From assembly GCF_009649955.1 (NCBI RefSeq), contig NZ_CP045875.1, positions 3,046,001-3,110,000 of the forward strand: a stretch of DNA of 64,000 bases. The letters run 5' to 3'. Shown here one piece after another: positions 1-64,000 of this stretch (its first letter is position 1; each line of letters starts with the position of its first letter). The stretch comes from Heliorestis convoluta (lineage in GTDB: Bacteria; Bacillota; Desulfitobacteriia; Heliobacteriales; Heliobacteriaceae). The position numbers were made by a program, and so were the translations under genes. A model generated the notes under the pieces. It was not told where the DNA came from, searched no databases, and worked only from the letters and a program-made list of their open reading frames with translations.

Positions 1-1
1 T

Positions 2-796
2 GCGATTCAAAGAAATGTAAAAAGTGAAATCGTGCTATACCATGATCAAAAATATTGGACCACCTCAACCTGGGTGGAAGGAAAGGAATGTGACTACGAT
101 CGACGACGAGACTTAGAAGCAACCATTGATACAATCGCAGAATTTCATCAGGCTTCTCGTGGGTTCTATCGACCTGCTGTAGAGCATCGCTTTCTATGGA
201 AAAAATGGCCTTATATTTTTCAACGTAAGATGGAAGAAATAGAACGCTCTTATCAAAAAGCTTGCCAGAAAGAAAGGCCCGATGCTTTTGATCGACTCTA
301 TATGCAAGGCGCATCAGAAGCGCTAGAAGAAGCCCAGGGCGCTCTGGCGCTATTACAACGTTCTACCTATGATGCCATTATGGATCAGGAAATGAGAGAA
401 GGTGGCTTCTGCCATCATGACCTGGCCCATCATAACGTAATCATTGGTGCAAGAGGAGAAGCTTTTTTAATTGATTTTGATTATGCCATACAAGATAGTC
501 GTCTACATGATCTGGGAAGTCTTATGATTCGTGTCCTAAAAAGGCAACGCTGGTCGATTAAAAAAGGTCTAAAGATTATGGAGCGCTATCACAACCACTA
601 TCCTTTGCATAGAACGGAGCTCCTACTATTGTTAAGTTTTCTGATCTTTCCCAATGATTTCTGGCAATACGGCTGGTCCTATTATTTTGAAGAACTGAAT
701 CGACCTCAGGAATTTCATATCAAGCGGTTAAGACGTTTTATGGATCGTCAAAAAAATCGACGAGCTTTTTTGAAAGATTTTGCAGGGCAAATCTAG
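2..796 (+). CDS. CotS/YsxE-family spore coat kinase-like protein (5' end outside window)
   Basis: The frame is open from the first bases of the window to the stop, so the N-terminus is cut off by the window edge. The visible part is the C-terminal lobe of an aminoglycoside-phosphotransferase-like kinase: a Brenner-type catalytic loop HHDLAHHNV followed by the metal-binding IDFDYA, the pattern of the CotS/CotI/YsxE spore coat family. The catalytic Asp and metal-binding Asp are both present. It lies 27 bases before a glycosyltransferase and two genes before a SpoVID-like LysM protein; in Bacillus subtilis ysxE sits next to spoVID, so spore coat function is a good inference. The phosphorylated substrate is unknown. 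Confidence 0.85.
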   Translation, partial: AIQRNVKSEIVLYHDQKYWTTSTWVEGKECDYDRRRDLEATIDTIAEFHQASRGFYRPAVEHRFLWKKWPYIFQRKMEEIERSYQKACQKERPDAFDRLYMQGASEALEEAQGALALLQRSTYDAIMDQEMREGGFCHHDLAHHNVIIGARGEAFLIDFDYAIQDSRLHDLGSLMIRVLKRQRWSIKKGLKIMERYHNHYPLHRTELLLLLSFLIFPNDFWQYGWSYYFEELNRPQEFHIKRLRRFMDRQKNRRAFLKDFAGQI

Positions 797-823
797 AGAT
801 TGATGCAAGAGGAGTGTGGTTGA

Positions 824-1945
824 TTGCATATAGGCATTGATAGCCGAGCCGCCATCCTCTATCGAGGAACAGGCATTGGAACCTATACGTATCAACTTTG
901 CAAAAATCTTTATAGGACAGCAAAAAAAGAGAAAATTCGCTTTTTCTGGCCCGGTGATGAATATCGAAATCTTAAAATTACAGATGATGCAACTTTCCGT
1001 CAAGTAGAACAATATCGTGAGCGATTCTGGGAAGAAGTTCATATTCCGCAGACGATCAAGCAAGAAAAGATTGATATTTATCATGTACCGCAAAATGGCA
1101 TTGGTCTACCTATGGTAAAACATTGCCCTATGGTAGCGACAGTTCATGATCTAATTCCCTATATTAGCCCAGAGACAGTCGGTAGAGGATACTTAAAGAT
1201 TTTTTGTGAAGAAATGCCTCGTATCTTAGAAACAGTAGAGCGGATTATTGCACCGTCTCATTGTACGGCCAATGACCTGGTTAGAATCGCTGATGTTCCT
1301 AGAGAAAAAATTCATGTTATCTATGAAGCAGCCGAGCCCATTTATCGACCCATGAACAAAGACAAAGCTCGTTCCTATATTCGAGAAAAGTATGGTATTA
1401 CAAGACCCTATGTGCTCTACATAGGCGGTTTTTCACCTCGAAAGAATGTACGCTTACTTATTCAAGCCCTTCATTTGTTAAACAAAGAACTACCGCAGAA
1501 AGTAGGGCTGCTTTTGCCAGGAAAGCAGTCAAAAGAGTTTAATGATTTAGAATTGATGGTGTCGGCACGAAAAATGGAAGAAGAAGTTCACTTTATTGGC
1601 TTTTTGCCTGTTGAGGAAATGCCCTGGGTCTATAATGGCGCAGAAGTCTTTGTTTATCCTTCTCTCTATGAAGGTTTTGGCTTACCGCCTCTTGAGGCCA
1701 TGGCTTGTGGTGTACCTACTTTGGTCGCTCATACTTCTTCTTTGCCTGAAGTAGTTGGTGATGGTGCACTGTCTTTTTCACCATTGAATGTAGAACGGTT
1801 GAGAGATCTTCTTTATGGGCTCTTAACAGATGTTGAAACTGCCCAAAAGCTTGGACAAAAAGGATTAGAACGTTCTCAACTTTTTAGTTGGCGTAAAGCA
1901 GCAGAAGAGACCTGGCAGGTCTATCGCCAAGTTCTGCGACAATAA
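824..1945 (+). CDS. GT4-type glycosyltransferase
   Basis: A 373-residue GT-B fold glycosyltransferase. The TTG start is chosen because AGAGGAG lies 8-9 bases before it and the N-terminus MHIGIDSRA begins exactly at the first beta strand. The C-terminal nucleotide-sugar half shows LYIGGFSPRKN and the acceptor/donor motif YPSLYEGFGLPPLEAMACG with the conserved E-x7-E. The family usually transfers a sugar from a nucleotide or phospholipid donor to a cell-envelope acceptor. Position between the CotS-like kinase and the LysM coat protein suggests a role in spore-surface glycan synthesis, which is inference. Donor and acceptor cannot be read from the sequence. Confidence 0.88.
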   Translation: MHIGIDSRAAILYRGTGIGTYTYQLCKNLYRTAKKEKIRFFWPGDEYRNLKITDDATFRQVEQYRERFWEEVHIPQTIKQEKIDIYHVPQNGIGLPMVKHCPMVATVHDLIPYISPETVGRGYLKIFCEEMPRILETVERIIAPSHCTANDLVRIADVPREKIHVIYEAAEPIYRPMNKDKARSYIREKYGITRPYVLYIGGFSPRKNVRLLIQALHLLNKELPQKVGLLLPGKQSKEFNDLELMVSARKMEEEVHFIGFLPVEEMPWVYNGAEVFVYPSLYEGFGLPPLEAMACGVPTLVAHTSSLPEVVGDGALSFSPLNVERLRDLLYGLLTDVETAQKLGQKGLERSQLFSWRKAAEETWQVYRQVLRQ

Positions 1946-1973
1946 TAGGGGAAATAAAGAAAAGGAGGGAACT

Positions 1974-4109
1974 ATGGAGATGAAAGATCCCAAAGAAGAA
2001 GTTACGAAGGGCCCTCTTTGTTCCCTTACGGGTGTGAAGCTTCATCTACTCTCTCTTGAACTGGGCACTTTTGAAAAAGGAAAAGAAGAGTTTAGCCATA
2101 TAGAAGCGGATGTAGAAGTTCTCGAAGTAGAAGAAGAAGAAGGTAGGCTTCATATTAGTGGGAAAGTTAAGGTATCAGCCCAGGTAGATAGAGTCTTTTC
2201 CGATGATCATCTGACAACGGATTCGTCTGAGGAAGTAGAAGAAAAAGCATCCGTTGAAGCAAGCGAGGAGCTATTGAGTCACCATGAAGAAGAAAAGACC
2301 TTGGATGCTTCAGAAAAGGGATCGGATTCTGAATTAATTGAAGCAAAGAGCGATGAAAATGTAGAGTCTATTGGAACGGGACCTGAAAGCTTTGTTCTTT
2401 TAGATCGAGAAATACCACCTGGTCCGAAAAAATCTCGCCGTGAGCAGTACTTTGAACTGATGCTTGATCCTCTCGATTATGAAACAGTAAACCCTCTTGT
2501 TGATAGTAGCAAAGACGATGATAGGGAAGACACAGAAGGTGTAGAAGAGAGCGATCTTGATGAATCGAGTGAAATAGAGCTGAAAGTATGGCACAAGTAT
2601 CCTTACTGGAGCAAGGGTCGTCTCCATGTAGACTTGTTAATCGCACCAGCTGTTGCATCGAAGCCCTGCAAAGAATGCGAAATCAAAGAAGAAGTGAAGA
2701 TTCAAGGCTTGATAGCACCAGAAGGCAATGAGGCAATCGCTTTGGCCTGGCGAGCACAGGAAAATGACGAAGGTACAGAAATCGTGGCACAAGTCGTTTT
2801 TCAAGGAAAAGAGCAAGAACCTTTACAAATCGTAGAAAAGAGTATTTTTGTAGAAGGGCAAAAAGTTTTCTTAGGCAGTCCTATTTTTGCGCAAGAAGAA
2901 CTAGATGGCATGGTAAAAGGCTGGGTTGCCATAGAGCCCTTTCATTATGAGTTCAATGAGGAAGTTGCTGATGAGGATGTAGAAGTGGAAGAAGGTGAAG
3001 ATGAACAAGCGTTAGAAGTCCAGGAAGCTGATGCAAAGAGAGACGACGATAGTTCTTCAGATAGCGATCAGAGTGAATCAACGACCAACTTCTTAAATAA
3101 TAGTACCTATGAAGATGATGAAAGTGCTGACAACAGTGCGTACACCTATGACGACAGCTATGAGGATAGCGACGATGATAGCAATGATTCCAGTGATGAC
3201 CGTCACTATGAAGAAGCTTATGAAGCGCCCTATAGTGGCCATAATAGCGACTACAATGATTACGGTAATTACAGCTACGAGCAAAGTGATGATGGTCTGG
3301 CAAGAAATAATATGCCAGAGGGTGAAAAATCTCTGGAAGAATCTTTGTATCCCTATGTAGAAAACTATGATCACTTTTCAAAGGAAGATCCATACAAAAG
3401 CCCTGAGCCAGAACGGTGGTTTATTGAAAAAGCTTCTGCAGAAAAGATAGAAGTCTTAAAAGAACAAGAGAGTGTCGGTGGAGCTGCGCCCGATATAGAA
3501 AATCAACCTATAGCGAGTACAGCACATCACGACGCCACTGACGAAGAGCTGTCTCTTTATGAAGATGCTAGCTATGTAGAAGAACCTGTAGTAGAGGGCT
3601 TTGAGGCAGATGCTTTGATGACAGAAGAATATGACATATTGATTAATGAAGATTTTGACGTAGAAGAAGAATGGAATGTAGATGCACAGGCCTTACCTCT
3701 CCTGCATGATGGCTTTGAAAGTCGCCTATCAATCACAGAATCACTAGATGGGTTGGTTGAAGAGAATCTATTACAGCCATTGGATGAGGAACTTCAAGCG
3801 AATATGGAAACTTCAGTACCGGACATAGAATTATACAGAGCTGAGGAAGAAGCGTGGGAAATGACAGAGCCGGAGCAGGAAGAGCAGAGCAAAGCGTATG
3901 ACGAAACCACGGAGGTGAAAGAAAGAGCAAGCATGATGAACTATGAAGAAAAGAAAGAGCAATCTGAAAAACCGAAAGTTTCCGAAGCGGCCAAAGAAAC
4001 GGAACAAGAAGTAATAGAAGAAAGCACCGGCTCCATAGAAGTAGAAGCAGAGGAAAAAGCAGCCAAGGAAGCGGAACAAGAAGTAACAGAAGAAAGCACC
4101 GTTCTATAG
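1974..4109 (+). CDS. SpoVID-like acidic repeat protein, N-terminal part (frameshifted)
   Basis: Starts at ATG 1974 after AAAGGAGGG. Residues 1-75 and about 200-320 form two ordered, beta-rich segments with a paired CKEC motif near residue 230. The rest is extremely Glu/Asp/Ser-rich and probably disordered. The frame stops at TAG 4107-4109 inside the first of seven 72-bp repeats, whereas the sister repeats read through. One missing C at about 4100 (ACCG here, ACCCG or ACTCG elsewhere) moves the frame to the one that carries the remaining repeats and the LysM domain. The intact gene would span 1974-5131, about 1050 residues: an N-terminal domain, acidic middle and C-terminal LysM as in SpoVID/SafA coat morphogenetic proteins. 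The SpoVID assignment rests on architecture and on the neighbouring YsxE-like kinase, not on clear sequence identity. Confidence 0.7.
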   Translation: MEMKDPKEEVTKGPLCSLTGVKLHLLSLELGTFEKGKEEFSHIEADVEVLEVEEEEGRLHISGKVKVSAQVDRVFSDDHLTTDSSEEVEEKASVEASEELLSHHEEEKTLDASEKGSDSELIEAKSDENVESIGTGPESFVLLDREIPPGPKKSRREQYFELMLDPLDYETVNPLVDSSKDDDREDTEGVEESDLDESSEIELKVWHKYPYWSKGRLHVDLLIAPAVASKPCKECEIKEEVKIQGLIAPEGNEAIALAWRAQENDEGTEIVAQVVFQGKEQEPLQIVEKSIFVEGQKVFLGSPIFAQEELDGMVKGWVAIEPFHYEFNEEVADEDVEVEEGEDEQALEVQEADAKRDDDSSSDSDQSESTTNFLNNSTYEDDESADNSAYTYDDSYEDSDDDSNDSSDDRHYEEAYEAPYSGHNSDYNDYGNYSYEQSDDGLARNNMPEGEKSLEESLYPYVENYDHFSKEDPYKSPEPERWFIEKASAEKIEVLKEQESVGGAAPDIENQPIASTAHHDATDEELSLYEDASYVEEPVVEGFEADALMTEEYDILINEDFDVEEEWNVDAQALPLLHDGFESRLSITESLDGLVEENLLQPLDEELQANMETSVPDIELYRAEEEAWEMTEPEQEEQSKAYDETTEVKERASMMNYEEKKEQSEKPKVSEAAKETEQEVIEESTGSIEVEAEEKAAKEAEQEVTEESTVL

Positions 4110-4555
4110 AAGTAGAAGCAGAGGAAAAAGCAGCCAAGGAAGCGGAACAAGAAGTAACAGAAGAAAGCACTCGTTCTATAGAAGTAGAAGCAGAGGAAAA
4201 AGCGGCCAAGGAAGCGGAGCAAGAAGTAACAGAAGAAAGCACAAGCACTAACGAAGTAGAAACAGAGGAAAAAGCAGCCAAGGAAGCGGAACAAGAAGTA
4301 ACAGAAGAAAGCACCCGTTCTATAGAAGTAGAAGCAGAGGAAAAAGCAGCCAAGGAAGCGGAACAAGAAGTAACAGAAGAAAGCACCCGTTCTATAGAAG
4401 TAGAAGCAGAGGAAAAAGCAGCCAAGGAAGCGGAACAAGAAGTAACAGAAGAAAGCACTCGTTCTATAGAAGTAGAAGCAGAGGAAAAAGCGGCCAAGGA
4501 AGCGGAGCAAGAAGTAACAGAAGAAAGCACAAGCACTAACGAAGTAGAAACAGAG
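4032..4555 (+). repeat. Seven 72-bp tandem repeats (24-residue acidic unit) plus partial eighth
   Basis: Unit starts are at 4032, 4103, 4175, 4247, 4319, 4391 and 4463, with a partial unit from 4535. Each encodes an acidic 24-residue unit beginning SIEVEAEEKAAKEAEQ, or TNEVETEE in units 4 and 8. The first unit is 71 bp instead of 72, which causes the frameshift. Units 3 and 7 share the same GGCC and GAGC variants and both are followed by a TNEV unit, so the array also shows a 288-bp (four-unit) higher-order period. The encoded peptide is Glu/Lys/Ala-rich and likely helical. Confidence 0.93.
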
Positions 4556-4648
4556 GTAGGTAGCGAGAAGGTAGAAGAGGCAGCAGAAGCAGAAGAAGAC
4601 GCTTTTCAGGAGGAAAAAAGACTACTCCTTCCAAAACAAGGCCCCTCC

Positions 4649-5131
4649 TTGAATATGGTAGGTTCAAAAAGAGCTCAACAAGCTTCTCGAGAACGCAAAA
4701 CAGAACAAACAGTTAGACCGCCTCGGTCTTTTGGGCGTCGTCTGGCTCCACCTGCAAGTCCTGTCAGCGAAGAAAAAGAAAAAGCAATGGAAGATTCTTT
4801 AAGCAGCCTTTCTAAGACGACCCTATCGTCAAGAGCTACGCCCAATCAGAGCGGCATTCGGAGGATTGCGACAGCCCTTACAGAGGAAGCAGCACCAAAC
4901 CCAAGAAGCACAGGAAGTCGCAACGAAAGTGCAACGCAGCGAAGCAGTAATTCTCAACAAAGACCCCATCGACGTCAATCAAAATGGAAAATCGTCCTCG
5001 TATTGCCCGGAGATAACTTAAGTACCATTGCCCGAAGAAACAAAGTAACAGAAGAGTCCATTCGACAGTTGAACGATTTAGGTGCCGAAGGCGCTGTAGA
5101 AGTCGGTCAAACTTTAATGGTACCGAAATAA
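4649..5131 (+). CDS. LysM-domain C-terminal part of the SpoVID-like protein
   Basis: In this frame the sequence is open from 4103 without an ATG or GTG; the first possible start is TTG 4649, which has no convincing ribosome binding site. It is therefore better read as the C-terminus of the gene that starts at 1974, cut off by the one-base frameshift. It carries a basic, Ser/Arg-rich stretch (unlike the acidic upstream part) and then a C-terminal LysM domain, about the last 50 residues, with VLPGDNLSTIARRNKV and GQTLMVPK. LysM binds peptidoglycan or spore cortex; in SafA and SpoVID it tethers coat proteins to the forespore surface. Confidence 0.8.
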   Translation: MNMVGSKRAQQASRERKTEQTVRPPRSFGRRLAPPASPVSEEKEKAMEDSLSSLSKTTLSSRATPNQSGIRRIATALTEEAAPNPRSTGSRNESATQRSSNSQQRPHRRQSKWKIVLVLPGDNLSTIARRNKVTEESIRQLNDLGAEGAVEVGQTLMVPK

Positions 5132-5154
5132 AAAATTGAAGTGAAGCGATTCAA

Positions 5155-6165
5155 TTGGAGAAAAAAGAAAAGTGGTTAAGGACCGATGATATAGCCATAG
5201 AACTTGGCGTTACGACTGAAAGAGTCTTAAGCTGGATCATCTCTGGGATATTGCCTGTTGTTGACTTTGATGGAAGCGGCGATTATCGGATTCGAGAAAA
5301 AGACCTAAGACAGTTTATCAAAAAACAACAATCTAAAACTGTGATGGCTTTACAACAAGTTAAAGCACAAATTGAAGAGGAAGCTATCGTATTTGAGAAC
5401 CTTTATGAATGGATGCAAGAAGAAAATAAAATGCTATCGAGACAATATCAGAATATGGATGACTGCTTGTTACAAGTATTAGAACAATATAAAGAAAGCT
5501 GGGAAGGTTCTCTTAGTGCTGGTGACAAAGGCAAAGCACAGGCTTATCAAGAAGCAATGGTGGAAGTATACGACCGTTGGGAAAAGCCCAAACAAGAATA
5601 CCAACAATGGGTCATGAGCCATGAAAAAAGGTGGCAAATCTTTATTGCACAACTAGGCCCTATGTTAGAAACAAACGCCGGCTTGATGGCGCCAGCAGAT
5701 CCGTACTTGGCTCTTAACATGTCTCAAATTAAAGCTGCTTCAACGATGGACTCTTATGTAGAATCCAAGCGTCACCAAAAAGATCTATACCAGGCTTTGT
5801 ACTTATGGATGAAGCGAGAAAACAACACATTGTTAGAGCACTATAAGAAGATGGAGCGGACGATCAGTCGCGTCATCGACACATTGCAACGAAAAGCTAA
5901 GAAAGCTAGCAAAACCATGGATTTTGAAAGAGGCCAAACGTATCAAGAAGCAGCCTCTCTTCTTTATCGACAATGGGAGGAAATTCGCAATGACTATAAC
6001 CGACATCATCTCTTAGGGCATCAACGCTGGAACCACTGTCAGGAAAAAGTTAAAATGGCTCTAAGTAACAATCGCAGTTTTTCTTCACAGAATGACAGCA
6101 GTAACGAAGAAGGGAGAATGGTCAGTACTTTTGACGATGACGATCAAGAGCCGGAATCCATTTAA
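5155..6165 (+). CDS. HTH protein with two copies of a ~90-residue helical domain
   Basis: A 336-residue protein. The TTG start has only a weak upstream purine run (GAAGTGAAG). Residues 1-58 are a MerR/excisionase-like winged helix-turn-helix (DDIAIELGVTTERVLSWI). After it come two copies of one helical domain, at about residues 78-168 and 211-303. They share LYEWMQEENK / LYLWMKRENN, AYQEAMVEVYDRWE / TYQEAASLLYRQWE and HEKRW / GHQRW. The C-terminus is acidic. I do not recognise a named family. It follows the SpoVID-like gene by 23 bases and is probably co-transcribed with the spore block; DNA binding is inferred from the HTH only. Confidence 0.75.
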   Translation: MEKKEKWLRTDDIAIELGVTTERVLSWIISGILPVVDFDGSGDYRIREKDLRQFIKKQQSKTVMALQQVKAQIEEEAIVFENLYEWMQEENKMLSRQYQNMDDCLLQVLEQYKESWEGSLSAGDKGKAQAYQEAMVEVYDRWEKPKQEYQQWVMSHEKRWQIFIAQLGPMLETNAGLMAPADPYLALNMSQIKAASTMDSYVESKRHQKDLYQALYLWMKRENNTLLEHYKKMERTISRVIDTLQRKAKKASKTMDFERGQTYQEAASLLYRQWEEIRNDYNRHHLLGHQRWNHCQEKVKMALSNNRSFSSQNDSSNEEGRMVSTFDDDDQEPESI

Positions 6166-6184
6166 AGAAGGATTCCGGCTCTTG
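6145..6184 (+). terminator. Long inverted repeat over the stop codon, terminator-like
   Basis: Two 15-base arms (6145-6159 and 6170-6184, starting CAAGAGCCGGAATCC) pair perfectly around a 10-base loop. The upstream gene's stop codon lies in the loop. There is no T run after the stem, so it may act as an mRNA-stabilising hairpin and not as an intrinsic terminator. Confidence 0.5.
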
Positions 6185-6328
6185 GTGTCTAAAAAGTTAT
6201 TGGGAGAAAATAAAAAAAATGACGAAAACCAAAGAAAAGCACACAAACCGACAAGAAATAACATGAAGTGACGGAAAAATCTGTTAATAAGTCTGTGGAT
6301 AATGTGAATAAAAGCAGAAAGGAAGAAG

Positions 6329-7138
6329 ATGGAAGTGAAAATCGGTCTTTTACAGTATTCTGTGTACCGCGGAGAGCGCCAAAACAACGAAGAAATTATT
6401 GAGACATACATGGAAGAAGCCAAAAGAGAGAGGCCTCAAGTTATTGTCTTACCGGAGATGTGGACGACCGGATATGACCTGGAAAATCTCCAAAAAAATA
6501 AAAATGTCGAAGAAACCAACGGTACAGCAGCGCTGGCAAAGCTAATAAAATGGGCCAAGGAGACAGGCGCTTACATAGTAGGGGGTTCTACAGCTGTAAG
6601 CAGGAGTTGCTATGAGCCACCTCAGTTTGCCAATACTATGTATGTAGTCAATCAAGAAGGGGAAAAAATCTTAACCTATGAGAAAGCACACCTATTCCGC
6701 CTGATGGACGAAGATAAGTACATGGTAGCAGGGCAGCAGTGCGGAAATTTTATGTTAGATAGGATACCTTGCGGTGCTATCATCTGCTATGATCTTCGCT
6801 TTCCGGAGTGGGTTCGTAAAACAATGCTAGCAAATAAAGCACAAGTCCTTTTTGTTGTTGCCCAGTGGCCAAAAAGTCGATTGAAGCACTGGATCACACT
6901 CTTACAAGCGCGAGCGATTGAGAACCAATGTTTCGTCATTGCCTGCAATCGCAATGGATCAGACAATGAGCGTTCTATGTTTGCCGGTCACTCTATGGTT
7001 ATCGATCCTTGGGGAGACCTAATAGGCGATAAAAAAGAGGAGACAGGCTGGCTCTGGGCTGAAATTGAAGTGGCAAAAGTAGAAAAAGTAAGGAAGAGAA
7101 TTCCCGTCTTTACAGATCGTCGCACCGATCTCTATTAA
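6329..7138 (+). CDS. Nitrilase-superfamily carbon-nitrogen hydrolase
   Basis: A 269-residue protein with the full Glu-Lys-Cys triad of the superfamily: Glu in LPEMWTTGYDL, Lys in YEKAHLF and Cys in IICYDLRFPEW. Length and motifs fit single-domain omega-amidase (Nit2-like) enzymes that hydrolyse small amides such as 2-oxoglutaramate. ATG 6329 follows AAAGGAAG. Its 3' end overlaps the convergent coaX by 29 bases, so no terminator separates them. The exact substrate cannot be read; omega-amidase or a deaminated-glutathione amidase role is plausible. Confidence 0.88.
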   Translation: MEVKIGLLQYSVYRGERQNNEEIIETYMEEAKRERPQVIVLPEMWTTGYDLENLQKNKNVEETNGTAALAKLIKWAKETGAYIVGGSTAVSRSCYEPPQFANTMYVVNQEGEKILTYEKAHLFRLMDEDKYMVAGQQCGNFMLDRIPCGAIICYDLRFPEWVRKTMLANKAQVLFVVAQWPKSRLKHWITLLQARAIENQCFVIACNRNGSDNERSMFAGHSMVIDPWGDLIGDKKEETGWLWAEIEVAKVEKVRKRIPVFTDRRTDLY

Positions 7139-7922
7139 CCTCTTGCTTACAATTGCGCTCATAGAGGATACGCAATCCTTCTAAAGTTAGGGACGGATGA
7201 ATATAATCAACTTCAGAGCAGTCCTGTCCGATCAGTTGGGCAAAGCCACCCGTTGCGACCACTTTTGCTCTTGTACCTTCTTCTCCCATCTCAGCTTTAA
7301 AACGCTTCACCAAGCGATCGACAAGACCACGATAGCCGTAGTAGACACCAGCTTGCATGCTTGTCCTTGTAGTCTTTCCAATGGCTTGAGCCGGACGGGC
7401 AATATCAAAGCGTGGCAACTTCGATGCCTGTTCTACGAGTGCTTCTACGGAAATCCCGATACCGGGACAGATCACGCCACCAAGGAAACTTCCTCTGCTA
7501 TCAATGGCACATAAGGTTGTGGCTGTTCCCAAATCAACAGTAATAATGGGACCGCCATAGAGATGATAAGACGCTACGGCATTAACAATACGGTCGGCAC
7601 CAAGGCCTTTTGGGTCATCGATACGTAAATTAATGCCTGTCTTTATCCCTTTTTGTACAATGATAGGATGAATTCCCCAGTGTTCCTGAAAGAGTGCAGT
7701 GAAGAGAGGATTCATAGGCGGTACAACAGAAGAAATAATAACACCATCAATTACATCCGGTGCAATAGAATGACCTTCCAAGGCTTCTAGCATCAAAATC
7801 CGATACTCATCTTTGGTCTTATGGCGATCGGTCTGCAGACGCCAGGTTACAACAACCTTTTTTTCATCATTATAAAGAGCCGATACAATATTGGTATTTC
7901 CGATATCGAGTACAAGTAGCAA
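7110..7922 (-). CDS. coaX: Type III pantothenate kinase
   Basis: Phosphorylates pantothenate in the first step of coenzyme A synthesis. The protein begins at TTG 7922, which has GGAGG nine bases upstream and gives MLLVLDIGNTN; the longer frame to 7958 adds 12 unlikely residues before the phosphate loop. DIGNTN, the GADR motif and VDLGTATTLCAI are the ASKHA nucleotide-binding signatures of CoaX. At 270 residues it is near normal length. Type III enzymes are feedback-resistant and often need a monovalent cation. The stop overlaps the convergent nitrilase gene. Confidence 0.95.
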   Translation of the reverse strand: MLLVLDIGNTNIVSALYNDEKKVVVTWRLQTDRHKTKDEYRILMLEALEGHSIAPDVIDGVIISSVVPPMNPLFTALFQEHWGIHPIIVQKGIKTGINLRIDDPKGLGADRIVNAVASYHLYGGPIITVDLGTATTLCAIDSRGSFLGGVICPGIGISVEALVEQASKLPRFDIARPAQAIGKTTRTSMQAGVYYGYRGLVDRLVKRFKAEMGEEGTRAKVVATGGFAQLIGQDCSEVDYIHPSLTLEGLRILYERNCKQEVNRDRCDDL

Positions 7923-8080
7923 CCTTCCATTCCTCCAAGCATGCAACAACGAAATCATTGTTCTTTCCTATAAATGTCTCACTTATTATTCACTTGATAC
8001 AAAGAATATCCTCCCGAAAAAGAAAAAGAAATTTAGCCATACTGTGAAAAAGGCCTTCTATTAAGATACAAAGCTCGTAA

Positions 8081-8353
8081 TCAAGGCAGATACTGATCAT
8101 GAAGACGTAACTGATCGTTTAGTTCCTCTTGGATCAAAAGCATTTTTTTTATATAATGGTGAGCGACTTGACCTGCATCGGTTAGATAAACACCGGTGCT
8201 CGTTCGAGTAAAAAGCGTTGCACCCAAAGTAGACTCCAAAGACTGGATCTGAGAGCTGATGGCAGGTTGCGTGAGATGAGCAAGTTTCGCTGCTTTCGAG
8301 AAGCTTTTTACTTCTGCAACAAGACAGAAAACTTTCAACTGGTTAAAGTTCAT
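8081..8353 (-). CDS. LysR-type DNA-binding domain only (no effector domain)
   Basis: A 90-residue protein that matches only the winged HTH and linker helix of LysR regulators: QLKVFCLVAEVKSFSKAAKL, then LTQPAISSQIQSLE. Start ATG 8353 is supported by AGGGAG eight bases upstream; the ATG at 8359 is too close to it. The roughly 200-residue periplasmic-binding-like effector domain of a normal LysR protein is missing, and none of it is visible downstream to 7959. It is divergent from the metallo-beta-lactamase gene. It may be a free-standing ligand-independent regulator or a truncated remnant with an intact reading frame. Confidence 0.85.
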   Translation of the reverse strand: MNFNQLKVFCLVAEVKSFSKAAKLAHLTQPAISSQIQSLESTLGATLFTRTSTGVYLTDAGQVAHHYIKKMLLIQEELNDQLRLHDQYLP

Positions 8354-8526
8354 TGACATAGCTCCCTACGTTTAGTTTTATATCTTAAGTGTAAATGAGA
8401 ACGAGAGCAAAGACAACGGACAATAACAGGATCCTGCTCCGGAGTAGAAGCAAGACTTGTCTGAATAGTTCATAAAAATAGGTGCAACATAAACTATCGT
8501 TACCTGTGGAAAGGGGTCACAAATCG

Positions 8527-9300
8527 ATGTTTCGGATCACCTTCTTCGGTACTGGCAATGGGCTTAGTTATCCCAATCGTGAAAATACTTTCTTCTTAGT
8601 ACAGCATTTGCCAAATAACAGTGCCTATTTAGTAGACTGCGGAGGTTCCCCTTGGGTAAAACTCGTAAAAGCTGGTGTAGGACCGGAAGATCTGAAAGCC
8701 CTTCTAATTACACATGGTCATGCTGATCATACTTATGGCTTGCCGGCTTTAATCCAAAGTCTCTGGCTTGCCGGACGGAAAAGCCCTCTTTCGATTTATT
8801 GTCCAACAGGCGCAGAGAAAATAATTAAAGGACTTCTTGAGCTTTTTGATCTGCCTGCCAAACCTAACATGTATGAAATTATCATACAAGAACAGCCTTT
8901 AGAGAGAGAAACATTGGCACTACGTGATGGGGGCTTACAAATTACAACATTTCCGGCTTTACATGGCATTCCAACGATGGGGATGGTTTTTTATGATAAG
9001 AAAGATCATAAAACGGTCAATGTTGTCTATTCCGCCGATACGGTCTACAATCCTCTATTAGAGACTTTGGCCAAAGATGCGAGTTGTTTGATCCATGAAT
9101 GCAACGGTGCTGATAAAGCCATGGGGCAACATTCTTCTTTACATGATGTGGTTCGCTTGATGAAAAAAACTGTTCCAGAACAAGTTGTGCTCGTTCACTT
9201 AACAGAAGGAGAAAATTATGAACGACTTCTTCAGCAATATGGATTAAAGCAACCGGAGTTTGTGATTGCTGAAGATGGGATGAGTTTGCGTATTTCCTAA
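8527..9300 (+). CDS. Metallo-beta-lactamase fold hydrolase, ribonuclease Z-like
   Basis: Start ATG 8527 follows AAGGGG (8511-8516), giving a 257-residue protein MFRITFFGTGNG. The Zn-binding motif THGHADHTYGLP is intact, with further ligands in LHGIP, SADTVY and LVHLTEG. The pattern is that of the ElaC/arylsulfatase-like branch, but the long RNase Z exosite arm is not obvious, so the substrate is uncertain (tRNA 3' end, or a small ester). A good intrinsic terminator follows. The divergent neighbour is the stand-alone LysR DNA-binding domain, which may regulate it. Confidence 0.85.
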   Translation: MFRITFFGTGNGLSYPNRENTFFLVQHLPNNSAYLVDCGGSPWVKLVKAGVGPEDLKALLITHGHADHTYGLPALIQSLWLAGRKSPLSIYCPTGAEKIIKGLLELFDLPAKPNMYEIIIQEQPLERETLALRDGGLQITTFPALHGIPTMGMVFYDKKDHKTVNVVYSADTVYNPLLETLAKDASCLIHECNGADKAMGQHSSLHDVVRLMKKTVPEQVVLVHLTEGENYERLLQQYGLKQPEFVIAEDGMSLRIS

Positions 9301-9312
9301 TGTTACTTGAAG

Positions 9313-9348
9313 ATCGCTATAGCTTTGCTATGGCGATTTTTTATTTTT
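9313..9348 (+). terminator. Intrinsic terminator
   Basis: A 10-bp stem (ATCGCTATAG with CTATGGCGAT, one G-U pair) and a 5-base loop, followed directly by a T-rich run, 13 bases after the stop of the metallo-beta-lactamase gene. Confidence 0.85.
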
Positions 9349-9412
9349 AAATATTACAATGTGAACCATCGACAAGGATTACACATAAGTGACAATATCT
9401 TTTTACAAACCC

Positions 9413-9442
9413 TTGGAAGGTCCTTAAAGAATCTGGTATAAT
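9413..9442 (+). promoter_or_regulatory. SigmaA-type promoter of the kor operon
   Basis: TTGGAA at 9413-9418 and TATAAT at 9437-9442 are 18 bases apart, and TGG immediately before the -10 gives an extended -10. The first gene begins 50 bases downstream with AGGAGG at its ribosome binding site. Confidence 0.7.
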
Positions 9443-9491
9443 CCGGTTATTGTTATGACTTACGAAGCGATCTGCTCAGGAGGTGCAATTT

Positions 9492-9698
9492 ATGGCTCAG
9501 GTGACTTTTCGTGAAGAGCGCTGTAAAGGCTGTGCTCTTTGTACAACTTTTTGTCCCCCAAATATCGTCACTTTGGACAAAAGTCGTTTTAACAAAAAAG
9601 GCTTCCATCCCGCGATCATAACAGAGATGGAAAAATGTAAGGGCTGTGCTTTTTGTGCACGTATGTGCCCCGATCTGGTTATAGAAGTGAAAAAATAA
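9492..9698 (+). CDS. korD: 2-oxoacid:ferredoxin oxidoreductase, delta (ferredoxin-like) subunit
   Basis: A 68-residue protein with two [4Fe-4S] motifs, CKGCALCTTFCP and CKGCAFCARMCP. ATG 9492 follows CAGGAGG with 8-base spacing. It is the small electron-transfer subunit of the four-gene complex that follows and passes electrons between the thiamine-pyrophosphate subunit and external ferredoxin. First gene of the operon. Confidence 0.93.
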   Translation: MAQVTFREERCKGCALCTTFCPPNIVTLDKSRFNKKGFHPAIITEMEKCKGCAFCARMCPDLVIEVKK

Positions 9699-9715
9699 GA
9701 AGAAGGTGAAACATT

Positions 9716-10810
9716 GTGGCAGAAAAAGTTCTGATGAAAGGAAATGAAGCCATTGCAGAAGCGGCCATTCGTGCAGGGTGTCAATGCTTTTTTGGCTATC
9801 CCATTACGCCGCAAAATGAATTGATCGAATATATGGCTCGTGAGCTTCCGAAAGCTGGGGGCACTTTTTTGCAGTGTGAAAGTGAAATTGGTGCCATTAA
9901 CATGGTTTTTGGTGCATCATCAGCAGGTGTCCGTGCTATGACTTCTTCGTCAAGCCCTGGTATTAGCTTAAAGCAAGAAGGGATTTCTTACATAGCAGGC
10001 GCACAACTTCCCGCTGTGATCGTCAATATTGTTCGTTGTGGTCCTGGCTTAGGTGGTATTCTTCCATCACAAAGCGATTATTTCCAGTCTACGCGCAGCG
10101 GTGGTCATGGCGATTATCGCCTCTTAGTGTTAGCTCCTAATTCGGTGCAAGAGCTTGCTGACTTGACGGTGCTAGCTTTTGAAAAGGCTGATGAATATCG
10201 CAATCCTGTTATGATTTTAGGAGACGGTATCTTAGGGCAGATGATGGAGCCTGTGGTACTACCGGAAGTCACTTCCTCTAAAGTAGACAAGCCCTGGGCG
10301 ACAACAGGAAAAGGCGACCGGAGTCAATGCAACCTTGTGTCATCACTATTCTTGAATCCCGAAGAGTTAGAGCAGCACAATTTGTTGCTTCAGAGCAAGT
10401 ACAAAAAGATGAAAGAACAAGATACGCGTTGGGAGTCTTATCTTACAGAAGATGCAGAAATTATTATCGTTGCTTATGGCTCGGCGGCACGACTTTCGAT
10501 GGCTGCTGTCAATATGGCACGTCAACAAGGTCTTAAAGTAGGTCTTATTCGACCGATTACGCTATTTCCTTTTCCTGAACAGCCGATACGTGAAGCAGCC
10601 GAAAAAGGAACACCTTTTCTCGCTGTTGAATTAAGCACCGGTCAAATGGTAGAAGATGTACGTCTTTCCGTAGAAGGACGTAGTCCTGTTTATTTCTATG
10701 GACGCTGTGGTGGCGTCGTGCCCGATCCGAAAGAAATTCTAGAACAGCTTATCTTGCGGTTACGATCACAGGAAGGCTTGAAGAAGGGAACGAAAGGAGG
10801 TGCCGCCTGA
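9716..10810 (+). CDS. korA: 2-oxoacid:ferredoxin oxidoreductase, alpha subunit
   Basis: A 364-residue alpha subunit with the pyrimidine-binding half of the thiamine-pyrophosphate site (FFGYPITPQNELIEYMA) and the C-terminal transketolase-like domain (IIVAYGSAARLS). GTG start after AAGAAGG. The gene order korDABC and subunit lengths match 2-oxoglutarate synthase, which interconverts succinyl-CoA plus CO2 and 2-oxoglutarate with ferredoxin. A branched-chain 2-oxoacid (Vor) specificity cannot be excluded by reading. Its stop TGA shares one base with the ATG of the next gene. Confidence 0.9.
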   Translation: MAEKVLMKGNEAIAEAAIRAGCQCFFGYPITPQNELIEYMARELPKAGGTFLQCESEIGAINMVFGASSAGVRAMTSSSSPGISLKQEGISYIAGAQLPAVIVNIVRCGPGLGGILPSQSDYFQSTRSGGHGDYRLLVLAPNSVQELADLTVLAFEKADEYRNPVMILGDGILGQMMEPVVLPEVTSSKVDKPWATTGKGDRSQCNLVSSLFLNPEELEQHNLLLQSKYKKMKEQDTRWESYLTEDAEIIIVAYGSAARLSMAAVNMARQQGLKVGLIRPITLFPFPEQPIREAAEKGTPFLAVELSTGQMVEDVRLSVEGRSPVYFYGRCGGVVPDPKEILEQLILRLRSQEGLKKGTKGGAA

Positions 10811-11559
10811 TGGCTATGAAAGTATATAGCAGGCCACAGAGCATTGTGGACATGCCTTTTCATTATTGCCCTGGTTGTCACCACGGTCTTATCCACGGTC
10901 TTGTTGCGGAAGCCATCGATGAATTAGAAATTGCGAAGAAAACAGTAGGCGTAGGGCCTGTTGGTTGTGGCGTTTTTGTTTACGATTATATTGATACTGA
11001 CATGATTCAAGCATCTCACGGAAGAGCGCCTGCTGTTGCAACGGGTGTTAAAAGAGCCTTGCCAGAAAGTATTGTTTTTACTTACCAGGGAGACGGTGAT
11101 TTAGCTGCCATTGGTACTTCTGAAATTATTCATGCAGCAGCTCGTGGTGAAAACATAACAGTAATCTTTGTAAACAATGCAATCTTTGGTATGACCGGCG
11201 GACAGACGGCACCGACTACTTTGGTGGGTCAGACGACCACAACAGCGCCGCAAGGACGTCTAGAGGAAGTAGAAGGAGCTCCTATTCAAGTCTGTGAAAT
11301 GTTGAATACCTTGCAAAAGCCTGCCATGATTAGCCGCGTCTCTGTGCATAATCCTGCCAATATCATGAAAGCAAAAAAAAGAATCAAAAGCGCTTTCCAG
11401 TATCAGTTAGAAGGCCGAGGCTTTACCTTTGTCGAAGTCTTGTCTTCTTGCCCTACCAACTGGCGTATGAGTCCTCTAGACGCGCTTCGCTTCATTGATA
11501 AAAAAATGAGTGCTTACTACCCCATTCAAGATTTCCGCATGCCAGAAGGAGGACGATAA
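10810..11559 (+). CDS. korB: 2-oxoacid:ferredoxin oxidoreductase, beta subunit
   Basis: A 249-residue beta subunit carrying the thiamine-pyrophosphate/Mg motif GDGDLAAIG followed by NN in FVNNAIFGMTGGQ, and the N-terminal CPGCHHG. It carries out decarboxylation or carboxylation of the 2-oxoacid with the alpha subunit. ATG overlaps the korA stop and is preceded by AAAGGAGG inside korA, so translation is coupled. Confidence 0.93.
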   Translation: MAMKVYSRPQSIVDMPFHYCPGCHHGLIHGLVAEAIDELEIAKKTVGVGPVGCGVFVYDYIDTDMIQASHGRAPAVATGVKRALPESIVFTYQGDGDLAAIGTSEIIHAAARGENITVIFVNNAIFGMTGGQTAPTTLVGQTTTTAPQGRLEEVEGAPIQVCEMLNTLQKPAMISRVSVHNPANIMKAKKRIKSAFQYQLEGRGFTFVEVLSSCPTNWRMSPLDALRFIDKKMSAYYPIQDFRMPEGGR

Positions 11560-11561
11560 GG

Positions 11562-12116
11562 ATGGAACACCGCATCATTCTGGCCGGCTTTGGCGGGCAA
11601 GGTGTTATGCTAACAGGCCAACTGATGACATATGCCGGTATGATTGAAGGAAAAGAAGTATCCTGGATCCCTTCTTATGGACCTGAAATGCGTGGTGGTA
11701 CAGCCAACTGTAGCATTACCATATCCGATCAAGCCATTGCTTCGCCAATTGTTTATGAGCCAACGATTGCTATTGTGCTCAACCAGCCGTCGTTAGATAA
11801 ATTTGCGCCGATGGTTGTACCAGGTGGCTTGCTTATGATTAACAGTTCGCTAATTACGGGAAAAAGTGAACGCACTGATATTACACAGATTACGCTACCT
11901 GCCAATGACTTAGCCAATGAATTGGGAGATACCCGAGTGGCCAATATGATCATCTTAGGTGCTCTCATTGGCCTTAAAGGTGTCGTATCCATGGAAGCTA
12001 TCGTAGAGTCTTTGAAAAAAGTGCTGCCACCGCATCGTCACGCCTTGATCCCTCTTAACCAAGGGGCTTTAGAAAAAGGGATGGCGCAAGTGGCTTTTGA
12101 GCAGAAGTTCGCATAA
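11562..12116 (+). CDS. korC: 2-oxoacid:ferredoxin oxidoreductase, gamma subunit
   Basis: A 184-residue gamma subunit with the coenzyme A-side signature AGFGGQGVMLTGQLM and the following SYGPEMRGGTANC. It starts two bases after korB, completing the korDABC operon. With sucCD and the methylmalonyl-CoA genes elsewhere in the window it links succinyl-CoA to 2-oxoglutarate and glutamate synthesis. Confidence 0.93.
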   Translation: MEHRIILAGFGGQGVMLTGQLMTYAGMIEGKEVSWIPSYGPEMRGGTANCSITISDQAIASPIVYEPTIAIVLNQPSLDKFAPMVVPGGLLMINSSLITGKSERTDITQITLPANDLANELGDTRVANMIILGALIGLKGVVSMEAIVESLKKVLPPHRHALIPLNQGALEKGMAQVAFEQKFA

Positions 12117-12133
12117 CGAAGGCACAAAAGGTG

Positions 12134-12181
12134 CACAGGGGGGACAGTTCGGACGACAAAGCAGAACCGTCCCCCCTTGTG
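12134..12181. repeat. G/C-run inverted repeat between convergent genes
   Basis: Arms CACAGGGGGGACAGTTC (12134-12150) and GAACCGTCCCCCCTTGTG (12164-12181) pair with one bulge and one mismatch around a 13-base loop. It sits between convergent korC and the MFS gene. There is no T run; similar GGGGGGAC/GTCCCC hairpins occur as dispersed intergenic elements in some Firmicutes, which is from memory. It may serve as a bidirectional termination hairpin. Confidence 0.6.
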
Positions 12182-12193
12182 TTCTGTGCTCGA

Positions 12194-13501
12194 TTATTCT
12201 TTCGGGCGCCGAGCCGGTTCGGGGTGTCCCAAAAAGGTGGGTACACCAGTGCTTTCTTGATTTCGAGGATCAGGCAAGCGGAAGGCGAAGAAGAGGGCGA
12301 TGGCCTGAATTATAGCGATGGTAATGAACAACCAGGGCATGGGAATGATTTTCAGGAAGGCACCGGCTACCAGAGGCAAAAGTGCAACGGGAGAAGCAAA
12401 AAGGTTAGAGATACTTACATAGATAGGTCGCTTTTCTTCTGATGTTGTCTCCATGAGGTAGTTCACAAAGCCGAGCCAGCCGCCGAGTACCATACCAAGG
12501 CTCAAAAAGCCAGCCAATGTTACAACGATCGAGATCAAGCCTGTAACTTGCCCCGATAGGAGGATCCAGAGCGGGACTGAGATATTTACAGCGAGGGTGG
12601 TCATGATCGTTTTTTTATTGCCTGCTTTGTCACTCAAATAGCCCCAGAGCAAACCACCAAGCACTTGACCGATAATCTGGAACATAACGATAAAACCGAT
12701 GAGCCAGGCAGGCAAAGACCCTGTTTGTTGTACGTAAAGAATATAAAAAGGAAAACCAATGATGTTAAAACCCATAAGCACTTGTACAAGCAACATTTTG
12801 CGAAAGGTAGGATGATCACCGAGATACTTGGGCACATGGCTTACGACATAGCGAGCTGACACTTTTCTTTTGTCGGCGTCTTTTTTGGCTGGATCTTGGG
12901 TCATACGAATGGCAAAAATAGAAGCCCAGAGTAAAAACAAAGCGAGAAAGAAAAGCAAAGCAAAATTGTTGGGAAAAACCCACTCCGGTGAAACAAGAAC
13001 TCTTTGCACGACAAAGGCACCGACTAAAGCGCCAAGGCCACCCAATGCTTGCATCATACCCAACAACTTACCACGGTGTGATTTATCGATGGTTCGACTG
13101 AAGATATCCATCCAGGAGACTTGCCCCATGCCTTCGCCAAAAGCAAAGATGGTAAAGCTTATAAAGAATACTGTCACAATTATAGTAGGAGAAAATCCAA
13201 ACCAAATGGACAAAACAGGTAAGATTAAAATTGTACGTGTAAAAAGGTGCAAGCGAGATTGAAAAATGTTCAAATTCTGAGCGCCTGTAACCCAACCGGC
13301 AATTAAGATCTGAGGCAGGAAAAAGCCAATGGAACGAATCCCTGCTGCTAGACCTACCAGAAAAGGTGATTCTGTTAGACCGTTCAAAAAGAGAGGGATT
13401 AATACATTGGCGTCAATAAAAGCGAGAGCAGAAAAGTACAAGGCACCATTGGCCATAAGAAAGATAAAATTTCTTTTGTCTAATTGATCACGCCATTGCA
13501 A
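12194..13501 (-). CDS. MFS transporter, 12 membrane segments
   Basis: A 435-residue, strongly hydrophobic protein with about 12 predicted membrane helices and a short cytoplasmic loop in the middle (TQDPAKKDADKRK). TTG start at 13501 with AGGAGG seven bases upstream; the nearby ATG is out of frame. It belongs to the major facilitator superfamily; nothing in the sequence or neighbours tells the substrate. Monocistronic on the minus strand, convergent with korC. Confidence 0.85.
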   Translation of the reverse strand: MQWRDQLDKRNFIFLMANGALYFSALAFIDANVLIPLFLNGLTESPFLVGLAAGIRSIGFFLPQILIAGWVTGAQNLNIFQSRLHLFTRTILILPVLSIWFGFSPTIIVTVFFISFTIFAFGEGMGQVSWMDIFSRTIDKSHRGKLLGMMQALGGLGALVGAFVVQRVLVSPEWVFPNNFALLFFLALFLLWASIFAIRMTQDPAKKDADKRKVSARYVVSHVPKYLGDHPTFRKMLLVQVLMGFNIIGFPFYILYVQQTGSLPAWLIGFIVMFQIIGQVLGGLLWGYLSDKAGNKKTIMTTLAVNISVPLWILLSGQVTGLISIVVTLAGFLSLGMVLGGWLGFVNYLMETTSEEKRPIYVSISNLFASPVALLPLVAGAFLKIIPMPWLFITIAIIQAIALFFAFRLPDPRNQESTGVPTFLGHPEPARRPKE

Positions 13502-13673
13502 TGCCGATCCTCCTTAAAAATTTCCTGTCACCTGTAGAAAGCCTTTATATGCCACCTGCCTTTTTTCTTGGTAGTTGCGGGATGGCCCGTTCCTATATGG
13601 TTAAGTTTCCCGAGATCTCTGCGCCCATTCTGGGGAAAAACAGGTTGCCCTGCTTGTTGCATGACCATCAAAT

Positions 13674-13704
13674 GAAAAAATCCCCACCTGTTACGGCTGG
13701 GGAT
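13674..13704 (-). terminator. Intrinsic terminator for the small minus-strand genes
   Basis: On the minus strand ATCCCCA pairs with TGGGGAT around a short loop and is followed by TTTTTT. It lies 23 bases after the stop of the 64-residue gene. Confidence 0.8.
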
Positions 13705-13726
13705 TCTCTCTGCTTCTATAAAAAAG

Positions 13727-13921
13727 TTATTCAGAAAAAGACTTTTTGAAAGTATCTACTTTTTTGGGAATTTTATTGACTTGTATATTTCGCATTGATT
13801 GTTCTAGTTTGTGGATGAGAGACTCTATGGAGTCTTTTTTTTCTTTCCCTTGAAATATCTTGCCACGTTCTTTTTTTAGAATTGATAGCAATAGTTCTTT
13901 TTCTTTCTCTGTCAAAAGCAA
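13727..13921 (-). CDS. Small hypothetical protein, 64 residues
   Basis: Begins at TTG 13921 with AGGAG nine bases upstream. Highly charged, Lys/Glu-rich and helical (LLTEKEKELLLSILKKE). No recognised domain. It is followed by a good terminator and preceded by another small charged protein, with which it may form one transcript. I do not recognise its function. Confidence 0.65.
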   Translation of the reverse strand: MLLTEKEKELLLSILKKERGKIFQGKEKKDSIESLIHKLEQSMRNIQVNKIPKKVDTFKKSFSE

Positions 13922-13977
13922 AAGCGTTCACTCCTAAAGAAGTTCAGAGAATGTTGGTTTTGCTTTCTCTCAATTCG

Positions 13978-14250
13978 TTAATGTATAATTCGGTCTTTTT
14001 CTTGCTGAGAAAGGTCGTGATTATCAGAAAAAGCTTCGGCTTCTTCGTTTAATAGAGCAATCTCATCTTGTAACTTATCAACCCATTCTTGGATTTTACG
14101 GGCTTCTTCTTCGTTGAGGTTTCTTGTTGAGGCATAGACAGCAAGGGCGCGCATTTCTTTGAGCTTTTCCTCAATTTGTCCAAGCAATTCTAGCCGATAC
14201 TTGATTAATTCTAGCTGATCCCGTAAAATTTTTTCTTTTTCATCAGGCAT
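13978..14250 (-). CDS. Small coiled-coil hypothetical protein, 90 residues
   Basis: ATG 14250 is preferred over ATG 14259 because AAAAGG is then nine bases upstream. The first 65 residues form an amphipathic helix (LELIKYRLELLGQIEEKLKE), followed by LNEEEARKIQEWVDKLQDE, so a coiled coil is likely. No signal peptide or membrane segment. Function unknown; the gene is 56 bases before the 64-residue gene. Confidence 0.65.
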   Translation of the reverse strand: MPDEKEKILRDQLELIKYRLELLGQIEEKLKEMRALAVYASTRNLNEEEARKIQEWVDKLQDEIALLNEEAEAFSDNHDLSQQEKDRIIH

Positions 14251-14561
14251 GTCAATCATCCTTTTCTACTGTTCCGGAGAAAAAGCCTCTCAAGAAAAAT
14301 GTATGTACGATCTACCTATTCTGGTTCACTTCTTTTTTTCTTATGGAGACTGTCATGCGGGTATTTAGAGAGGGTTTGATGGTTGGACGTTGAGGTCTTC
14401 CACTACCGCATACGTATACAGAAGCATTCTCTTTTAGTAATGGCAATAATAGGATGAACCAAGACTCCAACCATTCTTGGTTCTATGCAATTATACTGGT
14501 TTATCAATAGCCTGTCGACAGACCTCAATTGTACAGGAAGCAAAAGCGCCTTACGGCCCTT
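14251..14561. other. Intergenic region, no gene seen
   Basis: About 310 bases between two minus-strand genes. The only structure seen is a short inverted repeat, GAACCAAG with CTTGGTTC (12-base loop, about 14456-14483), without a T run. No convincing promoter or small gene. Confidence 0.5.
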
Positions 14562-15377
14562 CTACTGTTTCTCCAGGACAGTCCACTTTGCTACATCAGG
14601 CTCATGAAGCCATTGCCAATCTCCCTCTTCTCCGTGATAGCGCAGTGCCACTTCAAAGTGCACCATAGCAATACCACAATCCAGTCTTTTCGATATGCCA
14701 TAACTGCCCTGTGGACCATCTGTGGCAATGATGAAGCTCTTTTCTTCTCTTCGAATTCTCCAAGGCTGACGGTTGACTGCAGAGGGAGCCCACTGTACTG
14801 CTTTGAGAGCTTCCTGCACTGTTTGAGGCCAGGTGGTATGATCTTGACCTGCTGTAAGCTGAACAAGGCTTTTTCTTTTTTTTGAACTTACAAGAAAAGA
14901 CATAGTTTTTTCTTCGAAGTTAAGACCTTTGTCTGTATAGCCAAGGGGTGTGACTGCATAAACTTTTTCTCTTTCTTGCAAGTCAATTTGACTTCTAACC
15001 ATGTAAGGACAGAAAAAACCTGCAACCCAACAAGTGGAAAGGCCTGCTGCTGTCGCCTCTAAGATAAGGGCTTCTCCAAGGTAGCCAATCTTTCCTTCTA
15101 CTTCTTCGAGATCGCTTTTACCAATAAAGGCCATATAAGCAGGTGCATCTTTTACCTTGCCATAAGAACCGGCAAGACCTGTAAAGATATCATCAGGTGG
15201 CTCGTTGACTAGGACAGCTCTAAGTCCATGAAAGGGACGGAAGGATTGACAGAGGCTTTGGAGAACAGATATATCATGAGATTTTAATGGTTCTCCGTTA
15301 AACTTTCGTCTCGAAGTACGCACTTGAATCGCTTTGTAACAGCGCTGTATTTGACTTTCGGTAAAGACCAGGGGCAT
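14562..15377 (-). CDS. Nitroreductase-family protein (TM1586 type)
   Basis: The open frame extends to 15614, but ATG 15377 with GGAGGG eight bases upstream gives MPLVFTESQIQRCYKAI and a 271-residue protein; the upstream part would be a spurious hydrophobic extension. Residues 18-24 (RTSRRKF) match the flavin-phosphate-binding start of nitroreductases, and WAPSAVNRQPW near residue 200 is the second flavin-contact motif. The layout is that of the double-half TM1586-like nitroreductases. It probably binds FMN and reduces an unknown substrate. Divergent from the protease gene. Confidence 0.8.
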   Translation of the reverse strand: MPLVFTESQIQRCYKAIQVRTSRRKFNGEPLKSHDISVLQSLCQSFRPFHGLRAVLVNEPPDDIFTGLAGSYGKVKDAPAYMAFIGKSDLEEVEGKIGYLGEALILEATAAGLSTCWVAGFFCPYMVRSQIDLQEREKVYAVTPLGYTDKGLNFEEKTMSFLVSSKKRKSLVQLTAGQDHTTWPQTVQEALKAVQWAPSAVNRQPWRIRREEKSFIIATDGPQGSYGISKRLDCGIAMVHFEVALRYHGEEGDWQWLHEPDVAKWTVLEKQ

Positions 15378-15452
15378 GGTAGATTCCCTCCTGTTCATTT
15401 TGTCTGTAGAAAAAAAGCGGCCATGCGATAGCACTACAATAGGGGAGGACTT

Positions 15453-16337
15453 ATGGAAGAAAAAAAGCAAGACAGTGAAAAGAAAGAACGTCGTCTGGCT
15501 GTTCGTAGAGAAAATAATTCCGACCAATCTTACTGGAAAGTGCCGATTACACCAGAGATGGAACGCCAACTGGAAATCGATCTTTTTCAAGAACTGAATG
15601 AGCGCTATGAACATGACGATGAAGCGGAAGAGCTGGGAAAAAGAAAAAAACAGTCAGCCATGATGGTTCGCGTGATTGGATGGACTACAGGACTTATCTT
15701 TTTATTTCTTGTTCTTTTAGGAAGCACTTATGGATTGCGTCTTCCGCCTTTAGATTTCTTAACTCGCTCGCAGGAACTTGCACAAAACCCAGAAATGAAA
15801 GCGCTACAGGAGGCTGTCGTTCATGTAGAATCATTAGGGCGAAGAGGGACAGGCTTTAATATTGATGCGTCAGGACTGATTGTGACCAATCATCACGTGA
15901 TAGCAGATGCTCGAGTTATTTATGTTAGTTTTTCACGAGGTGGCGCAGTCTATCGCGTGCAAGAACACAAATCATTTCCTGAAATTGATCTGGCCTTACT
16001 AAAAATTGATGGAGATCAATTGCCGGCTTTGCCTGTAGATTTACGCTCACAGATTCATGCGGGCGAGTCCTTGTTAATTATTGGCAACCCTCTTGGCTTT
16101 TCAAAAGTCATAAAAGAAGGCGAGTACCTGGGGTCCACGAAACTTCGCAACTGGGATGAGCCTGTATGGATGATTGAAAGTACAATTTACCAAGGTTCAA
16201 GCGGAAGCCCTGTTTTTAATGAAGCTGGTAATGTGGTTGCTGTTATCTTTGCAACGTTGAGACAAGAGGAAGATAGCGAATCAATCGTTGGTCTAGCCGT
16301 ACCTATTCATTATTTACATCGCGACCTTCCTTTCTAG
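15453..16337 (+). CDS. Membrane-anchored trypsin-like serine protease (HtrA-like, no PDZ)
   Basis: A 294-residue protein. Residues about 1-65 are charged and cytoplasmic, then one membrane helix (VIGWTTGLIFLFLVLLGSTY). The protease domain faces out, with His in VTNHHVIADA, Asp in FPEIDLALLKID and Ser in YQGSSGSPVF, so the triad is complete. Unlike HtrA/DegP there is no PDZ domain after it. Start ATG 15453 after AGGGGAGG. Likely envelope or sporulation protein quality control; the spore gene sspH follows. Confidence 0.87.
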   Translation: MEEKKQDSEKKERRLAVRRENNSDQSYWKVPITPEMERQLEIDLFQELNERYEHDDEAEELGKRKKQSAMMVRVIGWTTGLIFLFLVLLGSTYGLRLPPLDFLTRSQELAQNPEMKALQEAVVHVESLGRRGTGFNIDASGLIVTNHHVIADARVIYVSFSRGGAVYRVQEHKSFPEIDLALLKIDGDQLPALPVDLRSQIHAGESLLIIGNPLGFSKVIKEGEYLGSTKLRNWDEPVWMIESTIYQGSSGSPVFNEAGNVVAVIFATLRQEEDSESIVGLAVPIHYLHRDLPF

Positions 16338-16354
16338 TATACATTTTTATCCAT

Positions 16355-16383
16355 GCATTGTTTTAATAACTTTCTCCATGCTA
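16355..16383 (+). promoter_or_regulatory. Candidate forespore SigmaG-type promoter of sspH
   Basis: GCATTG at 16355-16360 and CATGCTA at 16377-16383 are 16 bases apart, close to the Bacillus SigmaG pattern (GYATR, about 17-18, CATnnTA). It lies 33 bases before the start of a forespore protein gene, which is where such a promoter is expected. Based on reading only. Confidence 0.55.
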
Positions 16384-16415
16384 CGAGTAGAAGCTTATAA
16401 ATGGAGGTGCTAAGA

Positions 16416-16595
16416 ATGGAAGCTAGAAGAGCCGAAGAAATTCTTCAGTCGCCTGATACGATTGAAGTGCAGTACCAACAAAGCTCTGTCTGGATTGAAG
16501 AAGTAGACCGCGGAAAAGATACAGCGCAGGTGAAGCTGCTAGTAGATGGTAAGCGAATCGAAGTACCTGTTGCTGCACTGGAGGAAAAGTCCTAA
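16416..16595 (+). CDS. sspH: H-type small acid-soluble spore protein
   Basis: Starting at ATG 16416 (GGAGGT seven bases upstream) the protein has 59 residues, the usual SspH length. MEARRAEEILQSPDTIEVQY followed by VWIEEVDR and VPVAALEE is the SspH pattern. Minor SASPs of this type are made in the forespore. This is direct evidence that the organism forms endospores. A strong terminator follows. Confidence 0.92.
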   Translation: MEARRAEEILQSPDTIEVQYQQSSVWIEEVDRGKDTAQVKLLVDGKRIEVPVAALEEKS

Positions 16596-16616
16596 TTAGG
16601 TCTCAAATACAGTAGA

Positions 16617-16663
16617 AACCCTGGTCCCGCTGTAGAAAAACAGCGCTGGACCAGGGTTTTTTC
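16617..16663. terminator. Bidirectional intrinsic terminator
   Basis: Arms starting CCCTGGTCC and ending GGACCAGGG, with an inner CGCTG/CAGCG stem, followed by TTTTTT on the plus strand and preceded by a weaker A-rich run. It separates sspH from the convergent TlpA-like gene. Confidence 0.88.
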
Positions 16664-16668
16664 TTACC

Positions 16669-17202
16669 TTACCGCAAGGGTGCTACAAGGGAATCTAATT
16701 CACTTTTGCTTGCAATGGCACCCATTTTTACATTTTGTATAATCCCTTTTTTGTCGATGATATAGGTTGTAGGTAGTCCACCAACTCGGTAAGCCATGGT
16801 AACTTCGCCTGTTTCATCAAAGACGGTAGGAAAGGTTATATTGGCAATATCTAAGAATTTTTTCACATCGTTGATATCATCTTGAAAGGCAAGATTTACA
16901 CCTAAGACAACGACATTTTCCTGGTTTTCTGCGTAAAACTGGTTCACATGAGGCTTTTCGGTTAAGCAGTAGGGACATGTGGTTGCCCAGAAATTAAGCA
17001 CAACAGGTTTGCCTTGTAGTTCAGATAAGGTGATATCCTGTCCTTCTAATGTTTTCAGTGTAAAATCAGGTGCCTGGTGACCTCTCATGCCGAAAGAAGT
17101 GGTCGGTGTCCCTTGATCGCTACTGTCAGCGCCACAGCCGCCCAAAATTAAAGCAAGGGTGAGCAATAGAAGGGGAAGTAGGGATAGACGAAATTTTTTC
17201 AT
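16669..17202 (-). CDS. TlpA/ResA-like thiol-disulfide oxidoreductase, lipoprotein
   Basis: A 177-residue protein from ATG 17202, eight bases after AGGAGGAG. An N-terminal signal ends in the lipobox LGGC, so it is an outward-facing lipoprotein. The thioredoxin fold follows: FWATTCPYCLTEKP contains the redox CPYC pair, and GGLPTTYIID holds the cis-Pro. ResA/TlpA proteins reduce cytochrome c apoprotein cysteines or act as peroxidase-like thiol reductases; the window also encodes multiheme NrfHA. The upstream palindrome suggests control by a CsoR/CstR-type repressor. Confidence 0.9.
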   Translation of the reverse strand: MKKFRLSLLPLLLLTLALILGGCGADSSDQGTPTTSFGMRGHQAPDFTLKTLEGQDITLSELQGKPVVLNFWATTCPYCLTEKPHVNQFYAENQENVVVLGVNLAFQDDINDVKKFLDIANITFPTVFDETGEVTMAYRVGGLPTTYIIDKKGIIQNVKMGAIASKSELDSLVAPLR

Positions 17203-17223
17203 AAACAAGACTCCTCCTAGATG

Positions 17224-17281
17224 ATACCCCCGAGGGTATTTCTTCTCTCTTTATAGTACTTTCTTCTGCTTAAAAAAGCAA
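17224..17281 (-). promoter_or_regulatory. Promoter with CsoR/CstR-like operator upstream of the TlpA gene
   Basis: On the minus strand TTGCTT (17276-17281) and TACTAT (17253-17258) are 17 bases apart. Between the -10 and the ribosome binding site lies the palindrome ATACCCCCGAGGGTAT (17224-17239), with perfect ATACCC/GGGTAT half sites and a GC-rich centre. This resembles operators of the CsoR/CstR family (copper or persulfide sensing). No csoR gene is in the window. Confidence 0.6.
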
Positions 17282-17374
17282 GGGAACGTGAAAGTGAAAA
17301 GTATCCAGTGCTTTTATAGTTCGTAGAAAATACTAAATTTATGAAGAAAAACTCTATGCCTTCAAGCACAGAAA

Positions 17375-17414
17375 AAAAGCCTTGTTTGTTTCACGTGAAC
17401 AACAAGGCTTTTTA
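17375..17414. terminator. Bidirectional intrinsic terminator
   Basis: AAAAAGCCTTGTT pairs with AACAAGGCTTTTT; the centre is itself palindromic (TTCACGTGAA). It lies just after the stop of the ferritin-like gene (minus strand), where it forms a stem plus T run. Confidence 0.85.
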
Positions 17415-17432
17415 TTTTCTCTTATGAATAAG

Positions 17433-17912
17433 CTATGCGTTTTCTATTATTTTACGCAATTCAACTAACTTTAAGATATGCTCCTGTTCCTGGCGAATTA
17501 GTTCCTTAACGGGCTCTTTATCGCTTTCTGAAACAAGACGCAGAAGCTCGTTAAAGAAAAGAATGGATTCTTTTTCAAAGCGAATGGCTAGATCTATGGC
17601 ATCTTGATCTGTTTGTATTTGTGCTACCAACTTTTCCACTTCTGGTGCTTTTCCAAAAACATTGCTCTCAATTAAAAATGTAAGGTACGCTTCATATTCA
17701 CCATCATATTGTTGAGGTGCCTGGTAGTCGCCTAAACGATCTCGTAAGCTTTGAAAATCTTTAATATGCTGTTGTTCTGCAGCAGCCAAATATTGAAGAA
17801 CATGATGTGCTTGGCCGCTTTTTACTTTACCAAGCAAGCTTTTGTAAAAAGCTTCACCATTTCTCTCGATAGCCACAGCAAACTCAACAATTTCGCTAGA
17901 TTTAAAAAGCAT
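17433..17912 (-). CDS. Ferritin-like (rubrerythrin-type) di-iron protein
   Basis: A 159-residue four-helix protein with iron ligands spaced as in rubrerythrins: Glu in AIERNGEAFY, ExxH in AAAEQQHIKDF, Glu in RFEKESILFF and ExxH in RQEQEHILKL. The C-terminal rubredoxin domain of classical rubrerythrin is absent. ATG 17912 is chosen from the family N-terminus (FKSSEIVEFAVAIE); the AAGGAG upstream is somewhat far. Likely a peroxide-scavenging or iron-binding protein, in keeping with the TlpA and thioredoxin-reductase-like neighbours. Confidence 0.85.
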   Translation of the reverse strand: MLFKSSEIVEFAVAIERNGEAFYKSLLGKVKSGQAHHVLQYLAAAEQQHIKDFQSLRDRLGDYQAPQQYDGEYEAYLTFLIESNVFGKAPEVEKLVAQIQTDQDAIDLAIRFEKESILFFNELLRLVSESDKEPVKELIRQEQEHILKLVELRKIIENA

Positions 17913-18043
17913 GAAATCCCCACTCTCCTTTTTCATGAACATGTTACCACAAAAGACAAAAAGAAGTCTACCCAGAATTGCATAGGGAATTTATAAGAGC
18001 CATGATTAGAAAAAACATGTTCCTAGGGACAATGGAGGTCAGC

Positions 18044-18916
18044 TTAGGCACGGCGACTGTCTAAAAAAGAAACAGCAGATAAAGACGCAATGCCCCCCTG
18101 ACCAACGGCTTTTGCTAGTTGATAAGGTTTGCCGGTACAATCACCGGCCGCAAAAGCGCCTGGAACATTCGTTGCCATATTTTCATCTACTACTATAGCA
18201 CCTTGCTTTGTCTCTAGACCAGGTAGCAGTACATCAGCACGCTGTGTTTCACGAATGATAAAAAGACCTTCCACTGGGACAGTACTGTTTTCAAGAACCA
18301 GTGCCTGTAGTTTATCATCTTTGCCTTCGAGAGCTAGCGGTTTTTCTTGTAATACTTCCATATTGGACAAGGGGGTTCGAGTTTTCATGCCTTTTACGGG
18401 ATAGTAGAAGATCTTATCAACGATTTCAGATAGAAAGGTTGCCTCTTCCCATCCTTCTTCTTCCGTAAAATCAACAAGTGCTACCTTTTTATCACGATAG
18501 AGAGGTCCGTCGCAGGTGGCGCAATAAGAGACACCGCGACCTAAATAATCATTTTCCCCTTCTAAAGGCTTTTCTATGTGCACGCCCGTAGCAATAATTA
18601 TAGCTTTGCTTTCATATTCTTTTGTGCCACTTTTTGCCACGAAAAAGTCGCCCAGATGATAAATGGAGGAAACTTTTTCGCTTTGAATCGATATGTCCAT
18701 TTTCTTGACATGGTCAAGAAAAAGATCGCGCAACGCTGTACCGTTGATACCGGGAAAGCCAAGATAATTATCGATGCGTTCCGCTTTTTCTAGCCAGGGA
18801 CTACAAACTTTAGATCCTAGAATGAGAAAAGATTTCTTTCGAATTTGTAAGTTCAAAGCTGCTGACAATCCGGCAGGACCGCAACCGATGATCAAAGCGT
18901 CAAATCTTTTTTCCAT
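18044..18916 (-). CDS. Thioredoxin reductase-like flavoprotein
   Basis: A 290-residue FAD-dependent pyridine-nucleotide-disulfide oxidoreductase. GCGPAGLSAALNL is the FAD phosphate loop, YCATCDGPL holds the redox-active CATC pair, and GAFAAGDCTGKPYQLAKAVG is the second FAD motif. The NAD(P) domain in the middle lacks a clean GxGxxA loop (KKVALVDFTEEEGW), so the electron donor may be ferredoxin or altered, as in some clostridial flavin-thioredoxin reductases. GGAGG eight bases before ATG 18916. Probably part of thiol redox balance. Confidence 0.87.
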   Translation of the reverse strand: MEKRFDALIIGCGPAGLSAALNLQIRKKSFLILGSKVCSPWLEKAERIDNYLGFPGINGTALRDLFLDHVKKMDISIQSEKVSSIYHLGDFFVAKSGTKEYESKAIIIATGVHIEKPLEGENDYLGRGVSYCATCDGPLYRDKKVALVDFTEEEGWEEATFLSEIVDKIFYYPVKGMKTRTPLSNMEVLQEKPLALEGKDDKLQALVLENSTVPVEGLFIIRETQRADVLLPGLETKQGAIVVDENMATNVPGAFAAGDCTGKPYQLAKAVGQGGIASLSAVSFLDSRRA

Positions 18917-19137
18917 ACAAGAATGCCTCCGTAAAGAAGAATAAATGTTCTATAGAGAGAGGGCTCTAAACACGAAATGGTTTAATTGTCAAGTCTAGCG
19001 TAACCTATTCAACCAAAAAATACTATACTAATCTTGACAAAAATAAAAAACAATGCATCTTCTTTCTTGGTTCATGGAACAAAAGGGTATGTGAAAAAAG
19101 AAAAAAAATATTCTGCCTAGGAATGATTGTTTAACCA

Positions 19138-19166
19138 TTGACGATAGCTGGTAAGAGCGTTATAAT
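19138..19166 (+). promoter_or_regulatory. SigmaA-type promoter
   Basis: TTGACG (19138-19143), 17-base spacer, TATAAT (19161-19166). The only downstream gene is the 119-residue unknown protein, 44 bases further on. Confidence 0.75.
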
Positions 19167-19209
19167 ATTCTTAAAATTTAGTATTCTCTGTAAAGGGGAG
19201 GGTGAGTCA

Positions 19210-19569
19210 GTGACTTCAAGAGAAGATATGGCCATGGAATTCATCAACATGTCACTGGAAGAACTACAAGCCGAAGCTGAGCGTCTTGAGTCTACTTGTC
19301 GGGAATCCGGCAATATGGAGAGTCAGATTCGCCTTTCCGTGGTTAGAGCGGTCATTTACCAACAGAGTTGTCAGAAAATTTACGAAGCGGAACGTCGTAT
19401 GGCTGTGACCTACGAAAAAGCCAAAGGAAAGTCTGGAAGAGTGTGGTATGTGCCTCCAAAAACAGAAAGCCACCCTACAAGAGTCTTCTATATGGGACGT
19501 AGTGGTAAGATCAACTCAGCATCTTTTAATGATATGTTAGGCGATATTGGAGAAGCTATATCTCGCTAG
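19210..19569 (+). CDS. Hypothetical protein, 119 residues
   Basis: GTG 19210 with GGGGAGGG six bases upstream is chosen over the longer frame from 19138, whose first codons overlap the promoter. A helical N-terminal half (MSLEELQAEAERLESTCRE) is followed by a segment with RVWYVPPKTESHP and VFYMGRSGK. No signal peptide or recognised domain. It stands alone between its own promoter and a long hairpin, so it is a monocistronic gene of unknown role. Confidence 0.75.
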   Translation: MTSREDMAMEFINMSLEELQAEAERLESTCRESGNMESQIRLSVVRAVIYQQSCQKIYEAERRMAVTYEKAKGKSGRVWYVPPKTESHPTRVFYMGRSGKINSASFNDMLGDIGEAISR

Positions 19570-19623
19570 AAGATGCAGCAGTATCGAAAGTTGCCTTCAA
19601 AATAACAATGAATCAAAAAGTGA

Positions 19624-19653
19624 GCCCCCATCGTTTTTAAAAACGATGGGGGC
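19624..19653. terminator. Perfect 30-bp palindrome, terminator-like
   Basis: Arms GCCCCCATCGTTTTT and AAAAACGATGGGGGC are perfectly complementary without a spacer. It follows the 119-residue gene by 54 bases. There is no T run, so it may be a terminator read with limited efficiency or a protein site. Confidence 0.6.
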
Positions 19654-20194
19654 CTTACTTATGATATCGATTAGTACATAATTTAACATATTACGTCTAT
19701 TTCTATGGTGAAAAAAAACAAAAAGCATTTGTCAGATATCAAAAGTATTCAAAATTTTTTGAGAAAAGGGAATTATAAAATTCTGTCTAATAAGTAATAC
19801 ACAAAGACAATACCAAGTGAACATATAGATATACACTTGAATGTTAAACTATTCACAATAAACAGTGAGGTAAGTCATTGTGATAATGCAAGAAATAATG
19901 TGATAATTTAAGAGAATCAGAAAAATATGCTAGACAATTGGTATATTAGCCCATCCAGAAATAGTTGACTACTTTTGTTGACACATGATAAACTATTCAA
20001 CGTTCTCAAATTTAATTTAGAATGCGCGCATTTTATAAAAGGATAAGTTAGAAGGAGGCTTGCGAAAAAAAGTACTAACTTTGGGTGACCTAGTTTCCTG
20101 AAGTTCTTTCATGCTTCTACAAAGTCGTAAATAAAAAACAAAAGCAAGAAAAGTAACCAGACCATTACAAATCTGGGTCGAAAGGGGCAGCGTT
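19654..20194 (+). promoter_or_regulatory. Long AT-rich regulatory region before sdhCAB
   Basis: About 540 bases without a gene. It contains TGTGATAAT twice exactly 20 bases apart (19879 and 19899), TAAACTATTCA twice (19845 and 19989), a TTGACT (19965) with a weak -10 (GATAAA) and, nearer the gene, an inverted repeat AAGTTAG/CTAACTT (about 20045-20078) that could form a leader hairpin. The spacing by two helical turns suggests binding of a dimeric regulator. Which protein binds is unknown. Confidence 0.45.
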
Positions 20195-20806
20195 ATGGCG
20201 TCTAACAATCATTTTGCCATCCGAAAAGTGCACTCTTTGCTCGGCATTATCCCTATTGGACTCTTCTTTCTAGAGCATACTATCACCAATTCCATGGCGA
20301 TTCTGGGAGAAGAGATGTGGATGCTTTTTGTATCTTTTCTTCACAATCTTCCCTTTAAGATCTTCTTAGAGGTTGGTCTCATTTTTCTTCCTATTGCATT
20401 TCACGCTCTTTATGGACTCTGGGTTGTTTACGGTGCAAAGAACAATGTCTTGCGATACAGTTACTTTAAGAACTGGATGTTCTATCTACAACGAATTACA
20501 GCCATTATAACCTTGGTGTTTGTAGTCTGGCACGTATGGACATTGAAAGCGGCCAATCTTTATTATTCGCAAAGCTACTTCCAGGCTATGGGAGAAATGC
20601 TTTCTAACCCGCTGATTTTCGCAGCCTATCTAATTGGTTTTCTAGCAGCAGCTTTTCACTTTACCAATGGTATTTGGAGCTTCCTTGTTGCCTGGGGCGT
20701 AACCATTGGCCCGAAAGCACAAAAAGTATCTTTTGCTCTATGTATGGGATTTTTCGCTGTATTATCGGCAGCAGGCATCGGATCCCTGATCTCTTTTCTG
20801 CAGTAA
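20195..20806 (+). CDS. sdhC: Succinate dehydrogenase/fumarate reductase cytochrome b subunit
   Basis: A 203-residue membrane anchor of the Bacillus/Wolinella type with five membrane helices. Candidate haem-ligand histidines sit in KVHSLLGIIPIGLFFLEH, FHALYG, VWHVW and AFHFTNGIWSF, fitting a di-haem b subunit that exchanges electrons with menaquinone. ATG 20195 after AAAGGGG. First gene of sdhCAB. In an anaerobe the complex may work as a fumarate reductase or in succinate oxidation during propionate use. Confidence 0.93.
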   Translation: MASNNHFAIRKVHSLLGIIPIGLFFLEHTITNSMAILGEEMWMLFVSFLHNLPFKIFLEVGLIFLPIAFHALYGLWVVYGAKNNVLRYSYFKNWMFYLQRITAIITLVFVVWHVWTLKAANLYYSQSYFQAMGEMLSNPLIFAAYLIGFLAAAFHFTNGIWSFLVAWGVTIGPKAQKVSFALCMGFFAVLSAAGIGSLISFLQ

Positions 20807-20827
20807 AGACGCAAGAGGTGGGATAAT

Positions 20828-22579
20828 ATGGAAACGAAAATTATTGTCGTTGGCGGCGGGTTAGCAGGCCTTATGGCAACGATTAAGATTTGCGAAGCAG
20901 GTGGCAAAGTCGACCTTTTCTCATTAGTATCAGTGAAGCGTTCGCATTCCGTGTGCGCGCAGGGTGGCATCAACGGCGCAGTAAATACAAAAGGGGAAGG
21001 CGATTCCCCAGCAGAACACTTTGATGACACTGTCTACGGAGGAGATTTTCTAGCGAACCAACCGCCTGTAAAAGCTATGTGTGATGCTGCGCCTGGCATT
21101 ATTAACATGCTCGATCGCATGGGTGTTATGTTTAACAGAACGCCGGAAGGCCTTCTAGATTTTCGTCGTTTTGGTGGCACAAAGCATCATCGTACTGCTT
21201 TTGCCGGTGCGACAACAGGCCAACAGCTTCTCTATGCTTTGGATGAGCAAGTTCGTCGTTGGGAAGCAGCAGGCCGTGTTACAAAGTATGAAGGTTGGGA
21301 TTACCTCTCTGCTGTTCTTGACTCCGAAGGGCAATGCCGAGGCATGACAGCACAGAACATGACAACCATGGAAATCAAAGCTTTTCGTGGTGAAGCTGTA
21401 ATTCTAGCCACAGGTGGCATTGGCATGGTCTTTGGCCGTTCCACCAATTCCACCATTAACACAGGCTCACCACAAGGATCTGCCTATCAACAAGGTGTCT
21501 TCTATAGTAACGGTGAAATGATTCAGGTTCACCCTACAGCAATTCCAGGTGAAGACAAACTTCGCTTGATGTCAGAGTCTGCTCGTGGTGAAGGCGGTCG
21601 AGTCTGGACTTATAAAGACGGGAAACCTTGGTATTTTCTAGAAGAGTGGTATCCTGCCTATGGTAACTTGGTGCCTCGTGACGTAGCAACAAGAGCCATT
21701 TATAAAGTTTGCTATGAGCTCAAGCTTGGCGTCAACGGAGAGCCTATGGTTTATCTCGATCTCTCCCATATTGATGCGAAGATGCTCGACCGTAAGCTGG
21801 GCGGCATTATCGAGATTTACGAGAAATTTGTAGGCGAAGATCCTCGTAAAGTGCCCATGAAAATCTTCCCTGGTATGCACTATACCATGGGTGGACTTTG
21901 GACTGACTATAATGGCATGACCAATATCCCGGGTCTTTTTGCCAGTGGTGAAGCAGAGTACCAGTACCATGGTGCCAATCGTCTCGGTGCTAACTCCTTG
22001 CTTTCTGCAATTTACGGCGGTATGGTCTCAGGGCCATCCGTTATGAAATATACTTCAGGGCTCAAAAAGTCTGCCCAGGATCTACCGCAATCTATCTTTG
22101 ATCAAGAAGTCAAAGTCCAGCAAAGCAAAATGGAATCAATCTATAAAATGCAAGGCAACGAGAATCCTTATGTGTTGCATAAAGAGCTCGGTGAGCTGAT
22201 GACGGAGCATGTTACGATCATTCGCTACAATAAAAACCTTCAAAAAGCCGATGAGCAAATTCAAGAACTGATGCAACGATACCATAAGATTGGTTTACCT
22301 GATGCAGCACGTCATGACAATCAATCGGCTATCTTCACTCGCCACTTATGGAACATGCTAGAACTAGCTAGAGCCATTACCGTCGGTGCTCTATTGCGTA
22401 ATGAAAGCCGTGGTTCTCATTACAAGCCTGAGTTTCCCGAACGTGATGATGAGAAATTCCTCAAAACGACCATGGCTCGTTGGACGGCTGAAGGTCCCAA
22501 CATCACCTATGAAGATGTGGACGTGTCTCTGATCAAGCCGCGGCCTCGCCGATATGACGTGGACAAGGAGGCGAAGTGA
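20828..22579 (+). CDS. sdhA: Succinate dehydrogenase/fumarate reductase flavoprotein
   Basis: A 583-residue catalytic subunit. FAD loop VVGGGLAGLMATIKI at the start, the flavinylated His in SHSVCAQGGING, and HGANRLGANSLLSAIYGG near residue 380 with the family's conserved Arg. It interconverts succinate and fumarate in the cytoplasm, docked to SdhB. It starts 21 bases after sdhC, and its stop lies in the ribosome-binding region of sdhB. Confidence 0.95.
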   Translation: METKIIVVGGGLAGLMATIKICEAGGKVDLFSLVSVKRSHSVCAQGGINGAVNTKGEGDSPAEHFDDTVYGGDFLANQPPVKAMCDAAPGIINMLDRMGVMFNRTPEGLLDFRRFGGTKHHRTAFAGATTGQQLLYALDEQVRRWEAAGRVTKYEGWDYLSAVLDSEGQCRGMTAQNMTTMEIKAFRGEAVILATGGIGMVFGRSTNSTINTGSPQGSAYQQGVFYSNGEMIQVHPTAIPGEDKLRLMSESARGEGGRVWTYKDGKPWYFLEEWYPAYGNLVPRDVATRAIYKVCYELKLGVNGEPMVYLDLSHIDAKMLDRKLGGIIEIYEKFVGEDPRKVPMKIFPGMHYTMGGLWTDYNGMTNIPGLFASGEAEYQYHGANRLGANSLLSAIYGGMVSGPSVMKYTSGLKKSAQDLPQSIFDQEVKVQQSKMESIYKMQGNENPYVLHKELGELMTEHVTIIRYNKNLQKADEQIQELMQRYHKIGLPDAARHDNQSAIFTRHLWNMLELARAITVGALLRNESRGSHYKPEFPERDDEKFLKTTMARWTAEGPNITYEDVDVSLIKPRPRRYDVDKEAK

Positions 22580-22581
22580 TC

Positions 22582-23328
22582 ATGGGAGAAAAAATAAGAG
22601 TACGCGTTAAAAGACAAGACAGCCCAGAAGCACCAGCTCGCTGGGAAGAATTCGATATTCCTTATCGAAAAAACCTTAATGTCATTGCCATGTTGATGCA
22701 TATTCAAAAGAATCCAGTCTTAGCCAACGGGCAAAAGACATCTCCCGTTGTCTATGAATGTAATTGCTTGGAAGAGGTTTGTGGCGCTTGTACGATGGTG
22801 ATTAATGGAAAGCCTCAACAAGCTTGCTCCGCTCTCGTAGATCAACTCCAAAAGCCGATTACACTAGAGCCTTTAAGCAAATTTCCTGTTCTTCGTGATC
22901 TCCATGTGGATCGAAAAAAAATGTTTGAAACCTTAAAGCAGGTAAAAGGCTGGGTTCAAATAGATGGTACCTATGACTTAGGCCCAGGACCTCGAATGGC
23001 ACCAGAAGTGCAAGAATGGGCTTATCCTCTTTCACGCTGCATGACCTGTGGTTGTTGTGCAGAAGCTTGTCCAAATTACAACGAAAAATCGCACTTTATG
23101 GGACCTGCAGCAATATCGCAAGTCCGTCTTTTTAACGCCCATCCAACAGGGGCGATGCAAAAAAACGAACGCCTTGATGCAATTATGGACAAAGGCGGCA
23201 TCAGTGACTGTGGTAACGCCCAGAACTGTGTTCAAGTTTGTCCAAAAGAAATTCCATTGACCACGTCCATTGGTGATATGGGGAGAGAAACGGTAAAACG
23301 TTGGTTCTCCAGAGCATTGCGATCCTAA
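22582..23328 (+). CDS. sdhB: Succinate dehydrogenase/fumarate reductase iron-sulfur subunit
   Basis: A 248-residue protein. [2Fe-2S] ligands in CNCLEEVCGAC plus a later Cys, [4Fe-4S] in CMTCGCCAEACP and [3Fe-4S] in CGNAQNCVQVCP. ATG 22582 has AAGGAGG at ten-base spacing; GTG 22576 is too close to it. It carries electrons from the flavin in SdhA to the haems of SdhC. A hairpin follows the stop. Confidence 0.94.
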   Translation: MGEKIRVRVKRQDSPEAPARWEEFDIPYRKNLNVIAMLMHIQKNPVLANGQKTSPVVYECNCLEEVCGACTMVINGKPQQACSALVDQLQKPITLEPLSKFPVLRDLHVDRKKMFETLKQVKGWVQIDGTYDLGPGPRMAPEVQEWAYPLSRCMTCGCCAEACPNYNEKSHFMGPAAISQVRLFNAHPTGAMQKNERLDAIMDKGGISDCGNAQNCVQVCPKEIPLTTSIGDMGRETVKRWFSRALRS

Positions 23329-23363
23329 GGGTTTAAATAGCTTTAACGGGGTAACTTAAAGAC

Positions 23364-23401
23364 GAAGGAAAGGTCCTGCTTTTATAGCAAGACCTTCCTT
23401 C
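23364..23401 (+). terminator. Terminator-like hairpin after sdhB
   Basis: GAAGGAAAGGTC pairs with GACCTTCCTTC with one bulged base around a 15-base loop. No T run follows, so termination efficiency is unclear. Confidence 0.5.
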
Positions 23402-23466
23402 ATGGAATTAGCAACGTGGCCTGAGTTTTTTATTGGTTGTAAAGGGACGAAGGGATCTCAGGCTTC

Positions 23467-23490
23467 ATCAATGCATATATATGCATTGAT
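23467..23490. promoter_or_regulatory. 24-bp perfect palindrome upstream of sucC
   Basis: Arms ATCAATGCATAT and ATATGCATTGAT are fully self-complementary and symmetric, too AT-rich and spacer-free to be a good terminator. It lies about 185 bases before the sucC start codon in a 350-base intergenic stretch, a typical place and shape for a repressor or activator operator. The cognate protein is unknown. Confidence 0.55.
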
Positions 23491-23675
23491 CGGATCTGAC
23501 CTTTTGTCCTCCCATCCAATAAAAGACGCAGGTCTTTTTGCATATGCGACACTTTTTAGCAGCACCTTCGACAACTTCCAATGAAAGAAACACTTTTTTT
23601 GTAAAGACTTGCCTGTTATTATAGAAGGTGAACTGTTAAAAAGTGTACTGTAAAATGAGGAGGTTTTCTCATACC

Positions 23676-24803
23676 GTGAAATGCTTTGAGTACATGGGCA
23701 AAGAATTGTTCGCACAGTTTGGAATTCCCGTTCCCTCTGGTCGTATGGTAACAACGGCAGAAGAAGCAGAAAAAGTGGCCGCCGAAATTGGACGTCCCGT
23801 TGTCGTAAAATCACAAGTGTTGTCAGGGAAAAGAGGCAAAGCCGGTGGCATTAAGTTTGCTGATACACCGGAAGAAGCAAAAGATGCTGCTGCTGAAATT
23901 TTATCGATGACCGTACAAGGTCACGCTGTGAATCGCCTGTTGGTAGAGGAAAAGTTAAAAATAGAAAGTGAAATTTATGTAGCCATTACCATTGATGGTG
24001 CTTCTCAAGCACCTGTTCTCATTACATCCGCTAAAGGTGGTATGGATATTGAGGAACAGGCTGAAGAAGATATTGTAAAAGTTCACTTAGATGTATTCTT
24101 AGGCTTGCAACCTTATATGGCGAAAGATCTGGCTCGTCGAATTGGCCTAAAAGGTGCTTTGGCCAAAGGTTATAGCGATGTGGTACAGAAAATGTATCGC
24201 TGCATGATTGAAAAAGATGCTGAACTTGTAGAAATCAATCCACTTGTCGTTTCTGGCGATCAAGTAATCGCAGCCGATGCTAAAGTTACCATTGACGACA
24301 GTGCTCTTTATCGCCAAAAAGATATTGAGTATGTTGATGAAGATATGACCGAGATAGAGAAAATGGCACGCGATGCAGGCATCGGTTCTTATGTTCAGCT
24401 TGGTGGCGACATTGCAGTGATGGCCAATGGAGCTGGTATCACCATGGGTACACTGGATATGGTACAGCTGTTTGGCGGAGAACCTGCCAACTTCATGGAT
24501 GCAGGTGGCGGCACTGGCGTAGAAGGAACAGCTAGAGCCATTGAGATTTTGCTAGCACAGAAGCCTAAAGTGATTTTTATTAACATCTTCGGTGGCATCA
24601 CTCGTTGTGATGATGTAGCCAAAGCCCTAGCCTATGTGAAAGAAAATAAAGGTATTCCTGTGCCTGTTGTTGTTCGTATGGTTGGTACGAACGAAGAAGA
24701 AGGCGTAAAGATTCTACAAGAAGTAGGAATCGATGCATACAGGAATATGAAAGAAGCAGCTCAAAAAGCTGTAGAACTTTCTAAAGCTGGGGAGGCACAG
24801 TAA
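23676..24803 (+). CDS. sucC: Succinyl-CoA synthetase (ADP-forming), beta subunit
   Basis: Start GTG 23676 gives MKCFEYMGKELFAQFGIPVP, which matches the family N-terminus; AGGAGG is 12 bases upstream. The 375-residue protein has an ATP-grasp domain (VVVKSQVLSGKRGKAGG) and the C-terminal CoA-ligase part with ANGAGI, FMDAGGGT and FGGITRCDDVA. With SucD it makes or uses succinyl-CoA with ATP. In this cluster it connects succinate to methylmalonyl-CoA mutase. Confidence 0.93.
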   Translation: MKCFEYMGKELFAQFGIPVPSGRMVTTAEEAEKVAAEIGRPVVVKSQVLSGKRGKAGGIKFADTPEEAKDAAAEILSMTVQGHAVNRLLVEEKLKIESEIYVAITIDGASQAPVLITSAKGGMDIEEQAEEDIVKVHLDVFLGLQPYMAKDLARRIGLKGALAKGYSDVVQKMYRCMIEKDAELVEINPLVVSGDQVIAADAKVTIDDSALYRQKDIEYVDEDMTEIEKMARDAGIGSYVQLGGDIAVMANGAGITMGTLDMVQLFGGEPANFMDAGGGTGVEGTARAIEILLAQKPKVIFINIFGGITRCDDVAKALAYVKENKGIPVPVVVRMVGTNEEEGVKILQEVGIDAYRNMKEAAQKAVELSKAGEAQ

Positions 24804-24805
24804 GC

Positions 24806-25672
24806 ATGGCTATTTTAGTAAATGAACAATCTAAGGTTCTTATTCAAGGGATCACAGGAAAACAGGGCACTTTTCATCTGAAAAGAATGCAAGAATTTGG
24901 TACCAACGTTGTCGCTGGCGTAGCGCCAGGCAAAGGCGGTCGCATTCACGAAGGTGTGCCTCTTTATGAAACGGTTTTTGAAGCTGTAGAAGAACATCCC
25001 ATTGATGCTACAGTTCTCTTCATTCCGGCTCCTTATTGTAAAGATGCAGCTTTAGAAGCGATTGAAGCAGGTATCAAAGTTATCGTCATTATCACAGAAC
25101 ATATTCCTGTGATGGACGAATTGTTCATTGTGAATCGGGCTAAGATGAAAGGTGTCACCATTATTGGTCCCAATACTTTTGGTATGGCTTCTTGGAAGTG
25201 CAAGCTAGGTATTCTACCTAACGTTGCTTTTTCACAGGGACCTGTTGGTGTAGTAGCTCGTTCTGGAACCCTTACCTATGAAATTGTAGGCTCTTTGACC
25301 AATGTTGGTATTGGTCAAACGAGTGTGGTGGGTCTCGGTGGTGACCGTGTACCCGGCACGAACTTTATTGATATGCTGAAGCTCTTTGAAGCGGATCCTG
25401 ATACGAAAGCAGTCGTTTTAGTCGGTGAAATCGGTGGCAACGCAGAAGAAGAAGCTTCTGAATATATTAAGACCATGTCCAAGCCAGTGATAGCGTACTT
25501 GGCTGGTAAAAGTGCACCGCCCGGGAAAAGAATGGGACATGCTGGTGCAATTATCGAGCGTGGTAAAGGTACCTATGAAGGCAAAGTGAAAGCCTTGACA
25601 GAAGCAGGTGCCCAGGTTGCCACTTTCCCCTACGAAGTTGTTGATATGATTCAAAAAGTGCTGAAAAAATAG
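24806..25672 (+). CDS. sucD: Succinyl-CoA synthetase, alpha subunit
   Basis: A 288-residue alpha subunit that begins two bases after sucC. CoA-binding Rossmann part at the N-terminus (ITGKQGTFHLKRMQEFG), and the phosphorylated active-site His in GHAGAIIERGKGT. Full length and all motifs intact. Confidence 0.95.
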   Translation: MAILVNEQSKVLIQGITGKQGTFHLKRMQEFGTNVVAGVAPGKGGRIHEGVPLYETVFEAVEEHPIDATVLFIPAPYCKDAALEAIEAGIKVIVIITEHIPVMDELFIVNRAKMKGVTIIGPNTFGMASWKCKLGILPNVAFSQGPVGVVARSGTLTYEIVGSLTNVGIGQTSVVGLGGDRVPGTNFIDMLKLFEADPDTKAVVLVGEIGGNAEEEASEYIKTMSKPVIAYLAGKSAPPGKRMGHAGAIIERGKGTYEGKVKALTEAGAQVATFPYEVVDMIQKVLKK

Positions 25673-25687
25673 TTCCTTCAAAATTGG

Positions 25688-25734
25688 AAGCGATGGGTAC
25701 AATTGCTGCCCTTGTGGCAATGCGCTCATCGCTT
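25688..25734 (+). terminator. Nested hairpin between sucD and the mutase gene
   Basis: Outer arms AAGCGATG/CATCGCTT and inner arms ATTGC/GCAAT form a nested stem. There is no T run, so it may attenuate or process the message and not stop it. Confidence 0.45.
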
Positions 25735-25780
25735 TACTCACATATACCAATGCGATCAATGAGGGAGGTAGAATGCTTTC

Positions 25781-27454
25781 ATGTTCGACCCCAACGAAGT
25801 AGCTCAATTAAAAGAGAAAAAAGAACATTGGAAAACGAACAAACTGGATAAAGTAACACAACGATTTCCAGAGCGTCGGGCATCTTTTGCAACCGATAGT
25901 GACATTTCTGTCGATGCTGTCTACACACCAGATGATCTTGGATCCTTTGATTACAACGAACAGCTAGGCTTACCAGGTGAGTATCCTTATACACGAGGGG
26001 TACAACCGAACATGTATCGAGGTCGACTCTGGACCATGCGCCAGTACGCTGGTTTTGGGACAGCAGAAGAAACGAACAAGCGCTTTCGTTATTTATTAGA
26101 ACAAGGTCAGACAGGCCTCTCTTGCGCTTTCGATCTTCCTACACAAATCGGCTATGATTCGGACAGCGATCTTGCACAGGGAGAAATCGGAAAAGTAGGC
26201 GTAGCCATTGATACGCTGGCAGACATGGAGATTCTTTTTGATCAAATTCCTATGGACAAGGTTTCTACATCCATGACGATCAACGCACCTGCTGCTGTTC
26301 TACTGGCCATGTACATTGCTGTTGCAGAAAAGCAAGGCATCAGTGCCGATAAGCTGAACGGAACGATTCAAAACGATATCTTAAAAGAGTATATTGCTCG
26401 TGGAACTTATATTTTCCCACCAGAACCTTCAATGCGTCTCATTACTGATATCTTTGCATATTGTGCAGAGCAGGTACCAAACTGGAATACTATATCTATT
26501 TCGGGCTACCACATTCGTGAAGCAGGTTCCACAGCAGCCCAGGAAATTGCCTTTACACTTGCTGATGGCATTGCTTATGTACAAGCAGCTATCAATGCTG
26601 GACTGGATGTTGATAAATTTGCACCACGACTTTCTTTCTTCTTTAATGCACATCTGAACTTCTTCGAAGAAATTGCTAAGTTCCGAGCCGCTCGTAGAAT
26701 TTGGTCTAAAATCATGAAAGAGCGCTTTGGCGCTAAGAATCCCAAGTCATGGATGCTACGTTTCCATACACAAACAGCAGGTTCTACTTTAACAGCTCAA
26801 CAACCCAATGTAAATATTATGCGTGTCGCTTATCAAGCTTTGATGGCTGTACTCGGCGGCACCCAGTCTCTCCATACTAATTCTCGTGATGAAGCGCTTG
26901 CTCTGCCCAGCGAGGAATCTGTACTGATTGCTTTACGGACGCAACAAGTCATCGGTTACGAGATTGGTGCGGCTGATGTGGTCGATCCACTCGGTGGTTC
27001 TTATTTCGTGGAACATTTAACGGACGAGCTTGAAAAGAAAGCCATGGCTTATATCGATAAGATTGATTCAATAGGCGGTGCACCCAACGCTATCGAATTT
27101 ATGCAACGAGAGATTCAGGCTAGTGCCTACAAATATCAGCAAGAGATTGAGTCAGAAGATCGCGTCGTCATCGGTGTTAACAAGTTCAAGATGCAAGAAG
27201 AGCCTCCCAAAGATTTACTTCGCGTTGATCCAGCCCTTGGTGAAGCACAAAAAGCAAAGCTCAAGCAGATCAAAGAACAACGCGACCAAGCTCGCGTCCA
27301 GGCTGCTCTAGAAAGAGTACGTGCCACAGCACAAAGCAACGATAACTTGATGCCAGTCATTATTGATGCTGTTAAAGAATACGCTTCTCTGGGTGAAATT
27401 TGCGGTGTCCTTCGTGACGTTTATGGTGAATATCGTCAACAGATCATTTTCTAG
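25781..27454 (+). CDS. Methylmalonyl-CoA mutase, large (catalytic) subunit
   Basis: A 557-residue TIM-barrel subunit without its own cobalamin domain, which is the first part of the next gene. Substrate-specificity residues fit methylmalonyl-CoA and not isobutyryl-CoA: Tyr in MRQYAGFGT and Arg in [15 protein letters not shown]. Other signatures are [15 protein letters not shown] and [18 protein letters not shown]. It interconverts succinyl-CoA and (R)-methylmalonyl-CoA by a radical mechanism using adenosylcobalamin. ATG 25781 after GGGAGGT. No MeaB/ArgK chaperone gene is seen in the window. Confidence 0.94.
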
Positions 27455-27475
27455 CTTTCAAGGAGGGTTGTTGCA

Positions 27476-28297
27476 ATGAATCAAAAACCAATTCGTGTTC
27501 TCGTCGCGAAACCAGGCTTAGACGGTCATGATCGAGGCGCCAAAGTTATCGCCCAGGCCCTACGAGATGCTGGTATGGAAGTTATTTACACGGGTCTTCG
27601 TCAGACACCGGATCAAATTGTTGAAGTAACGATTCAAGAAGACGTACAAGCAGTTGCTCTTAGTTCCTTATCAGGTGCTCACCTGCACCTTTTCCCACCT
27701 GTTGTTCAGAGGCTACGAGAACAAGGTATTCACGATGTACTTGTTATTGGCGGCGGCGTCATTCCTGACGAAGATATTTCGACTCTCAAGGAATCGGGTA
27801 TTTCTGCTGTCTTTACGCCTGGAACGTCAACGCAAGATGTGGTGCGCTACATTCAAGATCACTTTTATGGTCCTCAAGTAAAACCTCAAGTTCTAAAAAT
27901 CGACCATATTGGTATTGCAGTAAAAGACCTACAGCAGGCCATTGACTTCTATGAAAATGTCATCGGTATCAAGTGTACCATGATCGAAGAAGTACCTGAT
28001 CAGAAAGTAAAAGTAGCTTTCTTACCGACAGGTGACTCAGAAGTAGAGCTTCTAGAATCAACAGACCCAGAAGGTCCTGTGGCTAAGTTTATCGCCAAAA
28101 ATGGGGAAGGTATGCATCACATTGCTTACCGCGTTGACAACTTAGAAGCAAAGCTTGAAGAACTGAAAAAAGCAGGCGTCGCTTTGATCGACCAGAAGCC
28201 TCGTCGAGGTGCTGGTGGAGCTATGATCGCTTTCTTACATCCTAAGGGAACCTTTGGACACTTAGTAGAACTGTGCCAAAGGGAAGATGAAAAGTAA
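27476..28297 (+). CDS. Fusion: methylmalonyl-CoA mutase B12-binding subunit and methylmalonyl-CoA epimerase
   Basis: One 273-residue frame holds two normally separate proteins. Residues 1-133 are the cobalamin-binding small mutase subunit: [13 protein letters not shown] with the DxHxxG cobalt-ligand motif, SSLSGAH and GGGVIP. After a short linker, residues about 140-273 are methylmalonyl-CoA epimerase (VOC fold) with metal ligands in [20 protein letters not shown] and HLVEL. There is no stop or ribosome binding site between the halves, so the mutase and the enzyme that supplies its (R)-isomer are physically joined. Confidence 0.93.
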
Positions 28298-28323
28298 TTG
28301 AATGCATGGGAGGTTGCTATCCT

Positions 28324-29859
28324 TTGAACATGGAAGAACGTTTGGCTCAATTGGAGCAATATCGTGAGAAGATCAAAGGTGGCGGAGGACCGAAACGGAT
28401 CGCCAAACAACATGAAGCAGGCAAACTAACAGCACGCGAGCGGATTGATATGCTTCTCGATGCGGGCTCATTCGTAGAAGTAGGCGTTTTTGTAGGGAAA
28501 TCAGACTTTGCCAACCTTGAGAATCCAGGTGAAGGCGTTGTAGTTGGTCAAGGTACCATCGATGGTCGTCTTGTCTATGTCTATGCGCAAGACTTTACTG
28601 TATCAGGCGGTTCCCTCTCTAAAGCACATGCTGATAAGATCTGCAAAGTTATGGACCTTGCCCTTAAAAACGGTGCACCTTGCATCGGTCTCAATGACTC
28701 TGGTGGCGCTCGTATTCAAGAAGGTGTAGATTCTCTCGATGGTTATGGAAACATTTTCTATCGGAATACCATTTCTTCCGGTGTCATTCCTCAGATTTCA
28801 GCCATCTTAGGGCCTTGCGCCGGCGGTGCTGTCTATTCACCCGCTCTTACGGACTTTATATTTATGGTGGACGGCATTTCAAGAATGTTTATTACAGGTC
28901 CGCAAGTAATCAAAGCGGTCACAGGTGAAGATGTTTCTCCTGAAGAGCTCGGTGGTGCTTTAACGCACAATCAAAAATCTGGTGTTGCTCACTTTATGGC
29001 TGATAGCGAAGAAGAAAGTTTTGCACAGATTCGCACTCTTTTATCCTATCTACCCTCTAACAACATGGAAGATCCCCCTATGGCAGATCCAGTAGCACCA
29101 GAATTAGATCCAGAAGAGTTGCTGGCAATCATTCCTGAAAGCCCGAACCAGGGTTATGACATGCGTGATATTTTAATGCGTATTGTCGATGGTGGCTCCT
29201 ACTTTGAAGTTCAGCCATTGTGGGCACAAAACGGAATTACGGCCTTTGGGCGCATCAATGGTCGTCCAGTCGGTATATTGGCCAATCAGCCAAAAGTTCT
29301 TGCCGGTTGCCTTGACATAGATGTTTCTGACAAACTGGCTCGCTTTGTTCGCTTCTGCAATGCTTTTAACATTCCTTTATTAACTTTTGAAGATGTTCCT
29401 GGCTTTTTACCTGGTACGAACCAAGAGTATGGCGGCATCATTCGACATGGTGCAAAAATGCTATATGCATATTCAGAAGCAACAGTACCTAAAATCACAA
29501 TTATTTTACGCAAAGCTTATGGAGGCGCCTATCTAGCCATGTGCGGTAAGCCTCTCGGTTGCGACGTTGCTTACGCTTGGCCTACTGCTGAAATTGCTGT
29601 CATGGGTCCAGAAGGGGCAGCCAACATTATTTATCGTAAAGAAATTGAAAATGCAGAAGATCCTATTACAATGCGTCAACAAATGGTGGAGCGATACCGG
29701 GAAGAAGTATCAAACCCCTATATCGCAACAGCCCGTGGCTATGTAGAAGATATTATTGATCCTAGAGAAACACGGAGTCGGCTTATTGCAACGTTAGAAG
29801 CTCTTGCGAACAAGCGTGAAAGTAGACCAGTGAAGAAGAACGGTAATATTCCTGTATAA
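28324..29859 (+). CDS. mmdA: Methylmalonyl-CoA carboxyltransferase, 12S-type subunit
   Basis: A 511-residue acyl-CoA carboxyltransferase with two crotonase-like halves. Start TTG 28324 (MNMEERLAQL) has GGGAGG ten bases upstream. Motifs: NDSGGARIQEGVDSLDGY, GPCAGGAVYSPAL and FEDVPGFLPGTNQEYGGI. The family includes propionyl-CoA carboxylase beta, methylmalonyl-CoA decarboxylase alpha and transcarboxylase 12S. A 5S-type gene and a biotin carrier lie downstream, and no biotin carboxylase or membrane beta subunit is seen, so a transcarboxylase role is the best reading. Confidence 0.92.
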   Translation: MNMEERLAQLEQYREKIKGGGGPKRIAKQHEAGKLTARERIDMLLDAGSFVEVGVFVGKSDFANLENPGEGVVVGQGTIDGRLVYVYAQDFTVSGGSLSKAHADKICKVMDLALKNGAPCIGLNDSGGARIQEGVDSLDGYGNIFYRNTISSGVIPQISAILGPCAGGAVYSPALTDFIFMVDGISRMFITGPQVIKAVTGEDVSPEELGGALTHNQKSGVAHFMADSEEESFAQIRTLLSYLPSNNMEDPPMADPVAPELDPEELLAIIPESPNQGYDMRDILMRIVDGGSYFEVQPLWAQNGITAFGRINGRPVGILANQPKVLAGCLDIDVSDKLARFVRFCNAFNIPLLTFEDVPGFLPGTNQEYGGIIRHGAKMLYAYSEATVPKITIILRKAYGGAYLAMCGKPLGCDVAYAWPTAEIAVMGPEGAANIIYRKEIENAEDPITMRQQMVERYREEVSNPYIATARGYVEDIIDPRETRSRLIATLEALANKRESRPVKKNGNIPV

Positions 29860-29966
29860 AGAGCGGTTATCAATCTTACGCAGGGAATAGTACTATTTCT
29901 ATATAGTTGACGATTCCTGAACGTATGAGCAATACAATCCCGCTTCGGAAAGGAGTTGGGTTCATA

Positions 29967-30689
29967 TTGGTCCGTACTAGACAGGGTGGCTCCCGTAGCC
30001 CCTTACGGCAAAAGCAAGCACAAGTGGCGGCCATGATCTGCGCCCAATGCTATGAACAGATAGAAAAGCTCGATCAAAAGTCTGGTCGAATCACTGTTAG
30101 AAGTAACGGAATAACATCGAACACCGCTTCAGCTTGGTCTGGAAGAGCAGGCTGGCGTGCACGAGGCCGTGCAGAAGCACTTGGACAAAAGACAACAGAT
30201 CGGTCCATAGAAGAAATCGCCAGGCAAGTCGCATCTCGAATGCCTGAAAGCGGGAGGGAAATATTTGTGAAAAAGTTTAAGGTTCGTGTTGATAACCAGA
30301 TGTTCTATGTTGAAGTGGAAGAAATTCCTGGTGAAGGCGAAGGCTTTGCCACAACGGCTGTACCAGCACAAGTAGCAGCCCCTGCTGCCAAGGTGGCACC
30401 GAAAGTAGCAGCGCCAAAAGCGGCAGCTCCTAAAGTAGCAGCCCCAGCCAAAGCAGCAGCACCGGCGGCTGGTGGAGAGGGAGCTGTACAAGCACCTATG
30501 CCAGGAACAATTATCGATGTAAGAGTCACTGTTGGTCAACAAGTCAATGCTGGCGATACAGTTGTGGTACTGGAAGCGATGAAAATGGAAAATGAACTGG
30601 CTGCACCGAAAAGCGGTACGGTGCAAGATATTGGCGTCAAAAAAGGTCAGGCCGTCAATGCAGGTGAGGTACTGGTACGCATTGGCTAA
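29967..30689 (+). CDS. MmdD-like segment fused in frame to biotin carboxyl carrier protein
   Basis: The frame is continuous from TTG 29967 (AAGGAG 12 bases upstream) to the stop, 240 residues. Residues 1-95 resemble the small soluble delta/gamma-type subunits of sodium-pump decarboxylases (QVAAMICAQCYEQIE, ASAWSGRAGWRARGRAEAL). From about residue 100 the protein is a biotin carrier: a linker rich in Ala/Pro/Lys, then the biotinyl domain with VLEAMKMEN. GTG 30267 has GGGAGGG at good spacing and begins MKKFKVRV, the usual carrier N-terminus, so a separate 140-residue carrier could also be made from the same frame. Confidence 0.85.
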   Translation: MVRTRQGGSRSPLRQKQAQVAAMICAQCYEQIEKLDQKSGRITVRSNGITSNTASAWSGRAGWRARGRAEALGQKTTDRSIEEIARQVASRMPESGREIFVKKFKVRVDNQMFYVEVEEIPGEGEGFATTAVPAQVAAPAAKVAPKVAAPKAAAPKVAAPAKAAAPAAGGEGAVQAPMPGTIIDVRVTVGQQVNAGDTVVVLEAMKMENELAAPKSGTVQDIGVKKGQAVNAGEVLVRIG

Positions 30690-30721
30690 GACCAGACCAT
30701 AAGGTCAGGAGGAAAGCGAGC

Positions 30722-32125
30722 ATGGAAAGAGGTCTTGTTAAGTTCACCGACACTACGTTGCGTGATAGTCATCAGTCTCTACTGGCCACTCGAATGAAAA
30801 TCGAAGACATGCTGCCGATTATTGATAAAATAGACGCAATCGGCTACCATTCTCTCGAAGTATGGGGTGGAGCAACCTTTGATACCACAATGCGCTTTCT
30901 CAATGAAGATCCCTGGGAGCGTCTATCTATCATAAAACAATATTGTAAAACACCTTTGCAGATGTTATTGCGAGGTCAAAACGTCGTAGGTTATAAACAT
31001 TATGCCGACGATGTTCTCGAAGCGTTCGTCATGTATGCTTGCAAGCACGGCATGGATATCTTCCGTGTCTTTGATGCGCTCAACGACGTACGTAACATGG
31101 AAAAAGCCATAGAATACGTCAAAAAATATGGCGGTCATGCCCAAGCTGTTGTCTCCTATTCGATTAGCCCTATTCATGACGTAGCTTATCACGTTAACAT
31201 GGCCAAAGAGCTTCAAAAACGTGGTGCTGACTCCATTTGCGTAAAAGACATGGCGGGAATCATGGCACCAGGTCCTGCTTATGAAATCGTCAAAGGCATC
31301 AAAGAAGAAGTCGGACTTATGGTACAAGTACACACCCACTATACCTCTGGTATGGGTGCTATGATGTATATGAAAGCAATAGAAGCAGGTGCTGATGTTG
31401 TGGACACAGCCATCTCATCTCTCGCTTTATCGACATCGCAACCTGCTACAGAATCCATGATTGTTTCTTTAGAAAGCCTAGGTTACAAAACCAATCTAGA
31501 CTTACACAAACTGAAAGAAATTGCAGACTACTTTAAAGATGTTCGTAAAAAATACCGTGAGTTTGACTTAACCGATGGCACACCTGATACGAACGTTCTT
31601 GTCTATCAGGTTCCAGGCGGTATGATCTCCAATTTCTTATCGCAGCTAGCACAGCAAAATGCACTGCATAAACTTCCAGAAGTGCTAGCAGAAGTGCCAA
31701 AAGTTAGGGAAGACTTCGGTTTCCCACCTCTTGTTACACCTTCTAGCCAGATTGTAGGCGCCCAGGCTGCCTTAAACGTCTTACTTGGTGAACGTTATAA
31801 AATGGCAACGAATGAAGTAAAACAGTACATGCGTGGTTTCTACGGCGAACCACCGGGTCCAGTAAATGAAGATGTTCGCAAAAAGATCATTGGTAATGAA
31901 GAAGTGATCCATTGTCGCCCTGCCGATCTAATTCCGCCAGGTATGGAGGAAGCAAAGAAAGGCGTAGCGCCGGTGATGCAGAAAGAGGAAGATGTTGTTT
32001 CATACGCTATCTTCCCCAATGTTGCCTATGGCTTTTTGGAAGAGAAGTTGTCTAAGAAGACAGGCGTTGATTTTAAGTTAGCCCAGGAAATGTCTGAAGG
32101 AGATAAGCCTGTCTATCCAGCCTAG
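30722..32125 (+). CDS. Pyruvate/oxaloacetate-side carboxyltransferase, 5S-type subunit
   Basis: A 467-residue TIM-barrel carboxyltransferase. Metal and substrate motifs FTDTTLRDSHQS and VHTHYTSGMGA, and the carbamylated Lys in CVKDMAGIM. Families with this domain are transcarboxylase 5S, oxaloacetate decarboxylase alpha and pyruvate carboxylase B; the shorter length without a fused biotin domain fits the carrier encoded just upstream. With the 12S-like protein it would give pyruvate + methylmalonyl-CoA = oxaloacetate + propionyl-CoA. Good terminator downstream. Confidence 0.9.
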   Translation: MERGLVKFTDTTLRDSHQSLLATRMKIEDMLPIIDKIDAIGYHSLEVWGGATFDTTMRFLNEDPWERLSIIKQYCKTPLQMLLRGQNVVGYKHYADDVLEAFVMYACKHGMDIFRVFDALNDVRNMEKAIEYVKKYGGHAQAVVSYSISPIHDVAYHVNMAKELQKRGADSICVKDMAGIMAPGPAYEIVKGIKEEVGLMVQVHTHYTSGMGAMMYMKAIEAGADVVDTAISSLALSTSQPATESMIVSLESLGYKTNLDLHKLKEIADYFKDVRKKYREFDLTDGTPDTNVLVYQVPGGMISNFLSQLAQQNALHKLPEVLAEVPKVREDFGFPPLVTPSSQIVGAQAALNVLLGERYKMATNEVKQYMRGFYGEPPGPVNEDVRKKIIGNEEVIHCRPADLIPPGMEEAKKGVAPVMQKEEDVVSYAIFPNVAYGFLEEKLSKKTGVDFKLAQEMSEGDKPVYPA

Positions 32126-32147
32126 CGATAGCAGCCATAAAAGCATA

Positions 32148-32190
32148 CAAAAAAGACTGGTCCTTGTAAAAAGGTGACCAGTCTTTTTTG
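32148..32190. terminator. Bidirectional intrinsic terminator
   Basis: AAAAAAGACTGGTC pairs perfectly with GACCAGTCTTTTTT around a 12-base loop, between the carboxyltransferase gene and the convergent minus-strand gene. Confidence 0.92.
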
Positions 32191-32196
32191 TGTCTC

Positions 32197-33015
32197 TTAA
32201 TCTTCAAACACAACATTATCAATATGCACATTTACAGCACGAACAGAAACACCAAGTCCAGAATCAAGCACCTGCAGCACCCGTTCTTGAATGGCTTTGC
32301 CAAGTTGATTCAAAGGTTGTCCGCCGTAGAGGGTTACGAAAAGATCGACAATGATATCACCGTCATTATAATCTACATCAACCTTCTCTATGGTCGCTAC
32401 ACCTTCAATTGTACCTGCTTGATAGGTAACACTATCAATAAGAGCAGGACTAGAGATGGAAAGGTTACCAAGAGATGTAAAGGTAGGTCTTACAATAGAC
32501 TGTTCTGCCCAGGCTTTTCGCTCTTCACTTTTTTTGCGAAAGAATACTTTGATCGGATTAATCAAACCATCAGACCAGCGCTTTTTCACTTCAAAAGCAG
32601 GTGCAGGTACGACGTGTTTGCCCAGTTGCATACGATGATAACGAGCTTTGCGGATTTCTTTCGTCGATGCTACATCTTCAATGCGAATGATTTCTTTTAT
32701 TTTTGGCAGATCCAGTCGAGTCGCAATTTTTTTGACCATTCCGTCGGATGTACCCAGAATAAGCACACCTTGTGGAGATAGTTCAGCCAGTGCTTTTTTG
32801 GCATCATCCCGATGTTTTTCTTCATGAAACAAAGCTGTCTTAATAGCGCCGATGCGGGTTGCTGCTTTTTTGGCGGATATGCCTGCTAATATCTTATTGC
32901 TTTGTATTAACAGACCATCGTCGATGATGACCTGACAGTGTATGTCGTGGGCCAAACGGATGGCTCTGTGGCTTTTCCCAGTACCACTGGGACCGACGAA
33001 AGCGTATATCTGCAT
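32197..33015 (-). CDS. P-loop NTPase fused to Asp23/Gls24 domain
   Basis: A 272-residue protein. Residues 1-120 are a P-loop domain with Walker A FVGPSGTGKSHRA and VIIDDG and VLILGTSDG segments, like nucleoside/adenylate kinases. The C-terminal part (about 165-272) is an Asp23/Gls24 (YloU, DUF322) domain: GTIEGVATIEKVDVDY, IVDLFVTLYGGQPLNQLG and VRAVNVHIDNVVF. Asp23 proteins are envelope-stress or membrane-associated scaffold proteins; a kinase-like partner on the same chain is unusual. No membrane segment. Function unknown. Confidence 0.85.
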   Translation of the reverse strand: MQIYAFVGPSGTGKSHRAIRLAHDIHCQVIIDDGLLIQSNKILAGISAKKAATRIGAIKTALFHEEKHRDDAKKALAELSPQGVLILGTSDGMVKKIATRLDLPKIKEIIRIEDVASTKEIRKARYHRMQLGKHVVPAPAFEVKKRWSDGLINPIKVFFRKKSEERKAWAEQSIVRPTFTSLGNLSISSPALIDSVTYQAGTIEGVATIEKVDVDYNDGDIIVDLFVTLYGGQPLNQLGKAIQERVLQVLDSGLGVSVRAVNVHIDNVVFED

Positions 33016-33168
33016 CTTATTTCCCTCTCTGATATTTCCTAGTATCTGCTTTTATGATTTTTATATCGACCGGATATGGCGGGTTTAACAGGTAAATAGA
33101 ATAATCATCAAAATGGTTGTGCTCACCCGGGCATGAGAGGTTGGTACGAAAATAGCTACTCTGTGGTG

Positions 33169-33283
33169 GGGTCAGGCGTTATGAATTCCTTCCGAACGGA
33201 CTCATCCCACGCCATAAGCGGCAGCAAGCTGCCGATGGCTGAGGTCTGAAGTCCTCTCTCCAGGAAGTCATAACGCCTGACCC
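33169..33283 (-). ncRNA. Structured hairpin element A (115 bases)
   Basis: Terminal arms GGGTCAGGCGTTATGA (33169-33184) and its exact complement (33268-33283) enclose an inner branched region with GGCAGC/GCTGCC. Its reverse complement aligns along its length with element B at 33412-33527: shared GGACTT, GACCTCAGC, AGCTTGCTG and GCGTGGGA blocks. The outer stems differ in sequence but both pair, which argues for conserved RNA structure or a miniature mobile element. Not a family I can name. Confidence 0.6.
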
Positions 33284-33411
33284 AGGTACACCTTGCTGGT
33301 TGTGACTGCGTTTTGGCTTATTGCAAATACAATAAATAGGCAGTTGCGTATACATAGCAGAAAGATGCGCAAAGCAATGTCAACGGAAGTAACAATCAGC
33401 AAAAACCTTCT

Positions 33412-33527
33412 GGGACTGGGCATCACGCTTTCCGCAGCGGGACTTGGGACCTCAGCGTATCAGTAGCTTGCTGGCGGTAACAGCGTGGGACCAGTCCAGA
33501 GCGGAGGAAAGCGTGATGACCAGTCCC
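33412..33527 (+). ncRNA. Structured hairpin element B (116 bases)
   Basis: Arms of 22 bases (33412-33433 and 33506-33527, beginning GGGACTGGGCATCACGC) pair with one mismatch. An inner GGACTTGG/CCAGTCC stem and a loop with CAGTAGCTTGCTGG follow. Homologous to element A in opposite orientation, 128 bases away. No T tail and no protein frame. Could be a small RNA gene, a MITE-like palindromic element, or part of a larger structured transcript. Confidence 0.6.
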
Positions 33528-34566
33528 CTCTATGAAGTAACCCCAACGTAATCAGGAAACATTGATTTTCATCCTTAGTTTTGCCCGGACATTGTGCCCG
33601 GACAAAAGCAGGATTCTGCTTTCTATTATACCATGTTAGAGCAAATCGTCTATGGCTTAACAAAATTAAAGGAAATTATTTACTATTTAATTAAAAAAGA
33701 AAGTGGAAAAAGAAGGAAAATAATTCCATATGGCGAATATAGTTTTAGAGTTTTTTATGAAGGAAAGGTGATGCTTATGGGCTGAGTTACCGAGGCAATG
33801 GTACTGACTCTGAAATCGATGTTTCCAATGCGTGATGCTGCAACTGTGGTGGTAGCTTTCGTAACGGCAGCACGTTACGGTGCAGAGAGGGATTTGTTCA
33901 GGAGGGCATTGCCAGAGGGGGCGTTATTTCATGCTTCTCTGATAAATTGTTTCGTTGTTGATCCTTTTTGCAGAGCGGAAACCCTGATTGGTAGGGAAAG
34001 CAGAAAGGTGAAGCATTCTCTTAAACCACGGAGGGTGATGGAGCGGGGAAGTAATAGGCCGGCATGAATAGCTAGATTAAGAAAGGAGGAGAAGGTCATA
34101 ACGGGAGGGTAATCGTTTTGTTATGGAATGACATAGAAGCTCGAGCAAATGACAATAAATTTTTTATGATGGTTCATTTTATCAGGTCTAATTCTTATAT
34201 TCTTTTGTCTCATCGGTGCTCACAAGCGCTGTATTAAGAAAAGCGATACCCAATGGGGAACAGCCGATAGACAAGGTGACAAATCATGCAGTCGGCAGCT
34301 GCGTGTATCATAGAGGAGGGTTAGGAGACCGGAAGCTTGGTATGGCTCCGGTCTCTATGTTTGGAGAATACTTTTGTGTTACATAAGCGAGTAATCAGGT
34401 TTTGTTGTATAAAAAATAAAAATCTTTTTGAGTTATCTATCCAAATGAAAGTGCATATATTCCTGTAAGTCTCTTTCCTTCCTGAATGTAAGACAGGCTT
34501 TCGACGCTATCAAAGTTCTAGAGACTTGGGTTGTAACGTAGCGATAGAAGGGACTGAAAAAAAGCG
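33528..34566. other. Gene-poor region with one further structured segment
   Basis: About 1 kb without a gene I can support. It starts with two copies of TGCCCGGACA 13 bases apart (33582 and 33595). An AT-rich stretch follows (33640-33780), then a more GC-rich part. At 34244-34309 GATAC/GTATC encloses GCCGA/TCGGC, and a 9-bp hairpin GAGACCGGA/TCCGGTCTC follows at 34325-34355; these could be a leader RNA with a terminator-like stem, 200 bases before the next gene. Two short frames here (33633-33785, 33798-34067) lack ribosome binding sites and look spurious. Confidence 0.45.
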
Positions 34567-34755
34567 ATGAACGGACCTATCAATGATAAAAATACGCCAT
34601 TTATACCATCTGATGAGTTTCAAAAAATGCAACAAATGGTAGAGGAAGTAGAAACCAAAGTTACGGATTTAGAAAAGCAGATGGAAGTGCTAGCTAGGCA
34701 TATGGTCCGAGTGGGTGAGCAGTTGGATCTATTGCTAAAAACAGGCTCTAAGTAA
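34567..34755 (+). CDS. Small coiled-coil protein, 62 residues
   Basis: Starts at ATG 34567; the upstream sequence is purine-rich but has no clear AGGAGG. The central part (MQQMVEEVETKVTDLEKQMEVLARHMVRVGEQLDLLL) has heptad-like hydrophobic spacing, so a short coiled coil is likely. It lies 33 bases before the sensor-like gene and may be its co-transcribed partner. No family recognised. Confidence 0.65.
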   Translation: MNGPINDKNTPFIPSDEFQKMQQMVEEVETKVTDLEKQMEVLARHMVRVGEQLDLLLKTGSK

Positions 34756-34788
34756 GAATATGATGCTTCTGTGTGGAGGAACGGTGCG

Positions 34789-35775
34789 ATGAAGCTCCAG
34801 ACGAAAAAAAGGTTTATGCGATTGCTTGTGGGAGGTCTCTTCGTACCGTCCCTTTTGTTTGGATTTTTACTTCGCCCACTCCTTCAGGAGATGGATATAG
34901 ATCTGTCCTTTTTTCAATTTTCTATGGAATTAACGGGGTTATTAGCCTTTCTTATGCTGGTCATTGCCATGACCAGTCTTTATTTTGTGGAACAATGGTC
35001 TGAACAAGACTTTGTCAGGAATAAGAAATCGAAAGTGTTAATACAAGAAGAAGTAAAAGAAGATAAAGTAAATGAAATAGGGGTAAAAAATAACAAGTTA
35101 ACAGAGAAAGAGGATTCTTCTAGAGCAGACATCAATAGAATAGGGGAAGATATCCTGTTGTTGCTGAACCAGTTCGCTAAAAAGATAGGCCTGCAAACAG
35201 CGAGGTTAAAAGGTACCTTACAAGTGATGGAAGAAGATGTAGGTCAACACTCGCAACTTCAGACGTACAGTCGGTTACTTCAGCATCAATTGGTGGAACA
35301 GGAACGGCTATGGCAAGATATTTACAATGGTTTGATTCGAAATCCTTCTTTTTCTTGGACGCGGCTAGAGCAGATATTACAAGTCTTGCCCAGAGAAGGA
35401 CTCTCTGCAAACTTCATCAGAGAAAAAATATGGACCGATGGAGAAAAAGTAAAGTTGGCTTTTAGCCATCTCGCTCGCGTAGAAGCTTTACACGGAATTC
35501 GCTGTATAGATGGAGATACACAAAGACCTTTGCAGTTAACTTTTATTGTTTTCTTTGAAAACAAAACGGAAAAGGATGCTTCCCTAGAAGAAAATTTACA
35601 CTATCTTCTTGCTTATTGTATTTTCTATAAATTGAAATTACTAGTGAAAAAATCTTATCAAGATGAGGACAAAAGTCTTTTATGGACCCTAGAGTTTCCT
35701 TTGCAAGAAGAGTACCTATCTTCCTCAGAGAAGGGAGGTTGTAGAGGTGTCAGCAACCCTATTGATCATTGCTGA
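34789..35775 (+). CDS. Membrane protein resembling a degenerate sensor histidine kinase
   Basis: ATG 34789 with GGAGGA eight bases upstream gives 328 residues. Two membrane helices lie at about residues 13-75 with a very short outside loop, then a charged linker. The following helical segment (LLNQFAKKIGLQTARLKGTLQ, QHQLVEQERLW) is in the place of a dimerisation domain but has no H-E/D phosphorylation motif. The C-terminal part (WTDGEKVKLAFSHLARVEAL) resembles an N-box region without the conserved Asn and without G boxes. The final 29 bases overlap the next gene, an NtrC-like regulator. A sensor that signals without kinase activity is inference. Confidence 0.6.
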   Translation: MKLQTKKRFMRLLVGGLFVPSLLFGFLLRPLLQEMDIDLSFFQFSMELTGLLAFLMLVIAMTSLYFVEQWSEQDFVRNKKSKVLIQEEVKEDKVNEIGVKNNKLTEKEDSSRADINRIGEDILLLLNQFAKKIGLQTARLKGTLQVMEEDVGQHSQLQTYSRLLQHQLVEQERLWQDIYNGLIRNPSFSWTRLEQILQVLPREGLSANFIREKIWTDGEKVKLAFSHLARVEALHGIRCIDGDTQRPLQLTFIVFFENKTEKDASLEENLHYLLAYCIFYKLKLLVKKSYQDEDKSLLWTLEFPLQEEYLSSSEKGGCRGVSNPIDHC

Positions 35776-37435
35776 AGATGAGCATATGCGGTGGGTTTAT
35801 TTTCGAGCTCTTTCTTCTGTCGGCTACGAGGTAAGGGCCGTTGAAAGTGATGGAGAAGGTCATCGACTGATCAGTGAAACAGTACCACAGTTAGTACTTC
35901 TCGATCTGGATGCTCTTAACTGGAATGGAATGTTGATCTTACAAAAGTTGCAGCAAGAGCACCCTCAGCTTCCTGTGGTCGTCGTGAACCACCAGACAGG
36001 ATTAGAGAAAACGCTGCAAGCCCTTAAATTAGGAGCTTGTGATTACGTTCACAAACCCTTTGACCTGCAAGAATTACGCGTAACTGTTGAAAAAGCTCTC
36101 AAAATGGAATCACTTCAAGAAGAAGTTCGGTTTTTGCGTCAACAGGTGGGACGGGGTTATGGTGAATTTGAGCTGATAGGGCAGAGCCAAGCTATCAAAT
36201 CGATTCAACAGTTGGTTGATCAGGTAGCCAATTCAACGGCAACGGTTCTTTTACAAGGAGAGCGAGGTACAGGTAAAGAAACGGTGGCGAGAGCGCTCCA
36301 TTATCAAAGTCAACGTCGAGAAAAGCCTTTAATTATATTCGACTGTTCTGCAGTGCCGGAAAAATTGGTGGACAGGGAGCTCTTTGGTCAAGAAGATTTT
36401 GAACAAAGGCACAAAGGCGCCTTGATGATGGCCCAGGGTGGGACTCTGTACTTGAAAGAAATTACAGCTCTATCCTTGCCTATGCAAGCGAGCTTGTTCG
36501 AAGTATTGAATCGACGCTTTTTTCGACCTTTTCAGGGAGAGAAAGAGCAAGTGGTCGATGTGCGCTTTATTACTTCTACGACCCGTAATATATCTCAATT
36601 GGTCAAGCAAGGTCTTTTTCGTGAAGATCTCTACTACCATATCAGGATTGTTCCTGTCTTATTGCCTCCGTTGCGACAGCGTATGGAAGATATATCATCT
36701 CTCGCTCATCACTTTTTGAAACGCTATGATTCAACAGGTCGAATACACGGCTTTACAGCTTCTGCTATGGCTGCCTTAGAATCCTATCAATGGATGGGAA
36801 ATGTTAAAGAGTTGGCAACCGTTGTGGAAAGATCCATTCTTCTATGTCAGCAAGAATGGATTGATAGAGATGATTTATATTTGCCAGAAGTTGCGGAATG
36901 TTCTTATGATAGTTCCTATGAACAGGTTCGTAAAGATAGAGACTTTATCGAAAGAACTATAGAAAAAGTACGAGCAGAGATGGATGATAAGAATGAACAA
37001 AGGCAAAAGAGTATAGAAAGACCCGGTAAGCAAAGAGAAAACGTCGAAAGACAAAATCATGAAAGGCAAAGCAATGAAAGAAAGGGCTATGAAAGATTAG
37101 ACAGGAAAAGAAGTCGTAAAGAAAATATTCTGAACAACATAGAAAGAATTCAAGAAGAGAAAGTGAAGGCTCTCTGTGCCATCTCTGAAGAAGAACAAGC
37201 CCCTCTGCCAAAGAAAAAAGATAAAGTTATACAAGGTGCTGGCTTTACTTTGGTTTTACAAGATGATGAGTCTATTTTCATTGAAGAAATAGAAAAAAGG
37301 CTTATTCAATATGCACTGGAGCGATACCAAGGCGATCAGAATCAAGCTTCTCGTGCTCTTGGTATGACGAGAGCCTCCTTGGCTTCTAGGATGCAAAAAT
37401 ACCAGATCAATCAGGGTAGTCGCAGAAGATGGTAG
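35747..37435 (+). CDS. NtrC-family regulator lacking GAFTGA (degenerate sigma54 activator)
   Basis: GTG 35747 after AGGGAGG, 562 residues. Residues 1-120: receiver domain with phosphoacceptor Asp in LVLLDLD and Lys in VHKPFD, but Asn in place of the usual Thr/Ser. Residues about 140-385: AAA+ domain with intact Walker A GERGTGKE. The segment after ELFGQE runs straight into GALMMAQGGTLYLKE: the GAFTGA loop that contacts sigma54 is missing and Walker B has Lys where Asp is expected. A basic, low-complexity linker rich in ER/NE (about 395-480) precedes a C-terminal Fis-type HTH (QASRALGMTRASLASRMQ). Probably a DNA-binding regulator that does not activate sigma54. Confidence 0.82.
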   Translation: MSATLLIIAEDEHMRWVYFRALSSVGYEVRAVESDGEGHRLISETVPQLVLLDLDALNWNGMLILQKLQQEHPQLPVVVVNHQTGLEKTLQALKLGACDYVHKPFDLQELRVTVEKALKMESLQEEVRFLRQQVGRGYGEFELIGQSQAIKSIQQLVDQVANSTATVLLQGERGTGKETVARALHYQSQRREKPLIIFDCSAVPEKLVDRELFGQEDFEQRHKGALMMAQGGTLYLKEITALSLPMQASLFEVLNRRFFRPFQGEKEQVVDVRFITSTTRNISQLVKQGLFREDLYYHIRIVPVLLPPLRQRMEDISSLAHHFLKRYDSTGRIHGFTASAMAALESYQWMGNVKELATVVERSILLCQQEWIDRDDLYLPEVAECSYDSSYEQVRKDRDFIERTIEKVRAEMDDKNEQRQKSIERPGKQRENVERQNHERQSNERKGYERLDRKRSRKENILNNIERIQEEKVKALCAISEEEQAPLPKKKDKVIQGAGFTLVLQDDESIFIEEIEKRLIQYALERYQGDQNQASRALGMTRASLASRMQKYQINQGSRRRW

Positions 37436-37521
37436 AAATTAGATGTCATATTATAGAGGTATTTTTGTATTGTTGACGAATTGTATATAGGCCTGCTGTG
37501 GTTAAATCGAGGAGGAATATA

Positions 37522-38226
37522 GTGAACCGACGACAGTTTATGGCTGCCTCTCTCGCACTTTTGGCTTCCATCACTGTAGCCCCCTCAGAATCCATTGCTT
37601 CGGCCTTTACCGTCAACAATCGTCTGCTGCGTCATGGCGTCACAGGTCAAGATGTACAGCTATTACAATCTAGACTTAGAGACATGGGCTTTCTCCATGT
37701 CAATCCTACCGGTTTTTTCGGCACACTTACCCATGACGCCGTCATAGCCTTTCAAAGATTTCGAGGTCTTCAAGTTGATGGTATTGTGGGCAACCAAACT
37801 TTACAAGCCTTACGCCCCCAGATGGTACAGTGGTCGAGAGCGACGCTATTGTTACCTAGAGGGACCGATGTTTTACTGACGGAACCTTTAAGTGGTCAGT
37901 CTTTTCGAGCGAGAAGAACAGGCGGCGTGAACCACGCCGATATGGAACCTTTGACCTGGAACGAAACAGACCGCTTTCGTCGTATTTACGGTGGTCGATG
38001 GAGTTGGGAGCGCAAGCCTATGATTATCACAATTCGTGGCTGGCGTTTGGCGGGCTCTATCAATGGGATGCCTCATGACTACAACACGCTGAACAATGGT
38101 TTCCCTGGCCATTTTTGTATTCACTTTTTAGGAAGTCGTACTCATGTCAGAGACGCACTCGGGAGTAATCAAGAAGATCGGCAACATCAGGCTGCTGTTC
38201 GTATAGCAGCTGGCTATGGACCCTAA
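37522..38226 (+). CDS. Tat-signal peptidoglycan-binding protein with unknown C-terminal domain
   Basis: GTG 37522 has AGGAGG six bases upstream. The N-terminus MNRRQFMAASLALLASITV is a twin-arginine signal, so export in folded form is likely. Residues about 40-100 are a PG_binding_1 domain (GVTGQDVQLLQSRLRDMGFL, DGIVGNQTLQAL). The remaining 120 residues are a domain I cannot name, with RKPMIITIRGWRLAGSING and GFPGHFCIHFLGSRTH; the FCIHF Cys-His pair recalls cell-wall transpeptidase or peptidase centres, but this is speculative. 234 residues. Confidence 0.8.
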   Translation: MNRRQFMAASLALLASITVAPSESIASAFTVNNRLLRHGVTGQDVQLLQSRLRDMGFLHVNPTGFFGTLTHDAVIAFQRFRGLQVDGIVGNQTLQALRPQMVQWSRATLLLPRGTDVLLTEPLSGQSFRARRTGGVNHADMEPLTWNETDRFRRIYGGRWSWERKPMIITIRGWRLAGSINGMPHDYNTLNNGFPGHFCIHFLGSRTHVRDALGSNQEDRQHQAAVRIAAGYGP

Positions 38227-38261
38227 CACATAATTTTATATCAACCGTACAGCATGGCAAA

Positions 38262-38303
38262 GAGAGCCGACGGAAGTGGGGAAATCCCAATCCGTCGGCT
38301 CTC
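38262..38303 (+). terminator. Terminator-like hairpin
   Basis: GAGAGCCGACGGA pairs perfectly with TCCGTCGGCTCTC around a 16-base loop, 36 bases after the peptidoglycan-binding gene. No strong T run follows. Confidence 0.6.
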
Positions 38304-38431
38304 CATCGTTATTTGACCTTTATAGCGCAGAGAAATGAATGCTAAGTAATTAATTCCAATTGAAACCTGACATGAGGCTTTCTAGCGTAGCATAGTTGGT
38401 AGATATAAGAAAGCGGAGGGAGTTTACGCTG

Positions 38432-39505
38432 ATGACTCATATTCTTGCCGTGGGAACTGCTGTGCCGGAGCAAGTGGTTAGACAGTCGGAAGCGCGACTA
38501 TTTGCGCAGGAATTTTTTAAAGAGGAATTTAAGGATATGCATCGTTTGCTGCAGGTTTTTGAACGAAGCAAAATTGAGAAGCGCCACTTTTGTATGCCTT
38601 CTTCTTGGTTTGAGAAAAAAGTATCTTTTTCCGAAAAAAACAAACTCTATCAAGAGCAAGGTCTTACATTAGGCACAAAAGCGGTGGAGAAGTGCTTGCA
38701 GAAAGCAGGCTTGTCGGCGCAGGATATTGATGGAATCGTCTTTGTTTCTTCTACAGGTATTGCCACACCATCTCTAGACATGTACTTTGCCAATCTTTTA
38801 GGGCTCAAGGCAGAAGTACGACGCATGCCTTTATGGGGTCTCGGTTGTTGCGGTGGTGCTGTCGGTCTTAGTCGAGCTGCCGAACTTGCCAAAGCTACTC
38901 CAGGAAAAAATATACTTTTGCTAACCCTAGAGTTATGTGGCCTTACCTTTATGCATTCTGATCGCTCTAAAAGCAACTTAATTGCCACTGCTTTATTTGC
39001 CGATGGTGCTGCGGCAGCTCTTCTATCACAGGAGAGCAACGATACGAAGGAGTCTAGAACAATTGTTCAAGCAGGACCTACTATCTTAGACTGGCAAAGT
39101 CATTACTGGCCTGAAAGCCTGGACGTCATGGGTTGGGATCTAACGGATGATGGGTTGCAAGTTGTTTTTTCTCGACATATTCCTAGTTTGGTCAAGAAAG
39201 AAATAAAAAACATTGTAGAACCTTTTATTTCTAGGCACAAGTTGACCTTCGACCAGATAGACTTCTTAATTGCCCATCCTGGAGGGCTAAAAGTACTTGA
39301 TGCTTATGAAGAAGCGCTTGGGTTAGAGTATGAAAAGACCGAGCTTTCTAGAGAAATTCTTTGCCAATATGGCAATATGTCATCAGCGACAGTACTTTTT
39401 GTGTTAGAAGAAACAATGAAAAGGGAACCGAAAAAAGGTAGCTACGGTCTACTCACAGCACTAGGCCCAGGCTTTTGCTCGGAACTTCTTCTGGTGCAAT
39501 GGTGA
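38432..39505 (+). CDS. bpsA: Type III polyketide synthase (BpsA-like)
   Basis: A 357-residue chalcone/stilbene-synthase-type enzyme from ATG 38432 (GGAGGGA ten bases upstream). The Cys-His-Asn triad is visible: Cys in LWGLGCCGGA, His in IAHPGG and Asn in QYGNMSSAT. The family condenses a fatty acyl-CoA with malonyl-CoA to make alkylpyrones or alkylresorcinols. The next gene encodes an isoprenylcysteine-methyltransferase-like protein, the bpsA-bpsB arrangement of Bacillus subtilis, where BpsB O-methylates the alkylpyrone. Product chain length cannot be predicted. Confidence 0.92.
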   Translation: MTHILAVGTAVPEQVVRQSEARLFAQEFFKEEFKDMHRLLQVFERSKIEKRHFCMPSSWFEKKVSFSEKNKLYQEQGLTLGTKAVEKCLQKAGLSAQDIDGIVFVSSTGIATPSLDMYFANLLGLKAEVRRMPLWGLGCCGGAVGLSRAAELAKATPGKNILLLTLELCGLTFMHSDRSKSNLIATALFADGAAAALLSQESNDTKESRTIVQAGPTILDWQSHYWPESLDVMGWDLTDDGLQVVFSRHIPSLVKKEIKNIVEPFISRHKLTFDQIDFLIAHPGGLKVLDAYEEALGLEYEKTELSREILCQYGNMSSATVLFVLEETMKREPKKGSYGLLTALGPGFCSELLLVQW

Positions 39506-39577
39506 GGAGATCGATAGACCTTACTAGACTTTATTAGCGCCTTACAATTTCTATTGTAAAAAAGGAGATAGCAAGTC

Positions 39578-40150
39578 TTGTATCTATTTTTTCACATTCT
39601 CTACATTCTACTGATTCTACAGCGACTTGGGGAGCTAGTGCTGGCGCAACGAAATGGTCATTTCTTGCAACAAAAGGGAGGCTACGAAGTCGGACGAGAG
39701 CAATACAAAATAATAATTTTACTACACAGTCTCTTTTTTCTTGCACTTTATACAGAAGTGATATTCCTAGAAAGTGTGGCACCTTTGTGGTGGCCTTTGC
39801 CTGCTGCTTTATTTTTTCTGGCGCAGTTTATTCGGTATTGGGCAATTTTTTCTCTCGGCCCTTACTGGAACACCCGTATTTTTGTATTGCCGCAGGCGCC
39901 TGTTGTTACCAAAGGGCCTTATCGCTATCTTCGACATCCCAATTATCTCGTTGTGGTTATCGAGTTGCTTACCTTACCGCTCATCTTTGGGGCTTACGGA
40001 ACAGCCCTCATTTTTACAATTGCCAATGCCTATATACTTTCTCAACGCATTGCTTTGGAAGAACGAGCTTTGGCTGAAGCGACAAATTATGTAGAAGCAA
40101 TGGCTCATCTACCTCGATGGTGGCCACGAAGAAAAAAGCCGGTCTCTTAA
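39578..40150 (+). CDS. bpsB: Isoprenylcysteine carboxylmethyltransferase-family protein (BpsB-like)
   Basis: A 190-residue integral membrane protein with four to five helices. TTG 39578 has AAGGAG about 10 bases upstream. The C-terminal SAM-binding motif GPYRYLRHPNYLVVVIELL is typical of the ICMT/PEMT family. Pairing with the type III polyketide synthase upstream indicates methylation of the alkylpyrone/alkylresorcinol product at the membrane. Confidence 0.9.
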   Translation: MYLFFHILYILLILQRLGELVLAQRNGHFLQQKGGYEVGREQYKIIILLHSLFFLALYTEVIFLESVAPLWWPLPAALFFLAQFIRYWAIFSLGPYWNTRIFVLPQAPVVTKGPYRYLRHPNYLVVVIELLTLPLIFGAYGTALIFTIANAYILSQRIALEERALAEATNYVEAMAHLPRWWPRRKKPVS

Positions 40151-40184
40151 AAAAAACAGCCCCTATGTAGGCTGAAATTACCGA

Positions 40185-40226
40185 GAAAATATAAAATGGC
40201 CGGCGGGTGTACCCCTCCGGCCATGT
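40185..40226 (-). terminator. Intrinsic terminator of rnpB
   Basis: On the minus strand GGCCGGAGGGGT pairs with ACCCGCCGGCC (one bulge) and is followed by ATTTTATATTTT. It starts a few bases after the 3' end of the RNase P RNA. Confidence 0.8.
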
Positions 40227-40233
40227 AATGAAA

Positions 40234-40602
40234 AAGAGTATGGCTGTAATCGAGATTCTGTCCTCGGCCATAGCCGATGGATAGTCATTTGTCTAAGCAA
40301 AGCTTTGGTTAGAAACTTTACTTCTCGCCGTAGCGAGTGCCCCTACCCGCGACACAAGGCCGCCTATTTGGGTTGCACGCTAGTGGAGTTTACCCTTGCA
40401 CTCCTCTGTCACCAGAGGACATCGTTTCTGTGGCACTTTATAGCGACTCACATCTTCGAAAAGATGTTTTTGCTGTCGTCAGGTCGCCCTGCCCTGGCTT
40501 GCACCAGGCACCATACTCCAGACCCACAAGTAAGCAGGCCTGGGCGTGTCTCGAATTTCCTCGACATCTACAACAGATGCCGCAACTATCCACCATACTC
40601 TT
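40234..40602 (-). ncRNA. rnpB: RNase P RNA
   Basis: Read on the minus strand. 5' AGAGTATGG and 3' CCATACTCT form helix P1. Between them lie the expected conserved blocks: GAGGAAA (CR I), AGTGCCACAGAAACGA, GCAAGGGTAAACTCC, CCCAAATAGGCGG and, near the 3' end, GAGGACAGAATCTCGATTACAGCC-like ACAGAA (CR V). The length, about 369 bases, suits a bacterial P RNA. A -10 box TAGAAT preceded by TG (plus-strand 40607-40615) lies six bases before the 5' end. It is the catalytic RNA that removes tRNA 5' leaders. Confidence 0.93.
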
Positions 40603-40743
40603 TTTAATTCTATCACAGTGAGAGCAGAAACGGTGCGATAACAGTTTCTGTAACAAGTGACGCTCATATAGTATATAGAATGGGCGCCATTAAAGCAAGT
40701 GGTATTTTTTTCAAATAAAATATTTTAGCAAAAGGAGAAGCAA

Positions 40744-42000
40744 TCAAGGTCGGCGCAGCACAACTGTAATAATTTCTGATGGACAGCCCAGACGAAAGGG
40801 TAGCCAGTGTCCTAGACCACTGTTGACAAAAAGCTTGCTTTGTTCATCACCATACCAGCCTCGCATGTACTTCAGAGCCCAGGGAAAGAAGGAGCGACTT
40901 CCTATACCCACCTGACCTCCATGGGTATGGCCGGCTAGAGTAAGCTCAACACCTCGCATTCGAGCTTCATCAAAAAAGTCAGGGTGGTGCGTTAGGAGAA
41001 CTCTGGGCACGCCTTCTGGTGCATTTTGCAAAGCTTGATCAAGCATTTGGCTGCGGACTTCAACTCTAGAAAGGCCTTGTCTCGCAAAAGGATAGTCTAC
41101 ACCTACCATACAAAGTTGACCATCGGCGATGGTCATTGAACTGTTTTCTAAATTCACAATAGAGCTATCGGCAAAGGCAGCGCGCACTTCCTTTAAACCA
41201 CGGTAGTGCTCATGGTTACCAAGACAATAGTAAGAGCCAAGAGATGGATGAAGCTGATCGGCCATAGCCAATGCAGGTCTTAGTAACGTTAAATCGTCTA
41301 CATAATCACCCGTAATCGTTAGAATGTCGGGCTTTTCTTTGGCAATCATCTCTATGGCCTCTTCCCAGCGATTTAAAGGAAAAAAAGTACCGAGATGAAC
41401 ATCGGATATTTGAAGGAGTCGGAGGCCATCTAGTTCTTTGGAAAGTCCAGGAACGGTGATGGGAAAGGTTCTCGTAACAACTCTAGTATCGCCAACCAGG
41501 GTTCCTTGTGTTGCTACAGCGAGCGCAACAAATGGAACGGCTGTAATAGAACCTTCAATGAATCGTCGTCGAGTAAGCGGATCAGGCAAATGAACCTTGC
41601 TTGTTCTTTCCTCTTTATCTTCTTGATTCGGTTTTTTGTTATCTTCTTTTGTTGCCTTTTGCAGTTCCTTCTTATCTTTGTTCTTCTCACTAAGGTAGTA
41701 ACGATGAAGAATGAAAAGGATGGGCAGGCTAACCAGAAAAATTATTTGCGCTATGTTCCAGGCAATGGCGGGGTAATAAGCAAATCGCAGCCAAGGTTGT
41801 GCATCTTGAAAGCCTGTAACAATGCTATAGACTAGAGGCAATATTGAGAAAAATGCAAGAACCCAAAAAATAATCCTTCGATTGACGGGGCGAAAAAATG
41901 GAATCCATCGAACCAATGCCATATAGGATAAATAGCTAACCAACAAGAAGGCAAAAACAGGCAAAAAACGCATTATAGAGAAAAAGGCTGTTTCACCCAA
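40744..42000 (-). CDS. Membrane-anchored calcineurin-like metallophosphoesterase
   Basis: TTG 42000 with GAGG eight bases upstream is chosen; the frame continues to 42030 without a better site. The 418-residue protein has about four N-terminal membrane helices (residues 1-120), a highly charged linker, then TRRRFIEGSITAVPFVALAV and the phosphoesterase domain: ISDVHLG, TGDYVDD, GNHEHY, LTHHPD and GHTHGGQ. All metal ligands are present. Resembles YkuE/YaeI-type enzymes (UDP-diacylglucosamine pyrophosphatase-like). The Tat-like RRRF motif is internal. Confidence 0.88.
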   Translation of the reverse strand: MGETAFFSIMRFLPVFAFLLVSYLSYMALVRWIPFFRPVNRRIIFWVLAFFSILPLVYSIVTGFQDAQPWLRFAYYPAIAWNIAQIIFLVSLPILFILHRYYLSEKNKDKKELQKATKEDNKKPNQEDKEERTSKVHLPDPLTRRRFIEGSITAVPFVALAVATQGTLVGDTRVVTRTFPITVPGLSKELDGLRLLQISDVHLGTFFPLNRWEEAIEMIAKEKPDILTITGDYVDDLTLLRPALAMADQLHPSLGSYYCLGNHEHYRGLKEVRAAFADSSIVNLENSSMTIADGQLCMVGVDYPFARQGLSRVEVRSQMLDQALQNAPEGVPRVLLTHHPDFFDEARMRGVELTLAGHTHGGQVGIGSRSFFPWALKYMRGWYGDEQSKLFVNSGLGHWLPFRLGCPSEIITVVLRRP

Positions 42001-42141
42001 AAATATCACCTCGAAAAATGGGATCCTCAAGCTACTTTACGTAGACATTTCTTACCCTGCCAACTTGACCCTCGGTCCAGTCAGGAATGAGTAGACCCTG
42101 CCCAAAGAGGACAGGGTTCGATTCATCTAAAAAGAGATGCA

Positions 42142-42321
42142 TTACTCTGTCTCTAAGAGTGGAACAGCACCCGACTCTCGTGTAGGAGGAGGAATATTCC
42201 TCTTTCTAGGAGCTTTTACGCCTGGTGCTGTTTCACCAGGTCGACCATATTTTTTGTACAACTCTTCAAGGGATTGGCGATCGAGCTGATAAGTCACCAT
42301 GCCTTTTGATTTATCTGTCAT
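42142..42321 (-). CDS. Small hypothetical protein, 59 residues
   Basis: ATG 42321 is preferred to ATG 42327 because AGGAGGT is then seven bases upstream. The protein is basic with a Pro-rich end (KAPRKRNIPPPTRESG) and no membrane segment. It follows the GerM-domain gene by 47 bases on the same strand and may share its transcript. Function unknown. Confidence 0.65.
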   Translation of the reverse strand: MTDKSKGMVTYQLDRQSLEELYKKYGRPGETAPGVKAPRKRNIPPPTRESGAVPLLETE

Positions 42322-42368
42322 GGACATACCTCCTTCACAAGTCTTATTGTGACCTGTTTGGAGGGCTG

Positions 42369-43199
42369 TCATTCTACTATAACTTCATCAATTACCCAGA
42401 TATGTTCAGCACCTACACGGAGCGGTTGAACAAGATAGACCAAGTATTTATGTTCACCATGGGTAACATGCACGACCGCTCGACCTATACTACTTGATTG
42501 CTCTGATAAGACGAAAGAGTCTTTGTCGGGTAAAAAGCCGAGGGCAATACCGTCAACACGAGTCACTTCTATAGGGTCAAGGCGCCATACCTGATGACCT
42601 TCTTGGACTGCGCTTTGTAGTTCCTGTAAATTTGAAGGATGAGGAATTTTGCCTTGTCGGACTGTCAACTCATTAAGGTAACGTAAAGGCTCTGCAATAT
42701 ACACATGACCTGCTATGGACTCTACTTGCTGACCTTCTACAAGAATTTGCAGATAAGTCACGTTGAGACCCGATGTAAGACTATTGACAAGAGAGCCAAC
42801 GAGCAGTGCTTCTCCTGCAGAACCAATGTTTACTTTATATATATCTTTTGATAGATCGAGAGTAACTCTATCTTCTTCAACATATACATTCAATAACCTA
42901 GTTTCTTCTGGAATGAGGGTGTTCAACTGGTCATTACGAGGACCCGTTTTCAGTTGTTCAAAGATTTGATGCACCATTTCTTCTTTAGAGCCGGAAAAAG
43001 AATATTCCTCACGAGCAAGGCGATTCAAATCATGATCAGGAAAGTAAAGCTGAACAATTTTTTCTATATTGTTTTGCTTTTCTGCTTCTTCTTGAACAAG
43101 TTCTCTAGAATTGCTACAACCAGATAAAAAAAGTATCGTGATGAACAAGAAAAAAATGAGTAAGATTATGGAGCGCTGTAGTCGTTTGTATTGGAACAA
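42369..43199 (-). CDS. GerM-domain lipoprotein
   Basis: TTG 43199 follows AGGGAGGA by six bases. The 276-residue protein has a signal peptide ending in the lipobox LSGC, then a GerMN domain (about residues 75-190: LIPEETRLLNVYVEEDRVTLDLSKD, GEALLVGSLVNSLT and VEGQQVESIAGHV). In Bacillus GerM is needed for sporulation and germination, but the domain also occurs in general cell-wall lipoproteins such as LpqB. A spore-envelope role is plausible in view of other spore genes in the window. Confidence 0.87.
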   Translation of the reverse strand: MFQYKRLQRSIILLIFFLFITILFLSGCSNSRELVQEEAEKQNNIEKIVQLYFPDHDLNRLAREEYSFSGSKEEMVHQIFEQLKTGPRNDQLNTLIPEETRLLNVYVEEDRVTLDLSKDIYKVNIGSAGEALLVGSLVNSLTSGLNVTYLQILVEGQQVESIAGHVYIAEPLRYLNELTVRQGKIPHPSNLQELQSAVQEGHQVWRLDPIEVTRVDGIALGFLPDKDSFVLSEQSSSIGRAVVHVTHGEHKYLVYLVQPLRVGAEHIWVIDEVIVE

Positions 43200-43398
43200 A
43201 AAAAGTCCTCCCTCCAACGAAGTTATAGTTGGGATCTTTGTATCTTTCGATAAAAAAAAGTATTATCCTGCCTTTATCACCATAAGGAGAATTAATGTCT
43301 ATGATTTAACATTCAATCTGCAGGAATCATGCTTTCCTAAATAGAAATAGTTTGTTATATTCTTACTATGCAGCATAAAAACATTGGAGGCGAGAGGT

Positions 43399-44688
43399 AT
43401 GTTTTTTAGTCGAGGCAAACCAACAGCTTCGTTACCGAATACTTCCATAAAGATTTCAGGTGGAGAAGCGCATGTGTCTCAGAAATTGTTGAATCTAAGT
43501 GAAAGAGACTTGGCCTTGCTAGCAGAGTTAAAACCAATCCTAGAGCCTCGTCTCGATGAAGTGGCCAATAATTTTTATAAGCAGTTATTGGCTATTCCAG
43601 AGTTACGAAAATTTATTGAGGAGAACTCGAATATCGAGAAGCTGCTAGCCACTTTTAAACGTTACATGATGAGTCTCTTTACGACGACCGTCGATGACAA
43701 GTACATTCAATATAGAACTCATATTGGACATGTTCATAACCGTGTTAAGCTGCCTCCTTACTGGTATACAGCAGCCTACCAGGCACTTTTTAATGCGATG
43801 TATCCTATTTTAGAAACAGTACGTGATCGTAACAAAGCCATGGAAATGATGACAGCTTTGCAGCGATTGACCAATCTCGATCAACAAACGGTAATGTCGG
43901 CTTATATTAAAGATTACCTGAAAGAAATTGACCAAAAAGATGAAATGGAAAGTTTGCTTTCAGAGATGCAGCAATTGCAAGATCGAGTCAATGATTCTAG
44001 TCAGACGCTAGCAGCAACGGCGGAAGAAACAGCCGCTTCTGCTGCAGAGATGGCTTCTGCTGCGCAGAGAATCTCCCAGAATGCAGTGCAAGCTACTGAA
44101 TACGCAAGCAAGGTAAATCATTTGGCTGAGTCGGGTGAATCGAAAATTCAAGATACAGGCAAAGCCATTGAGAATCTTAACTCTTTGATTCAAGGCATGC
44201 AGGAAAAGATTAAATCTTTAGACGAAAGCTCTGAAAAAATTGAGTCTATTGCAGGCGTAATTCAAGGAATTGCTACACAAACGAATCTGCTTTCTTTGAA
44301 TGCTGCCATTGAAGCAGCGAGAGCGGGCGAGTCAGGTCGAGGCTTTACTGTCGTTGCGAACGAAGTTAAAAAGCTAGCCGGCTTCTCCGAGCAATCGGTG
44401 CAAGAAATTGCTGAAATGATTCAGATTTCACGTCAACATACTACAGAAGTATCGCAAGCCATGATTCAGACGAGTAAAGCGATGGCAGCTGCTTCTTCCG
44501 TCGCTCAAGAAGTTGTTCGGAGCTTTGGTGATATTATTAGTTCAATCGACAACAACCAGGAGCGCGTTCGTTCCATTGCGACTGAGATTGAAAGCTTAAC
44601 GACCACTTCGAAGCAGATCGAGGAAGCTTCTGATGAAGTGGCTCGTTCTGCAGAAGCGCTTTCTATGATGGCCGTCAATCGTTCTTAA
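43399..44688 (+). CDS. hemAT: Globin-coupled methyl-accepting chemotaxis receptor (HemAT-like)
   Basis: ATG 43399, 429 residues. Residues about 25-180 are a sensor globin; the haem-binding His lies in [17 protein letters not shown], the signature of HemAT-type protoglobins. Residues about 190-429 are a soluble methyl-accepting signalling domain with the hairpin tip [21 protein letters not shown]. There are no membrane segments, so it is a cytoplasmic receptor for oxygen or another diatomic gas feeding CheA. Strong terminator downstream. Confidence 0.95.
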
Positions 44689-44706
44689 TCACCCCAACTG
44701 GGCATG

Positions 44707-44756
44707 AAAAAAGCCCTGCATCTAGCGCCTTTTAGAGCTAGATGCAGGGCTTTTTC
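44707..44756. terminator. Bidirectional intrinsic terminator
   Basis: AAAAAGCCCTGCATCTAG pairs perfectly with CTAGATGCAGGGCTTTTT around a 12-base loop, between the chemoreceptor gene and the convergent membrane-protein gene. Confidence 0.93.
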
Positions 44757-44764
44757 TATTCCAC

Positions 44765-45673
44765 CTATCCCATATATTCATCCATTACCACAAGAGCATA
44801 CAAGCGAGCCCAAATCAATAAGACAATTGTTATTTGTTGAACCAAAAAGGACGTCCAAAGGCTTAGCCAACCGCCTCCAGGCCAATGCATCAAGAAGAGA
44901 TACAAAAGTCCAACAATGCAAAAAGCGCTACCATAGATGAGACCACGCAAGAAAAATAAAGAAAGAAAGTGTTGCCCAGCCATCTTAAAAGACTCTAAAA
45001 GACGGAATAAAGGAGATGTTTTTCCTCTAAAGCAACAAGAGCTTTTCGTTATAGACAAGCGAGCCCAATCGCCAGTAAAGGAGATGTATGAAAGGGCAAT
45101 CAGAATGATGGAAACCTTGAAAAGCCAGTAGATAGCCCACTGGAAAACTGTCCAGGTGGGACTGACAGTTCCAAAAGATGAAGCCAGCCAAAAAAGAAGG
45201 AGATAAAAAGGTACCAGTACCGTTAAGACTGTCCAACAATAAAGGTAGTTTTCGCCAATGCCTCGAAAGAAAGCTCGGAACTGTTGATGCGCTGTTAAGC
45301 GACCAAAACGACTTTCTTGGAGTGTACCAATAATACCAGCTTGCCAAAAAGGAAGAAAGAGTACAAACAATAGAAAGGGAAGGTAGATTAGACCTTGTAC
45401 GATAGCGCTAGTAGCAGGCGTACCAAAAGGCAATAGCAGATCGTGATAGACACTATAACTAAGACTACTCCAACTTTGTTCAGCCACACCTGTAGTAAGA
45501 CCCTGGGCACTATTCCAGTCAACAGGTAAGGCTGGCAAGGCTTTCAATAAGTAAAGAAAGAGCGGAACGATAAGTGGTAGTAAAAGGAGTAGCGTAAAAA
45601 ACCAGAGCAGCAATGCTAGAGGAAAAAGAAGGACAGCACGGCCTATAGCAGGACCAAAAAGATAACGAAGCAG
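44765..45673 (-). CDS. Polytopic membrane protein, probable CTG start
   Basis: About six membrane helices, no recognised family. The only conventional start in frame is TTG 45613, which lacks a ribosome binding site and would cut into the first helix. Upstream the frame is open to a TGA near 45682 and offers CTG 45673 with AGGAGG exactly nine bases before it, giving LLRYLFGPAIGRAVLLFPLA as an in-frame N-terminus; I take CTG as the start (302 residues). The charged cytoplasmic loop GDWARLSITKSSCC lies near residue 205. Function unknown; a YesL/DUF624-like membrane protein is possible. Confidence 0.7.
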   Translation of the reverse strand: MLRYLFGPAIGRAVLLFPLALLLWFFTLLLLLPLIVPLFLYLLKALPALPVDWNSAQGLTTGVAEQSWSSLSYSVYHDLLLPFGTPATSAIVQGLIYLPFLLFVLFLPFWQAGIIGTLQESRFGRLTAHQQFRAFFRGIGENYLYCWTVLTVLVPFYLLLFWLASSFGTVSPTWTVFQWAIYWLFKVSIILIALSYISFTGDWARLSITKSSCCFRGKTSPLFRLLESFKMAGQHFLSLFFLRGLIYGSAFCIVGLLYLFLMHWPGGGWLSLWTSFLVQQITIVLLIWARLYALVVMDEYMG

Positions 45674-45778
45674 GAAGAATCACCTCCTGCTTCATCTTAT
45701 TGGACTTCCTATAAAGCCATGACAGAAGAACGTTTAAGAAAAAAGAAATTATGAGCCCTTTTTATAATCTGAGTCTTT

Positions 45779-47731
45779 TTATAAGCCTAAGGTCAAAAGA
45801 CTCTGGTAATAGAGCGTCAGGAATAAAGTCCATCGCAAAGCGGGCCACCAAGGGCGCTCTTGTGTCCAATCATTGTTTAAACGGTTGATATCGAGAGGAA
45901 GACGCTCTTCAGGATCAATATGAATAGCCAGAGGTGCTGTCGAATAGGGCACCTGAATCTGGTGGTACCGTTCCTTTCCAGACCAATGGTAAAGTTCTTT
46001 TTGGCCGTTGTGATGAACGATTAAAATATCGACAGGTGCAATGATCTCACCTCTGCGGTCTATGCGGATTGTCCAGTTCAATCCTTCAGGTGTACCGACT
46101 GGGCTGATATCGCCAATTGCATAATCTAGGTAACTGTCTTTTTCAAGACTTTCTCTTAGAAACTGAGCCGCTTCAACGCTTCCTTTTTCTTTAACAATGG
46201 CAATAAAATCGTCCGTCCCAGGATGACGAAAGGCCCATCGTTGGTAGTAGGTTGATAGCACATCAAACATTTTCTCTTCGCCAATGAATCCTTCAAGACT
46301 ATAAAGCAGTAAAGCGGCACGGTAATAGACAGAGGTGGCATAGGAGCGTGAAGAAGCAAATTCCCAGGCTGGAAGGTCAATCGGATCAAGTACGAAGGGT
46401 TGTAATACAGTGCGAAAAAGGCCAGGGCTTTCTGTGCTTAAAGGAAGGGGCAACATAGGTTGTCCGAAAAGGGAAAAGGAACTACGGCTATCACCATAAA
46501 GGCGCGATAAAATTTTTCCTTCTGTGTAGGTTGTGAAGCCCTCGTCCAGCCAAGGCTCTTCAAATTCATTGGTAGCCACAAGCCCGTACCAATACTGGTG
46601 GATCATCTCGTGAACAAGTACCCGTTCTGGCTCCATAGAACGGCGGTGGGAAAGTAAAGGTGTGCCGCCTGTGATTAAAGTAGGGTATTCCATCCCACCA
46701 GCGCCAGCAGCATCACCGGGCGGATCAACAATCGTTACTGTTCTATAAGGATAGGTACCGAAAAGGCTTTGTAATTCATTTAAAGTACCGAGAACAGCCT
46801 CTAACTGGCGATTGGCCATGTGGGCATGCTCTTTCCGTGTAAATAGTTGTACCATAATAGGTTCGCCACTATCTGGTTGAAAAACATCGTGATAGACAAG
46901 AAAGCGGGGATCAGCAGCCCAAGAAAAATCATGGATCCATCGTTGGGCAAAATGATACTGTTTTTCTCCATTTTGGTGAATCGGCTCCGTCACTTCTTCG
47001 CCTGTTGCGCCTACTATATATTCTTTTGGTACCGTTATACGAACATCATAATTGGCAAAATTAGCAAAAAACTCGCTATTACTATGATATTGATGAAGAT
47101 TAAACCCTTCGTGGGCTCGACCTCGCTGACCAGCAAGCTCATAAGCGGCGAGCTTGGGATACCATTGACCGGCCATCACAAAAGGTTCCGCTGTGCCAGA
47201 ACGAGCAAAAATGGCAGGCAAATGGGTGCGGAACGAAATAGTGATCTCTAAAAGCTGTTCTGGTTGTAATGAATCAGGGAGTTGCACAAGAGCAAGAGTT
47301 TGATCTAAGTGATTATTGTCATCAGGCTGAATATATTGCAAGGTCGATGTAATATCTTTAGAACCTTCTGGGGTATGGTAGGAAATACTGAAAATTTCCA
47401 CATAACCCCTCTGCATCGACGAGGCTTGATGACCGCGATGGAGCCCCAGGGAGTGATTCATGAAAGTAGAACCTGGCGAAAAAGCATTTTGATAAAGATG
47501 AAGGGCTATTTCAGAAAGGGGAACTTGGCCAGGATGGCGCCAGCTTATGGTCACTTTACCATCAATGGCTGACAAAGAAGGCGAAAAGGTACAATCAATG
47601 GCGTAATGCAACGCTGGATCGGTGTCGGGCATGGATAAAGAGAAAGAGTTTTTCTCTGAAGCTCCATTGACAGGTGAAGAAACAACAAAAAATAGGAAAA
47701 TAAAAGAGGATAAGATCGTTCGTAACTTCAT
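45779..47731 (-). CDS. M1-family (gluzincin) metallopeptidase, exported
   Basis: ATG 47731 with AGGAG nine bases upstream, 650 residues. A signal peptide (ILSSFIFLFFVVSSPVNGA) is followed by the beta-sandwich domain, then the thermolysin-like domain with GGMEYP (exopeptidase GxMEN variant) and zinc site VHEMIHQYWYG plus downstream Glu in NEFEEPWLDEGFTTY. The C-terminal end has a short hydrophobic helix (WTLFLTLYYQSLLTLGL) that may anchor it. Likely an extracellular aminopeptidase. Confidence 0.9.
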   Translation of the reverse strand: MKLRTILSSFIFLFFVVSSPVNGASEKNSFSLSMPDTDPALHYAIDCTFSPSLSAIDGKVTISWRHPGQVPLSEIALHLYQNAFSPGSTFMNHSLGLHRGHQASSMQRGYVEIFSISYHTPEGSKDITSTLQYIQPDDNNHLDQTLALVQLPDSLQPEQLLEITISFRTHLPAIFARSGTAEPFVMAGQWYPKLAAYELAGQRGRAHEGFNLHQYHSNSEFFANFANYDVRITVPKEYIVGATGEEVTEPIHQNGEKQYHFAQRWIHDFSWAADPRFLVYHDVFQPDSGEPIMVQLFTRKEHAHMANRQLEAVLGTLNELQSLFGTYPYRTVTIVDPPGDAAGAGGMEYPTLITGGTPLLSHRRSMEPERVLVHEMIHQYWYGLVATNEFEEPWLDEGFTTYTEGKILSRLYGDSRSSFSLFGQPMLPLPLSTESPGLFRTVLQPFVLDPIDLPAWEFASSRSYATSVYYRAALLLYSLEGFIGEEKMFDVLSTYYQRWAFRHPGTDDFIAIVKEKGSVEAAQFLRESLEKDSYLDYAIGDISPVGTPEGLNWTIRIDRRGEIIAPVDILIVHHNGQKELYHWSGKERYHQIQVPYSTAPLAIHIDPEERLPLDINRLNNDWTQERPWWPALRWTLFLTLYYQSLLTLGL

Positions 47732-47882
47732 CTTCGATGACTCCTTTTCCATACATTTCATCCTATCATAGATGATGAGAAAGGACGGGGACACTTTTTC
47801 CTCAGCCTTAGAAAAATAGTAAAGTCACAAGACCTCCACTCATAAATTGTAGGACAAGAAAAATGAAGAGGAGGTCGGGAAC

Positions 47883-48014
47883 TTGCTTGGCAATCCTTTA
47901 GATGGAACGACTTTTGAATTTCTTCGGCTTGGATGGTGGTTCTTGCATATTCTTTTCATAATGACGATCTTTTATCTCGGTCACCGATATTGGCCCCAAA
48001 AAAATAAAAAATAG
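47883..48014 (+). CDS. Small membrane protein, 43 residues
   Basis: TTG 47883 has AGGAGG eight bases upstream. The peptide begins MLGNPLDGTTFEFLRLG, continues with one membrane helix (WWFLHILFIMTIFYLG) and ends in the basic HRYWPQKNKK, as for single-pass proteins with the C-terminus inside. No family recognised. It lies in an otherwise empty stretch before the 99-residue gene and shares its direction. Confidence 0.65.
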   Translation: MLGNPLDGTTFEFLRLGWWFLHILFIMTIFYLGHRYWPQKNKK

Positions 48015-48102
48015 TGCCCCACCTACCCTACAAATGGAACCATTAGATGGAAAGGTAATAAGATAATTACGAAAAAGGAATTGTAGGGGAGGTCCCAGTT
48101 TT

Positions 48103-48402
48103 ATGGACATAAATAACATGAAAGAAGCGATTTCGCAGCTTTTGAAACAGCGCAACCTGAATCTTCCGATCAGCGATGTAGAAGAAAAGCAAGTCAAGGG
48201 CATCGTAGATAAAGTGAAAAAACGACAATCACTTAGTGATGAAGACCGTTTGAAAGCTGTTACACTTGTTAGTCATTTTTCCAAGCAACTAGCACCGCAA
48301 CAGGGTCAACAGCTCAAGGCAATGCTTGATCAACTGATGAAAAACCATAAAGTATCGGATAAAGATAAAGTTGCTTTAGAAGAAATTAAGAAAATGTTAT
48401 GA
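48103..48402 (+). CDS. Small helical hypothetical protein, 99 residues
   Basis: ATG 48103 after AGGGGAGG. Lys/Gln-rich, all-helical sequence (MKEAISQLLKQRNLNLPISD, VTLVSHFSKQLAPQQGQQLK) without signal or membrane segment. Short helical proteins like this are common in sporulating clostridia, but I cannot assign a family. Followed at 32 bases by another small gene. Confidence 0.72.
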   Translation: MDINNMKEAISQLLKQRNLNLPISDVEEKQVKGIVDKVKKRQSLSDEDRLKAVTLVSHFSKQLAPQQGQQLKAMLDQLMKNHKVSDKDKVALEEIKKML

Positions 48403-48434
48403 ATGCGATCAAGCTTTGAGAGGAGTGATAAATC

Positions 48435-48554
48435 ATGACTTGTAGTACAGAAAGGATTGCGCCTTTTTATGTAGATCGACGTGTTATTGCCCTTGCACTT
48501 ACCTTGATCGTGATAGCAACTTTTTACCCTACTTTGTTTGTTAGTTATCACTAA
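48435..48554 (+). CDS. Small membrane protein, 39 residues
   Basis: ATG 48435 with AGGAG nine bases upstream. MTCSTERIAPFYVDRR is followed by one hydrophobic helix (VIALALTLIVIATFYPTLFV). A terminator follows 40 bases later. Family unknown; the ribosome binding site and terminator make it a believable gene. Confidence 0.62.
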   Translation: MTCSTERIAPFYVDRRVIALALTLIVIATFYPTLFVSYH

Positions 48555-48593
48555 ATAAGAAAAAATAAGAAGACCACGAGAGACCACAGACCA

Positions 48594-48623
48594 AAAGAGA
48601 GCTCTAGCCGAGTTCTCTTTTTT
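48594..48623 (+). terminator. Intrinsic terminator
   Basis: AAAGAGAGCTC pairs with GAGTTCTCTTT (one G-U pair) around a 5-base loop, followed by a T run. Confidence 0.85.
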
Positions 48624-48709
48624 TATTGCCCACAAAAACACACCTTTTTCCTAAAATTCTATAATATGTATTACCAACAATCGTTAGAGTGTTTCCTGGA
48701 GGTGTAGGA

Positions 48710-49504
48710 ATGAAAGTACAATCGCGTCGTCGCAGTAAAAAGACAAGAACCAGCAGAAAAACAAAAACTTCCATTGATCAACAGCTAAAACTTCTAAAAC
48801 AGCGTGAAAGCCGACTTCTTAAAGCGATTCTTCGCTTAGAAAGTAAAAAGGAAAGGTTAAATGAAAGGAAGAAAGGGAAAGAAATAGAAACTTTATATGA
48901 CAGATCTTATGAACCTACACTAGATGATGAAAGAGACTATAATTCCTTTTTGAATCAGAATCAGGATGATGAAGGAACAGATGCTGTGGCTGCTATGTTA
49001 GAAAAAGAAGCTGCATCGAAATCACTGCCTGACAATCCAATCTCGGCGCTCCGTGATATTTTCCCCAAAAACTTTGATCTGCAGAATGTAGAGAAAGAGA
49101 TACAAGGACTTAAGTCAAATGCACATAGAGTTGAAGGATTGTTAAAAGAAGCCGACGAAGCACTTGACTCACTTGTTAAATCAATGGGATATATGGGCGT
49201 TAAGCCAAAACGAGGTAGTTGGGCTTATCGCCGTTGGCGTAAAATTCAAGAACGAGGAGACAGTGGGAAAGAAGGCGCAGGAGGACTTGATCTAGGTGCC
49301 ATACTCAATCTAGCTTCTATGTTAACGGGCAGCGGTGGTGGTGCTGTAAGTGCTGCCAATGTGGCAGGAAATACAGCCTCTGCTTCAGGCTCTTTACCGA
49401 TGATGGGTATGGTAGGAGACTTGATGAAATCACCAGCTGTTCAGAACGTACTGCTCGATCTTGCTTCATCTTTTATTAAAAAAGGAAAATTTAAGCTATT
49501 TTAA
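48710..49504 (+). CDS. Hypothetical protein with basic N-terminus and coiled coil, 264 residues
   Basis: ATG 48710 with GGAGGT eight bases upstream. Residues 1-25 are very basic (RRRSKKTRTSRKTKTS), then a Lys/Arg/Leu coiled coil to about residue 65, an acidic stretch, a second helical region (VEKEIQGLKSNAHRVEGLLK) and a Gly/Ala/Ser-rich hydrophobic tail. No named family. The basic start suggests DNA, RNA or spore-component binding, which is a guess. A terminator follows. Confidence 0.72.
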   Translation: MKVQSRRRSKKTRTSRKTKTSIDQQLKLLKQRESRLLKAILRLESKKERLNERKKGKEIETLYDRSYEPTLDDERDYNSFLNQNQDDEGTDAVAAMLEKEAASKSLPDNPISALRDIFPKNFDLQNVEKEIQGLKSNAHRVEGLLKEADEALDSLVKSMGYMGVKPKRGSWAYRRWRKIQERGDSGKEGAGGLDLGAILNLASMLTGSGGGAVSAANVAGNTASASGSLPMMGMVGDLMKSPAVQNVLLDLASSFIKKGKFKLF

Positions 49505-49595
49505 TAGTATCAAGAAGCACCGTGTAAATAATAAGAATAGTACCAGCTGTTAATTTGCTTTTTTAATAACAAAGGGTTATTGTCTTAAAAATTTT

Positions 49596-49651
49596 AAGAA
49601 ACACCAAGTCGTGAATGTGACATTTATCACGTACTTTGGTGTTTCTTTTTA
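49596..49651 (+). terminator. Intrinsic terminator
   Basis: AAGAAACACCAAGT pairs with ACTTTGGTGTTTCTT (one bulge), with an inner CGTGA/TCACG stem, then TTTTT. It lies 90 bases after the preceding gene and before nrfH. Confidence 0.87.
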
Positions 49652-49738
49652 TTACAATGCGAGTAAAGGATTATGAGGAGGGATAGGCAAAAATATTCTC
49701 GTGAAAGTGATTACATACGCAGAGAGGAGGAGGTAATA

Positions 49739-50197
49739 GTGGAGGCTGGCAAAAAGGTACGCATCGTCATTTTAGCTATAGGTTTTCTATTGTTAGCAGC
49801 TGGTGCAGGAACGGCTACCATGCATTCTGTAACAGGAAATTCTGCTTTCTGCGCAAGCTGTCATATTATGGACAACTATATGAGTTCCTGGGAGCATTCT
49901 TCACACAGAGAAATTGCTGGTTGTAATGACTGTCACACCGATCAGCGAAATCTTTTGACGAAGACTTGGTCCAAAGTAAAAGCAGGTACTCTCCATGGAT
50001 ATGTCAATTACCTCACAGATCACCCTGACTACCTAGAACTTTATGACTCTAGTCGTGATATTGTTCAGGCCAATTGTGTCAGTTGTCATAGCGATCTAAT
50101 TTTCAAAACAAGCCTGGCCAATCCCTCTATCGGTGGCAAATACTGTTTTGACTGTCACAGCTCTGTGCCCCACGACACATACCGACCGCGATACTGA
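49739..50197 (+). CDS. nrfH: Cytochrome c nitrite reductase membrane subunit (NrfH)
   Basis: GTG 49739 follows GAGGAGG; earlier codons in frame give an unlikely charged extension. 152 residues: one N-terminal membrane helix (IVILAIGFLLLAAGAG) and four haem motifs CASCH, CNDCH, CVSCH and CFDCH, the NapC/NrfH pattern. It takes electrons from menaquinol and passes them to NrfA, whose gene starts 30 bases downstream. Confidence 0.95.
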   Translation: MEAGKKVRIVILAIGFLLLAAGAGTATMHSVTGNSAFCASCHIMDNYMSSWEHSSHREIAGCNDCHTDQRNLLTKTWSKVKAGTLHGYVNYLTDHPDYLELYDSSRDIVQANCVSCHSDLIFKTSLANPSIGGKYCFDCHSSVPHDTYRPRY

Positions 50198-50227
50198 CGT
50201 AACGAAATAGAAAGGAGAGATTCATAA

Positions 50228-51643
50228 ATGAGTAAGAAAAAGTGGCTTCTTGCTATCTGGGGCATTCTGATCATTTTCATGTTCGGTGCTTTTATTAGTG
50301 GTTGTAACTCTCAACCAGCAGCAACCTTTGGCTACATAGAGACAGGATTTGGTCCCAATGAGCATGATATGGAAAAGTACGCCTTGCTCTTCCCCCATCA
50401 TTATGATTCTTTCATGAAAAATGCGGAAATGGATGACTATCACTCTAAGTATGGTGGCAGTATTCATGACGATCACTTGGAAAAGTATCCCTATATGAGA
50501 ACCCTATTTGCGGGTATGCCTTTCTCCTTAGAGTACAATGAAGATCGCGGTCACGTTTATAGCATGACAGACCTTGTAGAGATCAAGCGAGTCACAAGCC
50601 TACCAGGTGGCAGACAGCAGATGGGTTCCTGTCTCACCTGTAAAACCGTAGAAGCTTTTGATCTTCAGGTTGAAATGGGTCTAGACTACTACTCTACGCC
50701 TTTGAACGAGCTTATCCCAGATATTAAACATGGCTTTAGCTGTTCTGTCTGTCACGATCCTCAATCAATGAAGCTTCGTGTAGCACAACAGCCTTTTATT
50801 GATGCCATGGCTCGTATTGGTGAAGATGTTACCAAAGCGACACAACAAGAATTGCGCACTTATGTTTGTGCCCAGTGTCACGTTGAATACTACTTTAATC
50901 CAGCTCGTCAAGGTGAAGTAACCTTCCCGTGGGACAAAGGTTTTACACCTGGCGATATGGAACAGTATTACAATGAAATTGCGGGACCCTTATATGGTTT
51001 TAATCAAGACTGGATTCACCCTATGACGGGTACACCTCTACTGAAAGCGCAGCACCCTGAGTTTGAAATGTATCAAGGCTCTATTCACCAGATCAATGGT
51101 ATTTCCTGTGCGGACTGCCACATGCCTTACGTTAAGCAAGGTAATCAGAAGATCTCCAGTCACTGGATGACTTCTCCGCTGAAGCATATGGAACAATCTT
51201 GTACGGTCTGTCATAGACAGAACGTAGAAGAGCTTAGAGACTATGTCTATAGCAAGCAAGATAAGACTTTTGAAATGCTGAAAAAAGCAGGTTCTTACAA
51301 CGAGCAAGCTATCAATACGATTGCTAAAGCTATCGAACTCGGTGCTTCTGATGAAGCTCTTAAAGAAGCTCGTGACCTCCATCGTCAAGCACAATGGCGC
51401 TGGGATTATGTAGCTGCTGAAAACTCTATGGGCTTCCACAACAACCCTCTTGCCTTAAGCACCCTTTCAGAATCGATTGAACTGGCTCACCAAGCAACGA
51501 TGGCGGCAGCTCGAGCAGGCAACTTCCACGACATTCCTGAGCTCAAGCCCTATGGTGACTATGTTTATGAAAGATTAGAGCAGAGTGGTTGGTCTAGGGA
51601 CAAAGGCCGTTCGTACGCACCGAGTCATATGACCTGGCACTAA
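50228..51643 (+). CDS. nrfA: Cytochrome c nitrite reductase catalytic subunit (NrfA), probable lipoprotein
   Basis: 471 residues. Five haem sites: the active-site CLTCK with lysine ligation, then CSVCH, CAQCH, CADCH and CTVCH. The N-terminal signal ends in ISGC, a lipobox, so the enzyme is probably lipid-anchored outside, as expected in a Gram-positive cell. It reduces nitrite to ammonium with six electrons. It needs a dedicated lyase or the CLTCK-tolerant haem maturation system, not seen in this window. Confidence 0.96.
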   Translation: MSKKKWLLAIWGILIIFMFGAFISGCNSQPAATFGYIETGFGPNEHDMEKYALLFPHHYDSFMKNAEMDDYHSKYGGSIHDDHLEKYPYMRTLFAGMPFSLEYNEDRGHVYSMTDLVEIKRVTSLPGGRQQMGSCLTCKTVEAFDLQVEMGLDYYSTPLNELIPDIKHGFSCSVCHDPQSMKLRVAQQPFIDAMARIGEDVTKATQQELRTYVCAQCHVEYYFNPARQGEVTFPWDKGFTPGDMEQYYNEIAGPLYGFNQDWIHPMTGTPLLKAQHPEFEMYQGSIHQINGISCADCHMPYVKQGNQKISSHWMTSPLKHMEQSCTVCHRQNVEELRDYVYSKQDKTFEMLKKAGSYNEQAINTIAKAIELGASDEALKEARDLHRQAQWRWDYVAAENSMGFHNNPLALSTLSESIELAHQATMAAARAGNFHDIPELKPYGDYVYERLEQSGWSRDKGRSYAPSHMTWH

Positions 51644-51652
51644 GGTAATTAG

Positions 51653-51686
51653 AAAAAGAAGATGTGCTTATGCACATCTTCTTTTT
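51653..51686. terminator. Bidirectional intrinsic terminator
   Basis: AAAAAGAAGATGTGC pairs perfectly with GCACATCTTCTTTTT around a 4-base loop, nine bases after nrfA and just before the convergent zinc-ribbon gene. Confidence 0.93.
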
Positions 51687-51692
51687 CTATGC

Positions 51693-51932
51693 TTAGAATT
51701 CTTTTAAAGGCACCACTACAGTGCGTTCAGCCTTACAATCGGGACAATGTAATAGATGTTGGCAATTCTTCTCCTCATCAATGTTCATACCCAACTGATC
51801 ATCGCGATCATAGGGGCTATAGGGCTGTGCGTAATCTTCAAGTCGCCCTTGATCGCTCATCAAGTGACTGCAGTGCTGACAAGGCACAGAGATGCGAGTC
51901 AGACCGTTGCAAGCAGGACAGAGCTTTTGCAC
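51693..51932 (-). CDS. Small zinc-ribbon protein, 79 residues
   Basis: Four Cys pairs typical of double zinc ribbons: CPACNG and CQHC near the N-terminus, and CPDC with the preceding Cys near the C-terminus. The acidic middle (RDDQLGMNIDEEKNC) separates them. No other domain. It precedes nothing obvious and is convergent with nrfA; function unknown. Confidence 0.7.
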   Translation of the reverse strand: MQKLCPACNGLTRISVPCQHCSHLMSDQGRLEDYAQPYSPYDRDDQLGMNIDEEKNCQHLLHCPDCKAERTVVVPLKEF

Positions 51933-51971
51933 GGATTATCCCCATCCTTTCTAAATGCGAACTTCTCCCTA

Positions 51972-52115
51972 TTACTCATAGCGAAGAGCTTTAATCGGAT
52001 CAAGACGAGAAGCTTTTGAAGCGGGATAAAGACCGAAAAGAAGACCTATACCAGAAGCACCAACAAGACCAAGTAAAAAAGCAGAAAGAGGCAAAGCTGA
52101 AAGAAGACCTTCTAA
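51972..52115 (-). pseudogene. C-terminal part of the MacB-like permease, out of frame
   Basis: Reading from 52115 to the TAA at 51972 gives the last part of a MacB-type permease, including [20 protein letters not shown] and [12 protein letters not shown]. It continues exactly where the permease frame stops, but shifted by one base, so it is the severed C-terminus of the gene ending at 52112 and not a separate protein. Confidence 0.82.
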
Positions 52116-53173
52116 GGGCCAATTGGCCCAATAGCTAGGCCATGTATGGTAAGTAAAGAAAGAAGAGAACCGATGAGGCCTCCCAGAGCACCGAGTAAAA
52201 GAGCTTCAAAAAGAAATTGAATCATAATTTGACGAGGTGTTGCCCCGAGAGCGCGACGAATGCCAATTTCACGAGTTCTTTCCTGTACAGAAACCAACAT
52301 AATGTTCATAATACCAATGCCACCGACTAGAAGAGAAATGGCCGCTATGGCAGTTAGAAAAGAAGTTAAGGTTCCCAGGATATTATCGCTTACTTTCATA
52401 ATATCTCTTTGTGAAAAGACTTGAATTTCACGTTGATTTTGCATACGTCCGAGAACCGTCTCGATTCGTTCTTGCAAGTCGTCAAGCAATGTTGGATTGC
52501 TGGCTCGTACAAAGATGATGCCGATATCTCGTGAACCCGATAGATCTTGCACGGCTGTAACAGGTGCTACCATAATATTGTCACGATCATGGCCCATGGC
52601 TCGACCTTTTTCTTGTAATGTTCCTAGTACACGAAAGGTTGCACCATTGACTCGAACGGTACGACCAACAGGATCGGCAGTGCCAAAAAGTTTTTCCTTG
52701 GTACGGGCACCTAAAACAATGACACGAGAGCGTGCCGTTACTTCACCATTATGGAAGAATCGACCTTCTGCGAGCTCATAGCCTTGGATAGATAAAAAAT
52801 TATCGCTATCACCATAAAGGCTTACGCCTACCTGGCCTTTCGTCGTTTCAGCTCGTACAGGGATCGTTAGATTGGGGCTAACTACTTCGATGTTGGGAAT
52901 ATTCTTTAGCTTCTCTGCGTCTCTCATTGTTAAATTGGCTCTCAGTAAACCAGGACCAAAAGCGCCATCTTCTCGACCCGGCATAACCATCAATAGCCCT
53001 GCACCTAGTTCTGAGATCTGCCCGGTCACTTCTTTACGCACTGTATGACCGAGAGAGATCAAAGTAACAATCGCAAAAACACCAATGACCACGCCAAGAA
53101 TGGTTAAGGTTGAACGAAGGCGATGGGCCCAAAGCGCTTCTAAAGCCAAACGAAGAATTTCTTGTATCTTCAT
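52112..53173 (-). CDS. MacB-like ABC transporter permease (frameshifted near C-terminus)
   Basis: 353 residues in this frame: an N-terminal membrane helix ([19 protein letters not shown]), the large extracellular MacB domain, and FtsX-like helices with [20 protein letters not shown]. It stops at TAG 52112-52114 before the fourth helix; the missing end is intact in the next frame. One missing C in the GGCCC run at about 52116-52120 would restore it. The gene begins inside the stop of the ATPase gene (ATGA-type overlap). With the adaptor it forms a tripartite-like exporter for an unknown substrate. Confidence 0.88.
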
Positions 53174-53925
53174 AGGCTTACCAATCCTGGCTCGAGGCTC
53201 GGCTTTCCACAGTCATAGCCATGTTTTTGTAGAAAAACTTCTTGTGTATCATTTAACAGGATAGCACCGTCTTGTATGGTCACCACGCGGTCTGCCCAAC
53301 GAGCCACTTCTCGATCATGGGTTACCATAATAATGGTTTTTCCTTCTTGGTGGAGCTCTCGAAAAAGTAATAATATTTCTTTTCCCGTTCGTTGGTCGAG
53401 ATTGCCCGTTGGTTCATCGGCCAGTAAAACAGATGGTTGATTGGCCAGTGCTCTGGCAATGCCAACGCGTTGCCTTTCTCCACCTGATAAATCGTTAGGG
53501 CGATGGTACAAACGGTGTTCTAAACCAACTCGTTCCAGCAAAGCTTGTGCTCTCTTGCTTCTCTCAAAAGCAGCAATGCCGCCATAGAGCATGGGGATTT
53601 CGACATTTCGCAAGGCTGTAAAACGAGGAAGGAGATTAAAAGATTGAAATACAAATCCCATGGTCTTGTTGCGCAGCCTACATCGCTCTTCTTCGTGAAG
53701 CCCTTCTGTTGCTTGTCCTTGCAAACGATAAGAACCGGCAGTAGGACGATCCATCAAGCCAATAATATTCATTAGAGTGCTTTTTCCACTTCCTGAAGGA
53801 CCCATGATAGCCACAAACTCACCAGAAGATACATGCAAGGTAATACCTTTTAAGATTGATAAAAGGTTCCCTCCATAGTTAAAAGACTTTTGAATATCTT
53901 CTATTTCGATGATCTTGTTATTCAT
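53170..53925 (-). CDS. MacB/LolD-type ABC transporter ATP-binding protein
   Basis: 251 residues. Walker A GPSGSGKST, signature LSGGERQRVG, Walker B VLLADEPT and switch His in MVTHDRE are complete. The family powers mechanotransmission permeases rather than transport through the membrane. Starts at ATG 53925, 16 bases after the adaptor gene on the same strand. Confidence 0.94.
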   Translation of the reverse strand: MNNKIIEIEDIQKSFNYGGNLLSILKGITLHVSSGEFVAIMGPSGSGKSTLMNIIGLMDRPTAGSYRLQGQATEGLHEEERCRLRNKTMGFVFQSFNLLPRFTALRNVEIPMLYGGIAAFERSKRAQALLERVGLEHRLYHRPNDLSGGERQRVGIARALANQPSVLLADEPTGNLDQRTGKEILLLFRELHQEGKTIIMVTHDREVARWADRVVTIQDGAILLNDTQEVFLQKHGYDCGKPSLEPGLVSL

Positions 53926-53941
53926 AAACCCTATCCTCGAT

Positions 53942-54832
53942 TCATGTCTTAATGGGGGAGTCCCCTTTCACTTTTACACTTTGCCCCGTTGTAATAGATA
54001 GTCCTAAGGGAAGAATGACTTCATCACCTTCCTCTAAGCCTGAAAGAACTTGGACGTGATAATCATCTTGAATGCCGAGCACAACATCAACGGCCTTGGC
54101 GCGGCCTTCTCGTAAAACATAGACTTTTGCTTGGCCCTGCTCCTCGAAAATCGAATCAACGGAAATCCGCAGATCGAGTACTTCTTCAAGAAGTACCTTT
54201 CCATCGGCTGTCATGCCTGCATAGACTGTAATTTCTTTGGGTACGGATAGAGTTATTTGAAAACCACGATTTCCTTCTATATCTCGCCGCGCCATTTTTG
54301 ATAGTGTAAGTACTTCTCCTGAAAAAGTTTGTCCAGGATAACCTATAAATGACCAGAGAACGGGTAAACCTGGCTTTACTTGCAATACTTCTGTTTCATC
54401 AACCATTGCTTGAATTACTAGCTCACGGGTATCGCTAATTTGGCCCAAAGGAACACCGAGAGGTACCCATACACCACTATGAGCTTGCTTTTCCGTTAAC
54501 TTTCCTGCAATGGGGCTCGTAAAGTCTTGTTCAGCAATACGAGCTATGACTTGATCTTTTCTTACATCATCACCTTCTTGCACCAGCCACTCTATCACGC
54601 CAGGGCGAGATGCGTAGAAGGCCACTTCCCGCTGTGGGCGCACTTCTCCACTGATCCAGAGCTCACGCCATACCGGTCCTTGCTCTACTGATATAGTTTC
54701 TACTTCGAGTGGTTTGGGCACAAAATAAGAAAGAACTAGAAAAGTTGAGGAAGAAAGAAGAAGTAAGGCAAAAAGACCGGAATAGATATTTTTTTTTCGC
54801 TTTGCACCATCTTGCTGGGATAAAGAAAACAA
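53942..54832 (-). CDS. HlyD/RND-type membrane fusion (adaptor) protein of the MacAB-like exporter
   Basis: 296 residues with one N-terminal membrane helix (GLFALLLLSSSTFLVLSYFV). Barrel-sandwich halves are visible in EWLVQEGDDVRKDQVIARI and SPIAGKLTEKQAHSGVWVPL, and a beta-barrel domain follows (VLRKPGLPVL-type). TTG 54832 has GGGGG nine bases upstream and is the only likely start. First gene of the three-gene operon; the substrate is unknown, antibiotics or peptides being usual for the family. Confidence 0.87.
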   Translation of the reverse strand: MFSLSQQDGAKRKKNIYSGLFALLLLSSSTFLVLSYFVPKPLEVETISVEQGPVWRELWISGEVRPQREVAFYASRPGVIEWLVQEGDDVRKDQVIARIAEQDFTSPIAGKLTEKQAHSGVWVPLGVPLGQISDTRELVIQAMVDETEVLQVKPGLPVLWSFIGYPGQTFSGEVLTLSKMARRDIEGNRGFQITLSVPKEITVYAGMTADGKVLLEEVLDLRISVDSIFEEQGQAKVYVLREGRAKAVDVVLGIQDDYHVQVLSGLEEGDEVILPLGLSITTGQSVKVKGDSPIKT

Positions 54833-54866
54833 AAAAGAGAACCCCCTTTTGGCATAGATCGTTTAC

Positions 54867-54911
54867 AAAAAAAAAGACCAGATAACTCTACGGAAAGTAG
54901 AACTATCTGGT
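54867..54911 (-). terminator. Intrinsic terminator of the methyltransferase gene
   Basis: On the minus strand ACCAGATA pairs with TATCTGGT, with an inner CTAC/GTAG stem, and the stem is followed by a run of nine Ts. Confidence 0.9.
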
Positions 54912-54976
54912 ATCTTATCCCTTTACTGTTTTTTTTATGATCTTTTATGCCCCTAAAGAGCCTACAGTATAGAAAA

Positions 54977-56158
54977 TTAAAGAGGAAAAGCTTCCCGGCC
55001 TCGCTGACGTAGTCCCAACAGCTCCTGCACTGTTACAGCTTTCGTCTGAATTAGTATGCGAAAGGTTTCACCCATTCCCCAGGGCTGTATTAATTTCTTT
55101 AACTGCTGCTGTCGACGAAAATCATCTACTGTCATAGTTGCTCTTGGCTTCATTTCTTCAGGATCAAGCAAACTTATAAGAAACCACATCTGATTGGTTA
55201 ATCCGACTGTACGCCAACCTCGTTCCTGTCCTAAGGTATGCAATGCTGTAAAATCAACGTGGGTCGTTAGATCTTTTAAGCCCACTTCTTCAAAGGGATT
55301 GCTATTGGCTTGATGCTGAAAATAAGTCATCAATGTACCTTCGCGACGGGAAGGGTGATAGAGAACTTCAGCCGGATGACCGTAATCAATGGTTAACAGA
55401 AAGCCACAATGAAGATGCCGATCAATCCAAGTTAGCCAGTCTCCTATAGACGGATTGATCTCAATAATTTGACCTTCCTCCAAGGCAATGCCACGCTGAG
55501 AAATATGTTGATCTACCCATGAAGCTAAACTTTCCTGAGAAAGGGCACCTTCCTGCCAGGCAAAGGTATCTTTTTGGGAGGTTACATAAAGCTCTTGCAA
55601 ACCGGACTCTCGTTGAACCAACCGATGAACAGGCAAGGCATCAAAAAACTCATTGCTAAGAAAAAGACCTTCTATATTCTCAGGCAATTGATCCGGTTTT
55701 GACCAGCCGTAGGAGCCTTTTGATGCTGAGACAGGCAAGTCATAGGATTTGTATGCTATAAGCTCAGAGAGTCGCTTCTGTTGTTCTTCTTTACGCTGTG
55801 CACTTACTTCAACAAGGTGGTAAATAAGGTGCTCTGCTAGTTCAGAGCTTTGCAAAGCTTCTAGGATGCTGTGAGCCATTACTCCTCGCCCAGGTCCGAG
55901 CTCAACGATAGAAAAAGGAGAGGGACAGCGAAGAAGACGCCACATTTCTTCGATTTGTCTAGCCAACAATTGACCGAAAAGAGGGCTTACTTCGGGGGAA
56001 GTGATAAAGTCGCCTTCTCGTCCCAAAGGGCTTCGGTCTGCTGTGTAATAGCCGAAGTCACGATGATACAAAGTTATATCCATAAAATCACGAAAGGTGA
56101 TAGGACCATTTTTCATTTGCGCTTTCAGATATTCTTGTAATTGATGATGCCGCATCAT
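54977..56158 (-). CDS. MidA/NDUFAF7-family SAM-dependent methyltransferase
   Basis: 393 residues from ATG 56158, GGAGG eight bases upstream. SAM-binding loop IVELGPGRGVMAHSIL, and the family-specific GDFITSPEVSPLFGQLLA and FLSNEFFDALPVHRLV. In mitochondria NDUFAF7 methylates an arginine of a complex I subunit; the bacterial substrate is unknown. Divergent from the rubredoxin reductase gene. Confidence 0.92.
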   Translation of the reverse strand: MMRHHQLQEYLKAQMKNGPITFRDFMDITLYHRDFGYYTADRSPLGREGDFITSPEVSPLFGQLLARQIEEMWRLLRCPSPFSIVELGPGRGVMAHSILEALQSSELAEHLIYHLVEVSAQRKEEQQKRLSELIAYKSYDLPVSASKGSYGWSKPDQLPENIEGLFLSNEFFDALPVHRLVQRESGLQELYVTSQKDTFAWQEGALSQESLASWVDQHISQRGIALEEGQIIEINPSIGDWLTWIDRHLHCGFLLTIDYGHPAEVLYHPSRREGTLMTYFQHQANSNPFEEVGLKDLTTHVDFTALHTLGQERGWRTVGLTNQMWFLISLLDPEEMKPRATMTVDDFRRQQQLKKLIQPWGMGETFRILIQTKAVTVQELLGLRQRGREAFPL

Positions 56159-56231
56159 CTTGAAGCCCTCCTTCGCCATCGCTATTTTGAAATTCATCAT
56201 AGCATTGATAGGCTTACTTGTCCAAGTATTC

Positions 56232-56261
56232 TGGCTTTTACAACCCTTTCTTGGTTATAAT
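56232..56261 (+). promoter_or_regulatory. Probable SigmaA promoter of the rubredoxin reductase gene
   Basis: TATAAT at 56256-56261, 24 bases before the start codon, with a weak -35 (TGGCTT at 56232-56237) 18 bases upstream. Confidence 0.5.
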
Positions 56262-56284
56262 AACCTTTACAAGGAGGTGCTTGG

Positions 56285-57517
56285 ATGGCAGTTAAAAAAT
56301 TGTTAATCCTAGGTGGTGGCATGGCAGCCCTTTCTGCAGCTGAAGCGGCTCGAGAAGCGAATCCTACTGTAGAAATCGTGATGGTTGCCCGAGAGCCAGA
56401 ATACCCTTATCTACGGTTTCGACTTTCTTCATTTATAGGTAAAACTGTTGACACAGCACAATTAGGAATCAAAAAACCTCATTGGTACGAGGAGAAAAAA
56501 ATTAAGCTGCTAAGAGGAACAGCGGCCTTAGCAATCAACAATGCGAAAAAAGAAGTTAGCCTTAACAATGGTGAGACAATCTATTACGATCGACTGATTA
56601 TTGCAACAGGCTCTCGCGCCATAAAGCCTTCTATCGTAGGCTCCGAATTACCACAAGTCCATACTTTACGAACCCTAGAAGATTTGCGCAAAATTAACAT
56701 AGGGATACAGAGGAAAGAAGAGGCTAGATGTTCTGTAGTCATTGTTGGTGGTGGTCTTCTCGGACTAGAAGCAGCCTGGGACCTATTGCAAAAAGGCTTT
56801 TCTGTCACTGTCTTGGAAAGAGGATCTTATCTGCTTCGTCGCCAATTGGATGAAGAAGGCGCGAAATTTCTAGAAGAGAGGGCTTGCCAAGAAGGCTTGA
56901 ACCTGATCAAGTCTGCCAATGTAGCTGAAATACACTCGAAAAATGAGCAGTTGGAAATACACTTGCAAGATGGCAGGGTTCTTGAAGGCTTTATGACCCT
57001 TTTTTCTGTAGGTGTTCAGCCTCAGTTAAACCTTCTGCGACAAGGGCAATTGTCTATGGAACGAGGATTGGTCGTTAATGCCAACATGAATACTTCAGAT
57101 CCGGCTATATTTGCAGCCGGTGATGCTGCTGAATATGAGGGAAAAATTCCAGGGCTTTGGGCTGTCGCGATGGAACAAGGAAAAGTAGCTGGTTATAATG
57201 CTGTTACTGACCCAGCGCAGTGGCGGTCCTACGCGGGCTTTACGCCAGCAAGTATGCTCAATGTTCTTGGCACAAAAGTTTTCTCTTTGGGACAGATTGA
57301 CTCAAAGGATATAGAAGTAACAACGCTACAAGAAATCGATGAAAAAAAGGGGCAATACAAAAAAGTTTTTCTTCGACAGAGCCGTATTATAGGCGCTATA
57401 TTACTCGGTGATCTAACCATAGCCAATCGATTGCGGGAAGCTATCGCTACAAAAAGAGATTTTTCTAAGCAAGAGCTTTCAGATTTTATGAATTTACGGC
57501 AGTCGTTGGGGCTTTAA
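56285..57517 (+). CDS. NADH:rubredoxin oxidoreductase-like flavoprotein
   Basis: 410 residues. FAD loop LGGGMAALSAAEAA, NAD loop VVIVGGGLLGLEAAWDL and FAD motif AIFAAGDAAEY. A C-terminal domain (about residues 330-410) is the NirB/rubredoxin-reductase type. No redox-active CxxC. ATG 56285 after AAGGAGG. A rubredoxin gene follows by 138 bases and a rubrerythrin remnant after that, so NADH to rubredoxin transfer is the likely role. Confidence 0.88.
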   Translation: MAVKKLLILGGGMAALSAAEAAREANPTVEIVMVAREPEYPYLRFRLSSFIGKTVDTAQLGIKKPHWYEEKKIKLLRGTAALAINNAKKEVSLNNGETIYYDRLIIATGSRAIKPSIVGSELPQVHTLRTLEDLRKINIGIQRKEEARCSVVIVGGGLLGLEAAWDLLQKGFSVTVLERGSYLLRRQLDEEGAKFLEERACQEGLNLIKSANVAEIHSKNEQLEIHLQDGRVLEGFMTLFSVGVQPQLNLLRQGQLSMERGLVVNANMNTSDPAIFAAGDAAEYEGKIPGLWAVAMEQGKVAGYNAVTDPAQWRSYAGFTPASMLNVLGTKVFSLGQIDSKDIEVTTLQEIDEKKGQYKKVFLRQSRIIGAILLGDLTIANRLREAIATKRDFSKQELSDFMNLRQSLGL

Positions 57518-57596
57518 AACAGCTGATCTATCATGGAAATTCTTCGTACGTAGATTTTTATTAAAAAATACTTTTCACATAAACAATAGCGACACT

Positions 57597-57625
57597 TGGC
57601 AAACTTTACAAGCCTTGCTATGATG
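57597..57625 (+). promoter_or_regulatory. SigmaA-type promoter of the rubredoxin gene
   Basis: TTGGCA (57597-57602), a 17-base spacer and TATGAT (57620-57625), 30 bases before the start codon. The rubredoxin can therefore be expressed independently of the reductase. Confidence 0.7.
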
Positions 57626-57655
57626 AATAAGAGAAAGAAAGGAGTGAATAACGAG

Positions 57656-57811
57656 ATGAAGTATAGTTGCCTTCTCTGTGGTTATGTTTACGATCCAGCG
57701 CAAGGTGATCCAGAAAACGGTGTTGCTGCAGGCACTGCTTGGGAAGATGTATCTGCTGACTGGGTCTGTCCACTATGTAACGCTGGTAAAGATCAATTCG
57801 AAGCTGTATAA
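57656..57811 (+). CDS. Rubredoxin
   Basis: ATG 57656 (AAAGGAG 11 bases upstream) gives a 51-residue protein. Iron ligands are in [14 protein letters not shown] and [12 protein letters not shown], the classical rubredoxin fold. A one-electron carrier usually placed between NADH:rubredoxin oxidoreductase (upstream gene) and rubrerythrin or flavodiiron oxygen/peroxide reductases. The nearby rubrerythrin is only a fragment. Confidence 0.97.
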
Positions 57812-57822
57812 GATAGCATCAT

Positions 57823-57858
57823 AAAAAGCTGTTCACATATCTTGTGAACAGCTTTTTA
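57823..57858. terminator. Intrinsic terminator
   Basis: AAAAAGCTGTTCACA pairs with TGTGAACAGCTTTTT around a 5-base loop, 11 bases after rubredoxin. Confidence 0.92.
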
Positions 57859-57887
57859 TGATCTCCCGATAGGTGGAATAGGCAGCT

Positions 57888-57971
57888 CACGATTATTTCG
57901 ATGAATCCTCAAAAGACGAAGCTCGTCATGCTCAGATGTTAAAAGGCATGTTAGATCGATATTTTGCGTAA
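57888..57971 (+). pseudogene. Rubrerythrin C-terminal remnant
   Basis: This stretch in frame reads HDYFDESSKDEARHAQMLKG and then MLDRYFA before a TAA. The block KDEARHAxxLKGxLxRYF is characteristic of the last helix of ferritin-like rubrerythrins. No start or other rubrerythrin helices precede it: an in-frame TAG and the rubredoxin terminator lie immediately upstream. It is a decayed fragment of the usual rubrerythrin-rubredoxin-reductase set. Confidence 0.78.
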
Positions 57972-57998
57972 ATAATCTAAATAATAGATCCTAATTAG

Positions 57999-58029
57999 AA
58001 GGCAGGGTGCTCTAAGCTCTGCCTTTTTT
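57999..58029 (+). terminator. Intrinsic terminator
   Basis: AAGGCAG pairs with CTGCCTT and is followed by TTTT, just after the rubrerythrin remnant; it is probably that lost gene's terminator. Confidence 0.7.
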
Positions 58030-58106
58030 GCTATAATTTAAGAATCTTGATAAATCCGTAAAGACTATCCTACTTCATCTTATTTTTGTAGGAGGAATTG
58101 AGTGCG

Positions 58107-58961
58107 ATGGACTACATTGATTTGCATACCCATTCAACAGCATCGGATGGAACTTTTCGGCCTAGCGAGCTAGTGCAAAAAGCAAAAGCAGAAGGTGTCA
58201 GCGTACTAGCCATCACAGATCATGATACTGTCGATGGTGTAGAAGAAGCACAGACCTGGGGTCGCCTATTAGGAATCGAAGTTATTGGGGGCGTCGAACT
58301 TAGTGTGAATTATAACAACCAAGAAATGCATATTTTAGGGTATCATGTAGATAGAAAAAACCCTCTTTTGCTAGAAGGATTGCACAAGTTACGCCATTAT
58401 CGAGATATTCGCAATCCTTTGATGATTGAAAGATTGCAGAAAATGGGAATTTCGATTACTCTAGAAGAAGTAGAAGAAATGGCTCGTGGACAAATTGTGG
58501 GTCGTCCTCATTTTGCGCAAGTTCTTATGCGCAAAGGCATTGTATCTTCTACAGCGGAAGCTTTTGAACGTTTTCTAGGAGCAGGTCAGGCTGCTTATGT
58601 GAAAAAAGAAAAGCTTACTCCCCAAGAAGGCATAGAGTTGCTAAAGCAAGCGGGAGCCATCCCTGTCTTGGCGCACCCTATTTATCTGGAAAAGCAAGAA
58701 AAAGAAAGCTTTTCGGCGATCCTAGGAGAATTGGTCTCCTATGGCTTACGAGGGATAGAGGCCTATTATCCAGAACACTCTGCCGAAGATGTAAAAAAAT
58801 TTGTAAGCTTGGCGCAAGAACATCATTTGCTGATAACAGGAGGCAGTGATTTTCATGGTTCCAACAAACCAAAGACAAGATTGGGCAGAATTATGTACAA
58901 TGGAAAACCTATCCCTTCTTCTGTAACAAAAAAAATGAAGGAGTGCTTACTCAATGTATGA
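58107..58961 (+). CDS. PHP-domain phosphoesterase (RNase AM / 3',5'-nucleoside bisphosphate phosphatase type)
   Basis: 284 residues from ATG 58107, GGAGGA ten bases upstream. PHP metal motifs DLHTHSTASDGT, AITDHDTVDG, GVELSV and the terminal GGSDFHGSN are present. Enzymes with this domain pattern hydrolyse 3',5'-bisphosphates or trim RNA 5' ends. The last eight bases overlap the start of queD. Confidence 0.9.
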   Translation: MDYIDLHTHSTASDGTFRPSELVQKAKAEGVSVLAITDHDTVDGVEEAQTWGRLLGIEVIGGVELSVNYNNQEMHILGYHVDRKNPLLLEGLHKLRHYRDIRNPLMIERLQKMGISITLEEVEEMARGQIVGRPHFAQVLMRKGIVSSTAEAFERFLGAGQAAYVKKEKLTPQEGIELLKQAGAIPVLAHPIYLEKQEKESFSAILGELVSYGLRGIEAYYPEHSAEDVKKFVSLAQEHHLLITGGSDFHGSNKPKTRLGRIMYNGKPIPSSVTKKMKECLLNV

Positions 58962-59331
58962 ACTAATTGTGCAAAGTCATTTTGATGCGGCTCACTATCT
59001 ACGGGACTACCCAGGAAAGTGCGCCCAGGTGCACGGCCATAGCTGGGATGTGGAAGTCGTTTTACAGGGAGAGCAGTTAGACAATCTAGGTATGCTTGTT
59101 GATTTTGGTATTGTAAAAGCAGAATTAAATCGTATCTGCGATCAACTTGATCATAAAATGATTAATGAACATAGCTATTTCCAAGAACATAACCCTACAG
59201 CAGAAAACTTAGCACGCTTTTTTCATGAACAATTGACCGAATGGGTTAAAACAAGGTATTCTCATATCATAGTAGCTTCTGTAGAAGTATGGGAGTCACC
59301 ACGGGCTTCCATTCGCTACAAAGCTATCTAA
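58954..59331 (+). CDS. queD: 6-carboxy-5,6,7,8-tetrahydropterin synthase
   Basis: 125 residues. HFDAAHYLRD and VHGHSW carry the zinc histidines, the catalytic Cys is in YPGKCAQVHGH, and NPTAENLARFF is the second family motif. It makes the pterin precursor of queuosine and other 7-deazapurines. The rest of the queuosine genes are not in the window. Overlaps the PHP gene, so translation may be coupled. Confidence 0.93.
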   Translation: MYELIVQSHFDAAHYLRDYPGKCAQVHGHSWDVEVVLQGEQLDNLGMLVDFGIVKAELNRICDQLDHKMINEHSYFQEHNPTAENLARFFHEQLTEWVKTRYSHIIVASVEVWESPRASIRYKAI

Positions 59332-59361
59332 AAACTTTTTTGATTCATAAGGAGAAAGGAT

Positions 59362-59964
59362 ATGTTAACGTACGAAGACGTCTGGGAAGAACTGCTGAAT
59401 GCATTAGAAGATTCGGGGTTGGAGCTTTTTGATATTCAACACTTTATTGAGACTGGCAGTTGCCTACGCGAGTTTCGCTGTTTCTGTCAGGTCCCCGATG
59501 CCACTGTTCACTCAGAGCTCAAGACGGAGATTGCCTTTCTCTGGGATGCCAGAATGACGGCTTCATCTCTTTATGAACCTGTTGAGACTTCGAAACAATT
59601 TTTAGAAGACACCCATAATCTAAAGCAAGTTGGTCCCTTTAAGAGGAGCCAGTTAAGTGGTCCTATTCTAGAGTTAGAGATTAAATATTATTTTCCCGCA
59701 AAAGATTTTCAGTGGGCTGGTTTTTTGTCGAGAAGGGTACAGAGCATTATCAGCCACATGGTTGAACCGCAGAACTCTCCAGAAGTCAACTTTGAAATTT
59801 CTGTAGACTCAGATCAACAAGTTCAGATTCATCGAGCCTACGCAATCTATCGTTGGCCCATACAGTTAGATAGTTATGAAACGCATTTCGATGCTTTAGG
59901 CAATGAAATCTCACGAATTTTAGAGGCGATGCATCATTCTGGCCACTTTGAGGAGTCTTTATAG
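59362..59964 (+). CDS. Hypothetical protein, 200 residues
   Basis: ATG 59362 after AAGGAG. Acidic, soluble, mixed alpha/beta sequence (MLTYEDVWEELLNALEDSG, FLWDARMTASSLYEP, VNFEISVDSDQQVQIH). No recognised domain or metal motif. It ends two bases before the YkgJ-like gene, so the two are likely one transcript with queD and the PHP gene; the function is unknown. Confidence 0.8.
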   Translation: MLTYEDVWEELLNALEDSGLELFDIQHFIETGSCLREFRCFCQVPDATVHSELKTEIAFLWDARMTASSLYEPVETSKQFLEDTHNLKQVGPFKRSQLSGPILELEIKYYFPAKDFQWAGFLSRRVQSIISHMVEPQNSPEVNFEISVDSDQQVQIHRAYAIYRWPIQLDSYETHFDALGNEISRILEAMHHSGHFEESL

Positions 59965-59966
59965 CG

Positions 59967-60689
59967 ATGGATAACAAAGTCATCTTGCAAAGTCGTCCTT
60001 TTTCAACGGGACTCGGCTATGATGTCGTTGCTTATGAGCCTGATGCAACCGTGGCCGATTATGAGAGAGCGGTAGAAGATTTTTTTACGCAAGCGCGATG
60101 GACTGTATTACGACAGTCTAAGCAAGAACAGCAAGGGTGGGACCATTGTTTTGGTTGCCCCCTTTGCTGCTCTGAACGAATCCCCCTTACGATAGGCGAT
60201 GTTGTGCGTTTGGTTTCTGCCCTTCCCGGAAAAGATGAGCATAATAGTTTCGTCCGTAGCAGGGATCTAGAAGAAGTCTTGCGTACTTTTGCTCAAATCG
60301 ATTGTCTGGGGGGCGCCGTCGATATCACACTGAAGCGCAATGAAGAGGGTCAATGCATTCTTTTTGATAAGCAGCGAAATTGTTGTCGACATCATGCTTT
60401 GCGTCCCCTTGTATGTAGAACTTTTTTCTGCTCCTTCTTGTCCCATCGCGCAGAAAAGCTTCGTCTGCGTTTGATCAATGCCGGTGAAGATGAACTTGTA
60501 AGGATAAACTTACGGTTGAATCTTTTACCTGATCTATTGCAAGAAAAAGTCTCAATAGAAGATTATCCCACTACAACTTGGTCTGCAGGATATAATCTAG
60601 ATCAAGATAAATTCTCTAAAGACATAGAAAGTATTGTGCAATTAGAACCTTTTACTGTGTCTCTTGGTCTTGTCAGGTTAAACAGATAA
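59967..60689 (+). CDS. YkgJ-family cysteine-cluster protein
   Basis: 240 residues. Cysteine cluster CFGCPLCCSERIPLT and, further on, CCRHHALRPLVCRTFFC, the pattern of the YkgJ/UPF0153 zinc- or iron-chelating family. Proteins of this family are poorly understood and often encoded near metal or cofactor genes. Adjacent to the 200-residue unknown protein with two bases between them. Confidence 0.85.
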   Translation: MDNKVILQSRPFSTGLGYDVVAYEPDATVADYERAVEDFFTQARWTVLRQSKQEQQGWDHCFGCPLCCSERIPLTIGDVVRLVSALPGKDEHNSFVRSRDLEEVLRTFAQIDCLGGAVDITLKRNEEGQCILFDKQRNCCRHHALRPLVCRTFFCSFLSHRAEKLRLRLINAGEDELVRINLRLNLLPDLLQEKVSIEDYPTTTWSAGYNLDQDKFSKDIESIVQLEPFTVSLGLVRLNR

Positions 60690-60736
60690 TGGTATGCTTG
60701 TGTTAAAAAATTAGTCCTGTAAAGGGGTTGGGACGG

Positions 60737-61084
60737 GTGTTGGAATTCCAGACCCGAGAACTCGGCTCATCGAATGTGCTTGATGTTAGAGGGGAAATCG
60801 ACGGTTTAGGATTGGAACGATTTAAAGCAGGTCTGGCTGAAGCAGGCAAAGGCGAAAGCAAAGCAGTTATTCTGAACTTTACCGATGTCATGTTCATTAG
60901 CAGCTCAGGTCTAGGTGCCTTGGTCGCATTTTACAAGCAATTGCGCTCACAAAACCGAAGGCTTATTGTCTATGGCTTGCGTGATGTGATTCGTCAAGTT
61001 TTTGAGATAGTGCGACTTAATAAAGTGATTATACTCGTCGATACAGAGAAAGATGCATTGAGTTTGCTTGAGATAGAGGAGTGA
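60737..61084 (+). CDS. STAS-domain anti-sigma-factor antagonist
   Basis: GTG 60737 with GGGG nine bases upstream, 115 residues. The phosphorylation motif VMFISSSGLGALVAFYKQL contains the Ser used by SpoIIAA/RsbV proteins. It probably binds a serine kinase such as the RsbW-like protein two genes downstream, forming a partner switch. The CheC gene lies between them. Confidence 0.9.
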   Translation: MLEFQTRELGSSNVLDVRGEIDGLGLERFKAGLAEAGKGESKAVILNFTDVMFISSSGLGALVAFYKQLRSQNRRLIVYGLRDVIRQVFEIVRLNKVIILVDTEKDALSLLEIEE

Positions 61085-61091
61085 CTCATAG

Positions 61092-61703
61092 ATGGACTTT
61101 CTAACTTTAAATCCCATGCAAATCGATGCGTTGAAAGAAGTTGGCAATGTAGGAGCTGGCAATGCCGCCACTGCGCTGTCTCAAATGGTACAACGAACCA
61201 TTGATATGAAAGTTCCGGCGTTGAAAGTAGTGCCTTTTCAACAAGTAGCTGATCATATGGGTGGCGATGAAACTATTGTGGTAGGCGTATATCTTCGCGT
61301 GGACGGCGTGGCGCCAGCAAATATTCTTTTTGCTTTAACCGAAGATTCTGCTAGAAGAATGGTTGATTTGCTTCTAGGTTTGCCCCCGGGAACGACAGCC
61401 ACATTGGGAGAGATGGAAAGTTCGGCTCTGCAAGAAGTGGGGAACATTTTAGCAGGCACCTATTTGAATGCGCTTTCTATGTTTACCAATATTACTTTTG
61501 AGTCTTCTGTGCCTGCTCTTGCTGTTGATATGGCGGCGGCTATTATTAGCGTCGTTTTGACGACAATCGCAGAAGTAGGAGATCATGCCATGCTTTTAGA
61601 GACAGAATTTCATGGCTTGGATATTGAAGTGCGAGGGACGCTTTATTTGATTCCAGAAGAAGGATCTTTAGAACGCATCTTGAGTTCATTAGGTTTGGCC
61701 TAA
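61092..61703 (+). CDS. cheC: CheC-family CheY-P phosphatase
   Basis: 203 residues with two active-site repeats ExxN: EVGNVGAGNAATALSQM and EVGNILAGTYLNALSM. Both Glu-Asn pairs are intact. CheC dephosphorylates CheY-P and helps adaptation via CheD, but neither is in the window. Its place inside a STAS/RsbW-like group suggests it acts here on a receiver protein in a general regulatory circuit. Confidence 0.93.
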   Translation: MDFLTLNPMQIDALKEVGNVGAGNAATALSQMVQRTIDMKVPALKVVPFQQVADHMGGDETIVVGVYLRVDGVAPANILFALTEDSARRMVDLLLGLPPGTTATLGEMESSALQEVGNILAGTYLNALSMFTNITFESSVPALAVDMAAAIISVVLTTIAEVGDHAMLLETEFHGLDIEVRGTLYLIPEEGSLERILSSLGLA

Positions 61704-61739
61704 CATTAAAGGGTATCTAGCTAGAAAGGGCGTAAACAC

Positions 61740-62150
61740 ATGGACATGATTGAGTTGGATTTGGTAAACCGTTATGGTGAGTTAGCCCGTGTCCATCGCT
61801 TGATTGATGAACTGGGTCTGAAAAATCATTGGGATCAGGCTGTAATATTTCAATTAAAGCTAGCTCTATCAGAAGCGATTAACAATGTAATCAATCATGG
61901 ATATGGAGGAGAAGGTGACAAGCCGATTACGCTTCGAGTTATTGTAAAGGCAGAACAGATAGAGATTCAAATTTTTGATCAGGGGAAAAGTTTTCTAATT
62001 CATGAGCGTGAAGCCAAGACCCCTCCTCCTTGTAGTGAAAGTGGTAGGGGTATTTTTTTGATTTTCCACTGTATGGACAAAGCTCATTCTGCTCGAAGAG
62101 GGAACTGGAACGAATTAACTTTGGTTAAAGAGCTCAGAAAAAGCTGCTAA
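61740..62150 (+). CDS. Anti-sigma factor-type serine kinase (RsbW/SpoIIAB-like HATPase)
   Basis: 136 residues. GHKL ATPase motifs: N box LSEAINNVINHGYGG, G1 FDQGKSF and G2 SGRGIFLI. The family phosphorylates STAS antagonists and sequesters a sigma factor or other partner. Together with the STAS protein upstream it makes a candidate partner-switching module; no sigma factor gene follows in the window. Confidence 0.88.
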   Translation: MDMIELDLVNRYGELARVHRLIDELGLKNHWDQAVIFQLKLALSEAINNVINHGYGGEGDKPITLRVIVKAEQIEIQIFDQGKSFLIHEREAKTPPPCSESGRGIFLIFHCMDKAHSARRGNWNELTLVKELRKSC

Positions 62151-62283
62151 AGCACATGAAATGCTTTTTTGCGCTGGATTACCAGTAAATGCATCTCTTT
62201 TTTACTTTTATTGCACCATCTACGAGGGTATTGTATAATTGAGCCTACGGTGTTTTCGAGCCCGTAAAGGAGGTGTTGTTACA

Positions 62284-62490
62284 ATGATCACAAAAGATAT
62301 GAGTATTGGTGATACCGTTTCAAAATTCCCACAAGTTGTACCTGTATTCATGAGCTTTGGAATGGGTTGCCTCGGTTGCTCTGCTGCTCGATTTGAGAAT
62401 ATTGAGCAAGGTGCTCGTGCTCATGGTGTAGATGTAGATAAATTGATTGCAGAATTGAACCGTGTAGCCAGCCAAGGTGAAGAAAAGTAA
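62284..62490 (+). CDS. DUF1858 / redox disulfide domain protein
   Basis: ATG 62284 after AAAGGAGG, 68 residues. MSIGDTVSKFPQVVPVFMSF followed by GMGCLGCSAARFENIEQGA is the DUF1858 (hybrid-cluster-protein-associated redox disulfide) pattern, with a CxxC pair. Unknown role in redox or metal-cluster chemistry. Strong terminator follows. Confidence 0.92.
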   Translation: MITKDMSIGDTVSKFPQVVPVFMSFGMGCLGCSAARFENIEQGARAHGVDVDKLIAELNRVASQGEEK

Positions 62491-62497
62491 TTATTGA

Positions 62498-62548
62498 ATG
62501 CAAAAAAGAAGGATTTCTCACTGAAGTGAGAAATCCTTCTTTTTTGCA
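62498..62548. terminator. Bidirectional intrinsic terminator
   Basis: GCAAAAAAGAAGGATTTCTC pairs perfectly with the complementary arm ending CTTCTTTTTTGC around a short loop, eight bases after the DUF1858 gene. Confidence 0.95.
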
Positions 62549-62635
62549 TTATTCAGTTTATTTGGACCTTACAATCGTCGAGAAAGCCCTTTGTTGTGGT
62601 GAATATTTTTGCAATTACAACTTATTTGTAATATG

Positions 62636-62665
62636 TTGCACAAAGTCGCTTGTGCCAAGTATAAT
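62636..62665 (+). promoter_or_regulatory. SigmaA-type promoter of pduL
   Basis: TTGCAC (62636-62641), 18-base spacer and TATAAT (62660-62665), 43 bases before the pduL start. Confidence 0.7.
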
Positions 62666-62707
62666 TAGATTATCATTTTACGAATAAATCGGGAGGAGAA
62701 CAGCATC

Positions 62708-63349
62708 ATGACAAAATACAACATTCCCGTACAAGTACCTGTCGGTGTTTCTAATAAACATATTCATCTCTCCCAGAATCATCTAGAACAACTTTTTGGA
62801 CCCGGTCATAAGTTGACTGAATTGAAACCTCTTTATCAACCTGGACATTATGCATGCAAAGAAGTTCTTACCATTGCTGGTCCTAAAGGTATTATTCCCA
62901 ATGTACGGGTGCTTGGTCCTCTTCGTTCTCAAACACAAGTGGAAGTATCTCGTACCGACTCTTATTTACTAGGAATTAAGCCACCTCTTCGTGACTCCGG
63001 AGACCTAGAAGGCTCAGCTGGCTGTATCTTAATGGGTCCGAAAGGAACAGTTGTCTTAGAAGAAGGCGTAATTATAGCAGCCAGACACATTCATTGTAGC
63101 CCTGAAGAAGCAGAAGCGCTTCAACTGAAGGATAAAGACCGTGTCAATCTTAGTGTGGCAGGCGAAAGATCGGTTATCTTTAACAATGTGCTAGTACGAG
63201 TAGCACATGGCTTGCGTTTAGAGCTTCATGTTGATACTGACGAGGCGAATGCTTCCTTCTTAGGTAATAGCGATTTCGCTTATATTCTTGAAAAGTCTAC
63301 AGAAAAAGAAGCGATTCCGCTTGTAGTAAAAGAGTTCCAAAAAGTTTAA
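62708..63349 (+). CDS. pduL: Phosphate propanoyltransferase (PduL)
   Basis: 213 residues. Two repeats of the zinc-binding site: VGVSNKHIHLSQNHLEQLFG and AARHIHCSPEEAEALQLKD. PduL interconverts acyl-CoA (acetyl or propionyl) and the acyl phosphate. No acetate/propionate kinase is in the window. Useful for the propionyl-CoA made by the methylmalonyl-CoA pathway. ATG 62708 after GGGAGGAG with own promoter. Confidence 0.94.
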   Translation: MTKYNIPVQVPVGVSNKHIHLSQNHLEQLFGPGHKLTELKPLYQPGHYACKEVLTIAGPKGIIPNVRVLGPLRSQTQVEVSRTDSYLLGIKPPLRDSGDLEGSAGCILMGPKGTVVLEEGVIIAARHIHCSPEEAEALQLKDKDRVNLSVAGERSVIFNNVLVRVAHGLRLELHVDTDEANASFLGNSDFAYILEKSTEKEAIPLVVKEFQKV

Positions 63350-63470
63350 AAATCGGGTGCAATGAAGAAGAAAAAAACATGGTATAATCTTAAGTGGCTA
63401 CATTTTATTTGGTAGTCACTTTTTTGTTCTATTGCTATATTATGTGGGAGAGAGGAAAGAAGGGAATACT

Positions 63471-64000
63471 GTGCGACAAGTAGGCATTGATTATGTCAAT
63501 ATTGGTGATGTTCTTGAACGACCTATATTCGCAGCGGATGGCCAAGTTCTTTTGGGGCGAGGCGTTGTATTGTCAGCAGGATATATCTCTAAATTGAGAA
63601 ATCTTGGCATGACTGCCTTATACGTGAGAGATGAAAGATTTAGCGATATAGAGATTCGAGATGTTGTCACCGAAGAGACTCGACGAAAAGTGTTACGCGG
63701 TTTAAAAGATTCCACGGACATGATTCGCAGTGGAAAGAACTTTGAAAGTAAAAAACTTAAAGACTCGGTTCATCAAGTCATAGAAGAAGTAACAGCCAAT
63801 CACAGAGTATTAATTAGCTTTCCTGATATTCGAACGAATGAGAACCAACTGATGGCTCATAGTGTTCAAGTTTGTGTTCTTAGTACTTTACTGGGCATTG
63901 CTTGTGGACTTGATCGCTTTAGGCTTGCAGATCTAGCTACAGGAGCTCTTCTGCATGACGTAGGCATTACTTTGCTCCCCAAAGAGATTGCTGCTAAAAG
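63471..64000 (+). CDS. HD-GYP domain protein, 5' part (cut by window end)
   Basis: GTG 63471 opens a frame that runs past the window end, at least 176 residues. Residues 1-70 are an N-terminal PilZ-like or unknown segment with FAADGQVLLGRGVVLSAGYI. The last visible part is the start of the HD-GYP domain: MAHSVQVCVLSTLLG, then ATGALLHDVGITLLPKEIA with the HD pair. HD-GYP proteins degrade cyclic di-GMP; the GYP motif lies beyond the window. Confidence 0.85.
   Translation, partial: MRQVGIDYVNIGDVLERPIFAADGQVLLGRGVVLSAGYISKLRNLGMTALYVRDERFSDIEIRDVVTEETRRKVLRGLKDSTDMIRSGKNFESKKLKDSVHQVIEEVTANHRVLISFPDIRTNENQLMAHSVQVCVLSTLLGIACGLDRFRLADLATGALLHDVGITLLPKEIAAK

Follow-up and report, generated by a model that had tools for sequence, protein, structure and literature searches.

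Rickettsia palindromic elements are 100-150 bp long, occur also in or near RNA genes and are known for insertion inside coding genes, and in the attC sites of integrons GTTRRRY and RYYYAAC boxes are conserved at the base of a variable palindrome. The REP sequences of the GTAG and CGTC superfamilies measure 20-40 bp and carry an unpaired GTAG or CGTC tag, and REP and BIME sequences are intergenic palindromes that often form opposite-orientation pairs and favour unidirectional and convergent contexts downstream of genes (PMC3733652). ERIC, bcr1 and other stem-loop repeat families have been catalogued and are defined by sequence clustering (PMC2267715). Hairpins maintained by template switching during replication were described in RNA genes, where multi-base compensatory changes keep the pairing (PMC8794818). 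Two inverted hairpins of the photosynthetic bacterium Heliorestis convoluta resemble several of these systems, and the family to which they belong is best filed as a new, clade-restricted palindromic interspersed repeat family of unusual build, with a large asymmetric conserved core, rapidly replaced stems that are always paired, and a back-to-back composite arrangement.

The hairpins lie in a window of 64,000 nucleotides, the whole stretch of DNA that was analysed, from the H. convoluta genome (3,218,981 bp in one contig, the size published for H. convoluta HH; PMC7143216). A first-pass annotation, made from the letters of the window, had placed element A at 33169-33283 and element B at 33412-33527, mutually inverted and sharing conserved blocks, in a gene-poor region. 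All of this holds: the reverse complement of A aligns with B over the length of about 115 bases given there, GACCTCAGC, AGCTTGCTG and GCGTGGGA are invariant, and ORF calling makes the region intergenic, with a minus-strand ORF (32197-33015) on one side and the next clear ORF starting at 34771 on the other. According to an inverted-repeat search, the arms of A (33169-33202 and 33250-33283) are 82% complementary and those of B (33412-33438 and 33501-33527) 89%, and A matches B in inverted orientation at 77% (33198-33236 with 33459-33497) and 88% (33238-33254 with 33440-33456). On folding, A has z-scores of -7.7/-9.9 and B one of about -5, none of 200 shuffles was as stable as the folds of A and B, and in the window copy the terminal hairpin of the B core has several unpaired positions. 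A and B belong together in a single repeated unit of about 470 bp, which has the following features.

33114-33587, plus strand: whole unit (A on the minus strand, linker, B on the plus strand, tail), located by BLAST of the 479-nt family consensus; chromosome positions 3079114-3079587.
33114-33140, plus strand: partial upstream copy of tail module C (TGGTTGTGCTCACCCGGGCATGAGAGG), by sequence comparison with module C.
33141-33168, plus strand: left conserved edge, consensus TTAGTACGAAAATAGCTACTTTGTGGTG, which is the 3' flank of hairpin A; alignment of 41 copies.
33169-33283, minus strand: hairpin A, 115 bp; fold, covariance model score of 103.8 bits, 74 near full-length copies in H. convoluta.
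33198-33254, minus strand: core of A, internal loops and terminal hairpin (GGACTTCAGACCTCAGCC...GGCGTGGGATGAGTCC); columns conserved across Heliorestis and Heliobacterium hairpins.
33284-33411, no strand assigned: linker joining the 5' sides of the two hairpins, present in full units.
33412-33527, plus strand: hairpin B, 116 bp; fold, covariance model score of 70.0 bits, 69 near full-length copies.
33440-33497, plus strand: core of B (GGACTTGGGACCTCAGC...CAGCGTGGGACCAGTCC); A/B alignment and covariance model match.
33528-33565, plus strand: family-conserved 3' flank of B (CTCTATGAAGTAACCCCAACGTAATCAGGAAA...); consensus of 41 copies, 59 right ends by pattern search.
33566-33610, plus strand: tail module C, decayed in the window copy (consensus TTTTCATCNNTGGTTGTGCCCGACCGGGCATG...TTAGTACGAAAATAG); module C matches.

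A DNA search of the H. convoluta genome returned at least 40 scored places for A and at least 40 for B, and the two lists interleave. In every full unit A and B are inverted and about 120 bp apart, and copies of the unit are about 88-95% identical. The order in 41 copies is the TTAGTACGAAAATAGCTACTTTGTGGTG left edge, A (minus), linker, B (plus), CTCTATGAAGTAACCCCAACGTAATCAGGAAAA and tail module C; the sequence to the left of the edge is unique in copies that have no upstream tail module. Module C sometimes also stands upstream of the unit or in tandem, and nearly all of its 38 matches in the genome are inside or adjoining units. Pattern search found 66 left and the 59 right unit ends, with no hits for the reversed-pattern controls. 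The covariance model has at least 148 matches, from 150 candidates scored, and among the matches listed there are at least 133 hairpins at 82 places. The units form 88 intergenic clusters (28 in convergent, 40 in tandem and 14 in divergent contexts by simple ORF calling, the rest not assigned) and, at up to about 470 bp each in 3.2 Mb, make up roughly 1% of the genome. Partial units that lack A, lack B or are internally deleted are common, and the deletions at 250556 and 991749 are both joined at the direct repeat CTTGCTGG. Terminators adjoin units at 19 of 175 flanks, compared with 3-6 of about 173 places farther away, an adjacency that is confounded with gene ends and is not taken as evidence of target choice. 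In six units (250574, 435872, 983997, 2700400, 2737646 and 3021591) the A stem is of another type (GGCCTTATTCATTCC), with changes in both arms and in the terminal loop. At L080:764-1270 (about 3035063-3035569), upstream of a probable spoVAD-like gene, a truncated unit is joined to a 16S rRNA 5' fragment of about 190 nt and its leader, an arrangement that resembles a rearrangement product.

A covariance model was built, as the annotation had recommended, from ten hairpins (two-sided changes in 22 of 37 pairs), and the search of the genome and its relatives found further copies: about 17 hairpins in Heliorestis acidaminivorans, five in Heliobacterium chlorum and five in H. mobile. The model has no match in the five other heliobacteria among nine heliobacterial genomes, and of 83 genomes of the same class four are positive and the others have no match. 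Matches to an exact-core scan of 84,980 species, in which the exact pattern would miss A-like variants, are confined to these heliobacteria, and viral contigs yielded none. In H. acidaminivorans the common core occurs in single hairpins whose outer stems are quite different in sequence and still paired. One contig of this 3-Mb genome (C29, 429 kb) carries eight hairpins; at L074:5677-5788, L075 and L077 the 3' half of the hairpin is kept and the 5' half is lost; and at L078:1382-1996 an OLE RNA (523 bits) follows a family hairpin on the same strand at a distance of about 220 nt. Among the outcomes that the annotation had set against its proposal of something undescribed were an absence of further copies and a match to an Rfam family. 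Neither was encountered: Rfam searches at gathering and loose thresholds gave no more than chance-level matches to the element, with no family at the gathering cut-off, and no such family was found described in the literature on repeats in heliobacteria.

The working resemblance of the family is to REP/BIME and to ERIC/bcr1-like repeats. Like REP/BIME, the heliobacterial repeat is intergenic and palindromic, often occurs in inverted pairs and favours unidirectional and convergent contexts downstream of genes, and motifs that may be REP-like adjoin some units; unlike REP, its hairpin is about 107-116 bp long, with a large asymmetric core and stems that turn over. No REP-type GTAG or CGTC tag was evident at the hairpin edges upon inspection of the flanks, and no RAYT gene (PF01797) flanked by the repeat was found in H. 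convoluta, H. acidaminivorans or two Heliobacterium species. The family is therefore not filed as REP, from which it differs in size, tag and RAYT. It shares with ERIC and bcr1 long hairpins, intergenic location, high copy number, clade restriction and a common secondary structure, but the stem sequences of its members are entirely different, with the pairing and the unpaired core preserved, a distinction drawn from descriptions of those families. The Rickettsia palindromic elements, likewise set apart by description, are alike in size and proximity to RNA genes and differ in phylum and sequence. In contrast to integron attC sites, the base of the heliobacterial stem is variable (GGGTCAGG, GGGCCTGG, GACTTGGG, GATTTTAT...) and the apex is conserved.

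The manner in which the stems change is informative about what keeps them paired. The annotation had noted that the outer stems of A and B differ in sequence yet stay paired, and this extends to the whole family: in 23 distinct hairpins 95.2% of cells are paired, versus 35-47% when the partner is slid by one to three columns, although the alignment was fitted to the covariance model and the former figure leans towards it. Changes are two-sided in 25 of 37 pairs of these hairpins. If an RNA helix is selected, its functional strand is expected to accept G-U but not A-C. Within H. convoluta there are 4 G-U and 6 A-C cells in A and 21 and 28 in B, while across species the ratio is 20:11, with many of the 20 G-U cells being one fixed core position, and all these counts are small and come from related copies that are not independent; once that position is subtracted by eye, G-U roughly equals A-C in the outer stems across species. 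Among the distinct changes from one Watson-Crick pair to another in H. convoluta, 12 of 16 are transversions, for which there is no G-U route; if double changes were random, one in three would be a transition-type change. In RNA genes, 61% of instantaneous compensations are of the type reachable through G-U (PMC8794818). Of 46 distinct A copies, 9 carry changes in three stem pairs at once. Taken together, the lack of a G-U excess, the mostly transversion-type compensations and the joint triple changes favour a DNA-level cause, and thus point to stem pairing kept at the level of DNA, because an extruded hairpin is needed, through template switching between the arms, or both, rather than by classical RNA selection. 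The multi-base compensations that preserve pairing are shared with template-switch hairpins, but unlike the RNA genes in which these were described (PMC8794818), the family is a repeat that is dispersed in many copies within a genome and shows no G-U enrichment. Template switching alone would erase a mismatched core, yet the asymmetric core is nearly invariant across two genera and is therefore under selection; it looks like a putative recognition structure, and an RNA role for it is possible. The family separates two usually confounded causes of covariation, selection for RNA pairing and DNA-level maintenance of palindromes, and it warns that strong covariation alone is no proof of a functional RNA. 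Its many copies in one genome, the many paired variants of its stems and the lack of a G-U excess make it a natural experiment on the template-switch model, well suited to testing how DNA hairpins spread and how they stay paired.

For four H. convoluta units (at 2205103, 3166226, 932600 and 2200766) the orthologous gap in H. acidaminivorans has no hairpin. Nine of the ten Heliobacterium copies immediately follow 23S rRNA or a 3' fragment of it, and the spacer after 23S is empty in other rRNA operons of the same genomes; in H. mobile it is filled at L090 and empty at L113, with the left flank GACCTTAATCGCTTTACTTTCC identical to the base. The empty orthologous sites, together with filled and empty rRNA spacers within one genome, lead us to conclude that the element inserts. 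Palindromes unrelated to the family occupy the short post-23S spacer in H. acidaminivorans (L130, L151) and in another heliobacterium (G004; L129, L137), which suggests that this spacer is an insertion-tolerant spot in heliobacterial rRNA operons. Target-site duplications were looked for, as had been proposed, and no clean one was readable, the ends being degenerate and few empty sites available. Five hairpin sites of H. acidaminivorans, out of about 12 loci, correspond to occupied gaps in H. convoluta, with one hairpin each and in the same orientation, and the stems are of each species' own type; by our estimate, with about 85 of an assumed 2,600 gaps occupied, well under one such coincidence is expected among 12 loci. 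Joint occupancy with species-specific stems implies either that these sites are strongly preferred or that older copies were replaced, and vertical inheritance followed by replacement fits as well as fresh insertion.

The annotation had left two readings side by side, a conserved RNA structure and a palindromic mobile element family. The many copies, the empty orthologous sites and the filled and empty rRNA spacers bear out the second, whereas selection on an RNA helix is not supported for the outer stems. We consider it probable that A and B make up a single member of a family of non-autonomous, palindromic, interspersed repeats in Heliobacteriaceae, in which the hairpin core is recognised and the stems are kept at the DNA level. 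The basic element is a hairpin of about 115 bp: its asymmetric conserved core comprises internal loops and a small terminal hairpin, its outer stem of about 12-22 bp changes fast, and its flanks are short and conserved. The H. convoluta composite would have arisen when two such hairpins were fused back to back (A, linker, B) and provided with a REP-like tail, and would then have spread to more than 80 intergenic sites. Copies, boundaries, empty sites, pairing and deletion derivatives are directly observed. The core may be the site that a candidate enzyme recognises when it acts on the hairpin extruded as a single strand; the stems may stay paired because movement requires an extruded hairpin, and replication template switching may copy one stem arm onto the other. 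As passengers, copies in transcribed operons and rRNA spacers would fold in RNA too, where RNase III may cut them.

As for the mover, a RAYT-like transposase that is now missing from H. convoluta is tentatively the likeliest candidate, and the REP-like tails of the units suggest it. Within 150 bp of the 88 units there are 15 occurrences of the motif CACGGGGACGTTTCGTTTG (CACGGGGACGTTTCG-type), compared with a single one in about 181 kb at greater distance. The PF01797 search of the two Heliorestis and two Heliobacterium species revealed no cognate transposase: there are three PF01797 genes in H. acidaminivorans, none of them beside a hairpin, none in the two Heliobacterium species, and a single one, of IS605 type, in H. 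convoluta. An IS605/Y1 mover was rejected, the single H. convoluta gene having no similarity to the unit ends. Beside RAYT-type (PF01797) genes of H. acidaminivorans there are GGCAGGGGGACGTTTCG motifs (L214:2430-2490, L216:1086-1110), and similar ones adjoin H. convoluta units.

A more doubtful proposal is that the hairpin family renews itself: the core would recruit a dedicated putative enzyme or nucleoprotein, new versions would invade occupied sites ("homing") with stems replaced in place, and template switching would keep the pairing at the DNA level. The five gaps that hold a hairpin in the same orientation and with wholly different stems in both Heliorestis species fit such replacement.

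It is unlikely that the family is a conserved structured RNA (an sRNA, an intercistronic processing element or an mRNA stabiliser) whose helix is selected and which was multiplied because it is useful. The strong covariation, the very conserved internal loops and the five shared gaps would agree with this, as would the rRNA-spacer copies, presumably transcribed and in sense orientation, and the many H. acidaminivorans copies on the sense strand between co-directional genes, for example glyA-hairpin-upp and transaldolase-hairpin-glpX (gene names read from translations). Single hairpins between co-directional genes are sense in 13 cases versus 5 antisense (hand count; one-sided p = 0.048), a weak sign of an RNA-level effect. 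However, the stems show no excess of G-U over A-C and mostly transversion-type compensations, 28 of the unit contexts are convergent gaps and 14 are divergent ones, scans found no promoter-like site in the linker (33284-33411) and no terminator, Rfam has no match, and the element is absent from five of nine heliobacterial genomes.

The unit is intergenic, has many copies and carries homologous ends in inverted orientation on either side of a short interior, features that also recall a MITE, i.e., a remnant of a classical DDE transposon with A and B as terminal inverted repeats. This is improbable, as each "end" is a complete 115-bp hairpin that both H. acidaminivorans and Heliobacterium have as a solitary element, the bases at the two extremities of the unit are not mutual inverted repeats (the edges are degenerate and direct-like, TTAGTAC/TTAACAC), no consistent target-site duplication was seen at the few empty sites available, and no larger parent element was seen within about 1.2 kb around units.

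The position of the Heliobacterium copies after 23S rRNA and the one H. convoluta copy fused to a 16S rRNA 5' fragment could be taken to mean that an rRNA-derived or rRNA-processing element, such as a 5S substitute or an intervening sequence, had escaped to other sites, but this is very hard to believe given that many operons of the same genomes have no hairpin and that unrelated palindromes take the post-23S place in other heliobacteria; replacement of 5S, which that place had brought to mind, was rejected, 5S being found elsewhere in the operons and empty spacers existing. A tiny protein gene encoding a TSAVASLLAVTAWDQS-like peptide in the core, one frame of which is open in many copies and similar in A, B and some H. 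acidaminivorans hairpins, was rejected with a negligible chance of being right, since the frame is not preserved among members (terminal-loop length changes and stops break it in many copies, B of the window and several of those in rRNA spacers among them) and changes between copies are paired compensations and not codon-wise. An unusual gene order was also observed at L116:1501-1999 of H. convoluta, where two nearly identical 5S genes flank two tRNAs between the 16S and 23S of one rRNA operon.

Follow-up and report, generated by a model that had tools for sequence, protein, structure and literature searches.

A conserved gene pair of heliobacteria encoding a putative membrane pseudokinase and a GAFTGA-less NtrC-like regulator may signal without phosphotransfer and sigma54

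Two overlapping genes that encode proteins resembling the partners of a two-component system lie on the + strand of the window, by which we mean the whole 64,000-nucleotide stretch of DNA that was analysed (G+C content 43.0%). The first gene (34789-35775, start ATG) encodes a 328-aa sensor, a putative membrane pseudokinase, and the second (35747-37435, start GTG) encodes a 562-aa NtrC-like regulator; the overlap of 29 bases given in an earlier note on this DNA follows exactly from these coordinates. A gene for a 62-aa coiled-coil protein (34567-34755, +) is located 5' of the sensor gene and is the probable first gene of an operon containing the pair. This small protein is a possible third component of the system, and a LEILARH-like motif that it carries was found at five of the seven orthologous loci searched, the exceptions being the loci of genomes G001 and G007. 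On the 3' side the pair has as its neighbour a type III polyketide synthase (PKS) gene (38396-39505, +), next to which lies an ICMT-family methyltransferase gene (39578-40150, +). A class B RNase P RNA (40242-40597, - strand) is also seen at the G001 and G006 loci, and a gene at 32197-33015 (- strand), conserved at the locus, encodes a protein that starts with a P-loop-like stretch and ends in an Asp23-family part.

The locus was compared within a family set of 9 genomes and a class set of 82. The family is almost certainly Heliobacteriaceae; BchZ-like proteins were found at about 400 bits, under the BchZ family cut-off of 529, in eight of the nine genomes (none in G003), and nothing above 75 bits was found in 12 other relatives, a pattern that is expected of heliobacteria. 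Regulator orthologues are clear in seven of the eight family relatives, and a profile search of the 82 class genomes placed the sensor in the same eight genomes as the regulator. The search for conserved pairs in relatives that the earlier note had proposed located the two genes adjacent and in the same order in 8/9 family genomes (G004 is the exception), with the same residue losses in all eight. Both frames are open in every pair-bearing genome, and the sensor gene is always in front.

The type III PKS gene is a possible, not an established, target of the regulator. It adjoins the pair in seven of the eight pair-bearing genomes, and in G004 the sensor, the regulator and the PKS are all missing between retained flanks. 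The joint loss was considered as a clue to the target and dropped, since G004 retains a PKS on another contig. The adjacency is not a stable link, because the PKS of G003 lies elsewhere and G004 has a PKS without the pair. No perfect inverted repeat that could serve as a target site was shared between genomes in 17 intergenic stretches, and the sole long block common to these stretches is part of an RNA candidate located upstream.

This candidate structured RNA of about 700 nt (33640-34372, +; 3' domain 34243-34363) lies in a stretch without convincing genes that separates the small coiled-coil gene from the one at 32197-33015. It is conserved and can be aligned at the equivalent position of six genomes, has no match among Rfam families and ends with a hairpin and a U-run in G008; by simple count, compensatory changes affect 29 of its 74 predicted pairs. 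A model of the last 121 bases matched 8/9 family genomes and none of the 73 others in the class, six of the eight matches being sequences used to build the model and those of G007 and G004 being new. Among the genomes compared, the RNA candidate is restricted to heliobacteria, and its presence in G004, where the pair is missing, marks it as an element of its own. A weak second match of the model was found in the window's genome (C1:1345352-1345433, L229; 28 bits, E 4.9e-4).

The regulator is a member of the NtrC-like homology family, with the Pfam domains Response_reg, Sigma54_activat (160.6 bits), AAA lid and HTH_8 (43.4 bits) all above their cut-offs. Among solved structures it is nearest in sequence to NtrC1 (4l4u, 1ny5) and LuxO; a structure predicted for it, with a mean pLDDT of 68 and higher values in the AAA+ core, matched those of NtrC1, NtrX and VpsR. 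The receiver-like domain (aa 5-119; 35759-36103; this and all further features of the two genes are on the + strand) retains Asp53, as the earlier note had it, and also Lys103, both invariant in 8/8 regulators. Beyond what was noted earlier, the first acid of the metal pair (DD1) is replaced by Ala9 and the switch Thr/Ser by Asn81. In the order window, G001, G006, G002, G008, G005, G007, G003, which is used for all residue series here, DD1 reads A,A,T,T,S,S,S,A and is non-acidic in 8/8; DD2 reads E,E,P,P,P,P,P,G, being acidic (Glu10) in the window's genus and Pro/Gly in 6/8; and column 81 reads N,S,T,T,T,T,T,L. According to the available sections of Bourret et al. (PMC12632262), both DD positions are 100% acidic in true receivers, and a pseudo-receiver is a domain that lacks at least one of D, DD, T and K. 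Because DD1 is non-acidic in all eight orthologues, the domain is, as judged from its sequence, a pseudo-receiver.

The AAA+ domain (aa 143-377; 36173-36877) keeps its Walker A motif, GERGTGKE (aa 171-178; 36257-36280), as claimed before: G171..GK177 is present and GxxGxGK is invariant in 8/8. The claimed loss of GAFTGA is likewise real, the motif being replaced by a shortened L1 loop (36377-36424) that reads ELFGQE-DFEQRHKGAL; GAFTGA is found in none of the eight orthologues and nowhere else in the whole regulator. The Walker B motif is degenerate (TLYLKE, with LYLKE at 36446-36460), and its Asp, the loss of which had also been pointed out, is Lys237 in the window and is replaced in 8/8 (K,K,Q,Q,R,R,R,E). 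Two further replacements, which had escaped the earlier note, concern the sensor I Asn (T,T,G,S,T,S,S,S) and the second arginine finger. With Walker A kept and the Walker B Asp lost, the domain can be expected to bind ATP and should not hydrolyse it. The linker that follows (aa 380-510; 36884-37276) had been described as long and basic; it is indeed long, with 131 aa, but it is variable and highly charged rather than basic, being close to neutral overall (29 K+R, 30 D+E, net -1). It leads to a Fis-type HTH (HTH_8, above cut-off with E=2.8e-11; aa 512-552; 37280-37402), in line with what had been recognised before.

The sensor consists of a two-helix transmembrane hairpin, a DHp-like helical hairpin (aa 122-184; 35152-35340), which is its best-conserved part, and a degenerate C-terminal part; in G003 it is shortened to 166 aa. 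The position aligned with the phospho-acceptor His of the H-box is Lys131, and there is no His at this position in any of the eight sensors (K in the window, then L,P,P,P,S,R,R). Neither HisKA nor HATPase_c gave a Pfam match at E<=1 when the window's sensor and all 8 orthologues were scanned, HATPase_c being unmatched in 8/8 sensors. The absence of a phosphorylatable His and of an ATPase signature, both asserted in the earlier note, is thus borne out. A conserved His elsewhere was looked for as well: one is present a turn past the H-box in five of the eight sensors, those of the window, G001 and G003 being without it. The sensor profile aligns gap-free across the H-box with a genuine HELRNP kinase (L188; E 1.2e-9 for one genome, G024). 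It has weak matches in 26 other class genomes, of which L188, inspected over its whole length, proved to be an ordinary kinase. With a DHp-like hairpin that is homologous to kinases and lacks the His, the sensor would qualify as a pseudo-histidine kinase. The structure prediction for the sensor, a poor one at pLDDT 50, does not confirm the DHp fold, and a profile search of solved structures with the sensors gave weak matches, the best at E 0.11. The combination of two hydrophobic helices with a DHp-like hairpin suggests a membrane-tethered docking partner.

The gene for sigma54, rpoN, was not detectable in the window's genome with PF04552 and TIGR02395. With TIGR02395 it was found in 0/2 genomes of the window's genus and in 7/7 other genomes of the family, six of which carry an orthologue of the pair. 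A role as sigma54 activator is excluded for the regulator in the window's genome, where no rpoN is detected; among the features of a functional sigma54 enhancer-binding protein the regulator has Walker A and lacks GAFTGA, the Walker B Asp-Glu and an rpoN in the same genome. Its independence of sigma54 is well supported by these comparisons. The idea that GAFTGA was lost as a result of rpoN loss had to be rejected, as the orthologues from six rpoN-bearing genomes also lack GAFTGA; because these six genomes show the same losses, the losses predate the loss of rpoN.

The nine family genomes encode 43 NtrC-type proteins, a set derived from 59 domain rows after 15 rows below 60 bits had been dropped as other AAA+ ATPases, not individually checked, and two rows had been recognised as one protein. 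A GAFTGA-like loop is present in 27 of the 43 (G002_C161, which has an in-frame stop, was counted here and excluded from the tree) and missing from 16, namely eight proteins of the window clade, seven of a group that we call group B and one lone protein of the window's genome. In a tree built without the loop columns the window clade is monophyletic (0.994), as is group B (1.0). All five NtrC-type proteins of the rpoN-less genus lack GAFTGA, versus 11/38 in the seven rpoN-bearing genomes, where 27/38 have it (Fisher p=0.0045, a value that is descriptive as the genomes are related). The window's genome encodes one more NtrC-type protein, its third (L003:943-2106, - strand; 387 aa), in which no receiver was seen and which lacks GAFTGA and the Walker B Asp. 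Among 80 far matches kept of 565, 71 have a GAFTGA-like loop by a loose pattern, three have GAFTSA, one (L176) was left unscored, and five have the loop deleted, these five retaining the Walker B Asp-Glu as judged by eye. A special kinship with alphaproteobacterial NtrX was also considered and rejected, since the window clade stands apart in the tree, the deeper nodes of which are weakly supported.

NtrC-type proteins were also sought in six other genomes of the class whose rpoN match was absent or fragmentary. In G018 (99% complete), G023 (94%) and G053 (82%) there was none at E<=1e-15, and G037, G046 and G051 gave 29, 9 and 10 matches. Of the latter 48, 30 were inspected and 29 were GAFTGA-like (28 on the pattern and one GSYTGA), the remaining one (L217) being a fragment that was left unscored. 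Because 29/30 keep the loop, rpoN is probably just missing from these three assemblies. The usual outcome of a real-looking loss of rpoN is then the loss of all NtrC-type proteins, with the window's genus retaining loop-less ones only. The principle that NtrC-type proteins may survive without sigma54 is already known: as far as the available text of Francke et al. 2011 (PMC3162934) goes, NtrC-type proteins with altered GAFTGA occur in two sigma54-less organisms.

We propose that a two-component system had been converted, no later than in the common ancestor of the family, into a pair that would work without phosphotransfer and sigma54. The sensor would be a membrane-anchored pseudokinase that kept the DHp hairpin after its acceptor His and ATPase domain were gone, and its partner would combine a pseudo-receiver, an AAA+ domain that binds ATP and does not hydrolyse it, and a Fis HTH. 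Within the receiver, alpha1 (0.70) and alpha5 (0.71) are the most conserved parts, versus 0.41 for alpha4 and 0.46 for the metal-site loop; alpha1 and alpha5 are the faces of a receiver at which kinases dock. The DHp-like hairpin would dock on this alpha1/alpha5 face, and a membrane signal would decide whether the sensor holds or releases the regulator. Once released, dimers or higher oligomers of the regulator would act on promoters of the sigma70 type, by repression or by contacting RNA polymerase. The residue losses and their conservation, the purifying selection discussed below and the lack of a detectable rpoN come from comparison of sequences; from these we infer the docking of the sensor on the receiver, the binding of ATP without its hydrolysis and the action of the regulator at sigma70 promoters. 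Docking control of a sigma70-type regulator is favoured because the nucleotide site is kept and the hydrolysis site is lost, as in Rhodobacter capsulatus NtrC, which, in the available text of PMC10274813, needs ATP binding and not hydrolysis at sigma70 promoters. On balance, we consider it probable that the pair is free of both phosphotransfer and sigma54 and that docking of the sensor controls a regulator of sigma70-type promoters. Comparison therefore supports the earlier suggestion that the pair may need neither phosphotransfer nor sigma54 for signalling: the H-box His, the DD1 acid, GAFTGA and the Walker B Asp are lost in 8/8, no rpoN is detectable in the window's genome, and the dN/dS values of the receiver and AAA+ domains speak against decay.

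Four orthologue pairs had a usable dS, and their dN/dS was 0.10-0.12 for the receiver, 0.05-0.17 for the AAA+ domain and 0.15-0.25 for the whole regulator; the HTH is also under purifying selection, and the linker gave 0.43-0.64 in the three of the four pairs where it was computable. For the sensor the values were 0.41-0.67 in four pairs, and 0.23 within the window's genus, where its dS is near-saturated and that of the regulator is saturated. The regulator is thus preserved, lost sites included, while the sensor is under weak constraint and may have a minor role. It is conceivable, then, that the regulator works alone as a sigma70-type DNA-binding protein under the control of a small ligand or its own level, the sensor being a decaying passenger. 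The higher dN/dS of the sensor versus that of the whole regulator and the shortened sensor of G003 fit such a scenario, as does the presence of FleQ and VpsR, with c-di-GMP in their structure titles, among the structure matches of the regulator. However, an open sensor gene stands ahead of the regulator in 8/8 genomes, and it is the DHp-like part that is best conserved, so that we regard a solitary regulator as rather unlikely.

Another scenario retains phosphorylation: Asp53 would still be modified by another histidine kinase or a small-molecule donor, with the sensor acting as a modulator or phosphatase. It draws on the invariance of Asp53 and Lys103 and on the NtrC proteins of R. capsulatus and Caulobacter, which are GAFTGA-less yet Asp-dependent. 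In the window's genus Glu10 provides one metal-site acid, and residual phosphorylation of the receiver could still occur there. Yet a non-acidic DD1 in 8/8 and a Pro/Gly DD2 in 6/8 contrast with the fully acidic positions of true receivers in the sections of the review available (PMC12632262), and we hold this scenario to be quite improbable. That the two genes are pseudogenes decaying after the loss of sigma54, as the absence of several catalytic residues from both proteins might suggest, is barely credible and was rejected on the open frames in 8/8 and the purifying selection on receiver, AAA+ and HTH, the same losses being seen, moreover, in six rpoN-bearing genomes.

Returning to docking control, a stronger version of it can be put forward only tentatively, as we give it somewhat less credence than doubt: that the sensor, the receiver and the AAA+ motor are all non-catalytic, that signalling proceeds purely by docking and ATP binding, and that this arrangement was fixed in the family and outlived sigma54, so that only GAFTGA-less NtrC-type proteins outlived rpoN.

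The switching of pseudo-receivers is called a mystery in the available sections of a 2025 review (PMC12632262). Two neighbouring genes whose products both lack phosphotransfer residues, conserved in 8/9 genomes of the family, offer a clean natural test of docking control. The loss of rpoN in one genus is, in addition, an evolutionary experiment that tells which NtrC-type proteins survive without sigma54. A gene deletion has reportedly been published for Heliomicrobium modesticaldum (PMC12016533), a species that would be open to such a test if G005 belongs to it. No report of such a pair was found in the open-licence literature on heliobacterial sigma-54/rpoN, GAFTGA-less proteins and degenerate kinases.

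Several known systems resemble parts of the pair. Within the family, the proteins of group B (PAS-AAA+-Fis), present in 7/9 genomes, are also GAFTGA-less and are kept in both rpoN-less genomes; unlike the regulator, they form a separate clade, have a front that looks PAS-like by eye in place of the receiver, and keep the Walker B DE intact in both members from the window's genus. Two group B loci are L002:1063-2544 (- strand) and L055:2964-4418 (+ strand), and the neighbour genes of the group are ones that we take to be selA/selD and sleB/ypeB. Altered GAFTGA motifs are described, in the available text of PMC3162934, for TyrR, DhaR, HupR (sigma70) and NtrC-type proteins of Fusobacterium and Jannaschia, two of these cases being in sigma54-less genomes; all of them are single proteins assessed on one motif, whereas here a conserved pair has lost phosphotransfer residues on both sides. 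VpsR of Vibrio cholerae, the structure of which (7v2b) is among the matches and aligns with the regulator at 28-29% identity, is likewise GAFTGA-less with the receiver Asp kept, and works via sigma70, phosphorylation and ATP not being required; a degenerate partner kinase, present here, is not described for VpsR in the parts of the sources available. The L1 loop with GAFTGA is deleted in the NtrC proteins of R. capsulatus and Caulobacter as it is in the regulator, and these proteins act at sigma70 promoters. They need the receiver Asp, and that of Caulobacter needs Walker B too, whereas in the present pair the kinase-like partner has no His at the aligned position, DD1 is not acidic and the Asp of Walker B is replaced. 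Finally, the pseudo-histidine kinases and pseudo-receivers covered in the available sections of PMC12632262 similarly lack the aligned His or a metal-site acid, but kinase and receiver defects are treated separately in those sections, while in the pair described here both occur in adjacent genes.
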